A stretch of 64,000 nucleotides of DNA, from contig OZ004593.1 of assembly GCA_963924555.1 (NCBI GenBank), positions 3,716,480 through 3,780,479 of the forward strand, written 5' to 3'. Numbering within the stretch: position 1 is the stretch's first letter; every line of letters begins with the position of its first letter. The translations under genes were made by a program, and so were the position numbers. Below are positions 1 through 64,000 of the stretch, one piece after another. Source of the stretch: Crambe crambe (Eukaryota > Porifera > Demospongiae > Poecilosclerida > Crambeidae). The notes beneath the pieces are model-generated. The model saw only the letters and a program-made list of their open reading frames with translations. It had not been told where the DNA came from and searched no databases.

Positions 1-129
1 CTATGTCAGCCATTTTGAAATTAATGACGTCATTTATGACACACGAGCGTCTGTCATGATCACATGCATGTATGCGTGTGCCAACCAGTACCTAGCTAGC
101 TAGCCACTCTAAATAAAAATGAATTGAGA

Positions 130-455
130 AAAGGTCATATAGCTAAAAAGTAAACAAACAATTGAAAGGGAAAATATTTAAAAAGGCCATGTAGGGTTAG
201 TCTGTACTTTTACCTATAGCAGTTTCTGTGAACAAACATCAAATTATGCTGCCTTCAATAATAATCCCTACATCACTGCCTAAACCAAGTAGAACTTTAC
301 ACTGACATGAACAATAAAGCAGCTTGGTGGGAGGCAGTGATGTAGAAGGCAGCATAATTTTGATGTTTGTTCACAGAAACTGCTAGCTATAGGTAAAAGT
401 ACAGGCTAACCCTACATGGCCTTTTTATTTAGCATAAATTTTTTCCTTTCACTTA
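130..455. repeat. Fold-back MITE-like element, copy 1
   Basis: The left arm (AAAAAGGCCATGTAGGGTTA, then sequence through GCTGCCTTC) recurs in reverse complement as the right arm ending at the ACCCTACATGGCCTTTTTAT stretch near 410-430. The arms are about 85 bp and separated by a unique loop of about 80 bp. A second copy lies at 2880-3160 with its loop in the opposite orientation. The flank to the left (AAAGTAAACAAACAA) also recurs beyond copy 2, so the full unit extends further left. No coding capacity is visible. Confidence 0.85.
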
Positions 456-1892
456 TTGAAAGTAGTAACCCCAGAGGTTGGCAAGCTGTGGACGATAACA
501 GGACCATCAAGCACCATGCAGTCAAACATAGCAGGTGGCTCATTCTCTACAGATTGCTCAATACATTGCAGTAATTCAGACTTAGCACTTGGCAAATTGA
601 GCTTACCCAGCTCCTAGAGAGATGGTGGGAACGATTGGATCTCATGAGCGAAAAATTCACTTTCAAAAAGCCACAATCCACAAGAAGAAAAACTTCTATT
701 TACTGAGCACATGGGATTTAGAATTCTATTCAGTGCATACCTTATTAAAGAAATTGTTTTGAGCAAGGTAGACCTCTGTTTGTTCGATCAGGCAAGGAAT
801 CCGCATACTCATCAAATCCACATGCATGTACTTGATGCAGAAAAAGTACAATTACAGCACTATCCGAGACCTTGCATTCAAAAGCTGAAGAGGTAGTTCT
901 ATTAGCTAATGATTAACAAATGAATGCTAATATCACTTGTGCACTCATGCAGCAGCGAAAAAAAGAACACACACATTAATAAGCCACAAAATAGTAATTT
1001 TGAAGGATAAATAGCGGCCATTTTGTTGTGCGGCGAAAAATTTTGAACATCCAAGAATAATTATAATGCTAATGCACCACTTTTACCTCATGTGTAGAAA
1101 AATAGGTATTTATATACTATTTGATGATAATAAGCCCACAAAAATAGTATTGCGTCAATTAAATGGCGGCCATTTTGTTCTGGGGCGTGAATTCATGAGG
1201 GCTCCTAGGCTAATATTGATTAGTATGATGAAAGCAAGCTGCTGACAAATTTTGGCGCTTTTGTCCGCTTCGTAACAATTTCATGAAAATTTGCCTCTAA
1301 GCAACCTGACTATAAATGGAGAAGTTTCCATAGTTCCTACTTGGCAAGCTATAATTCAGTCTTAATCGCCAGCATGCATCCAGTTGTATCTCCAGAATAT
1401 AATTTCATTTACATGCTCATCACACAGAAATATACTGACACCGGGATACTACGAAATTTTTATGACCTTGTGTCTCTCAACATCGATCAACAAGACTTGG
1501 GTGGCAGTTTTAGGCCTGCTTGTGTGAATTTGGTACATGTAGCTATTACCACTAGAGAGTTATCAAGCCAAGTTTCAATTTCAAGTGTAGGGCCATTTGT
1601 GTAAACAAGTTGTTTCATTTTAGTACCAGGTACATTCTATACTGCATGCAAAACCCAATGATCATTTCTATTCAAGCATAATAACACTATAAATTGACAC
1701 ACTACAGTCTTGACAGGTATATGTTACGAAAGAAAATTTTTGTGCTCCTCCAATGGGACATCCATGCCATCCCTACTCAGAGAGTACTCTCTTATCATCA
1801 CCCTAGTTGCTGCATTAATATTAATTCTAGTGCATTATTTAAACTTGTGAATATATTTTATTGAAGCCTATAGTTTTTTTTCTTAATCATAG
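456..1892. other. Non-coding, probably intron or upstream region of the GrpE gene
   Basis: No exon is recognisable here on either strand. The short open frames at 711-896 and 1341-1604 lack similarity to anything I know and look like chance. The stretch ends in a pyrimidine-rich tract and AG at 1891-1892, the acceptor of the GrpE exon. Confidence 0.5.
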
Positions 1893-2306
1893 GATAAATA
1901 CTTGAGAGCACTGGCAGAGACTGAAAATGTCCGTCAGACAACAAGAAAAAGAGTGGAAGAAGCCAAACTATATGGTGGTCAAGAATTTGCAGAACAAATT
2001 ATAAATGTGGCTGATATTATAGAAAAAGCAAAGGACAGCATAAAGAACAATCTAGATACTGAAGCATTGGTGGAAGGAATGAAAATAATGGAAGCAGAAG
2101 TTCAAAAAATATTCAAGAAAAATGGGCTAAAGAAGTTAGGTAGTGTTGGAGAATCATTTAGTCCTTCAATTCATGAGGCATTGTTCGAAGTTCCTGGAGA
2201 TGAACCTGGGACGGTGGCTGTTGTGTCCAGGAAAGGCTACATGCTTCATAATCGAACTTTGAGACCTGCTGGAGTAGGAGTCACTGTGGTAAAAAATGAG
2301 ACATAA
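1893..2306 (+). CDS. GRPEL: GrpE-type nucleotide exchange factor, 3' terminal exon (partial)
   Basis: GrpE proteins release ADP from Hsp70; the animal form works on mitochondrial HSPA9 during protein import. After the acceptor AG at 1891-1892 the exon reads DKYLRALAETENVRQTTRKR, the end of the GrpE dimerisation helix, then the connecting helices (AEQIINVADIIEKAKDSI), and closes with the beta-domain that contacts Hsp70 (HEALFEVPGDEPGTVAVV, then RTLRPAGVGVTVV). The stop is at 2304-2306. It encodes about 137 residues, roughly the last two thirds of a usual 200-220 residue protein; the transit peptide and N-terminal helix must lie on exons left of the window or in exons I could not find in 1-1890. 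The frame is open throughout and conservation is high, so it looks like a live gene. Confidence 0.9.
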   Translation, partial: DKYLRALAETENVRQTTRKRVEEAKLYGGQEFAEQIINVADIIEKAKDSIKNNLDTEALVEGMKIMEAEVQKIFKKNGLKKLGSVGESFSPSIHEALFEVPGDEPGTVAVVSRKGYMLHNRTLRPAGVGVTVVKNET

Positions 2307-4980
2307 CTAGATATAACCTTGTTCCCAGGCCTATTTTTATCCACTGCTTGCACATGCATGAAATTATTTAACCACATAACCCTAGATGCACAGGGCAGTG
2401 ACAATAAATAACTGCCAATAGATCACGAGGTAGTTAGCTGATGACAATCAACTGATTGATCACAAGCTAGCTGATACTTTGTCCTCTCGTTTTTCAGCAC
2501 GCTGGACAAAGCTTTCAGAAAGGTAGGTAGGTTCAGCACTCATTAGGATCCTTCATGCACATCATAGCTAGATGGTCTCTTGATGCTCTAAAATGCTTCT
2601 CAATATCTCCAAGGCTAGAATAGCAGCAGCAAAGCAATAGCAATCTCCAACAGTAGCCTTGTACTTGGCTAAACTTCACCCATTCTGTTACATACTAGCA
2701 TAGGCCGTATATGGATGGATAAGGATAGTATTTTATTTCCCTGAATACAGGAAAATCATGCACAAGCATATGAGGCCTTATTCCCCCCTCCCCTTTTGAA
2801 AGCAGGCCTGGGTATGATAGTGCGATTATTTTTATAATTGTTCTCTTGAATCCCAATATAATGGAAGTAGTTTTAATTATATGAAAGGAAAAAGATTTAT
2901 GCTAAATAAAAAGGCCACGTAGGGTTAGTCTGTACTTTAACAGTTTCTATCAACAAAAATCAAAAATTATGCTGCCTTCAATATACATCACTGCTGCCCA
3001 CCAAGCTGCTTTAGTTCATGTCAGTATAAAAGTGTTCTGCTTGGTTATTATTGAAGGCAGCATAATTTTGTTTGTACTAACTACATGGCCTTTTTATTTA
3101 GCATAAATTTTTTTCCTTTCACTTGTTTGTTTGTTTACTTTTTGTATGACCTTTGAATATTGTTTTCAAGTAAAAATTAATTGATAGCTGGTTGGCATGC
3201 GTGCACGTGATAGTGACCGACGCGCGCGCATGACAAATGATATAACGATGGTAAAAGTACATTGTGTGGTTAAAACTGCACAAGTTCATACGAGTTTCAT
3301 TATCGTATGTGAAGGGATCATGGAGTTACAGCCATCAAAGAAGATGAATCTGATGAACGAATCATAAAAATTTTAGATTTAGGCGGCAGCTGGTGCCGAT
3401 CGTTGACGCTGTTCTGGAGGAGTTTGAGCAGTCATATCATCTTCTGCATTGTTTTCCAGATATAAGAAGTTTAGTTGAGCCTGTAGCAAGAATAGAAGAG
3501 ATACAGAGTCTAGTTTGTATTGTTCTAATGAGAGAAGCCACGCCCATTTTGTACTAACCCTACATAGTGAACTACACTAAACCACTATTAAGTCCTTGTA
3601 TGGATTGAAGCAAATAATGATTGTTCTCAAAAAATCACAGATTTCAACTGGCATTCAGTATAATCCGCAGGATTTTGACAGCGCCGATCCATGTTTGCTA
3701 AATGAGACTATGAATAGAGGTTTCCATATATGCTTTATCAATGCAGACACTTGAGGACATCAGTTCTCCATTCCACTGCCTTGTTTCCCACAGTATTTTT
3801 TGATGGTTCCCATTATCAGCAGCATAGACATTCCCAGCATATGTAACTGCATTCCTGTGTATTTCAGGTGCTTTTAGTCTCGTCTTGATTTCTTCAGCAT
3901 ACATATCTCTGGTTCTCTGGGCTGCTAAAATTCTTGGTGGTTTTAGGGTGCTAAGGAGATCAATGTTCTTACTTCTATATAGTGCTTCTTTGGAGGTGCT
4001 TGACACAGTACTATAATTCCAATCACCACTGTCTTTTTATTGTGGTTAGCTGTGACCCTATTCAATATTATTTTTTTATAAATCCCATGGATGCACAGAA
4101 TCTATAGGTGAATATAACAATCGTTATTTTCAACTTTCAGACAACATATTACATGGGTCTTAATGATCAAATGATTTCATCTTTATGCCCACTTGCTAGA
4201 TTTTCAAGGGCAGTCAGAGCTGTTTAGAACAGCAATAGGCAAAATATCCTAGTTATAGAGTACCATGTCACTACCATACACACCAAAATTTTAAATATTG
4301 CCTAATTTTCGTGGGTGCTATGAACAACTTTGCTAATGCCTGTAATTCTCAGGAACTGTTGGACTTGTATAATTTTTTCTCTCAGACACCTTCTATCTAT
4401 ATTCTAGAACATAACATTGAATTTCAATATTAATTTTTTGTTTATTCTTATTTTTTCATGCCCGACCTTGTGATTTGAAAAGTCTAAGCTAGATATAGAA
4501 AGAAACTGTTACGTTGATCACCTTGGCTTATGAAAGCTGCATGCAAAAAATTAGCTGATTCCAACCAGTGGTTCCTGAGATGTACAAGGTAATCAAAATT
4601 TTATGGTTTAAGGTATTTTAGCCACACCCCCTCTTAATAACTAATACATAGTGTGTAGATTGATCCTATCTGAAGATAAGACTATAAAATTATCTGACTA
4701 GCTGCAGTATAAGTGCAGGACAACCTTTTCAAACTCTAGAAATAGAAGCACAGGCGTTGCTATTGCAAGCACCCTTAAAGTCCATTGTTTCATATTACTG
4801 GAATTACTACTACATGCCCACTCCTGAGGCTAGTATGGTATTGATATACACACACTGAATGCACAATTTTTACAGATTGCTATAATTATGATGAAGCAGC
4901 ACAATACATGCAATAAAGAGTGATTAAAAATAACTTTGTATGTTAAAAGTCCTTTCATTCATATGTTCAATTGTTTTTCT
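2307..4980. other. Intergenic, with one fold-back repeat and one unexplained reading frame
   Basis: Apart from the element at 2880-3160, I see no recognisable gene. A minus-strand open frame at 3698-4006 (about 100 residues, with KPPRILAAQRTRDMYAEEI and GNVYAADNGNHQKILWE) has plausible amino-acid composition but no family I can name and no clear splice partners; it could be an orphan exon or transposon remnant. Confidence 0.4.
2880..3160. repeat. Fold-back MITE-like element, copy 2 (inverted relative to copy 1)
   Basis: The arms start with GCTAAATAAAAAGGCCACGT and end with CATGGCCTTTTTATTTAGC. The loop (ACATCACTGC through AGTGTTCTGCTTGG) is the reverse complement of the copy 1 loop. The right flank (TTGTTTGTTTACTTTTTGTA) matches the reverse complement of the left flank of copy 1, and the similarity continues outward to a GCATGCCAACCAG-like word in both. 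The pair therefore forms a long-range inverted repeat around the GrpE exon. Confidence 0.85.
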
Positions 4981-7900
4981 TTAATATGTTGTAAATGGCT
5001 TGTTGTGCACCAAGTGGTCCAAGAGATCAAGAGCCTATGAATAATAAGATACTAGTCTCACACAGCACAAGGAAAAAAAAGTTAGCCAAGTATGAAGTTT
5101 GCACTTTAAACAAGCACAATAGGACCATAAATATAAAAATGAAGGCTAAAGCATGCACTAACTTGGCTATGCCAACAACTATTTGCATACACTGTAGATA
5201 ATGTTCTTACAGCCTCTGGTTGGTCCATGGGTACCATATGACCTGCTCCTTCTACTGCTGCAAATGTTAAACCTCCTCCTGACCTCACTTGACCTGCAAC
5301 CATGTCACCTATCTTCCATTGGACATTGGGCGCACTAGCAAATGCTGACTGTAAATATAACACAGTGATGACCTCCCTCCCAAACTTCTAAGGAAAAAGT
5401 TCTATATTTGTGGCTGTCTTAAAAGCCATGAACTTAACAGTAGTTTTAATATAATAATCATGGTAAGACTACCTACCTGTTCAGTCCATTTTGTAGCATT
5501 GGTCCACTCCATTCCACCCAAATAATTGCATATATAATCCTCCTTGCCACTGTACACCAATACACGCCTTCCACTGTCCAATACTTTAGCAGTAGCAGAT
5601 GCAAACTCGTGAACCCAATCACCTAGCAACTATAAATTGAATTGATCACTCTGCTTCTGAATGGGAAGGGTTAGCACACTATAAACACAACCTATCACAT
5701 ACCAATAAATGGATTAGTTGAGTGCATGAAGACCATGTTTTGTTCACCCCTAAGTCTGCCTGGATATCCTTTCGATTCAGAAAAACATCCACCTAATTGT
5801 AGCACACCACATCATATTGTTTGTAAACAAGCTTGTTTTTTTAGACTATGCCTTGGCATGTAGCCGACAAATTTGATTTTTTTTTTTTTTCCCAAGTGGA
5901 ATCATAGAACCATGCCATGCTAGGGGCAGAGTTTCCAACTAGAGTCAGAGCTAGAGAGAAGCTAGTTCATGCTATGAAGTGCCAACTAAAACCTGGGCCA
6001 TTGGTTGTTAACTTGTCTATACTACAGTACTGTCTCTGCTCTTGGTCCTTGGCTCTTTCTGCTTTGCTTACTTGACTTATGATTCTTCTGTTCTTGCTAT
6101 TCTAAGGCTCTCTCTTGCTATTTTTGCAGACAATCAAAATCTTTAGCTTTGTACCCTGTTTTTGGTTTTCTTACTCCCAGCAGACGATCATTTACTTGTC
6201 TGCCATTTGGCTGCAAGGTCACGCTTGTATAACTACTTGCATGTGCACTAATCTGCCTCTAACACTGTGCCAAAGTAATTCGGTGGCGAGGCAAAAAATC
6301 TTGAGGTACGTAGTCATGATATACCTACTCTTGATAAATCATAACAGAGTGGAGGATCTTCACACTTCTTTCTGATGTCGTACACATTGATACTGTAAGG
6401 GGAAGGGGAAAAAATCAATACTCATAGATTGGCTCAAATGTAGTAATGAACACAAAAGATCCATACCTTCTCTTCAAATGTATTTCAGCAGCTTCAAGCA
6501 CAAATAATTCAATTATCTGCAATGTGTAGAGTATTAATCATTTAAACAAAACCCATCATGATCTTAAATTTCAACAAAACCTATCATGATCTTAAATTCA
6601 ACAAAACCTGTTGTACCTGACACTCCATGAAGGCAACAGGATAAATGTGGAGATCAATCAATCCTAAACAAAGATAAAATTGGTCAAGAGCCTAAAGAAA
6701 AAGCTTTTAATTATGCACTTTCCCAGTGATACTGTAAACAACTTCATTAATGTGCCATACCTTTACACCCTTCATAGAGCACATCAGCAGCAGCAACAGT
6801 TGAGGTATTGATAAGATTATTCTGAGAAGAAAACTGCAAATTTAAAATTGAAATACAGGCAGGTGTATGATTGAGTGACAACATAATATTAGTGGGTCAT
6901 GTAAAAAATCTAAAAGCGAATTTCACACTTGTTTTTTGTGTGGATTTCAGGACATCCACATTTAAATTTAGGGATTACTGCAAACCTAAGTAGGTTCATA
7001 AGTTTTTAGGATAGGAAAATATCACAGTGATTGTGGCCTTGATAGATGCGATCTTCGTACCTTGGAGTATGCTCCATACTGTAGTTTGGGGTCCACCCAA
7101 CCATTGCCAATTCCAATACCTTTAAGGTTTTTTGCATATGGAGAACTGCTTTCAACAATCACTTGAGCAGTGGCAGGAACATAATGTCCAGCTGTGAAAG
7201 CAAAAAGATAAGTCAAGATACATAATGATGGTCCTTGTCTATTACCATAACTTTCTCCAACAATGTAAAGATCAAGGTTAGCATACTTGGGATAAATCTT
7301 ATAAAATTCCTGGAGCATGGTCCACAGCTCAGTGCCAATGGTCCTTTCATTGGTCACATACCCTAATGGACTGGAAACAAAGGAGAACCCAGTGCCTGCT
7401 GGTTGATCCACATATAGCAAGTTGGCAAATGCATTCCAACCTACATATCAAAAGTAAACACTGACATGTCAGGATAACTCGTTCATTTAGACCTAGCTGT
7501 TTACTGCAAAGATAGTCCTGATTACATGGCTATAGGAAATCTGTAAACTCCTCATAACATCTAGTGAGTTTCATAAATATTATTTACCATACTTGTTGAA
7601 AATAGGATCAGTTTTCCCTTCAGGGATAAGAAATGGACCATTTTCTACCAATAGTGCAAGCATACTTGAGCAACCAGGACCTCCTGTCAACCATACCACA
7701 AGTGGATCTGAGCTAGGATCACTACGGCTTTCGATAAACCAGTAGAATAAATTAACCCCATGAGTTTTGTTTACCTGAATAAGATTTAACATTAGAAAGG
7801 TTAAGACTGCTACAAGAGATTAAGGGTACAAATTATTATCACCCATTTTTAAAATATCCATATCCCTTGATTTGGGTCTCAGAAGAATGGTGTACTTGTA

Positions 7901-8711
7901 TTTTATTTGTATTTTCGTACTACAAGGTCCTTCATTTCTGATTTCATTCTCATCAATTCTTGTCTAAGCTTTGTCAATTTCTCGACATTTCTAGGCAAGA
8001 CTGACAAAGAAGTCCTCTCTGAAATATATCTTCAAACGTTGGTGGACTAAGTTAGCATAAAAATTCTTCCAGGATGTTGACAGCTGAGGCTAATAGCCTC
8101 ACATTATGCTTGTCAGTTACTAGTATTGCACACCAAACAAGCTCTTTCAGACACCTTGACATAGTGCGTGCCGTGCTCTCTGGGCACACAGTAGCTCTTA
8201 TGTGTAAGTCATGCGACTACAACATTCCAGAGGTCCACAAAAACCTCCCCTTCCATCTGGAAAAAGGTCTGGCCACGCGAGACTTACCAGCTAGTTCACT
8301 CATGAAATAATAAGCGAGATATCAAGCTATTCCAAATGGATTTTGTCAGGTACTGTCTGATAGAACTAAGTTATGTCAATAGATCTAGCTAGCTACTATA
8401 ATAATTGCCATAATAGCACAGTATACCATCTCACATGCACAAGTAAATGTAACTGTCTTACACCTGTGAGAGTAGCATGTAAAGTGAGCTCAAAGGATGT
8501 AGTTTCTGATCGAGATACCTTAGTACAACCTTACCTTCGAATGTGGCACAAAATGGAAATTACCTCAAGCCAAGCTAGCTGTTGGGTAACGTACCTCAAT
8601 ATATCCTTTGTACTGAGTTGAATTATCGGGCCAGTTGATACCACATAAAGATATGGAAGGGAATGACAGGCTTAAAATGACCACACAGGCGAAAATTCTC
8701 GCAACTCCCAT
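4981..8711 (-). CDS. Serine carboxypeptidase (peptidase family S10), secreted or lysosomal, 12 exons
   Basis: Removes C-terminal residues from peptides in an acidic compartment (family knowledge). Exons: 8711-8595, 7774-7588, 7440-7246, 7191-7061, 6833-6761, 6663-6617, 6516-6467, 6392-6329, 5792-5703, 5629-5477, 5348-5211, 5034-4981; phases close to 432 residues, a normal S10 length. The N-terminus [20 protein letters not shown] is a signal peptide. The oxyanion/GGPGCSS motif is on exon 2, the nucleophile box GESYAGHYVP spans the exon 3/4 junction, the Asp box is [12 protein letters not shown] on exon 10, and the His box is [11 protein letters not shown] on exon 11. The motif NVYDIRKKC with PLCYD is the conserved disulphide region. 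The start is the first ATG before the signal peptide. It is closer to yeast CPY/plant enzymes by eye than to vertebrate CPVL; subtype is uncertain. All catalytic residues are present, so it should be active. Confidence 0.95.
6549..6610. repeat. Short tandem repeat in a carboxypeptidase intron
   Basis: The unit AACAAAACCTATCATGATCT plus TAAATTTC occurs about twice with a partial third copy inside the intron between the exons at 6663-6617 and 6516-6467. Confidence 0.7.
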
Positions 8712-9380
8712 GTTTCTCTAGCTCTAGCTCTAGCTTAACTTTACCTATTAAATGGAGCTAACCCTTTACCTTCTTATCAAGTCAAAGTTCATTATAAAGG
8801 CCCAGTGGGCATAGTAAAGACAAGTGAGTGAATAAAAAGTCTGAGACTGATAAAAGTTCCTGCAATAGTTCATTGCTGCTAAAGTTGTTGGTGTGAGCAC
8901 TAGCACTGAGGACGTGGCAGAGGAGAGAATCTCTGTGTCTCACACAGAGTGGAAACCTAATCACACACACTAGATTCTTCAGCTCAGGCCTTCAAATGCA
9001 CTTGGCATTAACACAATATCCCATAATCTTGGCCTCTTTCCACCTTCACTAAAATGGACATGTCAGCCCTGGCTGCATGTTGGATTAACATCAGGTCACA
9101 GTCCTTGACAACACGTGGGTGAGGGTAGAACTGAAGGATCACCAAAATGAAGTCAGTTCCAAAATATTTCTCCAGGTTCCTACATTCACAAACCAGGCAG
9201 ATAGAGTTGATATCATCTGACAGGGATGTCAGAGTCTCACTGTTCTTTTCCACTGAAATCTTCGCAAGGAAGTTTATTTATTTATTTTATTTTATTATGA
9301 CTACAGATTTGGCAGATGTGGAATTAAACATGGTGAACAGTGACAATGAGAGAAATCTGGAAACAAAAAGCTTCCAGCCT
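8712..9380. other. Intergenic, no recognised gene
   Basis: This contains the upstream region of the carboxypeptidase gene. A minus-strand frame at about 9008-9260 (with LVCECRNLEKYFGTDFILVI) has protein-like composition but no recognisable domain and no clear start; I leave it uncalled. Confidence 0.4.
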
Positions 9381-9941
9381 TTATAGGAAAACATAAGAGC
9401 ATGAAGTTATAAAGAAGAACAGAAGACAGAAGAGAGTACATTTATGACAAGGGCATATGAAATGAAAAAAGTTGCTATTGATAGAAAATATGACCACAAA
9501 AAAAAAAGATTTCAACTTAGCAGTAAGAACTTTGACTGATAAATTTGTATCAATTGGTGGTAGTTTGTTCCACAGTTTTGCTAAATGCCTAAAGTAAGAA
9601 TGACCGGAGAGTTTCAATTTCGAGGAGACACGACTAAGCTTTCCATACTTAGCTGATCTAATCCAGAATGTTCCTTATTTGACACTTGAGAGATTTAATA
9701 AAAAAGACAATATCCTGGTACATCATAAGTGGCAGTAGGTTCAGGGATACCAAACGAGACTTGTAAAATCTGATAGGATAAACTTAGTAGTTTGTCTTTG
9801 AATTTGTTCCAAACTAGACACATCCTTAATATAGGTTATTTTAGAGTGAACCAAAAAGATATAAAGTTTCCTTCTACATTTGGTACTTATTGACCAACGA
9901 ATCAATCCCAGTATACTGTTTAGTTTCCTCGTAAGGCACAA
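9381..9941 (-). mobile_element. Non-LTR retrotransposon C-terminal fragment
   Basis: Two minus-strand frames recall the C-terminal end of jockey/CR1-type reverse transcriptase proteins. 9741-9941 reads RKLNSILGLIRWSISTKCRR, then LYIFLVHSKITY and LEQIQRQTTKFIL, as in the usual 'R..LY..LV...L.Y ... LE.IQR.ATKFIL' pattern. 9381-9617 reads SYFRHLAKLWNKLPPIDT, matching the terminal 'RLPRLWNSLP' block, followed by a Cys/His-containing tail. The frames are broken between the two parts, so it is a dead fragment. Confidence 0.7.
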
Positions 9942-9949
9942 TGCTCCTG

Positions 9950-11090
9950 CCCAGCCACAATAGATGATGGGGTGTTAGAATACCATTGCAGGAGCTGCAG
10001 GAGCCTCTTGCTTAGCTAACCTAGGAAGGAGTTCAGCATTATTTTGTATTGAGTTATGTGTAAGGCACCAGTTCTCTACCCCATACAGCAAATGCATGTA
10101 TCTACCATCAGTCTGCCAGATGAGAGGTCTCCCTGGAAAAGGCATATGTGAAGAAAGATTTCCTTGCCTTCGTGATGTTGTCAGTTTGACAGATAGGTCG
10201 TGGTTCCATTGGTAGCCAAGGGATTTGGCAGTGCCCTCAATTTCACAGAGGATGTTTGATATTATCGTTCTGACTAAACGACACTTTGTTAGGATTTAGC
10301 TGAAGATGTTACTCTTGGCAAACTTGAGTACCTCATTGGTCTGTGCCTGAAGGGAGGACAATGAGGCAGACAGGCTTCTGATGTCATCTGCATCCCCACC
10401 ATATAAGCTGTTCACGCACAGTCCCAGGCCCGAGGACTCCAGTGATTTCAGCAGGGGGTCTATCAAGATGTTGAATTGGAGATATTTAATTGACCCTGGC
10501 AGACACCTCTTTCAATTGGGAATGGTGTACCTGAGGCACCATCGATTTGGACACTACATGTCCCACCTGCAATCATTTCCTGATTAGTCTCCAGGTCTTG
10601 CCATTGATACCAAAGGAAAATAACTGGTCTAACAACACTGGGAACTCGACACTGTCGAAGGCTTTCTTTAGGTCAAAGAGACACATGTGCATAGTAGAGC
10701 TGTCGTTCATGTATCTTGCAATCAGCTCTTGGACACAAAGATGGCATCTGCACACCCAACATGCTTGCAGTAGGCAGACTGGTTGAGAGGTGGAAAACCA
10801 GAGTATCCCCTCCAGAACATTTGAAAGGACAGAGTTCATGGTGAGCACCCAGTAGTTGTTGGTGAGGAAGGGCCTTGTAGACTGGGCATAAGAGCCCTGC
10901 CTTGAACATGGGCGGTATCTCTTCCATCTCAATGATTGAACTGAGCACTCCCAGGAGCCACAGGTGAAGTATCTCACCACCCCATTTGAGGTGCTCAGCA
11001 ACAATTGCATCGGATTGCAGACCAGAGGAGGGAGTATCTTTGAGTATTTCAGTTATAAATTGTGTGCACAAAAAGGACGCATGCAAACCT
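9950..11090 (-). mobile_element. Degraded non-LTR retrotransposon (reverse transcriptase fragment)
   Basis: Reading the minus strand from 11086 down: a block with AEHLKWGGEILHLWLLGVLS followed by EEIPPMFKAGLLCPVYK (RT motif region 0-1), then in another frame LFDLKKAFDSVEFPVLLDQL (RT motif A, with FDSV), then a damaged YADD region (GGDADDIRSLS near 10380), then near 10080 YMHLLYGVENWCLT, the connection-domain motif. The frame shifts several times, so it is not coding. It differs from the fragment at 9381-9941 and may be a separate element. Confidence 0.75.
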
Positions 11091-11285
11091 ATTAGCGACT
11101 TAGAATTATGATTTATTTATAGATGAGAAGCAGAAACATGAGCAGATTAAATGATATGAAACTGTCATTTCTTTTCATAAATTGACATTTCCACTTCATC
11201 ATTTAAATTATCCTCAGTATTCAATCTAGCATACCTGGAGTAAATCAAATCATTCAAATAAACTGTATATGTATTCAACTCTAAC

Positions 11286-11538
11286 TTACTTTCTAGAAAC
11301 TGTCATTTTCTTTCTTCTCCCTGATCTGACATATCTGAAGCCAACAATCACCAATAACATTAAGAGTACAGCTGTAATCTGAAGAAAAATAGTATCATAG
11401 GCTTAATAAAATTGATCAATACTGTTGTTACCAATAGAAGACCATTTTGAACTGCAATAGACTTCCAATAGCTAACAGGGCCTTGAAGAACAACATGCTT
11501 TGTAGTTGCATTTATCTCTGATGAATTCGAAAAGAGCA
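11286..11538 (-). CDS. Last two exons of an unidentified single-pass membrane protein (partial)
   Basis: Exon 11538-11432 follows a TTATTGTAG acceptor and encodes NSSEINATTKHVVLQG with two N-glycosylation sequons and ends at a GT donor. Exon 11378-11286 begins after TTCTTCAG and encodes a transmembrane helix (ITAVLLMLLVIVGFRYV), a basic stop-transfer cluster (RSGRRKK) and a stop at 11286-11288. Joined in phase they give the typical C-terminus of a type I membrane protein with a short cytoplasmic tail. Upstream exons are not certain; candidates lie at 13025-13203. I do not recognise the family. Confidence 0.45.
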
Positions 11539-11643
11539 CTACAATAAAATACACACATTCAATATCACAATTCATCCATAATTTATAAATTGAACTATTA
11601 TTCCAGATCTAACTTAAAGGGTATGCTGGGTAACATAGGTGGA

Positions 11644-12418
11644 AAAAATCTTTCCCAGGCTCTCAGTGAAACAGGAAATGTGGGGGTGGGGGGGGGGGAA
11701 GGAGAGCCTGGTTTCTACTGCACGCACGGGCGTGTAAATTTTGACCACACGTACACAATTACAATTATATTCATAACACGATTGTCATAATCTATGATGT
11801 AGAAAACGTCACAATTAGTACAAACGCGCGTAGTACGAAATTGCAATGGATGCATGTCGCTTGTGTGAGCAGAGTGCAGCTATTTCCTTGTTCAGCAGTT
11901 CTGGATTATCATAAAAGTGGGCTTTTAGGATCAACAAACTCCTGGATGTCCCTGAGCCAGCTCCAGATGACCCCTTCCCATCACACATCTGTCAAGCTTG
12001 CAAGAGGAGAATAGTTTCCTTGGAGAGGGCAACTGCAAACATTACTAGCTTCAAAGAGCTGGCCAGATCTTCTTTGCAGAGATCCCTTGAGAGCACAGGG
12101 GCACGAACATATCCTTGCCATCAAATACAGCTCAGATAGCCAGCTTCTGCTCTTCCTTCAGCAACAGTTCGGGTAAACCAAGCATTGACAGGGCATGAGA
12201 AAGCACTTGCGGATAGTGAATCGCTTGAAGAAATGCTAGAAGAAACACTGGAACTTGAACTCGCAATCTTGCACTAAAAAACGATGAAATCAAAAACGGG
12301 AAAGTACGGAGGGAATCCAAATCCCCCAGAATGTGAGGGATCCGGTCTGCAGTAGAAACCAGGCTCTCCTTTCTACCCCCACATTTCCCGTTTCACTGAA
12401 AGCCTGGGCACGAGGCTA
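11644..12418. mobile_element. Non-autonomous TIR element carrying a ZAD-like zinc finger fragment
   Basis: The ends are about 75 bp inverted repeats: CCCAGGCTCTCAGTGAAACA and onward at 11654 match the reverse complement of the right end, which terminates in GCCTGGGCACGAGGCTA at 12418. Read outward-in, the right end begins TAGCCTCGTGCCCAGGC, closely like the ends of the 5 kb element at 53100-58172. The outermost 10 bp on the left are diverged and no target duplication is visible. The interior (plus strand, 11846-12090) reads MDACRLCEQSAAISLF, a break, then ICQACKRRIVSLERA: the same C-x2-C ... C-x2-C zinc finger type as in the 5 kb element. Confidence 0.75.
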
Positions 12419-13024
12419 ACTGTTTGAGGTGACCAATTTTTGTAAGTACATGACCATGCAAAATTAGTCAAAGTTAACCTTATTGCTCTAGTATAGTTCT
12501 GACGGACCTATGACTTGCAACATGAAATTCAAAACACCAAACCAAAATTTACTTTCATGTGGCTTTAGAGTTGGGCTACTTGAAAGGAAGCTATATAAAT
12601 TTTGGTTTGGTGTTCTGGCAAGATCACTGTATCATTAACCTCCTCCAGTGAGGCTCAAAGTTGAGCATGTGTGAGAATGCACACTCAGCTATTCCCCTAA
12701 AACCACATGATCCCCAATGAAACACTTCAACACACAATGGTACTGACTCACAAGAGCCAATCAACATACCAAGTAGAAAAAATTATGTGTAATCTCCGAG
12801 AAAAGCTATCTACACAATTTTGATTGATATAACAGGACTGAGGTGAAAGGTCAGGCAGTCTTCACCAGTTACTGTGAAATGGTTGAAACAAGTGATGAAG
12901 AAGATGATGAAGTCAATGAAATTCTAAGCCATGTTTTTGCCAGAATCAATAATTTAACTTCCTGTGTGACGTCATCGTGTAATTAATTTCACAGTGGTGA
13001 TTAAACTGTACCTTGTGAATATGT

Positions 13025-13203
13025 TCCCCGTCTGTTATCAAGTTAGCTTCAGTGGAGCTTGCATTCTGCAAATCTGCCAAATCAATAGCAGGTACTATAA
13101 GTAGACATGAAGCATTGTTGTTACCTGATGTATATAGGCAATCCTGCGAGTCAGTGGTGTCAGCTAGCAATGAAATTCCAACTGTCAAGTGGTTTGTCTC
13201 CAT
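13025..13203 (-). CDS. Possible exons of an extracellular protein (low confidence)
   Basis: Two adjacent minus-strand blocks have acceptor and donor signals. About 13203-13127 reads METNHLTVGISLLADTTDSQ before a GTAACAAC donor; a second ends at AAG before GTACAG and includes QNASSTEANLITDGEHIHK. They could belong to the membrane protein ending at 11286, but the phase does not connect directly to the 11538 exon, so at least one more exon would be needed. No family is recognised. Confidence 0.25.
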
Positions 13204-15617
13204 GATCTACCACTATTTTGACAAGGTTTGAGTGCAAGCATCATTATTTCAGGACAATAATGTATCATAAAGATTGCGATATCCTGAAGGCTCTGTCCTC
13301 TGCTCTCGGGCAACATCAAAAAGAAGCCAAGAGTTAACATCACAACCTGAAGTTGGACCTTCTCTCAACAGAGAAATAAGTCCAGCAAGTTGCCCTCCAC
13401 TTGAACATGAACAATCAGAAAGAATGGTTAAAAAGTGGAGGAATACACCACCATGAGCAAATAAGTTCACTTAAAAATAGTGTCGTCTTGCAGTTCATTT
13501 GCAAGGTAACATGCTCTAAGGCCGAACTGAAAAGAAACAAAAAACTTTACTAGGAAACCACTTTTGATGACAAAACCCTCAAGCACTTTTATGCACTGTG
13601 TGTTCTCTTCAATGCTAACAGAGAGTGCAGTGCACCTCTCCATGTGGTCTTGAGCTGGTGAAGATATAGATGATGCTCACAATCATCTTTCAATTCAAGT
13701 TGTTGAACGTAAGCTGGAGTTAAAAAGCTGTAAGTATCTTGTAGTTTGTGCTAGAAATCCCGAGCTTGAACTGCATTTGCAGACTATTCAGCACAGTAAA
13801 ATTTGCAATTTTGGTCCTTAGCAACTAGATTCATAACAATTTTAGTATATGGAAAACTGTAAATTAAAAGTGAATGCATATTATTGGTGACCAGACTGTG
13901 TATGCCAATTGAATTACAGGTAGCTTTGATTATGACTGAAGACAAACAGAACCATCCACAAGGGGAGGGGTTTAGAGAGAAGAGGTTGGATTAGGCCCTA
14001 GGTTCGAGGCTAGTCTGAAGAGACTCAGAAGAACTAGAAGAGCTGAAGGCAGCATAGTTGAATTTGCAAGCGTATTACCCTATGCTGGAAAGCCTACCTT
14101 ACTTTTCCACACAACTCTCTGCCACGAAGAAAGACAAAGTAGCTTTAGAGATCTGTGATAGCAGCGAATTGCTGAGGTGATCAGGGAAGAAACATGCTTT
14201 GATTACATTACATTACATTATAATACAGCACAGTACATTACATTTTTTCCTACTTGGTATGTAATTACTAAAGTTCTACTCGAAAAGTAGGTAGGGTTAT
14301 TACTATAAATTCATTAGCAACTTTAGTCTGGCATACCCACACCCCCAAGCGGGAGGTGGTCTGGAAACATTCAATAGACTGCATGAATATTACTACCTAA
14401 CCACAGTGTGAACCACAGTGTACACCACAGACAGTGTTGCTTTAGTTCAGAGCAATTATACCTTTCACATCCAGAGAAGCACCCTCTACACATAAACCCT
14501 TCAGGGACCACAATCTCATCAGACTAAAGATTTCAACAGTGGGAGTACATGCTTGGATTTTGAAGCATCAAGGAGCCTTCTGACAGTCCTAACCATAGCA
14601 GATATACAACAGGCCTGTAGCCAGCAGGCAGCTCAACGGGCTTGAGCCCCCCAAAATTATAAGCATAGTCACTTGCTGAATTGATAATTATTATAAGTAA
14701 TCCTCCTGAGCCATCCCTTTTCTAAAATTCCGGCTACAGGCCTGTACAATCACACTGCAGCATGTAACCATGTGTTGTTTTATTAAAGCAGCTGACAAGA
14801 TCAGCTGGGAGGGGGGGATGTGTGGAAATGAGCAGGCATGCTGAAACCTCTGATAAGGGTAGGGCTAAAATGTACATAATCCAGCTAGGTTTTGGGGCTA
14901 TCCCAACTTATAAACCCTAGTAATAAAGCGTGCTATTAGACATGCATTACCAGGTTTATCAGTTACTGTTGTTGGTCCTTCAGCGCTACCTATGAAAAGT
15001 AAGATTTCAGTAAGCTTTATATTAAACTGGAAAAGGAAAACACACACAAGTAGCAGCATACTAGCACATTAAAAGGAATTTGGGGGGGGGGGGGGATAAC
15101 TAGATGACTAAGTAGCTAGCTAGTCTAGCTAGATTTGCTGATCTTCCAGGTTCTCTCTTTATATAGTCACACACAGACACACACACTCAAAAACTTACTA
15201 CACAATAGAAGGCAGAGGTTTATTGTGATTAAAAAGGTGAAAAGGACCATTTTTCTCTTCATTCGATACCTAGACTACTGTTCTGAACACCCTTTACCTA
15301 AAAAACAACTCGGGGGATCGGGAGGGTATGCAGCTGCAAGTTCATGGACCCTCTGATATATCTGGCACCTTCATTATTACCCAAGGGGGATAGAGCTAGC
15401 CTGAGGCCAGGCGCTAGGCCGGGTCTAAAAAAATGTATAATAGTAAAGCCCTCCAGGCCGTGCATGCTGAGTAAGTGCATGAAAGAAAAGTGGGGGAGCC
15501 CCCTGACGACCCCGGCCGGCCGACCGGCGCGGCCGGGCCGGCCACAGCCCACATTTACGTCATAAAAAAATAAATGCACGTGTTTATGTACTGTATACTG
15601 CATGCCGATATCGCGCG
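13204..15617. other. Intergenic, low-complexity and promoter-proximal sequence
   Basis: No gene is recognised. A 74-codon minus-strand open frame at 13249-13470 has no identifiable domain. There is a (TTACA)n-like tract at 14199-14245, a G-run at 15081-15095, and a strikingly GC-rich stretch of GGCCGG words at about 15505-15545 just upstream of the transporter start, unlike the AT-rich surroundings. Confidence 0.5.
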
Positions 15618-18600
15618 ATGGCAGCCGCAGAACTAGAACTAGACAGACTAGAAATGTCGGAGATTAAGACTATAGGGGAGAAGGCAAGAGTGGAAAAAAC
15701 TAGTTTGTTAATATCAGATCGTCCCGAAAAAGACGACGATAGGAGTAGAGAGAGAGAATTGGAAGAACTATTGTATTCTAGCGGGTATGGATTCTTCCAT
15801 GTTTTGCTTATTCTGGTGACCGGTCTAGCCACAGCTGCAGATGCTGTGGAGATATTTGGTGTATCATTCGTTGTGCCAATAGCTGAAAAGGACCTTGATT
15901 TGACTACAGCCACCAAAGGATACTTGGATGCAAGCATTTTTATTGGTTAGTATTCAGGATTGGGATAAAGAGATCTGAATTCAAAATTTTGTATTTCTTG
16001 CAGGAATGTTGATTGGTAGTTATCTATGGGGAAGCCTAGCAGATGTCTTTGGCCGTAAGAAAACTTTGATTACCGCCATGGTTATTAATGGTGTGTGTGG
16101 CTTCACCTCTGCTTTCAGTCCCAACTTTTATGTCTTCATTATCTTCCGCTTTGCCAGTGGAATTGGGTATGTGTACTGATGAACTAGGTGGGAAATATTA
16201 GCATTAGCTTGATGCCATTATTAGGAACTTGGCTACCTTATAGCATTGCTTCAGAGAGCATACTATGGTTGAGTAGCCTCATACCCAGGAAGGACCTGAA
16301 ATTGCATTTGCTATATTTTCTTTTGCTCAAGTCTTACCTTTTAAGCTTGGCTTGAGAAGGATAGTGTTTATTTCACTTATGTAGATCAGGTCTAGTAATA
16401 CATGTGTTACATGCATTTTTAATTATATCATTCAGCATGCCCGCACAATTTTTAGACTTGTGTGCTTACAGTTACCCAGCTCCTTAGTGACTATGAAGGA
16501 CATGAGCAATTTATTTGCACATGCAATCACTGAAAATAACAATGGCATTGTGGGAAGCTGGAAAAACCGCAAGAAGATTATGAATAGAACTTTGTCCACT
16601 GGTACCATACAAGTGGGAAAGATAGACACACACACATATCCAAACATGACCCAAGTTTGGATATGTGATAATGTGAAGCAGTATTCTGGTCCCAAGTAAC
16701 CTTGGGACCTTGTCCCATTGGTCCCATGTTATAATTTTTACATTTTAAATATGAGATGGAAAATGATGGCAATGTTATATGACATCTCCAGGTAATGGTA
16801 TAGGTATATGGTTCATGGCTATATTCAGGAAGTACACTGCACTGTGTACAGCTACCTCATGATTTGTAGCTATTGTACAGGTCAGACATGTGAGCTGAAG
16901 ATGCACAAATCTCCCTATCACACTTTCCCTATAGAAGCCAATAATTATAAAAGCGCCATTTTGTTCATGATATCATTATTTTTAATGCGTCATCGATCTA
17001 CCGCACGAGGGGAATTCCCTTTGAGCATGCATCTCAGTCGATAGTATCCAGCTAGTGGGAGCGTCATAAAACTTGATTCACTGGCCTGAGAAGAGATAGA
17101 AGGCAGGGGACAAGCCACAGAACCAACAGAAGAAGCAGTGCTCTCTCGCGGTAAAATCACGGTTTAAAAAAAAAAGAGCATGCGCATATAAAGCAGGCGT
17201 CATACTTCATCACCGCTAAGGCAGAGATGGCAGAAATGGGAAAGAATTTAGTTCACTCTGTAAGATGCTGCTTAAGTAGCAGCACCACTTTTGCAGCTAA
17301 AAAATCTTTAGTTAAATCAGACTACCTTATCCCAAAGTATCTTTTTTGACTCACCAAAATGAAGATCTGTCAGCCCTAACACTTTTTGGCTTTTGAAATA
17401 CCCGTATTTGCAGCTGGTTTTCAAGCATACCAGATAGTTAAGGTCCCAAACTTGGAGCACTGAAAGTCTAGCTACTCTACTACCTGCGTTCTTAACTAAT
17501 ATCCCATCTCAAATACCAGCCCTAACACTTTTTGAACTTTTGACTGCAGATAATTCCGTGGTTAAAAATTGACACACATACTCAAGAATGATGGATAAAC
17601 ATACATACAAAATATAAATATAAACTGCATGTAATCTATAGTTATCCCTCTGCAATAAAAAATATCATCATTAGTCAAAAATTGCAAAAGTTGACACACT
17701 AAGCTGGAAGCAGGTGGGTCCAACTAGTACCACACAATCACCAAGTGCCTACAATCCAACCAAACAGGAGCATGCAGCAGGGCTCTACTAATTTTGACAT
17801 GTACCTACAGGGGCATTTTGGAGTGTAGACCCATAAGCACACCTATTATCCCATTGGACAACAGTTCTATTTATTTTAGCTATTCAATCACTTGAATAAA
17901 TAGCTGTTGTGTGCAGCTTAAGCACACATCCACCGGTAACATCTAATAATAACTAGGGCAATGTGCAACATTTGAAAGGGAGCAAGTATGCAAATATTCT
18001 TTAGTGCTTCAACTCTTTGCTGTTGAGTTTATATGTAACAAAGCACTTAGATGTTTGACTTGAGCAATTAAAGTAGCTGATAGGCTCTGGTGCCAATATT
18101 GCTGTCAGAGAGGGGAGGGTGGTTCCAACCAGGAAGCTCCATACATAGAAAGCTGTAAATGCTTACTACAACCACTTGATAAGCAATCCACTTTTACAAG
18201 CCTATGCAAAAGGCTGTAGAAAACAATCTAGCTGATTACAATTGTCTGAGCATGCTGCATTATGCAGGTGCAATGTAAACATGAGTGAACACAGAGGAGG
18301 TCTCCTCTAGAATCAAGAATCACAAATGAGGTTACCTTCTGTGTGCTGCCATGTAACGATTTGGACCTCTTGTTCTTCAGGTCGATGTCTGGTTTGACCT
18401 TCAGGATCCCTCCGAACTGGTGGGTCTCAGGAGTTGAGAATCGTGGTTAACTGCTGCTCAAATGACATGAGAATGTTGATGGTGTGTGTGTGTGTTTCCC
18501 ATTCTTCCACTGACCGAGAAGAGTGACCAATGGAGCTTACAGTTCCAGGGTAGTGGTCGTTTAATACCATTTAAGTCTACACTCCAAAATGCCCCAGGCA

Positions 18601-21600
18601 TATGTAGGTATCCCAAATTAATAGCGCTGCACTAAGTTTCATTATCACTGACTGACCCAAAAGGATATGCAGTACAGTATACAACAACAACAACAAAAAG
18701 TGTAATGTCACTAAAGGGATGACATCCTGAGAACGGCCAACTATGACCTGAGAGTCAGCTTGCTCGCTTGCTGAATTATGTACCCAGCAGCCATATTTGC
18801 TGCCAGACCTTCATCATCACTTTCATCACTAAACATAAGACATGTACTTTGGCTATGTCAGACATTTCAGATTCTCTCTCACTGGTATCTCATGTGAGAA
18901 GTAAGACTTCGTATAAGTGGAGGGTCTTCATCATTACTACTCAAAAGCCTTTATCGCAGACTGCTCCATTTGCATTTCGTCTTCTTTTAATTCTGCTTGG
19001 TTTCCTTCTCTTTCTTTCTCGCTTTTTTTTTTTTCTTTCTCTTCTTTTTCAGCCTCTTCCTTTTTCTTTTTTTCTTCCAACAGCATTTCATCTGACCTGG
19101 GAAGGATTGGATGTGAAGAGCTCACCTGAAGAAGCCAGTATAGAGAAAGGGTTGGACCTGAAGAGCATGGCCAAAGAAGCCAGTGTGGAGAAAGGGTTGG
19201 ACTTAGAGCTCACTAAAGAAGCCACTGTGGGGGAAAGGCAAAAAAGAAAGAGAAGGAAAAAGAAAACGAAACACAAGCAGAGCACGAGAGGTATCACTCA
19301 TGTGAAGTCTAGTTTTCTGGTCCAACTCCGGGTGGTCTTTGCTCACTCAGAGAAAGGCTCAAGAAGCCAGTGTGTGAGATATCTGAGGATGTGATATTCT
19401 TGTAATAGTGGAGTGCTGTGGTTGGAAGGTGAGGGTGGACCATTTACTAACAAGCTTTCATCTAAGGAACTAGAAATTGGAGAGAAGAATCTGCCATAAC
19501 CAGAGGAGGATCTTGTGGAGAATGATATTGTGGATTGCTACATAACAATGGGAATCAAAGGGGGTGTAGTTAATAATATTAGCAGTACATGAGTCTCCTC
19601 CCTAGCGAGTTTCTATATGCTCAAAGATATGACAGGGAAATATGTCATCATGCTACTTTCTTACCTGAAATAGGATCAGTATCTGCTTCATTGTCTTTTG
19701 AACAAGAATTTTCTATTCCAATTATCAAATCTGGGTTTAAAAAGTGTGGAATATATCCTGATGCTATACCCAAGGACAAAATGATTTCATCCCTTCATCT
19801 TCAACAAAAAAAGAAACACCCCAAACTACTTTTGATTAATGGTCTTTCAAAACTAAAACATAGGTAGTGGTGGTGTGTGGTGGCAAGCTGAACAAGATTA
19901 TTGCTATCACAGCAAATATTGACAGCTTCAAGAGTGATGTGCCCATCATTCAACAAAAGAACTGGTCTTTGGCTAACAACAAACTTTTAAATAATCAAAC
20001 AAGGAAGAGCTCACTGTCTATCCATAACTGCCCGTTTTTGCGAGATTAGTGACTGTAGATAAGTCCTCCGCTGTGGTGTAGTCTCGATAGCAGTCCCTAA
20101 CAATAAATGGCTGCCTTGGATCATGCTTGCATGGTCTCTGTCTCTCTCTCTAAGGGTCTAGCTATGTACATTGAATAATATTTTTCATTTCAGAATCTAC
20201 TAATAAAATTATTGACTTTGCCTTTTCAATTTAAGATTTTCTCTCTCTCTCTCTCTCAGTGTGGGAGGATCCCAACCCATTGTCTTCTCCTACATCAGTG
20301 AATTCTTTTCAGAAAAACAACGAGGACCAATAATAATAATGTTAGCCTCATGCTGGCAACCTGGAATCATATTCACTGGTGAGTGAACTACAGAAAATAA
20401 GGTATAGTGTTGCAATGTATATATGTAGTATTAAGTAACTTCCAAGTGTTATGCCATCTCCCTTTTGTAGCTTTTCTTGCTTGGGGGATGCTTGGAATAG
20501 AAGGAGCTTATGATGGAATTAGTTTCTACATTGGATCTCTTCATTTTGTGAACTGGCGCCTCTTCATAATTATTTGTACCTTCCCTGCATTCCTATCTTC
20601 CATCTCTTTGTTCTTCATGACAGAAACTCCAGCGTTCTTATTCCATGTAAGTATGTACCTGTTGCACATGTAGCCTACCACATGATTATTCAGCAAATGC
20701 AAGTCCAGTAAAGAAGTCTCAAAGGCTGAAAGCATGAATATCAAAGCAGCCAGTACAGAAGCCAAGAGCTATAATATACTTTTGTTTCTGTACTCTTTTG
20801 GTCATTTCATAGTCATCCTTTCTTTTCCATTTATTTAACATAGGCAGGACAGGCCTATTGGCAGGACCTTGTAATCACCTGGCTTAAACTATAGATATAT
20901 ATATATATATATATATTACAGACTGGCAAGAATCAAGAATTCAATAAGGTTCTCAAGAAGATTCTAAAAGTGAATTCTCTATGTTTGTGTTGCTGGTGTG
21001 TCAAGCCTACAGTGAGTTACCAAACTAATGCTTTGGGTAAACAAAGTGAGCCTACACACCCACTTTGCATATTTCTATTGTTTGGATATGAGGGTCAAAG
21101 TTCAATCATTACAAGAAGTTGTGTACATAATTAATAGTGAGAGGAAAAACATTTCTTCTAAATGAAAGAGTGATGTAGGCTTGAATACATGACTATAAAA
21201 AGTACAGAAACATGGTGGGGTAGCTTGCTGGCTATGTACTGCATTTGCTCTGCTAACTATCACAGAATTGACAAACCCTACATCGCTGCATGGACTGCAT
21301 TTGTGCTCTGACTGTCATAAAATTGACATAAACCCTACATCACTGCTGCCATGTTATCCTTTTTAGCTACACCTTGCAGCGATATAGAGTTAATGTCAAT
21401 TTCATGACGGTCAGAGCACAAATGCAGTCCATGTAGCGATGTAGGGTTTGTCAATTCTGTGACAGTTAGCAGAGCAAATGCAGTACATAGCCAGCAAGCT
21501 ACCCCACCTTGTTTCTGTACTTTTTATAGTCATGTACTTAAGCCTACATCACGCTTTCAAATGCTTTTCCTCTCACTTATTTGCACACTTTTTGGATGTT

Positions 21601-24600
21601 AAGAACGACCCATTACCAAATAAAAATCCATGCCCACTGCAACTCAGCAAGACAGTTGTATATACAGTGTATAAACTAACTGTGTCTATGAAGCATTCTA
21701 GCGTTCGAAAATTTGAATCGTCCAGGACCATGAAGGCACTCAGACGGCAATTGACAGTTAGGACTTGAGCTTTACTTCAATTTGAACAATACCATTCCTT
21801 ACCTCAGGTGTAGAGTTTCAAAGATCGTAGATATAGGACGGGAGTTATGGCTGTCAAGCGTCCACAAAGGCACTCGGACAGCAATTGACAGTTAGGACTT
21901 GAGCTTTATTTCAATTTGAACAATACCATTCCTTAGCTCAGGTGTAGAGCTTCAATGTGGTACTAAGATCGTAGATATAGGATGAAGCAGTCGGGAGTTA
22001 TGGCTGTCAAGAAGAAGATTAATGAGCGTGGTGTCAAGCCTACATAGAGATGCTACCGCACTAATCTGTGTCTTTGATTTGTGCATTCCTTTCATTAACA
22101 CCTCTACAGAATTGTTTATAAGCAGGTCCCAATCAACAATTTCATGTACAATAGCATCTCTCTCTCTAGACGGATACAGTCCCCTTGCTTAGCAGTCAAG
22201 AGGATGGTCTGAATGAAGATCCATCTGTCTCACCTAATTCAGAATCTGGAATCATAAACCCTCCACCCAATGAGGGTTGTTGTACAAGACTAAATTATTT
22301 CATTTTCTCAAAGTTCATGAAGGTAGGTCTACAACCATCAAATTCATGATAAGAAACAAGTGGAGTGTTACTTTTAGGCAAGTTCTCCTAGCATGGGGTA
22401 ATTGCAGCTCATAGCTCATAATAAAATGGTTTCTGGCTTACAAATATCTTCTTGTTCTTGCAAGGCTGGTTTGTGGCAGTTTGACTGTCAACTTATATTG
22501 ACATTTAGGACTTAAACTCAGCAGCTCAAAGAAAGAAATTTGAAAAATGTGATGTACCACTTGATAGAAGCATTCTTTGTTTATAACTCACTATTCCTTC
22601 TTGTGTATAAGCATGCAGTGCACCTACTAAAAAGTAGACTTTTTTAGATGCCATAGTTCTGCATGTAAGCTGGGGAGTATAATTATGTATATATTGGTTT
22701 CACTTTCAATATTTTCTCCTTCTCTCCCTGTGTAGATAATATTGACTACTGCTAAAATTTTCAAGTTAAATTATATAAGAGCAACTTCCCTCTTGCTGAT
22801 TATATGGTTCACTCAGAGCTTTGGGTAAGTTTATATGCAGCTGGCAAGTTTATGTTCATACCACAAAGTGCCAAACTATATAATTGTATTGGTGATACAT
22901 AGCTCATATGTAGCAATCGTGTTGAACCTATATCGATTGATATGTTGGTGGGACCATAAAAATTAACCAAATGAACTGATTCACTGAGCACTCTTTTAGT
23001 TACTATGGGTTGCAGCTGTGGTTCCCAGAATATTTCAAGCGTTTATCAGGTTGCGATCCAGAGGTGCCATCTCTGGAAATAAACTTCAGTAACTGCTCCA
23101 ATGGAACAAACTTGCAATATTACCAGGACACCTTGTATACTGCTATTGCCTCATTACCTGGAAATGTTGCTGGGGCAGTGCTGATCAATATCATAGGAGG
23201 GAGGATTCAGTTAGGTCAGTTATTACATGTATTCTGCTTGCTTTTAGGTACCCGAAACAATTACTGGTTGGTATTGTGCTTTATCAGACGCTACTCTCAT
23301 TTAGTTACCGCTCTCCAATGACCTCTGCTATAGAGATCCTGAAGGCAACAGCAGGCGTTCACAAATAGTGGCAGCCACCCATCAATCATGTACTTTTAAC
23401 ATAAGTTTGTGAATGATCATCTATCAGACAGCTGCTCAATTCACTGAAGAATAAAGGTTCCAGAATATGGACAAGAGAACAGTCAAATATCAAATCAGTT
23501 GCAAGAAATTCAGCTTGAAAGGCTAGAGTTTGAATGCTGAAGAAACTGGAAGATTAGCCATATAACCAGATTTGTGCTAACTTTCAATGTTCAATATCAC
23601 ATATGTAGATAGCAAGCTACCTGTATCAAGACATCTTTCTCAAACAGTAGCTGCTCTCGAACTGTGGCCTCCCTTCCTGCAGAATGAAACAATTAGTATC
23701 CATGGGGTCTTATTCGAATAAAGCACTTGCAACTTGCATAGAGCTGTTACTGTACTCACTCATTATTAGGTGCACTTTACCTATAAGTGCATATCAATTG
23801 TTAGGTACTGCTCTGTTTGTTTTTCAGCCTTATCACATGATACTCTAAATAATCCCCACCCAAGATGAAGCAATGCATCCCACTGTTAGGCACTGGTTTG
23901 CTTTCTGTGGAAGTATAAGTGTATACACCTGATAATGAGCGAGTACGGTAGTAACTATGATATTGCACACCAAAAAAATTGAGGGGGAGAACATAATATA
24001 ATACACAGTACATCTTATTTTTGAAATCAAGTGTTGCATCTTAATGACTGCTAGAATTTGGTACAAGCTGATATTTGTATTGCATGAGTAATCCATTATT
24101 AACTGGAGATGGGACTGAATACTTAAAGGTTACTTCTTCCTCACTTCAGTTGCGGCCATGTTCCTCTCTGCACTTAGTGTGTTCTTGATATGGGGTGTTC
24201 CTAATGTGCACTCTGCTGTGGTGGGTGTTTCTTGCATATTTAGTGCTGTCACAGTCACTGTATTTGGATCTCTTGATGTTATCAACATGAACATTTATGA
24301 CATATCTGCAAGGTATGATGATTATACTAGAGTATTAAATTTTGTTGACTGGATAGAATAGCAAATTTGCCCCATCCCTCCTTTCTCAGGGGGCTGCTTA
24401 CACTATTTTAGGATTAATGTTAATCAACAGCTATAAAATAGGGCATTGTATACTCTTCACTTTAGATCGACAGCTTTTGGAGTTCACTCTGGAATAGGAA
24501 GAATAGGAGCCATTTTGGGGAATGTCATGTTTGGTCACCTTTTAGATGTCAGCAAAGCCATACCAATCCTCATTGTAGCATCGTTTCTGGCAATTGGAGC

Positions 24601-24715
24601 TGTGTCAGGGGTTTTTCTTCCACCTATTTATCGGCAAGAAAACCACCCTCCACTTCTGAAATGCATTGCCAAGTTTAAAAGATGGTTCTGTTCACAATTT
24701 CATAGGCATCAATGA
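15618..24715 (+). CDS. SV2/SVOP-like major facilitator superfamily transporter, 10 exons
   Basis: Predicted 12-helix membrane transporter of the SV2/SVOP branch; substrate unknown (organic solutes or ions are likely in this family). Exons: 15618-15945, 16004-16166, 20260-20378, 20471-20646, 20922-20969, 22170-22322, 22736-22824, 23000-23214, 24150-24312, 24466-24715; phases close to 567 residues. The N-terminus is acidic and cytosolic with an RSRERELEELL stretch. The MFS loop 2-3 signature is GSLADVFGRKKT on exon 2, the TM5-6 region is on exons 3-4, a variable cytosolic loop on exons 5-6, YYGLQLWFPEY (an SV2/SVOP hallmark after TM7) on exon 8, and RSTAFGVHSGIGRIGAILGN on exon 10. An extracellular loop on exon 8 carries Cys and two NxS/T sequons. 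The 4.1 kb intron 2 and 1.2 kb intron 5 have grown by repeat insertion. Confidence 0.92.
18335..18720. repeat. Dispersed repeat, copy in transporter intron 2
   Basis: The block 18360-18560 (GACCTCTTGTTCTTCAGGTC ... GGAGCTTACAGTTCCAGGGT) is the reverse complement of 44495-44650, while the block GACTGACCCAAAAGGATATG plus a (CAA)n run at 18650-18700 matches 44353-44405 in direct orientation. The two blocks are thus rearranged between the copies. Confidence 0.8.
19088..19260. repeat. Imperfect short tandem repeat next to a polypyrimidine tract
   Basis: About 45 bp units (AAGAAGCCAGTATAGAGAAA GGGTTGGACCTGAAGAGC and variants) occur two to three times after a long CTTT/TTCTTT tract at 19000-19080. 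Together these create a 208-codon open frame at 18768-19394 that I do not regard as a gene. Confidence 0.6.
19589..19870 (+). pseudogene. Pogo/Tigger-like transposase C-terminal remnant
   Basis: The plus-strand frame includes IIKSGFKKCGIYPDAIPKDK, closely like the 'GF.KCGIYPFNP.AI...K' block at the end of the DDE domain of pogo/Tigger-type transposases, preceded by an FSIPIIKS stretch. Only this C-terminal part is seen; no catalytic Asp blocks and no inverted ends were found. It sits in intron 2 of the transporter. Confidence 0.6.
20893..20917. repeat. (TA)n microsatellite at the intron 4 acceptor
   Basis: A run of about twelve TA dinucleotides immediately precedes the TTACAG acceptor of the small exon 20922-20969. 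Confidence 0.9.
21134..21582. repeat. Long fold-back element in transporter intron 5
   Basis: Nearly the whole 450 bp pairs with itself: GTGAGAGGAAAAACATTTCT at the left end mirrors AAATGCTTTTCCTCTCAC at the right end, and GGTGGGGTAGCTTGCTGGCT mirrors AGCCAGCAAGCTACCCCACC. The arms are about 190 bp with a short centre near 21350-21370. The outer word GTGA(G/A)AGGAAAA is shared with the fold-back elements near 150 and 2880, suggesting a common family of ends. Confidence 0.85.
21733..22011. repeat. Two-copy tandem duplication of about 130-145 bp
   Basis: Unit 1 (21733-21858) and unit 2 (21866-22011) both run from AAGGCACTC(A/G)GAC(G/A)GCAATT to GGGAGTTATGGCTGTCAAG. Unit 2 has two extra short insertions. 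It is intronic and has no coding signal. Confidence 0.85.
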
Positions 24716-24900
24716 TTCCACACTATTTATTAAATAAACTTCCAGTTTGTTTTTGTTGTGTTGTTCAGTTTTGTTGTTTTTTTTGTGTGTGTGTACATGT
24801 ATAACAAAGGATTTATTATTTGAAAACAAGACATGATTCTATCTATTGGGTGTATTGTATAAACATGAGAGGCATGATTCATAATTTAGAAATGACTTTT

Positions 24901-27900
24901 CTATTCTTTCTTATAGGACTCGTACACAACATCATTCCTTGTATCAAGGTATGACAGTGATACTAAAATTTCTTGGTTATTATTAGTTCTATTCGTACAC
25001 TTGCAACATTTCAGTATCTTAAGTACCAGCTTGAATCCAATCCATGCTGAGATACACAAAAGTGGAAGGTAGAGGATCACAATTTGGAGATATCGGGGGA
25101 TACCATAATAGTATCCATAGCTATGTCTTCCTGATGCATTATAGTTAAAATATGTCAATATATTGATGGCTGAAAGATCCAAAAGTACTAAAGCATCTAT
25201 TATATTGTGGCTTCTCTGCTTGTATGGTTGGTACACGGCATGGATACTGAAAATAATCAATAACTCAAGTTGTACTAGTACATAAAATATTCCCAAGCTG
25301 TGTACAAATGAAAATGTTAGTAGTATTACAAAGCGATATATGAAGTATAGACCTGAGAAGAAGCGATATTCATCTTTGAAGCTACTTTGGAAGGCATCAA
25401 AGAAAGGTTTAAGTCTCTCTAAAGGAATGCATATGCATAAAAATTTGATAATTTTCGACTCTCCAATTCCGAGAACACTAAAAAGTCTGTAGCAAAGGGG
25501 ATATGTCAAAAGCAATAGCGGTGGGACTAACCCTACAGCTACCAGGAACAACAAAGCAGGTAATGCATAGAGTAAATGTCTTCCTGTGAAGAAAGGTAGC
25601 TCCCCGTTATAAAATGACACAAGAAAACTTTGACTCTCTGTTTCATTATTAGTACTGGTCCTTAGGGTTATTGGAGTTAAGAGAATTAATGAAACCTTAA
25701 GAGTTTCAGAGTAGCAGACTGTCAAAAATGCAGATAAGCCATGAATCACTGTATCTTTCTAGTCTGGCGTCGCCAGCCCAGCTTTTCTTCTTTTTTGGGG
25801 GGACGGGGAAGAAAAGTGGTCTGGTGGCTCTAGCATCAACTACTTGTGTCGCCCGCGCGCGCAGCTATAGCTGCGTCCCAATCAGATTGCTCTATTCAGT
25901 CACGTGAAGTAGTATTAATGTTGGCGAGACACACCCACTATTTATTCCAGGTTGGCAGAGCTAGAGCTATGGAGAGTAACCAAGAACTGTGTTTAAAGAG
26001 CTAGGAATACCTGGCCTGAAGCCTGAACGGCTGAAAGTTGTATCAGCGATTTTCAAGGGCGATGTGTTCGCAATTTTACCTACTGGCTTCGGAAAATTAT
26101 TCAACACGCATGTATATTGCAATTTAAATTATTTTTGAGAGAGCGCGCGGGCGACACAAGTAGTTGATGCTAGAGCCACCAGACCACTTTTCTTCCCCGT
26201 CCCCCAAAAAAAGAAGAAAAGCTGGGCTGGCGACGCCAGACTAGTATCTTTCAGGGTGAAATGAATGCATCTATGACTGTATCTCCTGACGTTACAAAAC
26301 TTCAGCACCATGATTACAGCCATCACTAGCATAAAAGAATATAAGATGGTGACATACTTAAAAGCTGCCAGGTCAAGAGTTTGGGCTCTGTACCACAAAC
26401 AGAAAGACCACGACTCTACATTGAAGAATTTTAAGTTGAATGACCCAATAATCAAATTGTGTGCTATTATCAAATTCTCGGAGAATCTGGGGAAATAAAT
26501 AGCACCATTCCCAGTAATGAGCATGATGTCAGTAACTTGTATGAAAAAGATGAAACCATTGAAGGATCCACTTGCAATATTTAAGTCCAGGATGAGGATA
26601 ATTATGAATAGCAAGGTCACAGGGAGGATCTCTGAGATTATATAGAATATCCACCCTACGCTACAAAGTTGGCTTGAAGAGCACTTGTATGTGATGCTAT
26701 GATAATAAACAGAGAAATTTCCCCTACACTCTGCACAAAGCATTTTGGTTCGATATTTTCCACAAATAAGACTATCCAGTTTAGCCCTATCTGTATCGTT
26801 TGGGAGAATGTACTCCAAATCTCCAGCTTTGGAACAGTATCCTCGGGGACAATAGCCAGTTACCAAATTCTCTTCTTTCCCCAAGTCATTGTCATCTATA
26901 TAACCAACCCAATAACCATGTCTTAATACTGCTTGATATTCTGCATCATTGCATCTTGAAATTCCTGCATAGTATTCGATATTCTTTTTATTCCTAATGG
27001 AGGAACACAGACACTGTTTTTGGAAGTCCCAAGAAGTTTCAAGTACATATCCAGGAGGGCAATGCTGGATTTGTATCATCATAGAAAAGGAAACTTCCTT
27101 AATATCAACTGTCTCTAGTAATATTTTAGCATGTTTTCCAGGAGTACCAAACAATCTGACTATGTTATCAGATGTGTAGATGAAACTTGCATCGATTTTT
27201 ATGGTATATTGGGGATCGCTATTATTTTGTTGTATGTATACACGAGATGCTGTTTGGATTTCATTTGAGAGTTCATCTTTTAAAATAACGGGTAACTTTG
27301 TCAGTTTTCCTGGAATAATTGGGAAGGGCTTGAATAACTCTATGCTTGGTCTTATTTCTCTGCAATAAGTAGATATTTCATAAGCTGACCTATTTACAAA
27401 TTTAAAATCACCAATGCACTCAAATGTTTCATTGTAGTTGTTGATCTTCTTATCTGAGCAGCCATAAAAGCATGGATACAACGTGGACACAAACATAGAA
27501 TGACCATAGTATTCATTGTTCCTCCCTAGATCCCCTGCGGTATTATTGTTGAATGAAAAAACTATATTTCTTTCTTCTATGAATTTCCTTTTACCAAAAT
27601 ACTGTATGAAACAACTTCGTGTTGTTATGAAGTCTTTGTAGTTTAGTGTGACTTGAAAGACAGCTCCTCCCCTATCTTCTGCAATGTTGTGTGAGAAAGT
27701 AAAGGTGGAATCATCTGTTACCATCAGTGCTGATTGTCCTACCAATGCAATTCCTCCACCTTTAATACCTTGGTTTTTTGTGAAGTGTACGTATGAAAAG
27801 GAACTAAATTGTGCTATGGATGATATTAAATACATGGCTGATCCTATATTTTCTTCAAATTCTGTAGTTCCTTTAAAAATGATCATGAATCCAACTGATA

Positions 27901-29251
27901 GGAATATTCCTTTCCCTTTAGCAAAACTGGTAAATATGGTACTATGTTTAGCAGGTGTACTTATATAATTTGAAGTAAATGAGCAATTACTAAAGATGGG
28001 TGCAGGTAAAAAACCATTGGAAAATGTATCCCATAAGTCTGTAGACACATCTACTGCAGCCCCATAGCTTCCTGTATTTCCAGTCCAGGTACATGTGTAT
28101 AGTTTTATATCATTGTGGAGATCTGTATAGTCGTATGATCGACTAGAATAAAGACTAATGCCACCACCAAATTCAGCCACATTACCTAAGAATTGACATT
28201 TGATGAGTATCAAACTATTATATTCTGGCTTAGAAGATTCGGAATGAAGATAACCAGTACTAGCCCCACCTCCTCCCTTTTCAGAGTAGTTTTCCTTAAA
28301 TGTTGTGTCCTTAATGACAACTGAATTATTATATGAAAAATCATGAAAGGTTGTGTATAATCCTCCACCCCAAACAGCAGAATTATTGGAAAAATTACAA
28401 TTTGATATTACTATAACATTATTGAAACTTCCTCTCAGATGAATGCTTAAACCCCCACCTCTCCCAAATCCATGAAAATTCCTTTCAGGTGCTCCTAAAA
28501 TGGTATTCGAAAAAATATCTGCTGTTGTAGCAATATTATCTGTAAACTCTGAGTTAGATATTTTGATGTAACTTGTTCGATTCGCTTCCAAAGATTCATT
28601 GCAAGTTATGCCTAGATCATTATCATAGCATGACATTGTTAATTCCACATAGAGTCCTCCACCACCTGGAATTGTGAATGAAATGTTCTCAGTAACTTTA
28701 TTTCCTTGGAAAGTACAATTTGTTATATTCACATAGCCATTGGTATCAATTACAGAGAGACCAGTTCCATTGCTTCCAATAACAGACGTATCTTTTATTA
28801 GCACATTCAAACAGTCTAAGATATAGATACTGCTAGAAAATTGGAACTTAACATCATTATGAGACTTTGTTTGTGAAGTTGTAGCATGCAAGGCCCCACA
28901 ATCTTGAACAATTAAATTGTACAACAAAAGGTTTGAGATATTTCCAAACTCCAACCCACCATTGGTATGCTGACAATCAATTATGGTGAGTAGTGAATTT
29001 TCTTGACTGGAAAATATGATATTTTTCACATTTTGAAGGATGATAACCTGATCCAACAAAGTTAATGGATTGGAGCACACCTTGAAAGTTGCATCATCAT
29101 TAAATCTGCTAGCAGTGATTAGTGATAAATTCTGCAAACTGTAGCTAATATCACAATTGTTACAGCCATTTGAATGGCTATATATGCAAATATCTGCTTT
29201 CAGTGAATTAAATAAACCTATGATGATGATGATAGAGTAAAGATTACACAT
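24901..29251 (-). pseudogene. Beta-helix repeat multipass membrane protein gene, split by a transposon
   Basis: Intronless. The frame opens at 29251 with a signal peptide (MCNLYSIIIIIGLFNSLKA). It then has a long region of repeats of the 'GGGG/GGGL ... F.NN.A..GG' type (for example ITNCTFQGNK, ISNCNFSNNSAVWGGGLY) that resemble Pbp/PMP-like right-handed beta-helix repeats, a Cys-rich membrane-proximal region (LICGKYRTKMLCAECRGNFS), and several membrane helices. At 26252/26244 a 484 bp element with a 9 bp duplication interrupts codons for Lys-Asp-Thr. The frame resumes at 25750 and runs to 24901 with further hydrophobic helices. Skipping the element and one duplication gives 3,858 nt, exactly 1,286 codons with no other break. 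The upstream piece runs 38 codons into the element before stopping. Function is unknown; such proteins form large families in sponges as far as I recall. Confidence 0.8.
25760..26243. mobile_element. 484 bp TIR transposon with RecQ-like fragment, 9 bp target duplication
   Basis: The ends are about 105 bp inverted repeats that begin TAGTCTGGCGTCGCCAGCCC and mirror GGGCTGGCGACGCCAGACTA at 26224-26243. The target duplication GTATCTTTC is perfect at 25751-25759 and 26244-26252. The interior plus strand (about 25989-26100) reads a helicase motif I region, ERLKVVSAIFKGDVFAILPT followed by GFGK, in one open frame. This is the Walker A segment of a RecQ-like SF2 helicase. The element is too short to be autonomous. 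Confidence 0.92.
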
Positions 29252-30098
29252 GTTGGTACGTCTTGCACAGTTTATGAATACGGTATGCCAAATTTGCTCT
29301 TTATATCATAGATTTTTGCTGAAAGTGAAAGGACAATGGTTTATTAAAATTCCCCCCCAAAATAATTTTGTTATTAATGAATTGGCTGTATACGTGGAGA
29401 GTTTATGACTATTGAAATTCCATATTTGGACTCGTTTTTATTGGTTATGAATTGGCTTTGAAAGTTTTTGGCTTTGCAAGATAAATTTTAGTGAAACCAT
29501 TGGTTTTATAGAATAAATATTCTAATGGTTATAATGAAAGTTTTGGTTTTATCTGGAAAATGTGTATCGAGATAATATCTGCACAAGTATCACAGGAAAA
29601 GAGTTATTTGCAATGATCAGGATTGACGGGGGGTGGGAGTAATATTATGCACAGAATTTTTACCTTAACACACCTACCCTTGCCTAACTGGATAACCACT
29701 TGAAAGAGATGTACCCAATTCAGAACCAAATAGCTGAGTTTTCAAAGATCTCATTCCAATGCTGCATAGCTACCAAGTAGAAAATAATTCAGTTCATAAG
29801 TTACCGAGTCTGTGGTGACCCCCCTCCCTCCTTCCCCATGTTGCAGAAATGACACATCTAGGGAAAGATTTCCTCAGTCATTTTTCACCTAGCTTCATGC
29901 TTGGGCCAATTTTTGTAGGGTGTATGAGGCTATTCCTGACACCCGACAAGTAATGATTTCCCTGTGATGAGGATTTTAATTAATGCTGGGAAATGCAAGT
30001 GTTAATTAACCAAAAAAGTACTATATACACATGACAATAATAAAATATACCTTAGTCACTACTTAGTGTCTGCACAAATAATAAGGATCATCAAAATA
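29252..30098. other. Intergenic region without recognised genes
   Basis: AT-rich. I see no coding or repeat structure beyond TTGG/TTTT-rich low complexity at 29380-29560. It contains the promoter of the minus-strand membrane protein gene and the 3' flank of the CREB3L gene. Confidence 0.5.
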
Positions 30099-32227
30099 TC
30101 AAAACTCTGTCATGTTCTGGCTATATTGAGTGTTCGAAATGTTGACTGTCATAATAGTACGAAGAACAGTCATGTGGGAACTTCCAGAAACTAATGGCTG
30201 ACCTACTACATAATTATTACTAGTAGGATAGTCATCTACTTGTTCCCTAAATATCTGTCTAAACCAGTCACAAGCTCTTCCAGGAAAGTTCAAGTTGGGG
30301 TCTACCGAGAGCAGAGAACGAGATCGAACTGGAAAAAGGATAATAATGTGAAATACTTGCTCCATAATAGGCTGGACTGAAATTATCACTTTCTTTTGAC
30401 TGATCAAGTGAAATTCTTACCAGACGCTGTATTATAGTAAGTTTGTTTCTGATTATTCCACAAACTTGGAGATGATCCACCATACAACACAGCAAAACAA
30501 AGGATGATGACCTGTAAATAATGCGATAAGAGATTTATCATACATCATGTCAAAGACCCATGTGGTACATACCATAATGCATGTTCCAACTTTTGCACTG
30601 CCATGACTGTTCTTAGGTTTCTCAATCAGCATCGTCTGTAGCTTCCTCAAATGCTCCACAAGAGACCTGAATAATGTTTAGCTAAAGGATAAAAGTAAAT
30701 TTATCTGGCGCTAACTTATTTTCCATCTCCAGTGCTTCAACACGCTTCTTGAGATGGACATTCTCACGACTGTACTCTGATACTCTTATCAAGAAAACCA
30801 ACAATAATGAACAGAATCTCTTAAAATTGTTGTATTACACCTCTCTTCTAATGTCTGCATGAGTTCTTTCTTCCTCTTCCTACTCTCTTGAGCTGCAACC
30901 TTTAGCAACAGGTGTACATACAACTTGAGTATTACATCTCTATCATCTCATTCCACTCCACAACTTCAAGGCACAATAACTTACTTTGTTCCGTAATTTG
31001 CGACGAACAGTTTTCAATGCCTTTTCTTCGACCTATTTGATCACTCATGAAAACAGCATAATAATCAATGCTTAATGTGAATTACCTTAGTTAACGGCAG
31101 AGTTGTAGGAATTGGAAGACCCTCGGCTTTAAGAGTTTCCTTTTCTTCTTCTGTTAAATTCACTTCTCTACTACACATATAATGCTACATGGCAGAAATA
31201 CACACACTATGCCACAGAGAATATTTGGAGTTTTTTTTTGTTTTGTTTTATTTTTAAATCTATAATCATATCTTGCTTACAATTGGAGTTTTTTCTTGGA
31301 TCTATAATACTTAAAAGACCCTTCCAAAGCTCAGCAAGATTCATGATACGTATATCAATTTTCATCCTTAAACTTATTTATAGCATTGTTATTACCTTAG
31401 TACCATATTCTACTATGTGCATGTGCTGAGGGTTAATAATACAACCTTAATCCTTGCATCTATGAGGGCAACTGGATCAACGGTGGTTTCCAATGGAAGG
31501 CAGGCTGGAGGATGGGAAGTGCTATGTGGAGCAGAAGAGGACCCTTTAATGGACGATACCAATTGCCTATCACCTGAGTTGCTCCTTCCAGGTGATGTTG
31601 AAGTAGACATGGTGTCATAACCTGAAATTCAAAGAAGGCCATACATAAGGATATGTAGCACTGAATGTTTAAAGCTTTACCAGCATCAGAGTTATTGCTT
31701 TCTTCATTACTCACTTCCTCGTCACTGTTTGGGCTGTTAAGGTGTGATGACTGATCATCTTCAGGAGGTAAAGCATAGGAATGATCATGCCTCACACAAG
31801 TGAGGGTGTGTTCATGATCTAGTATATATTTCTCCGATATGCTGTTCAATCTAGGTCTCTTTAAAGGACCGATCTCACCCTCTTGTCTTAACTGTTTAGA
31901 TCTTTTTAACTTCCTCTGGTCTGAAAAATCTTCCAAGGAGTTACTCTCTTGGCAGTACTTTATATCACGATATAGAACATCATTATCAATATTGAATGGA
32001 CTTTCACTTTGCAGGCTCTGTCCAGCACTATAACTCCCTTCCTTAAAGGGGTCTTCACTCACTCCCATTAACAGATCATCACTAAAAAGAGTCATAAGAG
32101 TGTCTTCTTGAAGGTCATCAAGGAGAGCAATCAGAGTAGAGTCATCAGATGGATTAAATTCCTCAAATCCTTCCATTCCCTTAAAAATATAGAGATCACT
32201 TTCTTCGTTATTATCTGTACTCGACAT
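30099..32227 (-). CDS. CREB3L: CREB3L-type membrane-bound bZIP transcription factor (OASIS family), 9 exons
   Basis: ER-anchored factor released by regulated proteolysis to drive secretory-capacity genes (family knowledge). Exons: 32227-31681, 31621-31446, 31184-31086, 31032-30985, 30899-30841, 30784-30716, 30666-30573, 30511-30421, 30328-30099; 470 residues. The N-terminus is acidic (activation). The family block LTEEEKETLKAEGLPIPT precedes the basic region VRRKLRNKVAAQESRKRKK, then the leucine zipper (VSEYSRENVHLKKRVEALEM). A single membrane span VGTCIMVIILCFAVLYGG follows the zipper at the spacing usual for CREB3L. About 25 residues after it, RSRSLL contains the RSLL site-1 protease-type motif seen in CREB3L1/2. 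The luminal tail has NxS/T sequons. ATF6 and XBP1 are excluded by the bZIP block and the membrane segment. Confidence 0.95.
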
Positions 32228-32307
32228 CTTCGATCGCTAGGCGCTAGGCTTACGTGTCATTTCGACGTCACACACCGTCCTAATTAAAGCCCACTTTATT
32301 CTAAGAA
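32228..32307. promoter_or_regulatory. 80 bp bidirectional promoter with CRE-like GACGTCA site
   Basis: Start codons of CREB3L (minus) and PORCN (plus) are only 80 bp apart. The gap contains GACGTCA at 32264-32270, a CRE core, and ACGTG at 32253-32257, both of the type bound by CREB/CREB3L/ATF6 factors. Shared control and autoregulation by the CREB3L product are inferences. Confidence 0.6.
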
Positions 32308-35300
32308 ATGCTCACCACCATGATGATATTCCAAAACGTCATGGATCAAAGCTTCCATTGGATTTTCTACAGTTGTACTATTCCAACTCTTCAGCAAGGT
32401 GCACTGATTTCACTCCCCATACTGGCCAGTGGTATCATAATACGACTGTGTACCTTTATGAACCTCTCAAGCTCTTTAATTCATATACTTAGTATTTTCA
32501 TGGGACTTTGTATGCTGTGGTTCTTTTATTCTGGAGGAGTTGTCTACTTTATTCTGTTGTGTGGAGTAATCTATGGTCTGTTATTAATGATTCCAAAACA
32601 TAGGGGGGTATCTGTGGCAGTAACTTCTGTTGCATTTTTATTGATATGGTGAGCTATAATTGTAGTCCTGTAAATGTAGTTATGCAGCCACCTGATATTG
32701 CAGTGAAACTTTTGTAGCCACAGCTTCAGAATGGCACCAAGTAAGAGGTTAATAGCAAATTAAGAGCCTAAAATTATGTGATGTAATTCCAGCTATATTT
32801 CTTTATGAAGGCTCATTTCTAGTTATGGTCATGCGAATGGTATCTCTGGGATTTGATTTGGATCCTGGAACAACCAATGATGGAAAAAAGAGAACTCCAA
32901 ACATTTTATCACTGCCCACCTTCCTGGAATACATGGGTTACTGTCTCTTCCCTACTACTTCAATATTTGGACCATTTATAATATTCAATGATCATGTCAA
33001 GTTTCTTGACCAGTCTCCATTGGTAAAGTCATGTAGCTACATACAGGTACACTATAGCATAATAATATGGGGCTGTCCATAGAGACATGTTGAAGCAAAG
33101 GTTGGTTTCAATCACAGTATAAAGATTTGTGGTTCAAAAAGCTGTATCTGATATTGTTCTTCGTTGCAGAATTTTTCTTGGTTCTTCAGTATGACTAAGG
33201 CATGGGTGGGATCCATGGTGTGTTTGGGGGTGTCTGCCTGTGTTATGCCATTCCTATTCAATGAGCCTAACTGGAATAAGTAATTCACTAATTAAACTTG
33301 TATCTGTAATATTCGTGGATATGAATTTTGCAGGTGGCTAGCTGCTTATTCTGCAGCTGCATCTTTTCGCTATAGTCACTATTTTGTTAGCCTGCTCTCA
33401 CAGTTTGGAGCAGTAGCCTCTGGTATAGGGAGATCACCTACAAATACATGGCAAGTCATCTTACATATTTCATGATAGTACTTGAGAAAAAGAGGCTTAT
33501 GCTAGAAAGTTATTGTATGTGTGGGTGGATCAAAGAAGTGGTACAGTGCTATATCCTTCATACAGCACTTTTTTTTGTTGTTTTTTTAAAATAGGCTGTG
33601 CTGTATGAAACTTGTACAGTTCCTGCATGCACAAATACTCAGCAACTGTACCATCAATAATATGGTAAAGGTCGTTACGTGAATATGCTGGGTAAGGGGT
33701 ATCCAGCTAGCTAGCTAGCTGCTGGTTCATGCTATGAAGAAAGCCCAACAAGGTAGCACAGATAATAGCTTAGTTTACAAGCTGGAAAGCCCACCTTAAT
33801 TATTGGTGAATTTTCCACACGACTCTCTCCTATTGATTCTCTGTACATGAAGCTTCCATGGCTGACTAGGTAGCTTTAGTACTATATTCATAAGCTCTAA
33901 AACTATCTCCTGCCATGCGTGAATTGGGTAAGGGTCGTCGATATAGTAAATACAGTATATGTGCATGCATGACGTCTAATTAATTATGTAGTTCTATTGC
34001 ACACATGTATGTATGTGAGTGTAGACCTATAATTATATATATGAGAGTCAGCTTGCTCTTGAATTACTTAGGGTCATGCTGTATGTATAATATAGCATGA
34101 GAAGTGTGGTCAAGAGGCCAATATAGCATGAGGCAGATTATTACACACAACACTTACATACAGAATATGCAATTAATTTTGATTTTGGTGAATTTAAGAT
34201 ATAGGTGCATTGTGTACTTTTTTTAGGTTGGAGTTTCATGTAGTTCATCCTCTTTCAGTGGAACTGCCTCGATCTTTAGGAATAGTTGTCACAAACTGGA
34301 ACCTCCCAATGCATATATTTCTGAAGAACTGTGAGTACAACATTAAAGTTACATGACTTCCCAAGTTAGTCACACTGGAAGCTGTGGGTGTCCAATACCC
34401 ATTAATGGAATTAGCTCATGGTATCTATTGGCTTAATTGTTACTGGTGTTAGTTTCAGTCTTGTATAATATTATCTTATACATGAAGCAATGAGCCAAGT
34501 AATTAGGGTGCCTCACTACATGCAAGTAAAACACCTTTCAAACATAAATTCCCAGCAGGAAATCCTACATTTTATAAGTCTGATAACTGATGACTTGTTG
34601 CAGATGTCTACAAACCATCACGTGCATATATTGGAAAGTTTGGTGCCATCTTAGCAACTTACTTTGCTAGTGCCTTACTTCATGTGAGTTGGATTGCATT
34701 TCGGTTATAGTTGATGATCATTTAATTTTTCAGGGGTTAAACTTTCAACTTGGTGCTGTGTTACTCTCTATTGGTGTGTATGCTTACATAGAAAATGGTA
34801 CGAGTTGTATACATGTACTAGAATAAAGAATCTGGGTGTGGGACCACTTATGTGGGTATGTAATAGTCTATGTATAATTATTATAATTATATATATTTTT
34901 TATTTCTTAGTACTGCGATACAAATTGAGTGTGAAGTTTGATGCTTGTATCTTAGATCGTCCATGCTCTAATGAATGTAATCACAGCAGCAAACAGGTTA
35001 GTAGTTTGTAGATTTGGAAGGCAGAATCAAATATCCACTGGAATGTGAAACCCTCTACTAGAGTACTACCTTATGGGTGGCCATGGTTAACACTGGTTTT
35101 ACTGTTCTGGCTATATTTCATCTCGCTTATCTGGGACTTATGTTCGGAGCTCAATCACCTGAGGAAATGGATTTGGAATTACAGGTTATTTTCTACAATA
35201 TTATATTCTTTCTGTTTTCATTGACATTTATTGCAGGGATTTTCTATGGTGCATACTCTAAGCAAATGGGCTCATCTTAACTTTCTTAGTCACTGGGTGG

Positions 35301-35335
35301 CACTTTCGTCATACATATTGTATGTTTTGATTTGA
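32308..35335 (+). CDS. PORCN: Porcupine, Wnt protein-serine O-palmitoleoyltransferase (MBOAT family), 11 exons
   Basis: ER membrane enzyme that attaches palmitoleate to a conserved Wnt serine, needed for Wnt secretion. Exons: 32308-32648, 32704-32747, 32811-33022, 33170-33279, 33334-33450, 34227-34330, 34604-34683, 34734-34797, 34911-34996, 35062-35184, 35237-35335; 459 residues against 461 in human. Family blocks: SEWHQVRG, MVSLGFDLD (the signature after the first helices), PLSVELPRSLGIVVTNWNLP with the catalytic Asn, and ASALLHGLNFQLGAVLLS with the MBOAT histidine. Many hydrophobic helices are spread along the protein. The exon 5 donor is GC (33451-33452) rather than GT. The start is the first in-frame ATG; the next Met residues are close by. 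Confidence 0.95.
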
Positions 35336-36017
35336 ATGTTTGTGAGACAATCATGATCTGAAGCCTGAATAGGCCAATTCATGTTTTTTGTAAAGCCAAG
35401 TGGGCGCAGCAAAAAAATGTCATATCGAGTACATCTCACCATAATGGTTAGGCTCAAAGTTCAGTTTCATTGATAAGACCCAAATGAGCATAAAAACATG
35501 TACATGATAGAGTACATAAAACAGAACACTGAACATGAGAACTATAAAAGTGACTGAAATATCAGACAGAACCTCCAACTGTGAGTCATCAATGCCCATC
35601 TCAGATTTTAAATGCACCTCCTTCCACAGTAATATCGTCTTCCCTGCTTCAAGAATGTAGGGAGTTCAAAGAGGAATTTGACACTAGTTTGCCAATAAGA
35701 TTGTCAAGGAGAATGTGTGTGGAGTGAAGGAGATCAAGACAGTGTTGTATAGAGGATAAGAAGAGATGGTGCAAGGACAAAAAGCCCCACTCTATGTGGA
35801 AGAGAAGATTGGCTGGTTGATGGGACATGGCATCGGGATCATGGATGGAAGACAGTCACTGGCTGAGCAGGGCTATATCACACCCAAGAAAATTACTCAT
35901 GTTATCTGTGTAATGATAATGGAGAAACTGCATCTTGAAGCTCACTAACACAGTCTACCACAGCTCATCAGGACCTTTGTTCACCAGAAATCCAAGTTTA
36001 GCCACCAAGGTGCTACA
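35336..36017. other. Downstream region of PORCN without recognised genes
   Basis: A short minus-strand frame at 35420-35617 includes a hydrophobic stretch but no family signature. 35640-36000 has codon-like composition in pieces with several stops; possibly transposon debris. Confidence 0.4.
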
Positions 36018-36101
36018 TAGTCTCGCATAGCCAGACCCAATTCTTTCCTTTTTCTTGCCCCCAAGAAAAAGGAAAGAATTGGGTCTGGCTATGCGAGACT
36101 A
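36018..36101. mobile_element. 84 bp near-perfect hairpin element with 9 bp target duplication
   Basis: TAGTCTCGCATAGCCAGACC and onward folds onto its own reverse complement ending GGTCTGGCTATGCGAGACTA, with a spacer of a few bases (GCCCCC). The target duplication GGTGCTACA is perfect at 36009-36017 and 36102-36110. The TAGTCT end and 9 bp duplication match the element at 25760-26243. Confidence 0.92.
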
Positions 36102-37198
36102 GGTGCTACACCCCATAGATGGTATATCCACCCTCTTCGCCAGCTCTCCTGAAAAGTCTCCAACTTCTTCACCAGATTAGCTAATCTGTTAAAATCTCAG
36201 CCCGGTAGGCATCACACAGGTTTCCAATACTGATCTTGACGACAATGGACTGATGTTGCCTTGAAATACCCCAACATAGGTGTAACGCTGGGTCAGGCAT
36301 TTGCCCGATCAATACACACATCTTTCACATCCTACAACTGTATGGTGGTTTGCATGACTTTAGTCCTATAATTTGCCTCCCAGATTCTTCATACAACTCA
36401 TTAGCTATGGGGCTAGCGTGTGCACATGCCTAATGTTAAGTATGGAGGCTATAGCTAAGAACATCTAGGAAAATTTTTGCCCTGGATAGAGTATCTCAAA
36501 CTGTTCTAGAAATGCACACGTGTATTATAGAGTACCTCAGAAATCCACACATGTATAATATAGCTAAAAAGTCATAATTGTCTATATAGCAATTCAGGAA
36601 GAACTTATTAACGAGCTTTGCATGGGTGTTGATTGCGCATTTATTATTATTATTATTATTATTATTTTTATTTTTATTTTGGTATGTAATTTTTCCTGGT
36701 GGGGAGGGGTGGCTTAGATACAAGAACTGGTATAATAATTGTACCTGACCATTGCATAAATTATATCAGAAAACATATCCAGGGGCACTACATTCAATAT
36801 CACAGCACATCATGAAGTCTACATGAGTATAATAAAAGTGTAATAATTTGTATGCACTGAAGCAGTTAAAGAGGTTCCTGACAACAAAATCAATACCTCA
36901 GGCAGTTCTGAAAAATAGGTTATTTTGGTATTGGACCACAGCATTGGGATATTCACTGGTGGAGTGGGTGAATGGCCTGAAGCAACTGTGTTGTATAGGT
37001 CACAATTGTTCAACTAGTCTAACATCTATTATCATTGGGACAATTACTGGGGGAGACAATCTGATTTAATTTTATGTATGCATAGACAACAAGACTGCAA
37101 ATTGAAAACACTGAAAATTTAAATCGATATAAGCATTATTATGGCACTGTTAATAATGAAAATTCTAAGCCAAATTCACAAGTTTGTCAGCGTAATTA
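36102..37198. other. Intergenic; microsatellite, no recognised gene
   Basis: Contains a (TTA)n run at 36642-36666 and AT-rich sequence. A plus-strand frame at 36848-37069 is short and unrecognised. Confidence 0.45.
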
Positions 37199-40100
37199 TC
37201 ATTCTAAAGAATTTGACATCTGAAATATTAAAGTCCCACCATTTTCTATATCTGTATGGGAAAATTCTTCAATAAGTCGTCAATCTAAGCTAATCCTACA
37301 TACCTGAATGTTGAAGAAATGGGTGTTTTGTATCCATAACTTTACCATTCACTTCCACTCTCTTTACATATACATTCTCTACTGTGAAATTCTCAGCTAT
37401 AATTACCAGAGTGTTATCTGTGATAAAATAAATTCTCCAACTAATCAAGGTTCATCTATTATAAACAACAATAACAAACAAAAAAACTAACAAACCTGTC
37501 GATGCTCTTACTATTTTGGAGGTAAAGAGTTGCTTTTTCTATAGCTGGACTTCCCAGAAAATATTTTCTAGTAGCAGATAAGGGATAGAGACCAAGAGCT
37601 CCCCACACATACCAGGCACTCAATGTTCCTGCAGAGAGATTAGTTACCTTGTTATTACATGTCAAATGAAAGCAAGTCAATACTGGGAAACAATATTCAC
37701 ATGAAACCTATGCTCAATATCAACATATTTGCATCTGAGAGTGAAATAACTCACCAAAGTCGTCATTTCCAGGTAATCCATTACTTTTAGAAGTGTATCT
37801 GTTATTCATCAGCCACCGGATATGCTAATAAAAGAGTACAATGATGAATTACCTCTTGCCTAAATAATGTACATTTATGTAGAGTGCTTACTATTAATTT
37901 TATTGGTCATAAGCTCATGCTGTATTTTGATACTTTTTTGTGAGGTTGTGACAAATACAGGACAAACCCTAATATGGCACATCATTTAAAAGCTCACCTT
38001 TTGAGTTAAATCAGGTCTTCCAGCAAAATTAAATAAATATACTGCCAACAAGTCCGGTTCATTCCCAGCCCTGAAATAAAGGTATATAAATATAAATTTG
38101 ACTGTATGAAATCTTACCAATAATACATGTTTGGAAGAACATTAGACTCAGTCTTTGCTTTCTCAAAGAAAATGTCAAGTTCCTTAACAAAAGTTTCATT
38201 ACTTCCAAACAGATCAATGAGACCTGGCACATCATGGGGCACAAACCAACGCCACTGTTCTGCATTCCCTTTAAACAAACATACAATAATGGCACAAAAT
38301 CACAATCACAAAAAAAAAGGAACCTTCAGTGTAGCCAGAATCTCTTAAAATCAACCAATCCAATGAAGCTGGATGAATAGGACATTCTAATTTTCCAGAT
38401 ATGCTGCGTGGGCACAACAATTTGCTCTGCAAATCCCATAAGTTCTTATAGTTTTGTGATCGATGCAAGAAATAAGCCTCGTCCTCTGTGTTATTCAATA
38501 TGCCTGCCAAAACACCCACTGCCCTATGTAAACTCAGCATATCACAGAGTAACACAATTCATCCTGCTACTTTACCAGTCATCATAAGCATAAGCTAAGG
38601 TAAGACTTGCTGAGTTCCCCTCAAACTCTTTGGGACAGTATCCAAGCCTGCTGTAATTGCTTAGACAAGGCCTGCTACTATGTGGTAGCTTGGTCATAGT
38701 TGCCTGAAATGTACTATAATAGACATTAATCTAACAACCCGATATTCACCTCTTCCTTCATTGCTACATATGCTTCAGTGATATTGATTTTCAGCTCTGG
38801 ATTTTTTAAAATGCTGTCAAGGATGACTTGATAACCATGATTACCAATCATGGCTGATCCATATACTATAATCAAAACAAAAATTGACAGTATAGTCACT
38901 ATTATAACATGTAACATGGATCTTAGCTTACAAAAATACCATTAGCTATTGGCCATCTGGGTAGAGCTCCTCCTTGTTCATACATAGCTAAAAGAGAATA
39001 CACAATTCCACTGGATATATCAGGCCGAATGTAGCTGAGAAGAGGAGCTTGGGTTCTATGAATATCCCACAGAGACAGGTCACTAAAATATCTGAAAATG
39101 ACAGATTCTATATTATATATCTTGTAACAGTGCTTTAACTACAGATATGATTGCAGTCTTTCATTGCACCTCGTTCCACTCTGGACTTTGTGTACTTTAT
39201 TATCCATTCCCAAGTAGTATCCACCTGCCTGCAAATTTATGTATCATGCAGCGGAACGAATGAATGAATTCATACCTCACCTCACTAAACTGTGTTGGGG
39301 CAGAGAGAACATGATAGAATGCCGTGTAAAACTTGAGAGCTGTATCAGTACCACTTTCAATTTCTATCTGAACAAGTAGCAGTAGCATATAATGAGTGAC
39401 TTCATATCCTATTGAAATAATTCTACTTGTGACAAAGCTTTATCCCAAGTATCCTGAGCAGAGGAGATAATGTCATCAAATAATTTCATGCCATCCCAAT
39501 CATACTTCATATTTTGTACAGCCTGAAATGTAATAAAACATAATGGAGTGAATTAAAATTATAATAATTAAGTTAAAGATACTAAACTCACTTGATTCAC
39601 ACTGATCAAACTTAACGATACTACCACTACAGCTGAAGTACTTGCTGAAGTGAGCTCTGCAATCAAATCTTATCATTTCTTACCAATAATCAAATAATTG
39701 TGTACCTACAAATGCTCCACAACTTGGACCTCCAGCACTAACTCTATTCACATACACTATGCCATCCTCCCAAGTTCCATACTGTGCAATTCCATTCATC
39801 AAAAATTTTATTGCATAATAAAACTTCACTCCAACTCCATTTCTACCAGTTAGAGATCCTATTAAGCAAATAAATATTTAATTATGACTTAAACTAGCTA
39901 CCCATCCTACCCTTTATCACTGACCAACCAGTAATAGAATATTCAGAGGAATCAACATGGACAACAACTGATGAATTTACAATTGATTTCTGCAGATTAT
40001 GACACCCAAGTCACACCTCATGTAAAATAGCCAATTAACTACTACATAAACAATCTAAAGTATACAAGACCACCTTAACTAAACCACTTTGACTAATATA

Positions 40101-40902
40101 AGTACCTCTTTTACGGCATGAGTTATATCAAAGAACAAATATTTCTTAGCTGAAGGATTATTATATGTGTAACGATGTACTCCAGTGTAGAGTCCTGCCA
40201 CTGTTAGTTCAACAAACACGTTATGAGTCTCCAAGTGCACACTGTAATAACCTATCATTAACTAAGCAATCATTACAGGTAAACATCAGAGCAATCAATA
40301 CCTGGATATGCTGACTCATTCTTGTGACTAAATTTTGATCTATAACCATTATTTTTAATCATATCAGTGTCAAATTTTGATGCTGCCATTACTCCAATGT
40401 TGCCATAATCGGTCACTCCAGCTCCCATCATGTGTGTATGAGAAAAACATCGAATCTCGTCATCATCTACATGAAATAATAGTAGCTATGCTCCTCAGAG
40501 GCAATGTTACATGTAAATAGACAAACAGGTTGATTAATATTTCACTGTACAGATAGCTTTAATAATGGAAATTCCAATTTAGTGGAATATAGATTCAAAT
40601 TAGCTACATACATACCATAATGATATCCTCCAAAGTGCCATCCGTTCAGTGCTATATTTCCAAATCTTGCAGTATCTGGAGAAAGCCTGACTAAACCAAA
40701 TGGATACTGGACACCAGGAGGTGTGGAGCCAATCCCAAATCCTTCCCCTCCTATCAAATAAAGGTATTAGCTAGCTAGTACAGCTAGTTAAAAACTACCA
40801 ACCAGTGCCTATAAAGAGATCAGTAGGATAGTGGGTTAATCCTTGAACGCACCAAATGAATGAGAAGTATTCTGCAAGCACTGTCCTGAGAGTTTTCATC
40901 AT
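37199..40902 (-). CDS. GH92-family alpha-mannosidase, secreted, 20 exons
   Basis: GH92 enzymes are calcium-dependent inverting exo-alpha-mannosidases. Exons: 40902-40803, 40750-40616, 40466-40302, 40251-40106, 39989-39911, 39858-39706, 39656-39592, 39522-39427, 39367-39281, 39228-39170, 39091-38940, 38865-38750, 38703-38576, 38523-38324, 38268-38118, 38070-37998, 37824-37755, 37628-37496, 37440-37304, 37251-37199; all phases close to 765 residues. The N-terminal hydrophobic start is signal-like. Motifs in order: GTGGEGFG with TPPGVQYPFGLVRLSPD, FSHTHMMGAGVTDYGNIGVM, SLWDIHRTQAPLL, SLTLAYAYDDW, RWFVPHDVPGL, YWAGNEPDLLAVYLFN (catalytic acid Glu box), and LPGNDDFGTLSAWYVWGALG (catalytic base Asp box). 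The acceptor of exon 19 was chosen by phase. It is 161 bp downstream of, and on the same strand as, GTDC1. The family is mainly bacterial; introns show this copy is long established in the animal. Confidence 0.93.
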
Positions 40903-41063
40903 TGAACCTGGTACTATTATATTTAAAAGCACACTAAGCAATCACCACATCTCATGGTTCACCTCTAGAGGCTACAAAAGAAGAAGAAGAAGTTGCCTCC
41001 AAATAAATTATACATCACATTACATCATCTTCCTATTTGCATGTAATAAACAAATGGAATTGA

Positions 41064-43079
41064 TTATTTAAACACTGTGTCACATTGCAAAAGTTCCATA
41101 TAGCTCCTTTTCAAGGAAGTCCATGAAAATGTTTCAAAAGATACCTAATAGTAAGGGAACAATTAATAAGCACAATAATAATTCTTAAGGAACTCACCAA
41201 GGATCTAATGTTAGCATCTCTGGCAAATGAAGGATGATTACAAAAATATTTTAACCTCTTGTATAGCTGTTGCTTTGTGTTATACAAGCACTCAGCTGAA
41301 AGAATATATATACACCATATGTTCAGTAATAAAGAGAAAGAGAGAGTGAAGGGAGGGACCTGAGCAAACTTACATGGATATATTTCTGGATAAACTAGAG
41401 AATTAGGACATAGCGGATAACAACCACAAAATACTGCCTCCAACCTGTACTTATAAACATTAGGGATAATAATAATATTCATATGATAAGATTACATGGC
41501 AACTCCAAAGAACTCGTGTTTCGCTGTAGATACAACCACATCTGCCATGCACAAAACCTCAATGTAGTGTCTTTTAGGAAGGTTGCCACTGTGGAGCAAG
41601 CGGGAATCCAAAAGCGGTACAATTTTCTGCAAACATTCTTAAAAATCCAGAGTTATACAGTAGTAAGATATATGTATCATTACCTGGAATATCACCAGTA
41701 TGAGTTCCCAGTATAGACACATTGAAGGGAAGTTGGTCATCCATAAGCTTCAGTAGTACAAAACAAAAGTCTTCCGGACCTTTATCATGCTCCCTGCAAT
41801 GGGTATAATATTTAATCACATGACACATCCCTTTAATTCCCTTACCATCTATGAGGCCATACAATATGCAATACTTTATCTGTCTGTAAACATGTATCTC
41901 TGTGACTACTCAATACATGTAAATCTCCTATAGGTGGCATAGAACTGTGCTCTTCGATGTAAACTTGAACCTCTTCAGTTAGGTTCATACATTTTAGTGG
42001 AGTTAGCTCATTCTTAGAACTAGTTACTGGTATGAGGTTATCACCAGTGTCAGCACTAGCACTTGTTGCTTTTAATAAGCTGTCAACACCATCCGTTCCA
42101 CAGTGATCATTACTTACTTCAATACACAACTGAATAGGAAAAAATACAACCAGGCATTTTGGTTCGATTTTATCACTCAAGTTTTTTGGCTTGTAATCTG
42201 GAACAATGCTCATGAATGATGGGATCGAGCTCAAGAAGGACCTCATGTTATAGTAAGAGTTGAAAACTATCTTGTCAGCAACGAGACTGTATGTAGGAAA
42301 AGTAGAAACAGATACCTTATTGATACTGATGTCAGAAAGAGCTACATGATTACAGTGAGCATGAACCTAATTGACCTTGAAAGTATTTGATTGTAGCCAT
42401 GCTGAAAATCCCTTTCTTGCTGTTTTCTCACTGGGTATACGAGTTGATTTTCATGAAAGTATAAAATTTTGTATAAATTTGCCAGATCCGGACGAAGAGA
42501 AATCAATTCACACAAGTTGAGAACACTACTAGTGAAAAGAATTCTGCAGAATTAAAAGCACTTCACTGATTCCTGTGGATACCACAGTATTTAATACACA
42601 CAAAGCTTTACCTGTACTTTTTGCCATGGGGAATGATCTCAGAAAAATAAAGAGCAGAAATTCTCATTCGCCAATTCCATTTACTTGCAGGAAGAGTATA
42701 GAGGTCACCACCAAATTCATCATGCAATAAATCCACCAACTGACTATGAGATCCCCCATAGTACGATTCAATGTAAATAATTTTATCACTACGTCCCAAC
42801 TTCTCACTGTTACCTGCAACAAAAATACTAAAATTACAGTATGAATGTATCATGTCATTATGACTCCAACCCTTCATACTCTGCTCACACACCATAATTC
42901 CTCAGTTGAATCAATGTTCTATCCATATTTGTTAACCAATGAAGCATTGAGAATTGAGTACAAAATTATAATGGAACAGTGGGAAGTTTCAAAACACTTT
43001 CATGGAATATTACTGAAGACGGAAGAATAGGTCAATCCTTATACAATAATAGCTTACCGGTAGGAATTCTAGAAGCCAT
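41064..43079 (-). CDS. GTDC1: GTDC1 / queuosine-tRNA mannosyltransferase (QTMAN), 9 exons
   Basis: Transfers mannose from GDP-mannose to queuosine-34 of tRNA-Asp in the cytosol (known for vertebrate GTDC1). Exons: 43079-43058, 42813-42612, 42528-42376, 42286-41846, 41793-41684, 41637-41496, 41444-41374, 41295-41198, 41144-41064; 439 residues, a typical length. Blocks: [95 protein letters not shown] and [17 protein letters not shown], all as in the GT4-like GTDC1 family. A low-conservation insert lies on exon 4 (Ser/Thr-rich). No signal peptide. The tiny first exon is supported by phase and by an ATG in context. Confidence 0.94.
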
Positions 43080-44340
43080 TTTTGCAGCTAAGTTGGTAGT
43101 GATCGTCATTAAAAAAAACTTAGCTAGCTCAATAAATATAGTGATAACAAGTAGTACTGTTGGTGATCCAGGAACATTTAGCTAATCTCCATCCAGTTCT
43201 GAACATCACAGCATCTGAGCCTGGTATTATTTTCTGCATATCATGTGCAGCTTATAGCTATCATAGCTTAACTTCCTACACTCCGGTTATTCCTGCAAAC
43301 AATACCATGTATATATTCCCTTCATGAAGCTGGAGTATGTACTAAGTGTCTTGCTCCTTACAGTAATTTGCCACCTATGGTAAGCTTGTTGGTATCAATC
43401 AGTACCACCGTTATTACAACACTTTTAGCACAATTTATTATGGAGCCTTGTTCTGAAATAACATTTTTTGATGTAAATGTAAGATGCAACTCTGTTCAGC
43501 TTGTCCCCTGAGATATGATTGTAGGGATCCTGCATTGCCTCCAGTATAAACGGAAGTGCATTATTTGTCCTCCAGGACATTACTGTGAAAATGGCTTATC
43601 ATGTATGAAAAAGGACCTAGTGGGAGCCATGGTGTATGATAGTCTCGTGTCATTTGTTCTCTCCATGTAGTGACTGTAAGCTTACATCTGATACCACCCC
43701 ATGTAGGGTTGGTTATGCCCAACAAGGATCATACATGAAACACTGTCCGAATCATACATGCTATTGGACAGAAATATAAGCTAATGACTTGGACAAAGCG
43801 ACGTGACATTGTACACGGATTATTAAATAGTCAGGAGGACAATAAATAAAATCCTTCTGGACATTTATATCAAGTTACTCCATCATTAGATTAAAATCCT
43901 TGTGCATGATGTAGTTTGTGATGTTCTGAGGATATCTGTCAGTGGGAGATAATTATATAATTAATAGTGCTAGATCTACAAATTCATCTCCACTTCTAAA
44001 AGGTGGATCAACTGTCAAACAAAATCTGAAATACGTCTTTGACCATAATTTTGTTAAAATTTTAGTTCTTGTTTTTCTTCTAATTTGTCTGGTCTTTAAC
44101 TTTGATTCTGTTTTCTAAAATTTGGTCTAAAGAAAATGATCCATAGCTATATTGCTAAAAATGAAACCTTCACATTCAGAACATGCAAGTCTGTGTAGGT
44201 AAAAAATATCACTTGTTCGAGCACCGTTCTCAACATTAACTTTGGGTACCGCTATTTTGACAGCCTGTCTCATAGGAGTGTGGTCAGTAATTCTACTGCA
44301 CTGGATTGAATGATGTCGTGTTCTTTGTACCATAATTATG
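43080..44340. other. Intergenic with decayed Cys-rich repeat fragment
   Basis: On the plus strand at about 43494-43800, broken frames include KRKCIICPPGHYCENGLSC and CRVGYAQQGSYMKHCPN, which resemble GCC2/GCC3-type Cys-rich repeats of large receptor-like proteins. Stops and frame changes separate the pieces, so this is a pseudogene fragment at most. Otherwise nothing is recognised. Confidence 0.4.
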
Positions 44341-44344
44341 TTTC

Positions 44345-44680
44345 TCCTTACTGACTGACCCAAAAGGATATGCAGTATAGTATATAACAACAACAACAAC
44401 AACAAAAAGTGTACATCCTGAGAGCAGCAAACTGAGATATGAAAGACCTCAGACCAGCGGTATCAAATAACCACTACCCTGGAACTGTAAGCTCCATTGA
44501 CCACTCTTCTCAGTCAACATTCTCGTGTCATTTGAGCAGCAGTTAACCACAATTCTCAACTCCTGAGACCCACCAGGTTGGAGGGATCCCAAAGGTCACA
44601 ACAGACATCGACCTGAAGAACTCAAAATGCAAGAGGTCCAATCGTTATATGGCAGCCCAGAAGGTAAACCATAAATATTC
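44345..44680. repeat. Dispersed repeat, second copy
   Basis: GACTGACCCAAAAGGATATG and the (CAA)n run at 44353-44405 match 18650-18700 directly; 44495-44650 is the reverse complement of 18360-18560. See the other copy for the rearrangement. Confidence 0.8.
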
Positions 44681-44696
44681 ACAACCTCGTCTTACT

Positions 44697-44738
44697 TAGT
44701 CTGGCAGGTGACGACCAGGGGTCATCGCCCGCCAGACA
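44697..44738. mobile_element. 42 bp miniature TAGTCT-ended element
   Basis: TAGTCTGGCAGGTGACGACC ... GCCCGCCAGACA is a short imperfect hairpin with the same outer TAGTCTGGC end as the 484 bp element. The flanks CGTCTTACT (44688-44696) and AGTCTTACT (44739-44747) agree at 8 of 9 positions, so it may be a minimal relative or a deletion derivative. Confidence 0.55.
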
Positions 44739-44747
44739 AGTCTTACT

Positions 44748-46320
44748 GTGATTCTTGAGGAGGAGACTAGTTGTTCACTCAAATCTGCAGGATGTTAAGG
44801 AATACTTTTTAAAGAAATGGTTCTTATTTCTGACTGGGAGCAGATTGAAATATGCCGTAAAGATGAAAGTTAAATTTTTGCTCTCTAACTAGCAGTGTAA
44901 GTTCCATAGATTGAACTGTTGTGTATTATAGAGTCAAGAATAAAGACACTGGGTTAGGGTAACTCCGAATGATTGTTGTGGACACACAAAACATAAAGCT
45001 GCCTAGCCTTATAACCTTTTCCAAAACTTCATCCCTAGTACCACTTTATGAGGGCTAAATCAATCCCTCTAATTCTGCTCACAATCTCCAGTACGTTATA
45101 GGCAAAATCATTCAGATAGCTAGCCTCAGTGCACAAGAAGTTTGATCTTCAAGAGTTATTGCAAAGATAGAGCAAGAGAATAGGAGTAGTCAGCTTGAAA
45201 CTCCTCCTCCTTTTCGAATTACCCGGTACCTTACTGCGCATGCGCGTGGGGTAGATTCATAGCATGCGCATGCATGACTGTTAAAGGTCAATAAGACGTC
45301 CGAGAAGAAGTCAATTCCTTTAGCGAGTAGCTATACACATAAGTAGGTGTGGAGTGGAAGAGGAAGACTGCAAGGAGGGAAAAAAGGTATCCCATGACAG
45401 TACATTTAAGTGACTAGTTGGCTGGCTTGTAGCTAGATGTCTTCTGGTAAAGGGTCGGCGTGCGAGACTAGAGAGATATAGATAGATGTATATGTCTACA
45501 TGAAATTAATGAGCATGCATGTTAAATTCTCATGTGCTACCGGCTTATATCCGGCTTAACAATTTTAGGGCACTATTTCTAGCTAGCTCCCCTGTCAATA
45601 ATGCCCATTCAGAATGATGCGAGGATAGTTTGATCAGCTGTACACACACACACAAGACCAGAAAAAGAAGTGACTCAAAAAAAAGTAAGCAAACAAAGGT
45701 ACAGCTAATGATCCCTTTCTCCCATGCCTCTCTAGTGTGTAAAGCAATATTGGGTAGGAGTGGAGAAAAGAAGGATATGAGGTCAACCTCTTCTGCTTCC
45801 TCCTCCCACTCCACATTCTCCTCTTCCCATTTATTTTCCTCCATGCCACCACTTCCCCCTCCTATTCCACCTTTTCCTCCCTGATTAGAATAGGATGAGT
45901 TTAAAAGGAGCAGGGGAAGAGGAGTAGATGGAGTAAGAGGAGGGGGTGATTAGGAGGTGTAGAGGAAGTGTTCGTAGATGAGGAAGGAGGAGGAGGGCAG
46001 AGGATTAGGAGGTGGAGTGAATATCCAAACTATTCCCAAGGAGTACAAGTTGCAAGCCAGTCTAGAGATAACTGATGGCTAATATTATTGAATGCACAAA
46101 CTATTATACATACAGTTCTAGTTATGGTCGTCCCTACATTTCTTTCACAAGGGCAGCCAAACACTAGTGCAGATGACCTTTCACCCTTATATCAATGTAT
46201 AACGTTGCACCTTCTTTTTGTGACAACCTTGCATTTCCGTAGTATCATATTACAAAATTCCATTGGAAAAAAATTACCAATATAATTATGTAATTAATCT
46301 CAATAAGAGTAATCATATAT
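44748..46320. other. Intergenic upstream of eRF1
   Basis: No gene recognised. TGCGCATGCGCG at 45235-45246 is an NRF1-type palindrome. 45770-46020 is a purine/pyrimidine-asymmetric tract (TCCTCC then GAGGAGG) that produces spurious open frames. A GCGAGACTA word at 45461-45469 resembles a transposon end. A polypyrimidine tract with TCTCTCAG at 46321-46330 precedes the eRF1 start by ten bases, suggesting a spliced 5' UTR. Confidence 0.5.
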
Positions 46321-46339
46321 ATCTCTCTCAGAGTGTAAC

Positions 46340-47665
46340 ATGGCAACTACATCAGCTCCGATGGATCCTGATGGTGCTGCAGATCGCAATGTACAGATGT
46401 GGAAAATTAAGAAACTTATCAAAAGCCTTGAAGCAGCCAGAGGGAATGGCACCAGCATGATTTCACTGATCATTCCACCTAAAGACCAAGTATCAAGAAT
46501 ATCTAAAATGCTTGCTGATGAATATGGCACTGCATCAAATATCAAGAGTCGAGTCAATAGGTTATCTGTATTAGGAGCCATTACATCAGTACAACAGAGA
46601 TTGAAACTCTATTCAAAGGTACCCACAAATGGCTTGGTAATATACTGTGGCACGATAGTTACAGATGAAGGGAAAGAAAAGAAGGTAAATATTGATTTTG
46701 AACCATTCAAGCCAATCAATACATCCCTTTATCTTTGTGATAACAAATTCCACACTGAAGCTTTGAGTGCTCTTTTGGCGGATGATAACAAGTTTGGATT
46801 CATAGTAATGGACGGAAATGGCGCCTTGTTTGGAACTCTCTCTGGCAATACCAGAGATGTACTTCATAAATTTACTGTTGACCTCCCAAAAAAACATGGT
46901 AGGGGTGGTCAGTCAGCACTTCGTTTTGCTCGTCTTCGAATGGAAAAACGCCATAATTATATTCGCAAAGTGGCAGAGACTGCAGTTCAACTATTCATAT
47001 CAAATGATCGTCCTAATGTGGAAGGTCTTATTTTAGCTGGCTCAGCTGACTTCAAGACTGAACTTAGTCAATCTGACATGTTTGATCCTCGATTGCAAGT
47101 CAAAGTTCTGAAAATAGTGGATGTTTCTTATGGTGGAGAGAATGGCTTTAATCAGGCAATTGAGTTGGCATCTGAAGTTTTATCGAATGTGAAATTCATT
47201 CAAGAAAAGAAATTGATAGGTCGTTATTTTGATGAAATTTCTCAAGATACAGGAAAATTTTGCTTTGGTATCGTGGATACACTTCAAGCACTCACCATGG
47301 GAGCTGTCGAAACCTTGATAGTGTGGGAGAATCTAGATATCAATCGTTATGTCTTAAAAAATCACAGTTCAGATGAAGAAGTTGTCCTTCAGTTGACTCC
47401 TGAGCAAGAGAGAGACAAGACATACTTTGTGGACAAAGAGACTGGTGTTGAGCTGGAACTGGTTGAGAAATGCCCATTGCTAGAGTGGTTGGCTAATGAG
47501 TACAAGACCTTTGGTGCCACACTTGAGATAGTTACGGATCGTTCGCAAGAAGGATCTCAGTTCTGTAAAGGGTTTGGGGGGATTGGAGGAATTTTACGCT
47601 ATCGTGTGGACTTTCAATCCATGGAAGCAGATTCAGATGAAGAATTTTATGATGATGATTATTAA
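46340..47665 (+). CDS. ETF1: Eukaryotic peptide chain release factor 1 (eRF1)
   Basis: Reads all three stop codons in the ribosomal A site and triggers peptide release. Single open frame of 441 residues (human 437). Domain N carries the stop-codon-reading NIKS loop ([10 protein letters not shown]) and YLCDNKF (YxCxxxF). Domain M carries the universal GGQ loop ([17 protein letters not shown]). Domain C binds eRF3, with a mini-domain near [12 protein letters not shown] and an acidic tail ([11 protein letters not shown]). The coding region has no intron, unlike almost every other gene in the window. A splice acceptor-like TCTCTCAG ends ten bases before the ATG, so a 5' UTR intron is likely. The stop lies only 32 bp from the converging EXOSC4 stop. 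Confidence 0.97.
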
Positions 47666-47697
47666 CATTATTCATTTTTGTCCAAAAATTTTTTTTT

Positions 47698-48940
47698 TTA
47701 CTTAACAGTTAATATAGCCTTTTCAAGGTTACTTTTAACAATTGTGTCCAAAACTTGGTATACTTTCTGACAACCGTCTACAGCATTATCCAAAATTTTG
47801 TGAAGATTATCTGAATGTAATTTTGACTCCATCTAGAAAGAGAAGAAATAGTGAAGTTTGCTTTCTGCTTCTTCAAGAATCGAGTTGATTACCTGTAATA
47901 GTATTATCTTTGCTGACTTTGGTAAAATGGCTACGGTTAAATTGGGACCACCAGCATTTTCTTCCAAATAGTTGACATCTGTAAGAAGGAAGACTCAATA
48001 ACCTTGCTACAGTATACAATCTAAGATAAGATTGAAAACATGATAGTAGAGAATTCTTGTTTCACCTAAGATAGGGGTGTCCTCTATGTAGCTGGCACTA
48101 CATGCAGATATAAAATCTCTCATAGGTATTCCAGCATCCATCAATGCCACTGTAGCAGCATTAACACACACACTGCAATCTCCTACATGAACAAATTAAT
48201 TTAAAAATTAATACTGGCCCTAAAATTTTATACCTCCATCAGACTGCAGTACTTGTATGTTGATATTTATCTCAGATTGGGGAAATAGGTCTGTTATCAC
48301 TATCGATTCAAAGGTCTGCTTTAAAGACTGTGATAACTCAACTGCCCTCCTATCAAAGAAGAAAAAAAAAATGTTTCAGAAGTGATAATTAATCACAATA
48401 TTTTCCAGACTAATTCATGTCCAGCCAGGTTCCACTGTATCCCTTTTAGTAGTTTCAATAACCTATCTCCTTTGGTTCTCCTCCTCCTTTCAGAGGTGCT
48501 AAAAGAGGCCATGCTACATTGACAATTTATACTTGCTCTGTCATGAATAGCTCGAGTTCTTTGGCTAACCTGAAAGGGTAATACATTACAATTTACGTGT
48601 GTAAAATTTAAGCTTCGTGGATAGCTAGCAAAAAAGTATACTTACATCATGAGGTCCATATACACTTGCAAGCACTTTAGTATTTCCTTGCTCAAGGAAT
48701 GATGATCCATCTGCTTGTTTGAAAATACCAACACGACACTGCAACTTCCTAAGTTCTTGAGATCTCCGCCCATCTACTCGTAATCCTTTAAAATAATGCT
48801 AGTCTAGCTTGTGCCATCAATGTTGTGGATGCATTTCTCCACGCTACATCAACATACCTTCAGGGGATAAATATTCAATTCCAGCCTATTGAAAGCAAAA
48901 GAGCTTGACTGCTGCATCAGCTATAATATCTACTTACCAT
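47698..48940 (-). CDS. EXOSC4: Exosome complex component RRP41 (RNase PH-like), 8 exons
   Basis: Ring subunit of the RNA exosome for 3'-5' RNA decay and processing. Exons: 48940-48938, 48885-48858, 48785-48646, 48569-48463, 48349-48234, 48182-48066, 47978-47893, 47832-47698; 243 residues against 245 in human. The first exon is just the ATG codon, supported by phase and by MAGIEYLSPEG matching the family start. Blocks: LRVDGRRSQELRKLQCRVG, GSSFLEQGNTKVLASVYGPHD, INIQVLQSDGG, CVNAATVALMDAGIPMRDFI. As in other animal exosome ring subunits it is expected to be structural rather than catalytic. Head to head with ACTR6 (94 bp) and tail to tail with eRF1. Confidence 0.95.
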
Positions 48941-49034
48941 TAAATTACCAATTGTATTATATGTACCGCATGGTAACTAGGTAAGGGGATCTCACCAGAC
49001 AGAAGACAGCTAGCTAGCTAGCTAGCTGGCCGAG
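48941..49034. promoter_or_regulatory. 94 bp bidirectional promoter between EXOSC4 and ACTR6
   Basis: The two start codons diverge from this gap. It contains a (GCTA)n tract at about 49010-49028 adjacent to the ACTR6 start. No TATA box at canonical spacing is obvious. Confidence 0.55.
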
Positions 49035-50299
49035 ATGTCTATTATACTGGATAACGGTGCATACACTTTGAAAGTGGGACGTGAGATTGACGGTCAACCT
49101 TTGGTTATCCCCAACTCCATCACAAGGTATAAGACAACTTAGAAGTGACCAAATTAATCCCACATTATGCATGTAGATCAAAATTGGAGCGCAGAAGAAG
49201 TTTCATCAGTAATCAAATTGATGAATGTAAGGATTTATCTGGGTTGTATTATTTGTTACCATTCCAAAAAGGATATTTGGTAAACTGGGACATCCAACGG
49301 CAGATTTGGGATTATGTCTTTGGTGAAGAAGTTTTAAATATTAAACCTCAAGGTGTCTGTTTGACTATTACTGAACCACTTTTCAACTTCACTTCAATAC
49401 AGGAGACACTCAACGAAATATTATTTGAAGAATATAAGTTTAAGTCTGTTTTGCACATACCTGCTCCCCTACTTGCTTTTTTCAATTATGAACACCTTCA
49501 TGGAAATATCAAATGTGCTGTTATAGTAGATACTGGCTATTCTTTTTCTCATATTGTCCCTGTGTATAGAGGGAAAGTGGTACTTGAAGGTGTACTTCGA
49601 ATTGATGTTGGAGGAAAACTACTGACGAACCATTTGAAAGAAGTGGTGTCTTACAGGCAACTTCATGTGCTAGATGAGACTTATGTGATGAATCAGGTTA
49701 AAGAAGATGCTTGTTATGTAGCTCCAGATTTTAATGCTGAAATGGAAATCAGTCAAAGGGCAAAACTCAATACTGTTCAGTGTGAATATGTCCTACCAAA
49801 CTTTAATGGTAGAAGGCGCGGGTACTTAAAAGAAGTTCCTGGCGAGTGTAATTCCCAGCAGCAGAGCATTGAAGAACAGTCTTTAAAAATGTCTAATGAA
49901 AGGATTTCAATACCAGAAATTTTATTTAATCCATCAAATGTTGGTATTGCTCAGATGGGCATTGCTGAAGCTGTTGTACATTCAATATCTTTGACTCCAA
50001 CAGAAATGCATCAACATCTCTATTCCAATATAGTCCTTACTGGTGGAAATTGCAATTTTAAAGGATTCAAATCCAGGATTGAGGATGACGTACGAAAATT
50101 ATGTCCTGACATATTTCATGTTAATGTATTCCTTCCTGCTGATCCCATTACTTTTTCCTGGAAAGGTGGTAGAATTATATATGACGAATGCCTGCGACCA
50201 GAACATGTTTCGCCTATTCATTTATCAGACTACAAAGAATATGGCCATTCCATAGCATATAAACTATGTGAATCTCTTCTGTGGACTAAACCAGAGTGA
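49035..50299 (+). CDS. ACTR6: Actin-related protein 6 (ARP6), SWR1/SRCAP complex subunit, 2 exons
   Basis: ARP6 is a subunit of SWR1/SRCAP that deposits histone H2A.Z. Exons 49035-49126 and 49177-50299; 404 residues (human 396). The N-terminus MSIILDNGAYTLKVG is the ARP phosphate-1 loop, then ITRSKLERRRSFISNQIDEC, the ARP6-specific segment KGYLVNWDIQRQIWDYVFG, VDTGYSFSHIVPVYRG (phosphate-2 region), and YSNIVLTGGNCNFKGFKSRI near the C-terminus. The C-terminal block PITFSWKGGRI is also diagnostic. The intron is 50 bp. The stop is 87 bp from the converging sulfotransferase stop. Confidence 0.96.
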
Positions 50300-50386
50300 A
50301 CTTTGTACTGCTATCCACGTTTATTTTTGATTTTAAAGTCACTGAGCCATAGCGTTGAATAATTACTATATGAAAATACACAATTA

Positions 50387-51637
50387 TCATCTAGAAATGT
50401 ACAAAGACAAATATTTGATAATTAATGAATCATTACTGAAATGGTTTCTTAAATTAGATATAGTAGTATGTATAACTCCTGATATATAAGCTTCTTGATC
50501 TGGTGTGAAATGAAAAAATGTATCTACATGGTTACGATAAAAGTGATTATAACCTGGTTTTAATCTTTCAGTTATATTGTGGTCTGGTAGATTCACTCCA
50601 CCCAGAAATTGTACAACTTTAAGTACTTCTTTAGTAGTGCCGTCTTTTAAGTCTTCATACCTCACTATATGCAGAGGATTATTTTTTCCATTTATTAGCC
50701 ATCCACAAGTATGACGTTTCCACCTCTCAGCCATCCTAAGGACATACCGGTTCCAATCAGAGTTGTATCCTATACAAATAAGGTGGTATACATGCGTGGG
50801 TACTGTAAATCTGGAATTCTGATAGGATTTCTGAATTTCAACCATGATTAGAACAGTTAATACTGGAATTGATATATAGATGCCCTTGTTCGTCCATGCA
50901 GTAGTCAAGTACAGTAGCCAAGTTGGTCAACCTACCAAAAAATTCCTCACCAACATAGAGAAAATGATTGCTGATATTTCTATTAGACTGGCGTTTAGTC
51001 CTTTCACGATGCCATTCAGCTATCAAGGCATTCCTTGGATTTCTGATCAGTAATACAGCAGCACCAAACACTGGAACTTTCATAGGCACTATTTTGGGCA
51101 ACTTCTTCATATGAGTGAATAAAGGGTTAATACTGTGGGATTTGATGGCAATGACACTTGGTCCATGAGTACCTTCACCTGTAAAACCCTTTGTACGTAG
51201 TGCACCATCACAATACAAAGAACCTAGAAAAATAAATACAACATAAAACTGGTACTATCAACTATTAAAAGTACTATACCTGTACAAATACCAGTGGCTC
51301 TCTCAAGTAATCCTCTGAGCCAAGTATTCCCTGATCCTTGAAAGCTACCAAGACCTACTGAATACCTTCCTTTGCCATTCTGAAAATGGCAGTTACCATT
51401 AGTTATTGCTCCAAACTTTCTTGCAGTCTTGGGCAAAATAGTCTTATTATAACATTTAGAGTACAATTCTTTTTCTGTCCTGGATAGCAAGTTGAAGCAA
51501 ATCCTATCACTGCAGGAATAGTCCGTATTCAACTGTATATCCAGTGCTTCAGATTCGGTTGAAATTTTATATTGCAGAACCGCAAAAAAAAAACATCCAT
51601 TAAAAAATAAAACCATGCAGAAGACAGTCCACTTCAT
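50387..51637 (-). CDS. WSCD-like sulfotransferase, type II membrane protein, 3 exons
   Basis: Likely Golgi carbohydrate sulfotransferase using PAPS; acceptor unknown. Exons 51637-51280, 51223-50936, 50769-50387; 342 residues. A signal anchor (VFCMVLFFNGCFFFAVL) begins five residues from the chosen start. An upstream in-frame ATG at 51766 is less likely because it would put 43 residues before the anchor. The 5'-PSB loop is SFQGSGNTWLRGLLERATG (PAPS 5' phosphosulfate) and the 3'-PB block is AAVLLIRNPRNALIAEWHRE. WNRYVLRMAERWKRH and VRYEDLKD are the conserved C-terminal blocks. Similarity is to the catalytic part of WSCD1/2, but no WSC domain is present, so it could be a separate subfamily. Confidence 0.85.
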
Positions 51638-51784
51638 TATCAGAAGCCTGACTCCACTTCCTGTGTGGCTTTTTCCCCCAGGGGACCTTGTTCCCATGTA
51701 TATGTACATGTGCCAGGCTAAAGTAAAGTGTGCATGCGCGTACGCGTACGCGTAGCCTAGTCCCAAGGCGATTATTTGACACTG

Positions 51785-52095
51785 CTACTGTGGATTGCAG
51801 GTTGCTTGACACTAGTACTTCAGCCAGCAAGGTCACATGGACCAATCAGATTCACGCCGACATCATTGCCTACAAATCTGATTGGTCCATGTGACCTGGG
51901 TGGCTGAAGTACTAGTGTCAAGCAACCTGCAATCCACTGTACAGTAGATTTCAGGTTGCTTGACATTAGCACTGGAGCCACCGAGGTCACATGGACCAAT
52001 CAGATTTGCAGGCAATGATGTTAGCATGAATCTGATTGGTCCATGTGACCTTGCTGACTGAAGTACTGTGTCAAGCAACCTGCAAACCACTGTAT
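51785..52095. repeat. Two adjacent hairpin MITEs (mariner-like ends)
   Basis: Copy A (about 51785-51951) and copy B (about 51942-52095) each fold back on arms containing CAGGTTGCTTGACACTAGTA and GGTCACATGGACCAATCAGA. The outer ends read TACAGTGG/CCACTGTA, consistent with a TA target site as in Tc1/mariner-type elements. A third copy is at 57927-58081. The copies lie head to tail, sharing the junction TACAGTA. Confidence 0.85.
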
Positions 52096-53090
52096 GTAAT
52101 TAGCGCTTGTGGAAGGCCTGGTACGCGACCACACGTGAGCTTGTAATCGACCTAGAACCGCGACGTGGGCAGTGTATTAAATTCCAGTAACTCTGCCTAC
52201 GCTTTTTAATCACTGCAGATAGAGCCTCGAGCCGGCCGGGCCTATACCTCAGAGAGAATGCCACATCTCGCCAGCTACTTGAATTGACCAACTAGAACCA
52301 GTTATTCTTGTTTCTATTATGTTGAAATATAGTGTTGATCATGTTTTATTATAAAATTAATAACAATACAAAATGATATTTTGAGAAAATACATGTAGCT
52401 AGAAATAGACTGAAATCAAAGATTGGCTGAAGTAATATTACTCCAGTAAGCAAACGAGTGTGGAGCACAAATCACCTCAGTTGGATGACCAAATGCAAGC
52501 TTTGCTTGGTCCAAATTTGCAGTTACCATGGTCCAGACACAATAAAGCACCTCAAAAGTTTCTCTTTGGACGCAATCAGTGCCGAGTTCTCTGCTAATAC
52601 TCCAGATGTGGTTGAATTAATACATTAACTTGGAAACTGCAGCAGACATGAAGGTGACGAAGATGATGAGCACTCACATGCTGCCACACTGAAATCCATC
52701 ACAGCTCTTTCTACCCTCCTCAAATGCTGTTCAGTGAAGGTCTTTGGGGTACTACTTTTCCTCTCCATCATGCTCATTGCTCGGGCTACAAATAAACGAG
52801 TATATAAAAAAATATTAATACTAAATATCACACATACACAGTGCTTAGCCATGCTGGTGTGTGTTTCATACACAACAGCATGGAAGTACTTAACAGTAGA
52901 GTCTAGGTACCTGGACATTGTGAGAGAAGAACACTGGATATGGGCATATGACAATCTCTCAAAGTTCATCATGAACGAATGGGTAAGTGTAGGGAAGGGG
53001 GAGAGAAGAGAATGATGGATATGAAGGCAAGAAGAAGAGAGAGATCTAAAGAAAAGAGGAGGGGGTTAGAGGAGAATGCTTTAATTTTAC
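52096..53090. other. Transposon-derived non-genic region
   Basis: At 52640-53010 a plus-strand frame (HAATLKSITALSTLLKCCSV and later TAWKYLTVESRYLD) has the character of a decayed transposase-like protein, possibly a relative of the DUF6589-like protein in the neighbouring element, but similarity is weak. The remainder has no recognised feature. Confidence 0.35.
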
Positions 53091-53280
53091 CGCCATAACT
53101 AGCCTCGTCCCCAGGCCGTCGGAAGGGGGAGGGGGAAGGAAAAACGGCCTGGTGTCCACTGTCTGCGCATGCGCCAAAATTCTAGTATACTTCAGTAAAA
53201 TAACTAGTAAAAATGAATGATTAGCAAACTTTTCCTACTCGCCCGCGCGATCGCAATGTTACCAGCTGGCTTGATATGGA

Positions 53281-53710
53281 ATGGCTGCATCTGTATGTCT
53301 GTGTTGCATCTGCTTAGGTAAAGCTGAACACCCACATTATCTTTCCTTCTTCAGCAAGAAGAGCTTAGAGAGAAATCTCCCAAAGAGAATCAGCCAACTC
53401 ACTGGTATTGATATCAGTCAAGATGATGGCTATCCAAGAAGGGTATGTAGAAGCTGCATAGCTAGATTTTACTCTCTGGAGAGAGGTCTAGAAGAACTCA
53501 GGGGAAAAGGCAGTGACCAGCTACAGAGCATATGCTAGCAATAGGAAGAGGGCCACTTCAAGCATTCAATCACCAAGTCAGTCTTCGAATTTGAATTCCA
53601 GTCCTAGATCCCATCCACCTGCAGCAAAGCGTAGTAAAGCAAAATGTTTGTTTCCAGGTGATGCCACTGAGATTACAGGTACATATGCAATGGTTTCTCC
53701 ACTGCCCTAG
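53281..53710 (+). CDS. ZAD-like zinc finger N-terminal part of the transposon protein
   Basis: The frame from 53281 reads MAASVCLCCICLGKAEHPHY, then VCRSCIARFYSLERGLEEL. The spacing C-x2-C ... C-x2-C, with the SLE helix after the second pair, resembles a zf-AD/ZAD-type finger (DNA or dimer contact). A shift to a second frame near 53531 (probable splice at TGACCAG) continues with a Ser-rich linker and a basic cluster PAAKRSKAK that could be a nuclear signal. Expected to be joined to the DUF6589-like region downstream. Exact splicing is unresolved. Confidence 0.55.
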
Positions 53711-53939
53711 TACTCTTCTTGCCGACATCTCCAACAGCCTGCAGAGATCAGCAGGTAGAGTTTGAAGTCAGGCATTCAATAATATGATTCTCTGCATTGA
53801 AATAGGACCAGAAATCTCACACCCTACACTAGAGGTCCAAAAATCTGTTGAGGTATCACAAGCATGCTTAGATGACATAATATGACAATACATACACTTA
53901 CCAGTACATTCACCATCCCATACCAGTCATCCACACTAA

Positions 53940-56225
53940 GTGGAGGTCTGGAAAAAGCTTGCTGGTGGTGATTTGAAATCTTTAGCAAAAGCTGTTTTTG
54001 CAAATGACAAACTCAGGAAGCATGTTCTGATGAAATTCCTTGATTTAATAAATGAGGAATGTAATGAACTTTATCGAAAAAATCCCGATAATGTTTCACC
54101 CTTTCGGAAGATTGCCATTGATAAACTTCCTGAATTTACCTGGGATAAATTGGCAGATGACCTGAAATCGAAAGCACCTACTATTTTTAAGATCTTCTCA
54201 CTTGTAGTCAGTCACAATGACCACCGAAATGAGTTCAAAAAAGGTGCCTCATGTCACATGCCGAGCATATGTATGGCTATTGCTATTTTATTGAAGGAAC
54301 GAAACAGAGAAATATGTGGGTTCAATCACTCATTTCCATTGCACTATATGCATCTCAGGTCCAGAAAAAAGTTAAGTAAAATTGTGTGTGTGTATGTGTG
54401 TTGTGGCAGCACTACAATTAGCTACTGAGGGGCGCCGGGCATGAATGGTATTTGGAAACCTATGACCCCAGGTTCCCAGCTCAATATCATGTCAGCAGCT
54501 TACATTGCATTTGCATATATATATACTGTTACACTTGCAGGCTATCGACTCAATCATCTTAACATCACTATAAGCTATAGTGCAGTTCTAAGGCTTGCTT
54601 TAGCAATAAGCAAGTTAAATGAAGTCCCAATACAAAGATGGATTGAAACACAAGATAATGTCGATGTATCAGTGGGTGTGAGAGATATAAGATCTGACCA
54701 TGCAAAGCAACTGCACCACATGTTTAGCGTGTTGGTAGTGAAAAGTAGAATTTCTCCTCCTAAAAGTTCTTGCATTATTCCATAATCGTTTAGACACTTG
54801 TCTATTACTAATTTTCTACCATCAGAGTCTGATGTAGCTTCTATCAGACTCAATCTTGCAATTATAGTCAGCAGAATTCTGTGCACTTACATCAAAGATC
54901 TTCGAAAATTCAAGAAGCTAATCCCTCAACACATAATGCACAGACAGTCTAGAAATGGCTACAAAATCAGAGGTTGCTGTTCTTGATGTACTGTACAAGA
55001 ATGAGGTCTGTCACCAAGATATGCTTGATATAATGAGAAGCCAGCGAGCTTACCTTGGGAAAAATTTCAGCAGTACTGTCCCATCAGGTGATTTGCTTAC
55101 ATGTGAAAGGCAAAGAAGTGCACAGCAACATGTAATGGACTCTGACACTCGGGAAGACAGGCTTGACCTACTTGAGCCAGTCATTGAAGACTGGCATACA
55201 CTAATGTGCCTATTTGAAGTAAGTATATTAGCCATACTACACAATAGAGCAGATACTGACACTGTACTGCAAGAACATAGTTGTCTCGTATTCATATTCA
55301 TGCAGGTGATATGGAGAAAGTATTTCACTGACAGTTCCAGTGATCATGGTACTCTTGGTCAATTCTTTGCACTTCCAAGACGATTACCAGTTGCCAAAAA
55401 GCCTAAAAAAGATATGAATGCATGTACAGATGCTATATTTACAGTGCTGAAAGGCCACCATCTAGCATTTGCATGTAAGGAGCTTGGGATTGATAATATA
55501 GATTCTGATCTCAACCACCAAATAGTAAGATCTACTTCTGACACAGAAAAAAAGAAATTTATGGTTGGTTTATCAATGAAAGCTGTAGAAAATTGTACAA
55601 TCATTACTGATACCTTATTGGGTAAAACAATGAAAGAATCGGGTGATGGAAAGTACAACTATGCAAGATCACTCTGTCACTATGCCTCACTTGCTCTGGA
55701 ATTTATGATGCCTGGCATGAGGGCGATGGGAATCGAATCATGAGGTGTTGGAAGTTTTTTTTGTTATACTTTTATGAATCAAGATGAATAAAGTATTCAC
55801 TGGCTGCTGTGCGGCAACAAATCCAACTTTTGTGCTTGCCATCAACTCTGGTACATCAGATAATATGGGACAGGTTCGTCAAAATGCATGGTGGTTTGGG
55901 GAGAAATTTGCCATGTGACCTTCATAATGAACATATTAATAAGGCACTGAAAGCAGCCATACATCACATGGGAGCCAACTTCAGTCAAAATGCTCTCACA
56001 AATATTGCAAGGGCCATCACATACATGTCATCTGTGTCAAATCAGTTTGATCTGCAATGTGGTCTTATTCCTGAATCTTCTGCACACACTACACGTGAAG
56101 ATATCGATGATATAAAGAGTGTTGTGGCTGTAGTCCAGCATAAAAAATTATGGGAGATTCATAGAGGTCGCAAATATCTCATGTTCAAAACATTACCTAG
56201 TGACCCTTTAAGTAAATTAAATTGA
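53940..56225 (+). pseudogene. DUF6589-like transposon protein, with frame breaks
   Basis: Blocks in order: VEVWKKLAGGDLKSLAKAVF-type N-terminal helices from 53940; YRLNHLNITISYSAVLRLAL after an acceptor at 54539-54540; IRLNLAIIVSRILCTYIKDL near 54850; SEVAVLDVLYKNEVCHQDML, SGDLLTCERQRSAQQHVM and LELLEPVIEDWHTLMCLFEV-like sequence at 54960-55220; and a C-terminal block to 56225 with LPCDLHNEHINKALKAAIHH. This combination (the GD-LTCER box in particular) is what I associate with DUF6589 proteins of sponges, cnidarians and fungi, presumed transposase-like. A one-base change near 54311-54317 shifts the frame, and small spacers around 54786 and 55744 may be introns or breaks. Confidence 0.65.
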
Positions 56226-56297
56226 ACGATTATATGAAAAAAAAAAAAAGATTACAGATTACAAAAGATATAAACAGTTTGAGGAAGCTGAAGGATC

Positions 56298-57852
56298 TCA
56301 GTCTGATACAGACACTGACTCAGAGTAATAATATATATGTAGATCACTAATATCTTTATACTTTGGGGCATCAGAAGCACACCAATATATAGTAGAAAAG
56401 GACTGCTCTCCGGATCGTCCAGCTCGGCCACACTCTTGGACATAATCTTCTAAACTGCGAGGGGCCCCATAGTGTATAATGGTATTTAGGCCAGCAAATT
56501 GATACCCATGCCAAGTGCTACCGTGGCAAATACCACACAAACAATGCCATTAGGATCAGCCATGCTTGTCATAATCACACTTTTGTTGTGATCCACAGTT
56601 CCTGAATGCTACATTCCAAACAATCGATTGGAAGCTATTTTATCACCATTAATAGGATAATAACTAAGGTCATCAAGTTCGTAAAGAAAGTGAGCATAAA
56701 GAGTTGAGCACATATTCAGTGATTGACAATAAATCAATACTCTACTGGCTTTAATGGAATCTAACTTCAAATCACTCATATGTCCTAAACCATTTTCAAT
56801 AGAAGTACGATTCTTTACTCTATAAAAAATATTACTTCTCTCAGGAGTAACATGATACTCAATCATATTTAATGACCGAGTAATATCTTGTAACATTGTT
56901 TGAGTAACAGTAGCTGTAGTAGCTAACATGGGAGTATTCGCAGGCAATACAGACCTAAGCTCATGGACTCTGGCATAGGATGGACGAAATTTAGCACCCC
57001 ATTTGTACACACAGTGTGCTTCATCCACTGCTATAGCTACAACCTGAGAGCAGAGAGGTTCCTGTGTAAAGTGATCACTCCAATGTCCAATGCTCACTGT
57101 CTATTATCAGGGTTTCATCTAAGGAGGGGGGCGCAGGGGAAGCTTCCCCTCCAAACAGCCAAACTGACCCAGCTTCCACCCCCCCCCCCCCCAAGATATT
57201 GCCAAAAGAAAGAATTTTTGGACAAAAAATATTTCTAAGTAGTATATTTTTAGGATCCAAGCATTTAAAAATACTTCTAAGTATTATTAATTTTTAGAAT
57301 TTAAGCATTTTTGGCTTCACACTCTGTGCGGAAGGGGACCCGCACCCTCCCCCCCCCCCCCCACCGTGGCCTTATGGCCACACGTTCCATGAGCTTCCCC
57401 TCCAAGGTGAAATTCCTAGATGAAACCCTGACTATTGCCTCTGGGGCACAATACAGGAGGGCATAGTCACCTGATCTGATGCCTTTCTCAGAAGCAAGCA
57501 AGGATTTATTCATTCCACTACTTCCACTGAGAATAGCACACCCTATGCCATTAGCCCGAAGATTTGTCACTTGGTCTACCATCAAGGATATTAAGGGTGA
57601 CACAATAACACATACACTGTGTTTGCTAGGTGGCAAAGCAGTGCATTTCAACTTAAAGTCGAACAGAAAAGGCAGAATTTGATAACATATGGATTTGCCA
57701 TATCCAGTAGGTAGCCACAAGAACACGTCTTTACCTTCATATAAAGCTTGCACTGCCTCCCTCTGTCTCTCCATTATTCTACCAGTAAACTTCAAACAGG
57801 ACAGGGCATACTCCAGCCCAGCAGCATCCTTCCTTAAACTTTGAACTATCAC
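56298..57852 (-). pseudogene. RecQ-like SF2 helicase of the transposon, disrupted
   Basis: Motif I is VFLWLPTGYGKS and motif Ia VIVSPLISLMVDQV (57852-57448). After an inserted element, motif II AIAVDEAHCVYKWG, motif III MLATTATV and the N-terminal half of RecA domain 2 follow (57097-56612). Motif VI is YVQECGRAGRSGEQS (near 56430). Breaks: the 325 bp insertion at 57107-57431, an in-frame TAG at 56609-56611 just before the HSGTVDHNK block, and a one-base frame shift near 56495-56501 within motif V. The N-terminal start is unclear because no good ATG precedes motif I. The overall order and spacing follow RecQ, without visible RQC or HRDC domains. Confidence 0.85.
57107..57431. mobile_element. 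MITE inserted in the helicase gene
   Basis: Ends TCAGGGTTTCATCTA (57107) and TAGATGAAACCCTGA (to 57431) are 15 bp inverted repeats; the next bases inward also pair (GGAAGCTTCCCCTCC with GGAGGGGAAGC-like sequence). Flanks CTATTA and CTATTG suggest a 5-6 bp duplication. It carries C- and G-runs (57178-57192, 57347-57362). Removing it restores continuity of the helicase frame between the APEAI block and the segment leading to DEAH. Confidence 0.8.
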
Positions 57853-57926
57853 ACAAGCACTCGATTATTTGCGAGGGCTTAAATTGTGCATAGTTTACTA
57901 GAGCAGTTTACTATAAATAAACGATG

Positions 57927-58081
57927 TACAGTGGATTACAGGTTGCTTGACACTAGTACTTCAGCCACGAAGGTCACATAGACCAATCAGATTTGCAGGT
58001 AATGATGTCAGCATGAATCTGATTGGTCCATGTGACCTTGCAGCTGAAGTACTAGTGTCAAGCCTGCAATCCACTTTATAC
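57927..58081. repeat. Third copy of the mariner-like hairpin MITE, nested in the 5 kb transposon
   Basis: TACAGTGGATTACAGGTTGC ... GCCTGCAATCCACTTTA matches the two copies at 51785-52095. It lies just inside the right inverted repeat of the 5 kb element, so it inserted after that element arrived or travelled with it. Confidence 0.85.
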
Positions 58082-58181
58082 CAGGAATTCTGGTACAATT
58101 TTGCGCATGCGCAGACAGTGGACACCAGGCAGGCCGTCTTTTCTCCCTTCCTACGGCCTGGGGACGAGGCTACGCCATAAC

Positions 58182-58755
58182 CAACGCATGCATGCTACAG
58201 TAACACTTTTTGGCAAAGAAAGGCTAACTGAATAGACTAACTGAAGTAACTGTACAAGCATAATATATCACACAGCTATACATTAATTTCTTACCATTTT
58301 TTGTATCACTCACTCACTCACTCACTGAACAGGCAGGCGCGAATCGAGTTTCTGCTGGATGGATAATCAGGAACGATGGTTTATCTAGCTATATTCCGTG
58401 AGAATTTCATCCCTATTAAGCTAAGTCGCCAAACAACCAGCCGCTCTTCTGTTCCACGTGGCTGTAAAGCGTGGGCGTTCCAGAATGACGTCAAGGTGAC
58501 GCGCGACCTTAATTAATATTGGCCGGCCGGGCCGTTTTTTTTTTTGGACGTACTGTACTTCTGACTTAGAATTTTTTTCAACCCATACGGACACACCCAT
58601 TTAGCTCATGCGCATGCTTATACTTGCACGCGGGTAATTTTTCGCGGGTAATCTTTCGCGGGAAAGCAACAAAGATCAAGATGGACCGGCCAGGCTAGTG
58701 GTAGCAGGTGTGCATCTCTGTCCCTAAAAAGAAGGAAAAAAACTACCCATATTCC
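58182..58755. other. Flank of the transposon, no recognised gene
   Basis: Contains (CACT)n at 58309-58328, a GGCCGG-rich stretch at 58520-58535 followed by a T-run, and repeated TTTTTCGCGGGTAAT-like words near 58635-58665. No coding signal. Confidence 0.5.
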
Positions 58756-59680
58756 AAACACTCCTAGTATTTATGCCATTGACTGGCGATCCAAACCACC
58801 TGGGTTTGTCAGCAAGAAGAATTGCTGCTATGCTAATAGTGTTGTCCATTGCATCATGAACCATTCAACTCTTCAGCTGCTGTGTAGATGCCTGGGTATT
58901 TGTGATGGAGTTGAAGGTAAATAAATATATGCATAAAAAAATAAACAATTTTTTTCTGATAAAAATTAGAATCAAGATGGCTTATGAAAGAAATCAGTGA
59001 GCTAAAGACTCATTGAAGCATTCAGTCCCCCTTGATCTCAGTAATCTGGGTGGTAAGGACAATTATGGATAAAAAATTGACTTCACCCATAGCCTATACT
59101 ACAGGCATAACTCCAAATATGGTTTATGGGATGCAAGAGGACGCTAACGAATTTTACATTGGACTAGTTAATAAACTACTAAATATGCTGCCAGACCAGT
59201 ATGTGACCAAGAGGAGTAAAATAGAGCAGATTTATAATTTGCTGAACTGCCAGAATTTTCTCAAAGTGGTTGGCACAATGCTGATTGTGAGTAGCTTCAA
59301 GTCAGACCATATCCAAGTTGAATTACACAATGCAGCGATTCACAGGCCATATACTAGTGCTCCTAGCCAAACACTTTGAGAAATGAAGGCCAGCACAGTA
59401 CTTTTTAACTCCATTATTACTACACCCACCAATGATATTTGTAGACAACAAACTGAATATTTGGATGAATTCTCAGTGGTATACACAGAGACCTGTAAGT
59501 GAGAATGTTGTCATTAATTTGCGGTGGGTAATAATAGCAAACTGACATGCAGCCACATGCATAAACTGTGGTGTGGTATCCTCAACCCATACAACTAATG
59601 AGATGGTGCTGTACACAAAACTTGAAGTAAGACTAACACATTATGTTTACTTGCATGCATGTGTTGAATGATTATAGGAA
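58756..59680 (+). pseudogene. Decayed ubiquitin-specific protease-like (peptidase C19) locus
   Basis: The first block (58760-58917) reads PPGFVSKKNCCYANSVVHCI and ICDGVEG before a GTAAAT donor; it matches the catalytic Cys box of USPs (N.C.YANSV..C). A second block (from about 59100) reads GMQEDANEFYIGLVNKLLNM, the USP 'QEDA.EF' helix. A third near 59560 (CINCGVVSSTHTTNEMVLYT) looks like one half of the USP zinc-binding CxxC knuckle. Stops and frame changes separate the blocks and no catalytic His/Asp region follows, so it is a pseudogene or the remnant of a mobile element carrying a USP. Confidence 0.55.
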
Positions 59681-60126
59681 AGTCTACCAGCAGTATGTAC
59701 GAGTCAGCATCTTTTAGACACATGTGACTTGTATCCATACTCCCTAACTCTATATGCAAGAATCCTAAAAGTCAAGACAATATTAATGCTCAATTACAAA
59801 CATACTTTTCTTTGTATTGGCCTGTCCCGTTCCTTTAACACTAGTACTCTTCATAGTAGTTTTTTCTGATATGGAAAGCATGCTGCTCGATATCACTATA
59901 ATCACCAAAAAAAATTTTTTTTTACCATCATGAAACTACTGAAGCTTCTGAGCTCAATGTTGGAGGATATAATCTACTATAATAGTAGAATATATTCTTC
60001 TGATACTCTATAGGTAAGCCCAGGACTAGTAAGAGGAACAGTGGCAGTGGTGGTTTAGAGTATCAGAAATATTACCCGCCATTCGAAATAGCCCCGCTTT
60101 ACCTTACTACTGTAAAAAAAATTTCA
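59681..60126. other. No feature recognised
   Basis: AT-rich with short homopolymers; no reading frame or repeat I can support. Confidence 0.5.
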
Positions 60127-61690
60127 CTAGATAATAATTTGTGAGATGATCACAGAGTACGTGTACCAATGGTCAATAACTAACCCAATAGCCTCCTTTT
60201 CATTGTAATTAACTCTAATTTTCGAGCATGAGAACAAAAAAATGGCGGTACCAGATAAGAATGGAATTGAAACGCTCTCTGTGATGAGTTTAATTTTGAT
60301 GCACAAGTCCTCATAATCATTTAGCTCACCTTCAAAAACAAAAAACAAATTAGAAACATACCAATTTCCACACGAACACTAATGACCTTTCCTCGTATCG
60401 TTTTAGAGTCATCTGTAACTTCACATTGATACAGTCCAGCTTTATTTACATAAATGAATGGAGTAGATGGAAACATAAGTGTCTTCCCTATCATTTTCCA
60501 GGAGTATGTACATTCTGGATGTACCAACGGCAAACAATAGAGTGTTACAGCTTTAGACCAGTTATTGACTACAACATCAACAGGACTTTCCCATTCTATG
60601 CCTAAATAAAGCAACCAGCTAGATATCACACTATAACACTATTACGTCCCTTAGTATACCACTTGTATCATTGGATTTGGATTCCCTGTTCTTTGCAACT
60701 ACATATGCAAGTAGGTGACACTGATAATTAACGAGTGGAGAAAGTACGTCTACACCATCTAGGAATAAAAAGAAAAATACTCATCATCCCCATCAAGGAA
60801 TCATCAAAAAAACCAGGAAATTCATACCTTGACGAACACTACTAACTTCATAACCATCAATTTCAGGCTGGTAAGTAGCCAAATCTCTTTCATTACAGCC
60901 TTTAATGTAGGTCCAAATATATTATCTGTCTCTTGGGAACAAATGCTTCCGTGGATACTCGTTTGAAACTGGACTATACCTAACTATAAACACCAAATTA
61001 TTACAGTCATAAATATTAGCCTTTCCAAGCTATATTTACCGAATATGAACTTTCTGTTGCCACATGTTTCTTTAAAAACTGTTATTAAGATAACATCACT
61101 AGCTATTTAATTTGCATACCCAAAATCTTACTTATTTCATTATCCACAGGGGAATCATTATCATCCACAGGGGATTCCTCCTAAGCATCATTATGAAGTG
61201 GTCAAAGTACTGTAGTTATTATCATACGTACCTTCTCATAACTAGAACTGGAATTTTCAGAACTTGAGTCGTCAACACACCCAATACCCATTTTAACATT
61301 ACTTGGGGATTTTCTCATTAAAAGTAAGTAGTTTCCCAATGTCCAAGGTTTTGTTCTGCCTTTAATTGTTACCTCCTCATCAAGTACACGAGCACCATTC
61401 AGTTTAAACAAGGAAAGAATTTTTTCTTTTCACCACGAAGATTAAGTTTTTTAACAGCTCTTTTTATAAAACTGCTATAAGAGTCACTCCTATAAGCTTC
61501 CATTTCAATAAAGGGAGTTTTCGATCTGGTGAATACACCAGGTTTGGTTTCAACCATCTCACATACAGCTACCTAAAGAAGTAATACACTAGTACCGATG
61601 TCTACTGAATGTGATAGAACTCACAAGAACACAATCCTCTTTTTGGGTAAGATTAAGTCTGGATTTTAATTTTTTCTGAATTTTATTAAT
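60127..61690 (-). CDS. Unidentified multi-exon reading region with Ig-like segment (low confidence)
   Basis: From right to left: about 61690-61640 and 61573-61430 encode KSRLNLTQKEDCVLV and RSKTPFIEMEAYRSDSYSSF, followed by IKRAVKKLNLRG. A one-base break near 61418 leads to LFKLNGARVLDEEVTIKGRT and PWTLGNYLLLMRKSPSN to about 61232. A Ser/Asp-rich linker follows, then exon 60756-60670 (LVNYQCHLLAYVVAKN), exon about 60602-60360 with an Ig-like fold pattern (VTLYCLPLVHPECTYSWKM, and AGLYQCEVTD: paired Cys with YxC), and a last exon to 60127. Phases of the last three exons agree. It may be the second protein of the integrase-core transposon upstream rather than a host gene. No family name can be given. 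Confidence 0.4.
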
Positions 61691-61949
61691 ATATCTGAAA
61701 CATAACTTCAAAGCATCGTGCTAGTTATGGTTGAGCTAGCATTACCTTCACTTTCAGATTTTTGGTCCAATTTTCTGGAAGACAATTTCAGAGCTTCATG
61801 CTTTAGCAAGTGGCTAAATACTACCAGGAGACTCTCTAAGAGCAGGATACTCGGCCACATTGACAGCGCTCAAAATAGCCACGTGGTCATTCTAATAAGA
61901 GCAGTCCCATTACTAATTATTTCTCTCTATTTAAAAAATACAAACAAAA

Positions 61950-63320
61950 ACATTATGTTAGTGGCATTCGAAACATTCCATCAGCTACAAGAACATTTAT
62001 ATTTTGTACCAGTTGCAAATATACATTACGGCAGTTTGCATGAGTGATGTCTTCTATAGTTAGACCAAGAGTGGCACGCAAAACATCATCAGATATTTCT
62101 TTAAAGCTAGTAGGACACAACATTGGTGCAGCAAGTGATTGATGGAGCATAGTCAGCCCACAGAGTGGTGTTTATGGGCTGCAACTGGTCTCTTGTTCCT
62201 GGTATAATAAATATGATTTTCTCATCTGTCAATTTTAGAATTTACCATAAGATGATGGCATGTCATATATGTCATTAGGTCTGCCATGTGGTGAAGATGC
62301 TTGTGAGTTTCACCTGATCGGGTGATCATTCCACTCAGAAACAAAGCCGTGCAAATCTTTTTCTAATAGATTTCCATAAACATACCCCAGAGAATATCTG
62401 AAAAAATAATAATGTATAACAATTAATGTTATAATTATACCTATGAACATCATTGCACTTATTAAAGTACCCTTCAGCCACAAGACTCTGTAAAAAAAAA
62501 AATCAAAAAATCAAAAAAAAAAATCATTATATGATACAATACTCAAGATTCTACTTACCTTACACGACTCTATCCACCAGTTAACCTTGAACCTTCTTAA
62601 CATGGCCCACAATGACTCTATCCTCTAATAAAATAAAATCTTTGCACAGTAATCGTGACCCTACCAGTTGGAGAAAACTCACAGTATTAGCTGTTGATGG
62701 TCCATATATAAAGCTTCGAGAAGCCAAAGAATCATTATGATTCATACGGAATGCAATATGAATTTTTGCTACTGAACAATTTTCAGTACCAAAGTCTGCC
62801 CGTAAAACTTTAGGATAACCTAATTATTTAACTGCATAATGTATCTCACAATTTAATACACAAAAAGTATTACCTCCAACATTCTCAACGCTTTCTAAAT
62901 AATAACGAGCAATAACAGCTAGATTATGGTTTGTTGTGACAGTTTTAACCACATTATTTTTCTAGAGAAGCTATTAAAACAAGAAAACTACAACAGTTAC
63001 TTGAACCATTATGTAAACCATATGTACCCATCTATGCAGCCATGAATACAGAGTCCATACGGTTACAGTTTGTCGTATCCTGCCACAAGAAATTTGGACC
63101 CTATACATGTATACAAAAGCACAATCATTACCTTATCATATACACCATTATCATGACCTTGCAATGATAAGATCTCCGCTTTAGCCTTCTCTTCTTGCGC
63201 TCTGATACACCCTCTGGGTCTACTTCTCTGAGCAATTTCATAACTGTGTCCCTAAATAATACAGGACTTACAGATCTTTCATGAAGATCAAATGAATAGT
63301 TACCATCTAACAATTACTTT
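61950..63320 (-). pseudogene. Integrase-core (DDE-type) transposase, fragmented
   Basis: Minus-strand blocks in order from 63313: FRDTVMKLLREVDPEGVSER with KKRRLKRRSYHCKG, then PYGLCIHGCIDG (the first catalytic-Asp strand region), YYLESVENVG and YPKVLRADFGTEN (second Asp), then ANTRIESLWAMLRRFKVNWW (the Glu helix), and a C-terminal part including LRATLGLTIEDITHANCRNV to 61953. This is the widespread metazoan 'integrase core' transposase common in cnidarians and sponges. Some intervals look like small introns; others contain stops (for example around 62820 and 63060), so I call it broken or multi-exon. No terminal repeats were found. Confidence 0.7.
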
Positions 63321-63724
63321 ATACTTTACATAAAGAATTCTCCATATAGCACGATACCCCCTGAGATTATCAGATGAATCAAGTGCCTAAAAGATGGGTT
63401 GAATGTACATGCGCAGTTTACCCAATGGTCAAGAACCTACACACCATCTGTAAGTTTGCATATGAGGGTAAAAGGTCACCTTGCCCCATAATTACATAGA
63501 GTAACGGAGGTAGTAAACGGACAGTTAACAAAGTTGTGGTTTTTCCCGGCGGGTTAGCGAGTGCAAGGAAGATTGCAGGGGGGCTTTGGATAGCTATGGG
63601 CCTACCTCGCTCTATCCAGGCAGGAAGCTAAGCAAGTCCTATTATGCTGATTTCTGGGAGAGATTTAGAGTAGGCGCCTACTGGAGGCAGTTAACGGACA
63701 ATAGAGGCAGTTGGCGGACAGCTC
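63321..63724. other. Short non-genic interval
   Basis: Nothing recognised. AGGCAGTTAACGGACA-like words occur twice at 63680-63720. Confidence 0.4.
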
Positions 63725-64000
63725 TTAAAATGAAGGTAAAATGGCTGCACATGTGCTTATTATTGTAAGAAATGATAATGATAATGATAATAGAAGATAA
63801 CATGATTCAGTTTCTTCTTCTATCATTAACACAGGAGATGGTCCAGGACTTGAAACTTGCTTAACCTTCAAGCTGGAGTGATCATGTACCATGCTCTTTG
63901 GTATACAATATTTTGCTGCTGCTTCTCTGACAGACACCTTCCCCTCTCTAACTTCCTCTGCAGCTCTCTCCAGATCTTCGGATTTCCAATTTCTCCGCTT
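63725..64000 (-). CDS. Psq/pogo-type helix-turn-helix fragment (runs off the right edge)
   Basis: The minus-strand frame enters from the right edge and reads RRNWKSEDLERAAEEVREGK, then VSVREAAAKYCIPKSMVHDH and, after a linker, EEETE. This is the Psq/CENP-B-N type DNA-binding helix-turn-helix at the start of pogo/Tigger transposases and some derived host genes. The frame continues to 63725 with a hydrophobic, likely non-coding tail. Only this N-terminal DNA-binding part is in the window. Confidence 0.65.
   Translation of the reverse strand, partial: KRRNWKSEDLERAAEEVREGKVSVREAAAKYCIPKSMVHDHSSLKVKQVSSPGPSPVLMIEEETESCYLLLSLSLSFLTIISTCAAILPSF

Follow-up and report, generated by a model that had tools for sequence, protein, structure and literature searches.

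Co-inheritance of a probable DUF6589 transposase and a RecQ-type helicase in AcademH-like transposons of the sponge Crambe crambe

The window analysed here, a 64,000-nucleotide stretch of Crambe crambe contig OZ004593.1, contains a 5,073 bp element (53100–58172) that, judged by published features (helicase and duplication length) rather than by alignment with reference sequences, is very likely an inactive AcademH-type DNA transposon. It consists of a transposase gene, with a probable N-terminal ZAD and a DUF6589 core carrying candidate catalytic D, D and E residues, and a convergent RecQ-type helicase gene (Table 1). Comparisons across the genome show that the transposase and the helicase are co-inherited.

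The element opens with TAGCCTCGTCCCC at 53100 and closes with its inverse at 58172. Inverted ends of about 85 bp and a perfect 9 bp target duplication had been reported in a first-pass annotation, and both are confirmed: the arms, of about 80 bp, align with 82% identity and include ungapped stretches of 31 nt (94%) and 32 nt (97%), and the 9 bp sequence CGCCATAAC is identical on the two flanks. A genome query with the left end scored at least 40 places, each end of an element being counted separately. Further copies with 9 bp duplications, which the same annotation had anticipated, are also present; a second full-length copy at C3:4670728-4677663 has its own exact 9 bp duplication, GGATGGTGT, different from that in the window, and the window element is therefore more than a chance arrangement. 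The C3 copy contains two nested elements, likewise with 9 bp duplications, and the window copy retains the empty sites of both nested insertions (51/51 and 48/51 bases). Twelve elements were examined and ends were not found for six of them; in all six with two ends the ZAD-like domain, DUF6589 and the helicase lie inside those ends, as had been proposed, and the contrary outcome, parts that never share the same ends, did not appear. The target duplication is 9 bp in C11, 10 bp in C1a and ambiguous in C17 (8 or 10 bp), and no exact target duplication was found for C8a.

Table 1. Features of the window element (positions in the window).
Feature	Position	Strand	Basis or remark
Left target-site duplication CGCCATAAC	53091..53099	.	
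Left terminal inverted repeat	53100..53184	+	Arm alignment; left-end genome query
zf-AD (ZAD) zinc-binding domain	53281..53538	+	PF07776, E 7.6e-12, above cut-off
DUF6589 transposase region	53940..56225	+	Split over several frames
Candidate catalytic Asp 1	54654..54656	+	GDN[VI]D motif, QDNVD in window copy; putative catalytic role
Candidate catalytic Asp 2	55090..55092	+	GD.LT motif; putative catalytic role
Candidate catalytic Glu	55929..55931	+	CDL.NEHIN motif; putative catalytic role
RecQ-type SF2 helicase gene, broken, convergent to transposase	56298..57852	-	DEAD, Helicase_C; RecQ-family structures
323-bp insert interrupting helicase gene	57108..57430	.	Alignment gap; not in C3 copy
Right terminal inverted repeat	58094..58172	-	Arm alignment
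Right target-site duplication CGCCATAAC	58173..58181	.	

The long protein had been assigned to DUF6589 from its motifs, and profile searches bear this out, with matches above cut-off in the ORFs at 54955-55743 (2.8e-14) and 55809-56225 (3.6e-10). DUF6589 is presumably linked to the Academ transposase, and its proposed role as the likely transposase is supported by the conserved D, D and E candidates and by its co-inheritance with the helicase. The structure predicted for the core was too low in confidence to be used (mean pLDDT 45.7, pTM 0.35), and a scan of viral contigs with one DUF6589 piece as query found no relative. The window gene is damaged by in-frame stops at 54783 and 55785 and by frame breaks near 54950 and 55705.

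On the opposite strand, ORFs match DEAD (3.8e-12) and Helicase_C (6.1e-6), the DEAD match of the middle ORF falling slightly under cut-off, and the best solved-structure matches of the N-terminal half are RecQ-family chains (1oyw, 1.6e-14; 4tmu 'RecQ', 3e-14), in agreement with the convergent RecQ-like helicase first described. RecQ_Zn_bind is found in the C1a helicase, with no match in the C17 helicase piece. The insert that interrupts the window helicase gene is a copy of a dispersed repeat, and of the 150 matches listed for the helicase query, 53 are confined to the query segment that extends into it (residues 120-183). With its stops, frame breaks and this 323-bp insert, the window copy is a dead relic. 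Neither the broken coding parts nor the insert figured in the first-pass annotation.

The zf-AD profile match likewise confirms the ZAD-like zinc finger noted earlier, and the domain is probably the first exon or the N-terminus of the transposase. Cysteines C8, C11, C56 and C59 are invariant in 9/9 sequences, although the profile match is under the Pfam cut-off in C1a and C17. A Cys4 motif was looked for in seven elements, over the initial 3 kb of each; three (C11, C17 and C8a) showed it, and none was seen in C1b, C8b, C5b and C3b, for which these stretches may miss the element start. The window ZAD occupies an open frame of its own, as would be expected of a separate regulatory or DNA-binding gene outside the transposase. 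We consider such a separate gene unlikely, given that in all six elements with both ends the DUF6589 side begins with the ZAD, that a Cys4 motif of the ZAD kind shares one frame with DUF6589 at locus L080, and that a gap of only 39 bp between two DUF6589 frames in C1a suggests short introns, so that separate frames need not be separate genes. ZADs are dimerisation domains, and the earlier suggestion that this one is the DNA-binding arm of the transposase is not supported. Seven of ten zf-AD matches in the genome lie within these transposons or a TIR-ended derivative, and the remaining three are below the family cut-off and have in-frame stops; proximity to DUF6589 was scored by script at six DUF6589 loci and by eye, against the DUF6589 list, for the other four ZAD matches. 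It is conceivable, if rather doubtful, that DUF6589 (Academ) transposases have carried the ZAD ancestrally, as a fixed module at the N-terminus, and that animal transcription factors of the ZAD zinc-finger type (ZNF276 and the large insect family) acquired theirs from such a transposase.

Across the genome, among the matches listed, a convergent helicase lies within 8 kb of 37 of the 81 DUF6589 loci, compared to about 0.9 expected by chance. The first-look candidates scored were 150 of 425 for the helicase and 102 of 150 for DUF6589, and of the 150 listed helicase matches 95 entered the pairing count; the 55 left out are the 53 restricted to residues 120-183 and two that represent one fragment at C3:3220334-3220635, which has no DUF6589 nearby among the matches listed. 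The other 44 of the 81 loci have no convergent helicase match among those listed, and 15 of these have frames that stay open for 600 aa or more, showing that DUF6589 can persist without the helicase. Protein distances for DUF6589 and the helicase are strongly correlated over 11 elements (r 0.936; equalled in 0/10,000 permutations), with the W–C3a helicase distance inflated because the C3a helicase row takes in a piece of a nested element. The two trees have all 8 of 8 internal splits in common, three with support below 0.5 in one of the two; both comparisons omitted C3b, which is nearly identical to C1a. In each gene pN is 0.25-0.51 against a saturated pS of 0.68-0.89 in 36/36 element pairs, W, C3a and C3b being left out of the between-family pairs; as synonymous sites are saturated in nearly all of these, no finite dN/dS is claimed.

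These data bear on the origin of the helicase. Transposons commonly capture gene pieces, host RecQ genes exist in this genome, and in a small tree two of them attach between two groups of element helicases, a position that makes separate origins of the two groups possible. The helicase could be a captured host RecQ gene carried as an accidental passenger in a few copies. The number of convergent pairs and the congruence of the trees make this most improbable, as do the codon conservation of both genes and the grouping of the two host genes with each other (support 1.000) inside neither element group.

The AcademH assignment is supported by the published account, which describes Academ as a DDD/E transposase superfamily and AcademH as helicase-encoding, with 9-10 bp target duplications, in animals and fungi. 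The window element is likewise a DNA transposon with a helicase inside its ends and a 9 bp duplication; both full copies have 9 bp duplications, and the SF2 helicase is represented by DEAD and Helicase_C, and in C1a also by RecQ_Zn_bind. AcademX, the nuclease-encoding branch of the superfamily in the same account, has 3-4 bp duplications, whereas the window element has 9 bp and a helicase, and this ruled it out. Long DUF6589 frames without a helicase are present in the genome, and some, such as L080 with its Cys4 N-terminus, may be AcademX; a nuclease suspected there from a motif had no Pfam or PDB sequence match in the part fetched, which stops short of the frame end.

Kolobok elements target TTAA. 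The duplications seen here are of 9-10 bp and varied in sequence (CGCCATAAC, GGATGGTGT, GGAACCTGG), and the window protein matches DUF6589, leaving next to no probability for a KolobokH-like element combining a Kolobok transposase with a RecQ helicase. KolobokH is reported to encode a RecQ helicase beside a DDD/E transposase, and rhodophyte Kolobok-1_CCri has a RecQ helicase on the complementary strand, in the layout of the window element; the transposase is of another superfamily, and the KolobokH lineage is reported only from fungi. KolobokH was ruled out by the 9-10 bp non-TTAA duplications despite the shared RecQ helicase. As the helicase and the duplication length of 9-10 bp are both published features of AcademH, the element represents a new family within a known type, and on a comparison of these two features the view that its three-part combination was an undescribed system is not supported. 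Its ends and copies are new only as a family, with added detail on how the parts stay together.

In AcademH-type transposition as we envisage it, an RNase H-like DDE site in the DUF6589 protein would both cleave and join the ends, the strand transfers being offset by 9-10 bp, and the ZAD would pair transposase molecules or bind the ends. The helicase, for which the first-pass annotation had tentatively suggested a part in excision or repair, would be needed for mobility; it might open or remodel the DNA of the ends or of the target, or else resolve the gapped product. We give about even chances that it acts mainly in the end or target complex and not in repair. This one genome offers at least 37 loci that pair DUF6589 with a helicase, a family with two full copies, empty sites and relatives with long open frames, and in it transposase and helicase have travelled together through ten diverged lineages. 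The role of the helicase in transposition can therefore be tested, and the origin of the animal ZAD domain becomes a checkable question.

Ten short derivatives share this type of end and are flanked by exact duplications of 9-10 bp, although the search demanded an exact 9-10 bp duplication and TAG.CT ends and so yields no unbiased distribution of duplication lengths. No duplication was found at C14:5012261-5012710, and that at C18:3713841-3714323 has a mismatch. The duplications of L024 and L029 are reverse complements of each other, and the two resemble a single insertion within a duplicated stretch of DNA.

The window element (W) is bounded on both sides by an exact 9-bp duplication, CGCCATAAC. 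The first-pass annotation had described inverted ends, this duplication, a ZAD (zf-AD zinc-binding domain), DUF6589 and a RecQ-like helicase, and all are borne out by the ends, by Pfam matches that include the zf-AD and DUF6589 profiles, and by a sequence search of solved structures, in which RecQ-family chains are the top relatives of the helicase (1oyw, 1.6e-14; 4tmu, 3e-14). A short palindromic repeat (57945-58063) lies just inward of the right inverted end, where the alignment with the second full copy, C3a, has a gap. Elsewhere in the window an intact, intronless 441-aa frame (46340-47665) presumably resembles translation release factor eRF1.

Features of the window element
Feature	Position	Evidence or size
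Element W	53100-58172	5,073 bp
Inverted ends	53100-53184 and 58094-58172	
zf-AD	ORF 53281-53538	Pfam, E 7.6e-12
DUF6589	ORFs 54955-55743 and 55809-56225	Pfam, 2.8e-14 and 3.6e-10
DEAD and Helicase_C	minus strand of W	Pfam, 3.8e-12 and 6.1e-6
Conserved acidic positions	54654, 55090, 55929	

The window copy is dead. Its transposase region contains in-frame stops and frame breaks, and a 323-bp insert (57108-57430), absent from C3a, splits the helicase gene. C3a (C3:4670728-4677663, 6,936 bp, locus L077) is the closest full copy, with 85-94% identity over aligned pieces longer than 200 bp. Between the two, three of the four gene pieces have low pN and pS values that differ little (DUFn 0.024 and 0.000, DUFc 0.021 and 0.030, HELc 0.081 and 0.074), as expected of relics; for HELn (0.257 and 0.313) a nested fragment distorts the comparison. 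The 323-bp insert is a short dispersed repeat, since 53 of the 150 listed helicase-query matches are confined to the query part running into it, and these are spurious rows in the helicase protein search.

The element family moves with 9-bp duplications. A genome search bore out the expectation of further copies: C3a is full-length with its own exact duplication, GGATGGTGT, different from that of W, and the related element C11 also has 9 bp. Nested in C3a are a 762-bp element (ends TAACCT...AGGCTA, duplication GGAACCTGG) and a 1,316-bp element (ends TAGTCT...AGACTA, duplication GCTAAACAC), and W retains both empty sites, the joined flanks matching at 51/51 and 48/51 bases. Ends were located in four of ten other elements stitched from the genome: C11, C1a (10 bp), C17 (ambiguous, 8 or 10 bp) and C8a, for which no duplication was found; the ends of the other six were sought and none found. 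Ten short derivatives, counting the 1,316-bp element, have exact duplications (seven of 9 bp, three of 10 bp), lengths that follow from a search demanding 9-10 bp.

Transposase and helicase form one inherited unit, as their co-occurrence, distance correlation, common splits and selection indicate. At least 37 of 81 DUF6589 loci (clustered from the matches listed) have a helicase match in convergent orientation no more than 8 kb away, with ~0.9 expected by chance; 37 is a lower bound because the query was the N-terminal half only of the decayed W gene and counts come from the matches listed, among which one locus has a helicase in another orientation only and 43 have none. In 6/6 elements for which both ends were located (W, C3a, C1a, C17, C11, C8a), the same ends enclose all three parts, namely DUF6589, the helicase and a ZAD or ZAD-like Cys4 domain, the co-occurrence anticipated by the first-pass annotation. 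DUF6589 and helicase distances correlate (r 0.936; 11 elements, 55/55 pairs; reached in 0/10,000 permutations), and the trees share 8/8 internal splits, three of these with one of their two support values below 0.5 (0.477, 0.316, 0.091). In 36/36 pairs from nine elements pN is below pS (DUF6589, 0.25-0.51 vs 0.74-0.89; helicase, 0.26-0.50 vs 0.68-0.86), thus both proteins were kept by selection during family divergence. Two host RecQ genes group together (support 1.000) and attach between the two element helicase groups; neither gene is therefore a recent source of the element helicases, which may have had one origin or more. The C1a helicase carries a RecQ zinc-binding domain; none was found in the C17 helicase piece.

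W shows the testable AcademH features (an encoded helicase and a 9-bp duplication) and, with DUF6589 taken by us to be the Academ transposase, is a new family of this already described kind. Kolobok elements target TTAA, which does not fit the 9-bp duplications, and KolobokH was rejected for W. The likeness, in excerpts of PMC9587614, is a DDD/E transposase paired with RecQ and, in one rhodophyte Kolobok, a helicase on the opposite strand, as in W. The first-pass annotation held that the three-part combination deserves description as a system; its helicase-transposase pairing is already known: excerpts of PMC10045372 give AcademH a helicase and duplications of 9 or 10 bp, and AcademX 3 or 4, and in excerpts of PMC10799480 AcademH elements occur at low copy number in three groups of fungi.

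The ZAD may be the only new point of W. The zf-AD profile has ten matches genome-wide, six at most 4 kb from a DUF6589 locus and one in a 483-bp TIR-ended derivative (C18); these seven, in AcademH elements or a derivative, hint at a transposon history of the domain. The other three (C10, C3:2927118, C17:5775598) have in-frame stops in the scored stretch, fall below the cut-off and have no DUF6589 nearby among the matches listed. A literature search found no statement linking ZAD to Academ transposases, although the original AcademH paper may contain one; excerpts of PMC9810180 mention zf-AD and transposase in unrelated contexts. The genome also shows a large expansion of SRCR (2,833 preliminary candidates, 150 of which were scored), which along with its size points to a probable sponge host.

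The four Cys of the N-terminal domain are invariant in 9/9 aligned sequences, and its top solved relatives are ZNF276 (7ppp, E 0.0036) and LD15650p (7pok, E 0.0066). ZADs are known as dimerisation domains, so this one is at least as likely to pair transposase molecules as to bind DNA, the role first proposed. Three acidic positions are conserved in the DUF6589 core, one each in the motifs GDN[VI]D (with variants), GD.LT or GD.VT, and NEH[IVML]N or MEHLN; they would be the D, D and E of an RNase H-like transposase; the predicted core fold, from 20 fragment rows, has a mean pLDDT of 45.7. The helicase would act at the end or target complex or, about as likely, in gap repair; in excerpts of PMC10045372, the longer duplications of AcademH than of AcademX seem tied to helicase versus nuclease.

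Fifteen of the 44 DUF6589 loci lacking a convergent helicase among listed matches contain open frames of 600 aa or more and seem to represent a separate DUF6589 lineage. These, L080 (C5:6045800-6050860) and 14 others, carry DUF6589 in frames of 619-1861 aa and are possibly AcademX-type. The long L080 frame begins with a ZAD-like Cys4 motif; a motif near its end that we took to be nuclease-like has no Pfam or PDB support in the part searched. Three DUF6589-helicase loci (C3:7080171; C17:2224650, L079; C20:3735769) have equal DUF6589 match scores and a 437-aa frame each and, with a similar fourth (C8:8975850), are probably a younger family.
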